5,675 bases of DNA from Deltaproteobacteria bacterium (lineage in GTDB: Bacteria; Bdellovibrionota_B; Oligoflexia; Oligoflexales; Bog-1112), in NCBI GenBank assembly GCA_016186945.1, contig JACPKR010000016.1, positions 1-5,675 of the forward strand, given 5' to 3'. A program made the position numbers and the translations under genes. Every line of letters starts with the position of its first letter. Position 1 is the first letter of the stretch. The notes beneath the pieces were generated by a model, which saw nothing but the letters and a program-made list of their open reading frames with translations, searched no databases and was not told where the DNA came from. This document shows, piece by piece, positions 1 to 5,675 of this stretch.

Positions 1-141
1 ACCGCCACCGGAGGAGTTAATTCTACCAAGAATGACCGCCCCTCCAGGACTCCAGTTACACGCCGGAAACGGACATTAACGGAGAGCGAATTAGCTAATA
101 GCCTGATGGCCCAGAGTTATCCAGGTTTTTAGTAGCGGAGT
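1..141. other. Unassigned stretch downstream of glmS
   Basis: No recognisable gene. On the plus strand, one frame is open from the window edge to a TAG at 130-132 (43 codons, ending ...ANSLMAQSYPGF). It could be the tail of a gene converging on glmS, but that length is easily open by chance and I recognise no family. A weak inverted repeat, CCTG at 103-106 and CAGG at 122-125, is followed by TTTTT on the plus strand and could be a poor terminator for such a gene. I see no convincing terminator for glmS itself. Confidence 0.3.
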
Positions 142-1974
142 TTATTCGACAGTCACCGATTTGGCAAGATTCCTGGGCTGATCCACGTCCGTACCTCTCA
201 ACACAGCGACATTATACGCAAAGAGCTGTAGGGGAATGATAGAAAGGATCGCCTGTAGCGGTTCTTCGTCAATCTGTGGGCAGGGGAGGTACTCGCTACA
301 CAGAGACCGGAAAACGTTGTCGTCTTCCGCTCCCACACCGATGATCCAGCCATCACGTGCCCGGATTTCTTCAACGTTCGACAGCATTTTTTCCCTATGT
401 CGATCTCGGGGGACTACAGCGATCACCGGCATGCTCTTGTCGATGAGTGCTATGGGGCCGTGTTTCAACTCCCCTCCCGCATAACCTTCCGCATGGATGT
501 AGGAAATTTCCTTCAGCTTGAGCGCACCCTCCAAAGCTATCGGATAACTGCACCCGCGACCTACGAACAGGGCGTTTGTAGCTTCACAAACTTTTTGAGC
601 TAAGACAAGCGTGCGAGCTTCCCCTGCTACCGCTTGGTCGACAAGAGGAGGGAGTTTGCGCAAACTGAGAAGAGATCCCGAGAACTGCTCCTGACTGATT
701 TGCTCCTTCAAGCGCGCAACCGCTAAAGCAAGGAGATAGAGATTAAGAACCATCGCAGTGAATGCTTTTGTCGAAGCTACACCTATTTCCGGTCCCGCCT
801 CCATATAAAGGGAAGCAGTCGATTCCCGAGCGATCGAGGAGAACTTCATATTGCAGACACTTAGAACCTGAGATCCAAAAGCCCTGGCTAATTTTACACT
901 AGCTAAAGTATCAGCGGTCTCCCCCGACTGAGTTATCGCTATAAGCAAGGTTTTTTCATTAAGACAGGGAGCCTGATAGCGTAGTTCGCTTGCCAAATCA
1001 ACAGAGACGGGAACTTTAAGAAGGGATTCCAGAACGTACTTGCCCACCATACCTGCAAGAAAAGCAGTCCCACAGGCAGTCACTTGAATACGGTCAAACT
1101 TGAAGAAGTCAACACCAGCTACTCCCAAGCGGTCGAGGAGTTGACCTGCGCTCTGCACCGTTGCTGCCCTGTCTAGCGTGTTGGCAATCACGGAAGGCTG
1201 TTCATGGATTTCCTTAAGCATGTAGTGACGAAAACCATGCTTTTCAGCTTGTGCTTGGGACCAATCAAGCACGATTGGAATTTTCTGAACAGGTTCACCC
1301 TGGAAGTTCCAAACTTGGACACCCTCTTTGCTGATCCGAGCCATCTCTCCGTCTTCAAGGAAAATAACTCTCCTGGTGTGTCCAACCAACGCAATCGCAT
1401 CGCTTGCGAAGAAATTTTCGCCGTCTCCCACCCCCAGCACAAGCGGAGAACCCTGCTTGACGACATAGAGAGCTTCGGGGTCGCAGGCGCTCAATATCCC
1501 CAGACCGTAAGCACCGCGGAGGCGCTGAGTTAGCTTGAGCAAAGCTTTGCGAACGTCCGGGACAAACGCCAGCTCCTGGTAAAGCAGATGGACAAAAACT
1601 TCCGTGTCTGTATCGCTTTGAAAGCGAACCCCCTTCTCAAGCAGTTCGATCTTGAGGTCTTGGTAATTTTCTAAAATCCCGTTATGAATAACAGCGAGAC
1701 CTTGTTCACGGTGCGGGTGTGCATTGACCTTTGTAGGTGCCCCATGCGTCGCCCAACGCGTATGCCCCATGCCGAGCGTTGCATCTTGGGAAAGATCGGA
1801 GAGGAGCGGCTCTAACTTGTCCAATTTTCCCTCGGACTTTATAACGCTGATCGCACTATCTTCGAGTACTGCGATTCCGGACGAGTCGTAGCCTCGATAT
1901 TCGAGAAGTTTTAAACCCTTGAAGATAAGCTCCACACAAGGCTTTTCTCCAACATACCCGATGACTCCACACAT
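142..1974 (-). CDS. glmS: Glutamine--fructose-6-phosphate aminotransferase (isomerizing)
   Basis: Converts fructose-6-phosphate and glutamine to glucosamine-6-phosphate and glutamate, the first committed step to UDP-GlcNAc; cytosolic. The 610 residues match the usual family length (about 600-610). An N-terminal class II glutamine amidotransferase domain begins MCGVIGY, with Cys2 as nucleophile after Met removal, EYRGYDSSGIA near 25-35, HTRWATHG at 71-78 and HNGILEN at 97-103. Two SIS sugar-isomerase domains follow: CGTAFLAG at 301-308 and TQSGETADT at 349-357 in the first, and the GRGCSYPIALEGALKLKEIS block with ELKHGP (His505) in the second. The C-terminus NLAKSVTVE carries the Schiff-base lysine (Lys605). 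The start is set by AAGGAG five bases upstream of ATG. It lies downstream of the glmU-type gene on the same strand, 110 bp apart, with a hairpin-rich repeat between them. All catalytic motifs are intact. No glmS ribozyme can be recognised in the short leader. Confidence 0.98.
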   Translation of the reverse strand: MCGVIGYVGEKPCVELIFKGLKLLEYRGYDSSGIAVLEDSAISVIKSEGKLDKLEPLLSDLSQDATLGMGHTRWATHGAPTKVNAHPHREQGLAVIHNGILENYQDLKIELLEKGVRFQSDTDTEVFVHLLYQELAFVPDVRKALLKLTQRLRGAYGLGILSACDPEALYVVKQGSPLVLGVGDGENFFASDAIALVGHTRRVIFLEDGEMARISKEGVQVWNFQGEPVQKIPIVLDWSQAQAEKHGFRHYMLKEIHEQPSVIANTLDRAATVQSAGQLLDRLGVAGVDFFKFDRIQVTACGTAFLAGMVGKYVLESLLKVPVSVDLASELRYQAPCLNEKTLLIAITQSGETADTLASVKLARAFGSQVLSVCNMKFSSIARESTASLYMEAGPEIGVASTKAFTAMVLNLYLLALAVARLKEQISQEQFSGSLLSLRKLPPLVDQAVAGEARTLVLAQKVCEATNALFVGRGCSYPIALEGALKLKEISYIHAEGYAGGELKHGPIALIDKSMPVIAVVPRDRHREKMLSNVEEIRARDGWIIGVGAEDDNVFRSLCSEYLPCPQIDEEPLQAILSIIPLQLFAYNVAVLRGTDVDQPRNLAKSVTVE

Positions 1975-1979
1975 TTGTT

Positions 1980-2000
1980 CTCCTTAATGCCTTAATGCCT
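1980..2000 (-). promoter_or_regulatory. glmS ribosome binding site with 8-bp tandem duplication
   Basis: On the minus strand the leader reads GCATTAAG twice in a row (plus strand 1983-1998), and the proximal copy runs into the Shine-Dalgarno AAGGAG (1985-1980), five bases before the glmS ATG. The distal copy leaves a second, weaker AAGG eight bases further upstream. The proximal site decides the start. The duplication looks like a small slippage product; any effect on translation is inference. Confidence 0.6.
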
Positions 2001-2022
2001 CTATAGTGTTCAAGATAATTAA

Positions 2023-2061
2023 TTTGGGGACAAACTTTTTGAAAAAAGTTATTTCCCCAAA
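2023..2061. terminator. Long imperfect hairpin in repeat copy 1, terminator-like
   Basis: TTTGGGGA (2023-2030) pairs with TCCCCAAA (2054-2061). After a small internal loop, AACTTTTT pairs with AAAAAGTT around a tiny loop. On the minus strand the stem is followed by AT-rich AATTAATTATC rather than a clean U-tract, so termination between glmU and glmS would be partial at best. An mRNA-processing or stability role in the intercistronic region is equally possible. The equivalent in copy 2 is 3003-3039. Confidence 0.4.
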
Positions 2062-2084
2062 CCCCTTTTTAAAAACTTCAGTAT

Positions 2085-2918
2085 TTAAAGTTTTTTGGGG
2101 GGAGGTGTGGAGGGGAACTTTTTTTCAAAAAAGGTCCTCTCCACAAATTCTTTTTCCCAGATGCTATTGACACCCGATAGCGATTGCCACTGGTCTGTCA
2201 CGAATACGCTTGCCTTTTGTCCTTTACAAGCAATCGCCACACAGTCGGTAAGGTAATATTCACCTTGCGCATTATCATTACGAAGCTCTCCTAAAAGTTC
2301 GAAAAGGTATGCGACGTTCGCATACATCACTCCCGAATTGCAGAGAGTGATTTTCTTAGCGTTTGCATCTGCATCCTTTTCCTCCACTATACCGTCCAAA
2401 GTCCCCTGGTGGGATAAAATGAGTCGGCCATACCCCGTGGGATCGGGGACCCGCATGCCTAGCACGCCTAGCCGGGAGTCTAGCGCCTGGCAGTGAGCGA
2501 TGAAGGTTCTCAGCAGTCTGCCGTCGAGGCCTGGAATGTCCCCTGCACAGACAAGAACATTTCCCGGTTTCACAGAACTCCCCCTGGCCAGGTACCCCGT
2601 TCCATAGGAGGGAGCCTCCAGACCCTGAAAAAAAGCGGAGGAAGACGCTACTGCACCTGCCGTTCCGTTGATATTTTTTTGTACACAGACACCGAGATCG
2701 GGAAAGCGAACAAGGAAACTTTCAAACGGTGCTAGGTCTTCTCCCAGGATCACGCAGTAATTCTGACAGGGAGTATTCCGTAAGGCTTCCAAAACCCGCG
2801 CCAACATGATTTCCCCAGCGACCGAGTGGAGAACCTTGGGGGTCTCACTCTGCATCCGCTTTCCTTTTCCTGCCGCAAGAATCAATCCTGTCAAAGGCAA
2901 AACCATGTTCCCTCTCAT
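2085..2918 (-). CDS. glmU: GlmU-type N-acetylglucosamine-1-phosphate uridylyltransferase, lacking the acetyltransferase domain
   Basis: Expected to transfer UMP from UTP to GlcNAc-1-phosphate, giving UDP-GlcNAc. Numbered from ATG 2918 (277 residues), the nucleotidyltransferase signature LILAAGKGKRM is at 12-22 with PKVLH at 27-31. Further matches to GlmU are the GT of NGTAGAV at 85-86, the metal-site AGDIP (Asp127), GYGR at 162-165, IVEEKD near 177-182, NSG at 194-196, QGEYYLTD at 218-225 and GVN at 249-251, whose Asn matches the second metal ligand of E. coli GlmU. The protein ends 26 residues later; ordinary GlmU continues with a left-handed beta-helix to about 450 residues. Codons 250-277 and the stop lie in repeat copy 1. 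About 18 extra residues sit between the FF after the GT motif and AGD. ATG 2918 has AGGGA five bases upstream; ATG 2942 has no Shine-Dalgarno, and ATG 2906 has one too close. Probably active as a monofunctional enzyme. Alternatively it is a 3'-truncated glmU, or a GlmU-like uridylyltransferase of other specificity. Confidence 0.88.
   Translation of the reverse strand: MRGNMVLPLTGLILAAGKGKRMQSETPKVLHSVAGEIMLARVLEALRNTPCQNYCVILGEDLAPFESFLVRFPDLGVCVQKNINGTAGAVASSSAFFQGLEAPSYGTGYLARGSSVKPGNVLVCAGDIPGLDGRLLRTFIAHCQALDSRLGVLGMRVPDPTGYGRLILSHQGTLDGIVEEKDADANAKKITLCNSGVMYANVAYLFELLGELRNDNAQGEYYLTDCVAIACKGQKASVFVTDQWQSLSGVNSIWEKEFVERTFFEKKFPSTPPPKKL
2106..2145 (+). terminator. Long G/T-rich hairpin inside the glmU 3' end (repeat copy 1)
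   Basis: TGTGGAG (2106-2112) pairs with CTCCACA (2139-2145). The stem continues through a G-U wobble, one A-G mismatch and a T-run/A-run to a four-base loop, roughly 17 pairs in all. On the plus strand it is followed by AATTCTTTTTCCC, so it is terminator-like in that direction. On the minus strand it is inside the glmU coding sequence. The counterpart in copy 2 is 3085-3124, just upstream of the HEAT-protein gene, where it could insulate that gene from upstream transcription. Function is inferred from structure only. Confidence 0.4.
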
Positions 2919-2942
2919 AAGCTTCCCTGATCCTCCCTCCAT

Positions 2943-2973
2943 TTTATCGAAATCGTAAGGCTTTTCATTTCAA
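2943..2973 (-). promoter_or_regulatory. Possible weak glmU promoter
   Basis: Reading the minus strand, TTGAAA (2973-2968) is followed after 19 bases by GATAAA (2948-2943). That would place the transcript start near 2935 and leave a short leader containing GGAGG and AGGGA before ATG 2918. The spacer is longer than ideal and the -10 match is modest. Confidence 0.2.
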
Positions 2974-2981
2974 AAGCGCTA

Positions 2982-3150
2982 ATAGCGTTCAAGATAATCA
3001 ATTTGGGGACAAACTTTTTGAAAAAAGTTGTTTCCCCAACCCCCTTTTCAAAAACTTCAGTATTTAAAGTTTTTTGGGGGGAGGTGTGGAGGGGAACTTT
3101 TTTTCAAAAAAGGTACTCTCCACAAATTCTTTTTCCCAAATACTATAGAC
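2982..3150. repeat. Hairpin-rich direct repeat, copy 2 (between divergent genes)
   Basis: Second copy of the 169-bp repeat, in the same orientation as 2003-2171. It occupies most of the roughly 300-bp gap between the divergent glmU-type and HEAT-protein genes. Its minus strand retains the reading frame that encodes the glmU C-terminus (tail SIWEKEF...PPKKL then TAA, one substitution in the shared tail), but an in-frame TGA lies just upstream, so it is not a gene here. Its left edge abuts an inverted repeat, CGCTA-A-TAGCG (2977-2987). Its right edge supplies the TAGACC that may serve as -35 for the HEAT-protein gene. Confidence 0.92.
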
Positions 3151-3174
3151 CTCCCTATTTCAGCGAATTAAAAT
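3146..3174 (+). promoter_or_regulatory. Candidate promoter of the HEAT-protein gene
   Basis: TAGACC (3146-3151, 4 of 6 to the sigma-70 -35 consensus) is followed after 17 bases by TAAAAT (3169-3174, 5 of 6 to the -10). Transcription would start near 3181, just ahead of a leader hairpin and the AAGGA that serves the TTG start at 3218. The -35 lies at the edge of repeat copy 2. Confidence 0.35.
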
Positions 3175-3179
3175 GCCTT

Positions 3180-3197
3180 GGCACGATTCGACGTGCC
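3180..3197 (+). promoter_or_regulatory. Perfect inverted repeat in the HEAT-gene leader
   Basis: GGCACG (3180-3185) and CGTGCC (3192-3197) form a perfect six-base inverted repeat around ATTCGA. It lies nine bases upstream of the AAGGA ribosome binding site, with no U-tract after it, so it is not an intrinsic terminator. It could be an mRNA leader hairpin or a repressor site at the transcript start. Confidence 0.4.
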
Positions 3198-3217
3198 CTT
3201 ATGACAAGGATCAGCAA

Positions 3218-3955
3218 TTGGGAATTTTAAGCCTGTACAGAGACCTCAAAAAAAAGAGAAGAGAGCGTTCGATCGCCAAGAGCTTAAAACTAATACAAAA
3301 TCCGAAGGCGATTAGGGAAGAGCGTGCTTCAGCTATCGAATTTTTCAAAAACCTGGACGACCCGCAGCTTGCTGTCCCAGCCCTTCTTAAACGCTTCGAT
3401 TTCAGCCTTGACCACGGCATTAACGATACCCGCGAAAAAGAGTCGGCGATGGAGGGAATCCTTAGATTCAAGGACGCTGCCCTACCTTTTGTCCGTGAAC
3501 ACCTCGCAAAGTCAAATCGAATTGCATGGCCTATCAAGATCTTGCAACGTCTGGCGGAAGAAGCCCAGACCATCGAAGCGCTGGAAGCATCGCTCGACTT
3601 CGGCGAGGTCGACTTCGACCGCGATAAAGTAGACAAGAACTACGACGTCCTTTGTTACCTCCGTGATTTTCAACTGCCTGATCAGGGGAAAAAGCTCCTA
3701 CGCTTCCTCTCCGCCCATGACGAACGGGTTCGCTTCGCCGTCACCGAAGTGATCCTCGCCCAAAATGCCCAGGAAGTCGCCAAGCATCTCGAACCGTTCC
3801 TTCTCGACGAGTCTGCAGAGAATACCAGGGTCCGACAAACCGTCATTGATGCTTATCTGGAAAAAGGCTGGATCCTCTCCCTTCCCCAAATCCCAGAAGG
3901 CCCTCTGGCTGAAGGCGTTGCTGTTAGCAAAGATCGTAAACTGAAAAAGGCATAA
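3218..3955 (+). CDS. HEAT-repeat domain protein of unknown function
   Basis: Probably a soluble alpha-solenoid protein; the molecular role is unknown. From TTG 3218 it has 245 residues and no signal peptide or membrane segment. A basic patch KKKRRER is at 11-17. Paired helices follow, with HEAT-like units near 36-62 (RASAIEFF...AVPALLKRF), 74-99 (AMEGILRF...LPFVREHL), 131-155, 158-188 (DERVRFAVTEVILAQ) and 192-208 (RVRQTVIDAYLEKGW). I chose TTG 3218 because AAGGA lies seven bases upstream. It also gives an N-terminus (M)GILSLYRDLKKKRRER resembling the MGLF...KKR starts I recall for related HEAT proteins. The longer ATG at 3173 (260 residues) has no Shine-Dalgarno and would place the leader hairpin inside the gene. 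It precedes the FtsB-like and lipoprotein genes on the same strand. The repeats suggest a protein-binding scaffold; that is inference. Confidence 0.85.
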   Translation: MGILSLYRDLKKKRRERSIAKSLKLIQNPKAIREERASAIEFFKNLDDPQLAVPALLKRFDFSLDHGINDTREKESAMEGILRFKDAALPFVREHLAKSNRIAWPIKILQRLAEEAQTIEALEASLDFGEVDFDRDKVDKNYDVLCYLRDFQLPDQGKKLLRFLSAHDERVRFAVTEVILAQNAQEVAKHLEPFLLDESAENTRVRQTVIDAYLEKGWILSLPQIPEGPLAEGVAVSKDRKLKKA

Positions 3956-3986
3956 TTGGAGGAAGCAGCTGCGCAGTTTCCTCCAA
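3956..3986. other. Hairpin immediately after the HEAT-gene stop
   Basis: TTGGAGGAA (3956-3964) and TTCCTCCAA (3978-3986) are a perfect nine-base inverted repeat around a 13-base loop, starting on the base after the HEAT-gene TAA. No U-tract follows (ACCACC), so it is a poor intrinsic terminator. It could protect the 3' end, be a regulatory hairpin, or simply separate this gene from the next promoter at 3996-4023. Confidence 0.55.
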
Positions 3987-3995
3987 ACCACCTCC

Positions 3996-4023
3996 TTGCT
4001 ACAGGGGGGTCCTGTGTTAGAAT
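3996..4023 (+). promoter_or_regulatory. Extended -10 promoter for the FtsB-like/lipoprotein pair
   Basis: TTGCTA (3996-4001) is followed after 16 bases by TAGAAT (4018-4023). TGT immediately before the -10 gives an extended TGn-TAGAAT element. The expected start of transcription, about seven bases after the -10, falls at about 4030-4031, essentially on the ATG of the next gene. This would make a leaderless mRNA, which fits the lack of any Shine-Dalgarno before that ATG. Confidence 0.5.
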
Positions 4024-4030
4024 ATTAGAA

Positions 4031-4306
4031 ATGATTCTGACACTGTTCAAATTTTGGCTTGGATTTGCCATCCTAGTCCTTGTCACAGGACTTGTTCGTG
4101 GTGACAGCGGGATTCGTGATTACTTTTCTCTGCGTGACAGCCGTGACCGGCTTGCGGACACAGTTGAAAAGCTCAAAAAAGAAACGGAAGCCATCGAAGA
4201 AGAAATCCATAAAATCAAATCTTCCCAAAGCTACGCGAAAAAAGTTTTCAAAGACAAGTATCACGTCACGGAAGATGGCGAACGAATCATGTTTTTTGCA
4301 GACTAG
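4031..4306 (+). CDS. FtsB/DivIC-family septum formation initiator-like protein
   Basis: Small bitopic inner-membrane protein of 91 residues. A short cytosolic N-terminus (MILTLFK) leads into a hydrophobic segment at about 6-22 (KFWLGFAILVLVTGLV). A periplasmic coiled coil rich in K/E and L/I follows at about 34-67 (LRDSRDRLADTVEKLKKETE...). The end VFKDKYHVTEDGERIMFF matches the family's typical basic segment plus GE-hydrophobic finish. FtsB/DivIC proteins pair with FtsL/DivIB-type partners in the divisome to activate septal peptidoglycan synthesis; FtsB versus DivIC cannot be resolved here. ATG 4031 fits the family's short N-terminus but lacks a Shine-Dalgarno. The alternative TTG 3956, with AAGG five bases upstream, would add 25 residues unlike the family and begin inside the hairpin. 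The stop codon TAG is part of the Shine-Dalgarno of the lipoprotein gene, so the two are translationally close. Confidence 0.85.
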   Translation: MILTLFKFWLGFAILVLVTGLVRGDSGIRDYFSLRDSRDRLADTVEKLKKETEAIEEEIHKIKSSQSYAKKVFKDKYHVTEDGERIMFFAD

Positions 4307-4310
4307 GAGG
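4304..4310 (+). promoter_or_regulatory. Strong Shine-Dalgarno overlapping the FtsB-like stop codon
   Basis: TAGGAGG combines the TAG stop of the FtsB-like gene with a consensus AGGAGG, four bases before the GTG at 4315. It fixes that non-ATG start and implies coupled translation of the two genes. Confidence 0.85.
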
Positions 4311-4314
4311 AAGT

Positions 4315-5529
4315 GTGAAGTATTTTATATCACTACTGATTCTGGCAGGATGCGGATGGAATCCTAACAGCGTCTTTGTTTCCAAGGATGACAAAGACCG
4401 TATCGACAGCATGATAGCAAAAGCTCAGATGCACCTCGACCGTCAGGAAATCGGGGACGCTCTGCGCATGGCGGAAGAGGCCTATGCTCTGAACGAGAAT
4501 AATGTCTTTGCCGCGAAACTCCTTGCCGACATCTACCTTGAAGAGGCTGGAGCTTCCATCATCGACTTGGCACAGAAACTTTCATCGCGCTTAAGTGCTT
4601 CTAACGCAAAATCAGACGCGAGTTCAGTTCTCGACGAGCTAGCGGACGCAATCGATCTGACTCTGGCCGACCTGGAAGTCATGGCAACCGTCGATAGCTC
4701 CACAAACCCTTTCTTTACGGACCTGAACGTGTACGAACCCAAAAGTCCGGGGAGCGTGGCTGATACGTCTAGTCCTCGCTACCAAGTAAAACCCCTACAT
4801 TTTATCAACAAGGCGATAGACGTCCTCTGCCCCTTTGTTCCCGCAACGACAACAGCCGATTCCGATGACGCCCGACACAAGTGTACGAAGGTTCAAGCAC
4901 CCGAAAACCTTGACTCCCAGATCAACCTGAGTTTCGCCCTCACTCACCTCGTGGAAGCTCTCGTCTTTAACCAGGTTCTCAACTATCAGACCGGGGATCT
5001 GGCGCTTGTGCAAACTTCTTCCCAAAGCAGCAACCTATTCAAAAGGGTAAACAAACTGGACAAGAAAACGTTCACAGCAGCAGAGATTTCTGATTATGCG
5101 GACGCTATTGTTACAGTCAAGAAAAACATTGATAACGTCTTCAACCTTAACTCAGACTCCATGTTGACTGCCACAATGGTCGACTTCCGTACGGCTGTAG
5201 CAGCCTTGGGAGCTATAGACGGTATCCCGACAGAAATTACAGATAGCTTGAAAAAGAGTTTTGAAAAAATAGAACAAGTTGTCGAGCAAGCCGGCGAGGC
5301 AAAAGGAAGTTTAGGAGCGCAGACCACGGCATTAAAAGATCAATTCAATAAAGCAATAGTCGACAAGCTCAACACGTCTATTACGAGCTTCATCGACAAT
5401 ATCGAGGATCTTCCTGATATTGACACGTCTGAAAAGACCGAAGAAGTTAAGAAAGTCTGCGACGCCTACAAAGAAATCATCTCTTCTACGTTAGAGACCT
5501 TTGCAATCCCAACGAAATGTCCAGAGTAA
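4315..5529 (+). CDS. Putative outer-membrane lipoprotein with an N-terminal TPR-like region
   Basis: 404 residues from GTG. A very short signal peptide (MKYFISLLI) ends in the lipobox LAGC, with lipidation predicted at Cys13. Residue +2 is Gly rather than Asp, which by the Lol rule favours the outer membrane. Residues about 30-78 (AKAQMHLDRQEIGDALRMAE, then AYALNENNVFAAKLLADIYL) look like one or two tetratricopeptide helices. The rest is predominantly helical with Ser/Thr/Asp-rich linkers (about 125-160, 173-190) and no family I recognise. Besides Cys13 there are four cysteines, at 172, 190, 382 and 402, whose spacing would allow two disulfides in the periplasm. It follows the FtsB-like gene by eight bases with an overlapping ribosome binding site and is probably co-transcribed with it, which suggests an envelope or division-linked role. 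The stop lies ten bases before an insertion sequence and is not created by it, so the gene appears complete. Confidence 0.87.
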   Translation: MKYFISLLILAGCGWNPNSVFVSKDDKDRIDSMIAKAQMHLDRQEIGDALRMAEEAYALNENNVFAAKLLADIYLEEAGASIIDLAQKLSSRLSASNAKSDASSVLDELADAIDLTLADLEVMATVDSSTNPFFTDLNVYEPKSPGSVADTSSPRYQVKPLHFINKAIDVLCPFVPATTTADSDDARHKCTKVQAPENLDSQINLSFALTHLVEALVFNQVLNYQTGDLALVQTSSQSSNLFKRVNKLDKKTFTAAEISDYADAIVTVKKNIDNVFNLNSDSMLTATMVDFRTAVAALGAIDGIPTEITDSLKKSFEKIEQVVEQAGEAKGSLGAQTTALKDQFNKAIVDKLNTSITSFIDNIEDLPDIDTSEKTEEVKKVCDAYKEIISSTLETFAIPTKCPE

Positions 5530-5546
5530 AATTAGGCTAGGGCGTG

Positions 5547-5575
5547 TCGTCAAATTCAATTTAACAATGTAAAAT
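5547..5575 (+). promoter_or_regulatory. Possible transposase promoter in the IS left end
   Basis: TCGTCA (5547-5552, 4 of 6), a 17-base spacer and TAAAAT (5570-5575, 5 of 6) form a plausible weak promoter. Its -35 lies inside the terminal repeat, a common arrangement that lets transposase binding shut off its own promoter. Confidence 0.3.
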
Positions 5576-5608
5576 CTGGGGAACTTATCCAAAATTTGGA
5601 GTTTCCTC

Positions 5609-5675
5609 ATGAGGCGCTATGGACTGCGTGACGACCAGTGGGAGCGGATCCAAGGGTTCCTTCCAGGTCGAATTG
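5609..5675 (+). CDS. IS5-family transposase, N-terminal fragment
   Basis: Begins at ATG 5609 with GGAG (5598-5601) seven bases upstream, and runs off the window after 22 codons. The visible start MRRYGLRDDQWERI-QGFLPG matches the (L)xDxQWxxIxxxLPG opening typical of IS5/IS427 transposases (the DUF4096-type N-terminal helix region). The DDE catalytic core is not in view. Many IS427-group elements split the transposase into two overlapping frames joined by frameshifting; whether this one does cannot be seen here. Confidence 0.85.
   Translation, partial: MRRYGLRDDQWERIQGFLPGRI

Follow-up and report, generated by a model that had tools for sequence, protein, structure and literature searches.

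Background

Bacterial MITEs, among them Correia/NEMIS and RUP, are intergenic elements with TA-ended inverted repeats and of a size similar to that of the repeat studied here, and fused reading frames are known for some of their families (PMC2229807; PMC10969869; PMC2759123). Correia/NEMIS elements of Neisseria are 100-200 bp in length, possess TA-ended inverted repeats and hairpins, exist in more than 100 mostly intergenic copies, occur in two forms differing by an internal segment, and contain frames that can fuse to genes (PMC2229807). The repeat described here has all of these features, whereas Correia/NEMIS has longer inverted repeats and an IHF site and belongs to a different phylum (PMC2229807), and the two interiors are unrelated as far as known. 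RUP of Streptococcus pneumoniae is likewise comparable, being 107 bp long and present in about 108 intergenic copies, with 9-bp inverted repeats and TA termini, but a role in transposition is best supported for its TIRs, and it carries stops in all frames (PMC2229807). RU-1/ERIC, RU-2 and RPE are small mobile sequences with frames fused to host proteins (PMC2759123; PMC2229807), as in the present case; here, in contrast, the fusion takes the form of a common 3'-terminal tail with its own stop, and the sequence is unrelated. Repetitive extragenic palindromes associated with Y1/RAYT also exist as many intergenic palindromic copies, whereas our element has terminal inverted repeats and no fixed flanking tetranucleotide. 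By this comparison, the closest kinds are MITEs of bacteria, with Correia/NEMIS and RUP as examples.

In this study, we analyzed one whole contig of 5,675 bp (the window) from a 2.66-Mb, 76-contig metagenome-assembled genome of the Oligoflexales (Bdellovibrionota), the assembly being 91% complete. A sequence-only reading of the window had noticed a glmU-type gene between two near-identical direct repeats, and proposed either that a dispersed element had recombined around the gene or that a gene-plus-repeat unit had been inserted or duplicated. With a probability of about 0.8, we conclude that the 169-bp sequence is a MITE present at about 250 loci, two independent insertions of which flank a glmU in its ancestral place.

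Results and discussion

The two repeats in the window

The repeat search of the window identified two gap-free copies of 169 nt at 2003-2171 and 2982-3150, in the same orientation and with an offset of 979, which confirms the direct repeats flanking a single glmU-type gene. Their identity is 94.7% (160/169, nine mismatches), the longest identical run between them is 65 bp, and the sequences flanking them are unrelated to each other. Alignment of all copies showed that the family starts with CTATAG and finishes with CTATAG, which moves the true bounds two bases to the left, to about 2001-2169 and 2980-3148 (Table 1). Three interior hairpins are retained throughout the element family, and copy 1 folds with z = -5.3 as DNA (0 of 200 shuffles were as stable) and z = -4.2 as RNA; the earlier remark that both copies keep the same hairpins and minus-strand reading frame was also correct.

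Table 1. Features of the glmU locus in the window
Feature	Position	Strand	Description
glmS	142..1974	-	downstream of glmU, same strand; start codon 26 bp from copy 1
Class A element copy 1	2001..2169	+	ends CTATAGTGTT...ATGCTATTG; between glmU and glmS
Hairpin 1 of copy 1	2023..2060	+	GGGG arm, AAACTTTTT/AAAAAAGTT arm
Hairpin 2 of copy 1	2061..2101	+	
Hairpin 3 of copy 1	2105..2144	+	most stable of the three
glmU N-terminal (uridyltransferase) domain gene	2085..2942	-	
Element-encoded GlmU C-terminal tail and stop	2085..2168	-	N259 to L285: NSIWEKEFVERTFFEKKFPSTPPPKKL
Class A element copy 2	2980..3148	+	ends TAATAGCGTT...ATACTATAG; divergent gap between glmU and HEAT-repeat gene
HEAT-repeat protein gene	3173..3955	+	divergent neighbour, conserved across the Oligoflexales; start about 24 bp from copy 2

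The contig that forms the window is short and ends in sequences common to other contigs, as might be expected if the second copy were an assembly artefact produced by a mis-join. The 65-bp run is shorter than the 141-bp overlaps at contig ends, so the assembler could separate the copies, and the conserved HEAT-glmU-glmS order backs the join; a mis-join is hardly credible. Contig C40 begins with the same 141 bases as the window (1-141), which suggests that another repeat lies at this break in the assembly and that the assembler used a word length of about 141. At the 3' end, 115 bp are common to the start of contig C27, indicating that the contig breaks within a multi-copy insertion sequence; window 5537-5675 contains the left end of an IS5-like transposase gene (MRRYGLRDDQWERIQGFLPGR), which was named by eye, and no Pfam match to this 22-aa fragment was obtained. 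A second, more abundant repeat family is represented at window 3944-4027, with the consensus core TTGGAGGAACCAGCTGCGCAGTTTCCTCCAAACCACCTCCTTGC and a REP-like hairpin; the 55% of the genome that was sampled contains it at 275 places, of which 266 do not overlap predicted genes.

Copy number and genomic distribution

A sequence search of the same genome returned at least 41 matches to the repeat. Using a 29-base pattern with up to 3 mismatches, 129 left ends were found genome-wide, against 0 for a reversed control pattern, so that the abundance of the repeat is far beyond chance. Within 24 contigs or contig parts totalling 1.4685 Mb (55% of the genome), 142 element loci were identified, including 61 class A, 17 class B and 64 truncated copies. 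Scaling to the whole genome gives about 257 loci (roughly 250), an estimate biased slightly upward by the inclusion of some contigs picked because they contained copies. Elements account for 1.3% of the DNA sampled, with a density of about 1 per 10 kb. The dispersed element suspected from the window is therefore real, and the alternative that only two copies exist is contradicted by the sample alone. Besides the window pair, two other element pairs lie less than 1 kb apart in the sample. By a Poisson estimate, about 9% of elements should have a neighbour no more than 981 bp away, and only three such neighbours were seen, so the 979-bp spacing is unremarkable.

The genome search for copy number, orientation and gene position proposed by the sequence-only reading showed nearly all of the sampled loci to be intergenic: although 78% of the sampled DNA is predicted coding by a simple codon model, 141 of the 142 loci lie between predicted genes. 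The sole copy inside a predicted gene (C18:4203-4343) is left-truncated, and an 883-aa ORF continues through it in frame. The genes on either side of a locus show co-directional, divergent and convergent orientations at about background proportions; the lack of an excess of convergent genes indicates that the element is not a terminator favoured there. The 3' ends of 38 predicted genes fall inside an element, many of them at the TAG of the terminal repeat.

Anatomy and classification of the element

Copies of the element are bounded by 10-bp terminal inverted repeats, CTATAGTATT, which are exact over 10 bp in many copies, both ends reading inward CTATAGTRTT. The outermost C is kept in about 70% and the outermost G in about 53% of copies, and these bases may partly be a product of the target site. 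In dozens of unrelated flanks, similarity ends at the same base on both sides. Class A elements are 169 bp in length and class B elements mostly 172-215 bp. The 17 class B copies have positions ~1-39 and 107-169 in common with class A, lack half of hairpin 1, and carry a different palindromic interior built on TGTCATCCCGCGGCTTGACCGCGGGATCC. The presence of two interiors behind one pair of ends points to the ends as the part that is recognised. The palindrome TGTCATCCCGCGGCTTGACCGCGGGATCC is also found inside copies of the 169-bp element at C54:29391-29587 and C52:144107-144329 as nested repeats, in one case in the loop side of hairpin 3.

An element of less than 500 bp with CTATAGTATT at both ends, no transposase gene, only short coding frames, and many dispersed copies (142 loci sampled) having common ends in unrelated flanks corresponds to a MITE. 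No target-site duplication was detected outside the ends of 52 full copies, and a TA duplication would hide within CTATAG. Comparison with paralogues gave no convincing empty sites, and relatives are too distant for empty sites to be defined at the base level; we infer the mobility of the element from its anatomy.

Sequence variation among copies

Among 58 full copies, common alternative bases were found in unpaired columns only: 12 columns with more than 15% variation were listed, and none of the 80 stem columns was among them. Private changes amount to 0.54% in stems and 0.86% in internal loops (p = 0.14). We read this pattern as constraint on the hairpins in spreading lineages, with near-neutral drift afterwards. 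All four allele combinations occur at 45 of 66 pairs of variable sites, which makes segment exchange between copies possible; as the decay of linkage with distance, examined as a test of recombination between copies, was not significant, recurrent mutation stays an alternative.

Stems free of common variation, together with the 38 genes that terminate inside an element and the position of the glmU-glmS copy within a co-oriented gene pair, might also be expected of a structured regulatory RNA or a processing or termination module, under selection at gene ends and mobile only long ago. Such a module should not have a replaceable interior, as seen in class B, and the element is not enriched between convergent genes, shows no intrinsic-terminator pattern and has no match in Rfam. 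The private mutations, barely rarer in stems, fit constraint on spreading lineages rather than on single copies. We consider this explanation unlikely and retain the MITE.

Gene order at the glmU locus

The glmU locus was examined in 29 relatives: glmS follows glmU in nearly all of them, the divergent HEAT-repeat gene is present in most, and the repeat is absent from every one. Short gaps separate glmU from glmS in relatives; in G001, a genome of the same genus, this gap measures 9 bp, and about 143 bp lie between the HEAT gene and glmU. By comparison with relatives, the true start of glmU is probably Met17 at 2894. Since the HEAT-glmU-glmS order is kept in relatives free of the repeat, glmU lies in its ancestral place and the repeats came later. 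When the 58 copies are ordered by their similarity to either window copy, the other window copy comes only about 25th and 28th; the two are hence not recent duplicates of each other.

These data bear directly on the insertion or duplication of the gene and one repeat as a unit, or the capture of glmU by recombination between repeats, either of which would account for the geometry of one gene between two direct repeats. Both are largely refuted by synteny, glmU being situated between the HEAT gene and glmS where no repeat exists, and are also disfavoured by the average mutual similarity of the copies, by the unrelated flanks beyond 169 bp, and by the two further close pairs in the sample; we regard them as very improbable. 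The earlier interpretation is thus supported in part: dispersion of the element was confirmed, whereas gene-plus-repeat insertion or duplication, and recombination of a dispersed repeat around glmU, were not. Nor was the same arrangement found in the relatives examined, these being without the repeat. Loss of glmU by homologous recombination between the window copies, as had been pointed out, would be possible in principle.

The GlmU protein and its C-terminal tail

The gene between the repeats matches the glmU type with an E value of 5e-54, and the uridyltransferase domain is present (TIGR01173 positions 4-239 of 452, E 2e-52), while the C-terminal left-handed beta-helix acetyltransferase domain of GlmU is absent. 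The designation as a glmU-type gene accordingly applies to the uridyltransferase half and not to a full-length glmU. Relatives in family f1 likewise end at about 250-270 aa, and in f6, f8 and f9 a hexapeptide-repeat region persists in shortened form. As family relatives already are without the acetyltransferase domain, its loss predates the insertion and was not caused by the repeat. Across the order, the domain is lost wholly or mostly in several families (L043, L045, L051, L060 and window 2085-2942).

The last 27 codons of glmU and its own TAA stop lie within the downstream copy (copy 1). Relatives have about 12-20 residues of DREQLxxxExxM type after a conserved GVN motif, and the homology of the window GlmU to them ends at GVN. 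Judged from this comparison, copy 1 has replaced the native C-terminus of the predicted protein (about 15-20 residues) with 27 element-encoded residues. No remnant of the native tail was found in the 26 bp before glmS, which indicates that this sequence was lost at or after the insertion. Residue N259, which corresponds to the metal-binding Asn227 of E. coli GlmU, is invariant among the compared GlmU sequences; its codon, AAT, falls at element positions with the consensus TAT. Copy 1 kept this asparagine either through a base from the target or through selection.

The same tail terminates a ModA-like, a PBP4-like and an MqnC-like protein. We tentatively propose, as one joint claim that we hold to be possible although doubtful, that a hairpin-constrained, segment-exchanging family may repeatedly write one 25-27-residue tail and stop onto unrelated proteins, the essential cell-wall enzyme GlmU included, and that the native GlmU C-terminal helix may have been replaced exactly at the conserved metal-binding asparagine.

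Transposases and relatives of the element

No match to an IS630-type DDE_3 transposase (PF13358), as would accompany IS630/Tc1-type MITEs, was found in the 91%-complete assembly. In the 55% of the genome sampled, neither a transposase-bearing copy nor a cognate autonomous transposon with matching ends was detected, and the sampled contigs contained no intact multi-copy transposase ORFs. Transposons present in multiple copies often go missing where contigs break. DDE_Tnp_1 is represented by just two partial genes, both at contig ends.

The presence of Y1 transposase genes in the genome, the hairpins near both ends and the lack of a visible target duplication are consistent with REP-like palindromes that owe their movement to a Y1 enzyme (of the IS200/IS605 or RAYT type) instead of a DDE transposase. 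REP/RAYT or IS200/IS605 elements should have no inverted-repeat ends and a fixed flanking tetranucleotide; here, the perfect 10-bp terminal inverted repeat is unexpected for that class, no fixed tetranucleotide target is seen in the left flank, half of hairpin 1 is missing in class B, and the one decayed IS605-type remnant has only a class B copy near it. Y1 transposases were rejected as movers, their genes being present but the anatomy of the element not fitting, and we rate this origin as improbable.

For the MITE, the following course can be envisaged. A short non-autonomous transposon-like element would have increased in number within this lineage until it occupied about 250 loci, and two copies would have inserted independently, one on each side of a glmU already located between the HEAT-repeat gene and glmS. 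A transposase supplied in trans would recognise the CTATAGTATT ends and insert at TA-containing sites; that it is an IS630-like or other DDE enzyme is a guess, to which we give somewhat less than even odds. The hairpin stems would be required for spread, and the new GlmU tail would be tolerated.

Element copies were searched for in 55 relatives and about 57 other genomes of the phylum, and none was found beyond two short matches, of 27 nt in G003 and 24 nt in G019, which we judged to be chance. Searches of phage, plasmid, viral and GTDB collections (including exact-pattern scans of GTDB genomes and viral contigs) returned no match, and no paper on MITEs in Bdellovibrio was found in the literature searched. 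By these searches, the repeat family is apparently undescribed.

Conclusions

The kind of element is ordinary, the genome was previously unexamined, and the rewritten GlmU tail is one attractive detail. The dense repeat family accounts for an arrangement that looks odd in the window, and the ancestral position of glmU and its domain loss can be told apart from the later insertions. The occurrence of one tail on four unrelated proteins provides natural replicates, and glmU offers a case in which the rewriting of an essential protein's end by a mobile non-coding repeat can be put to the test.
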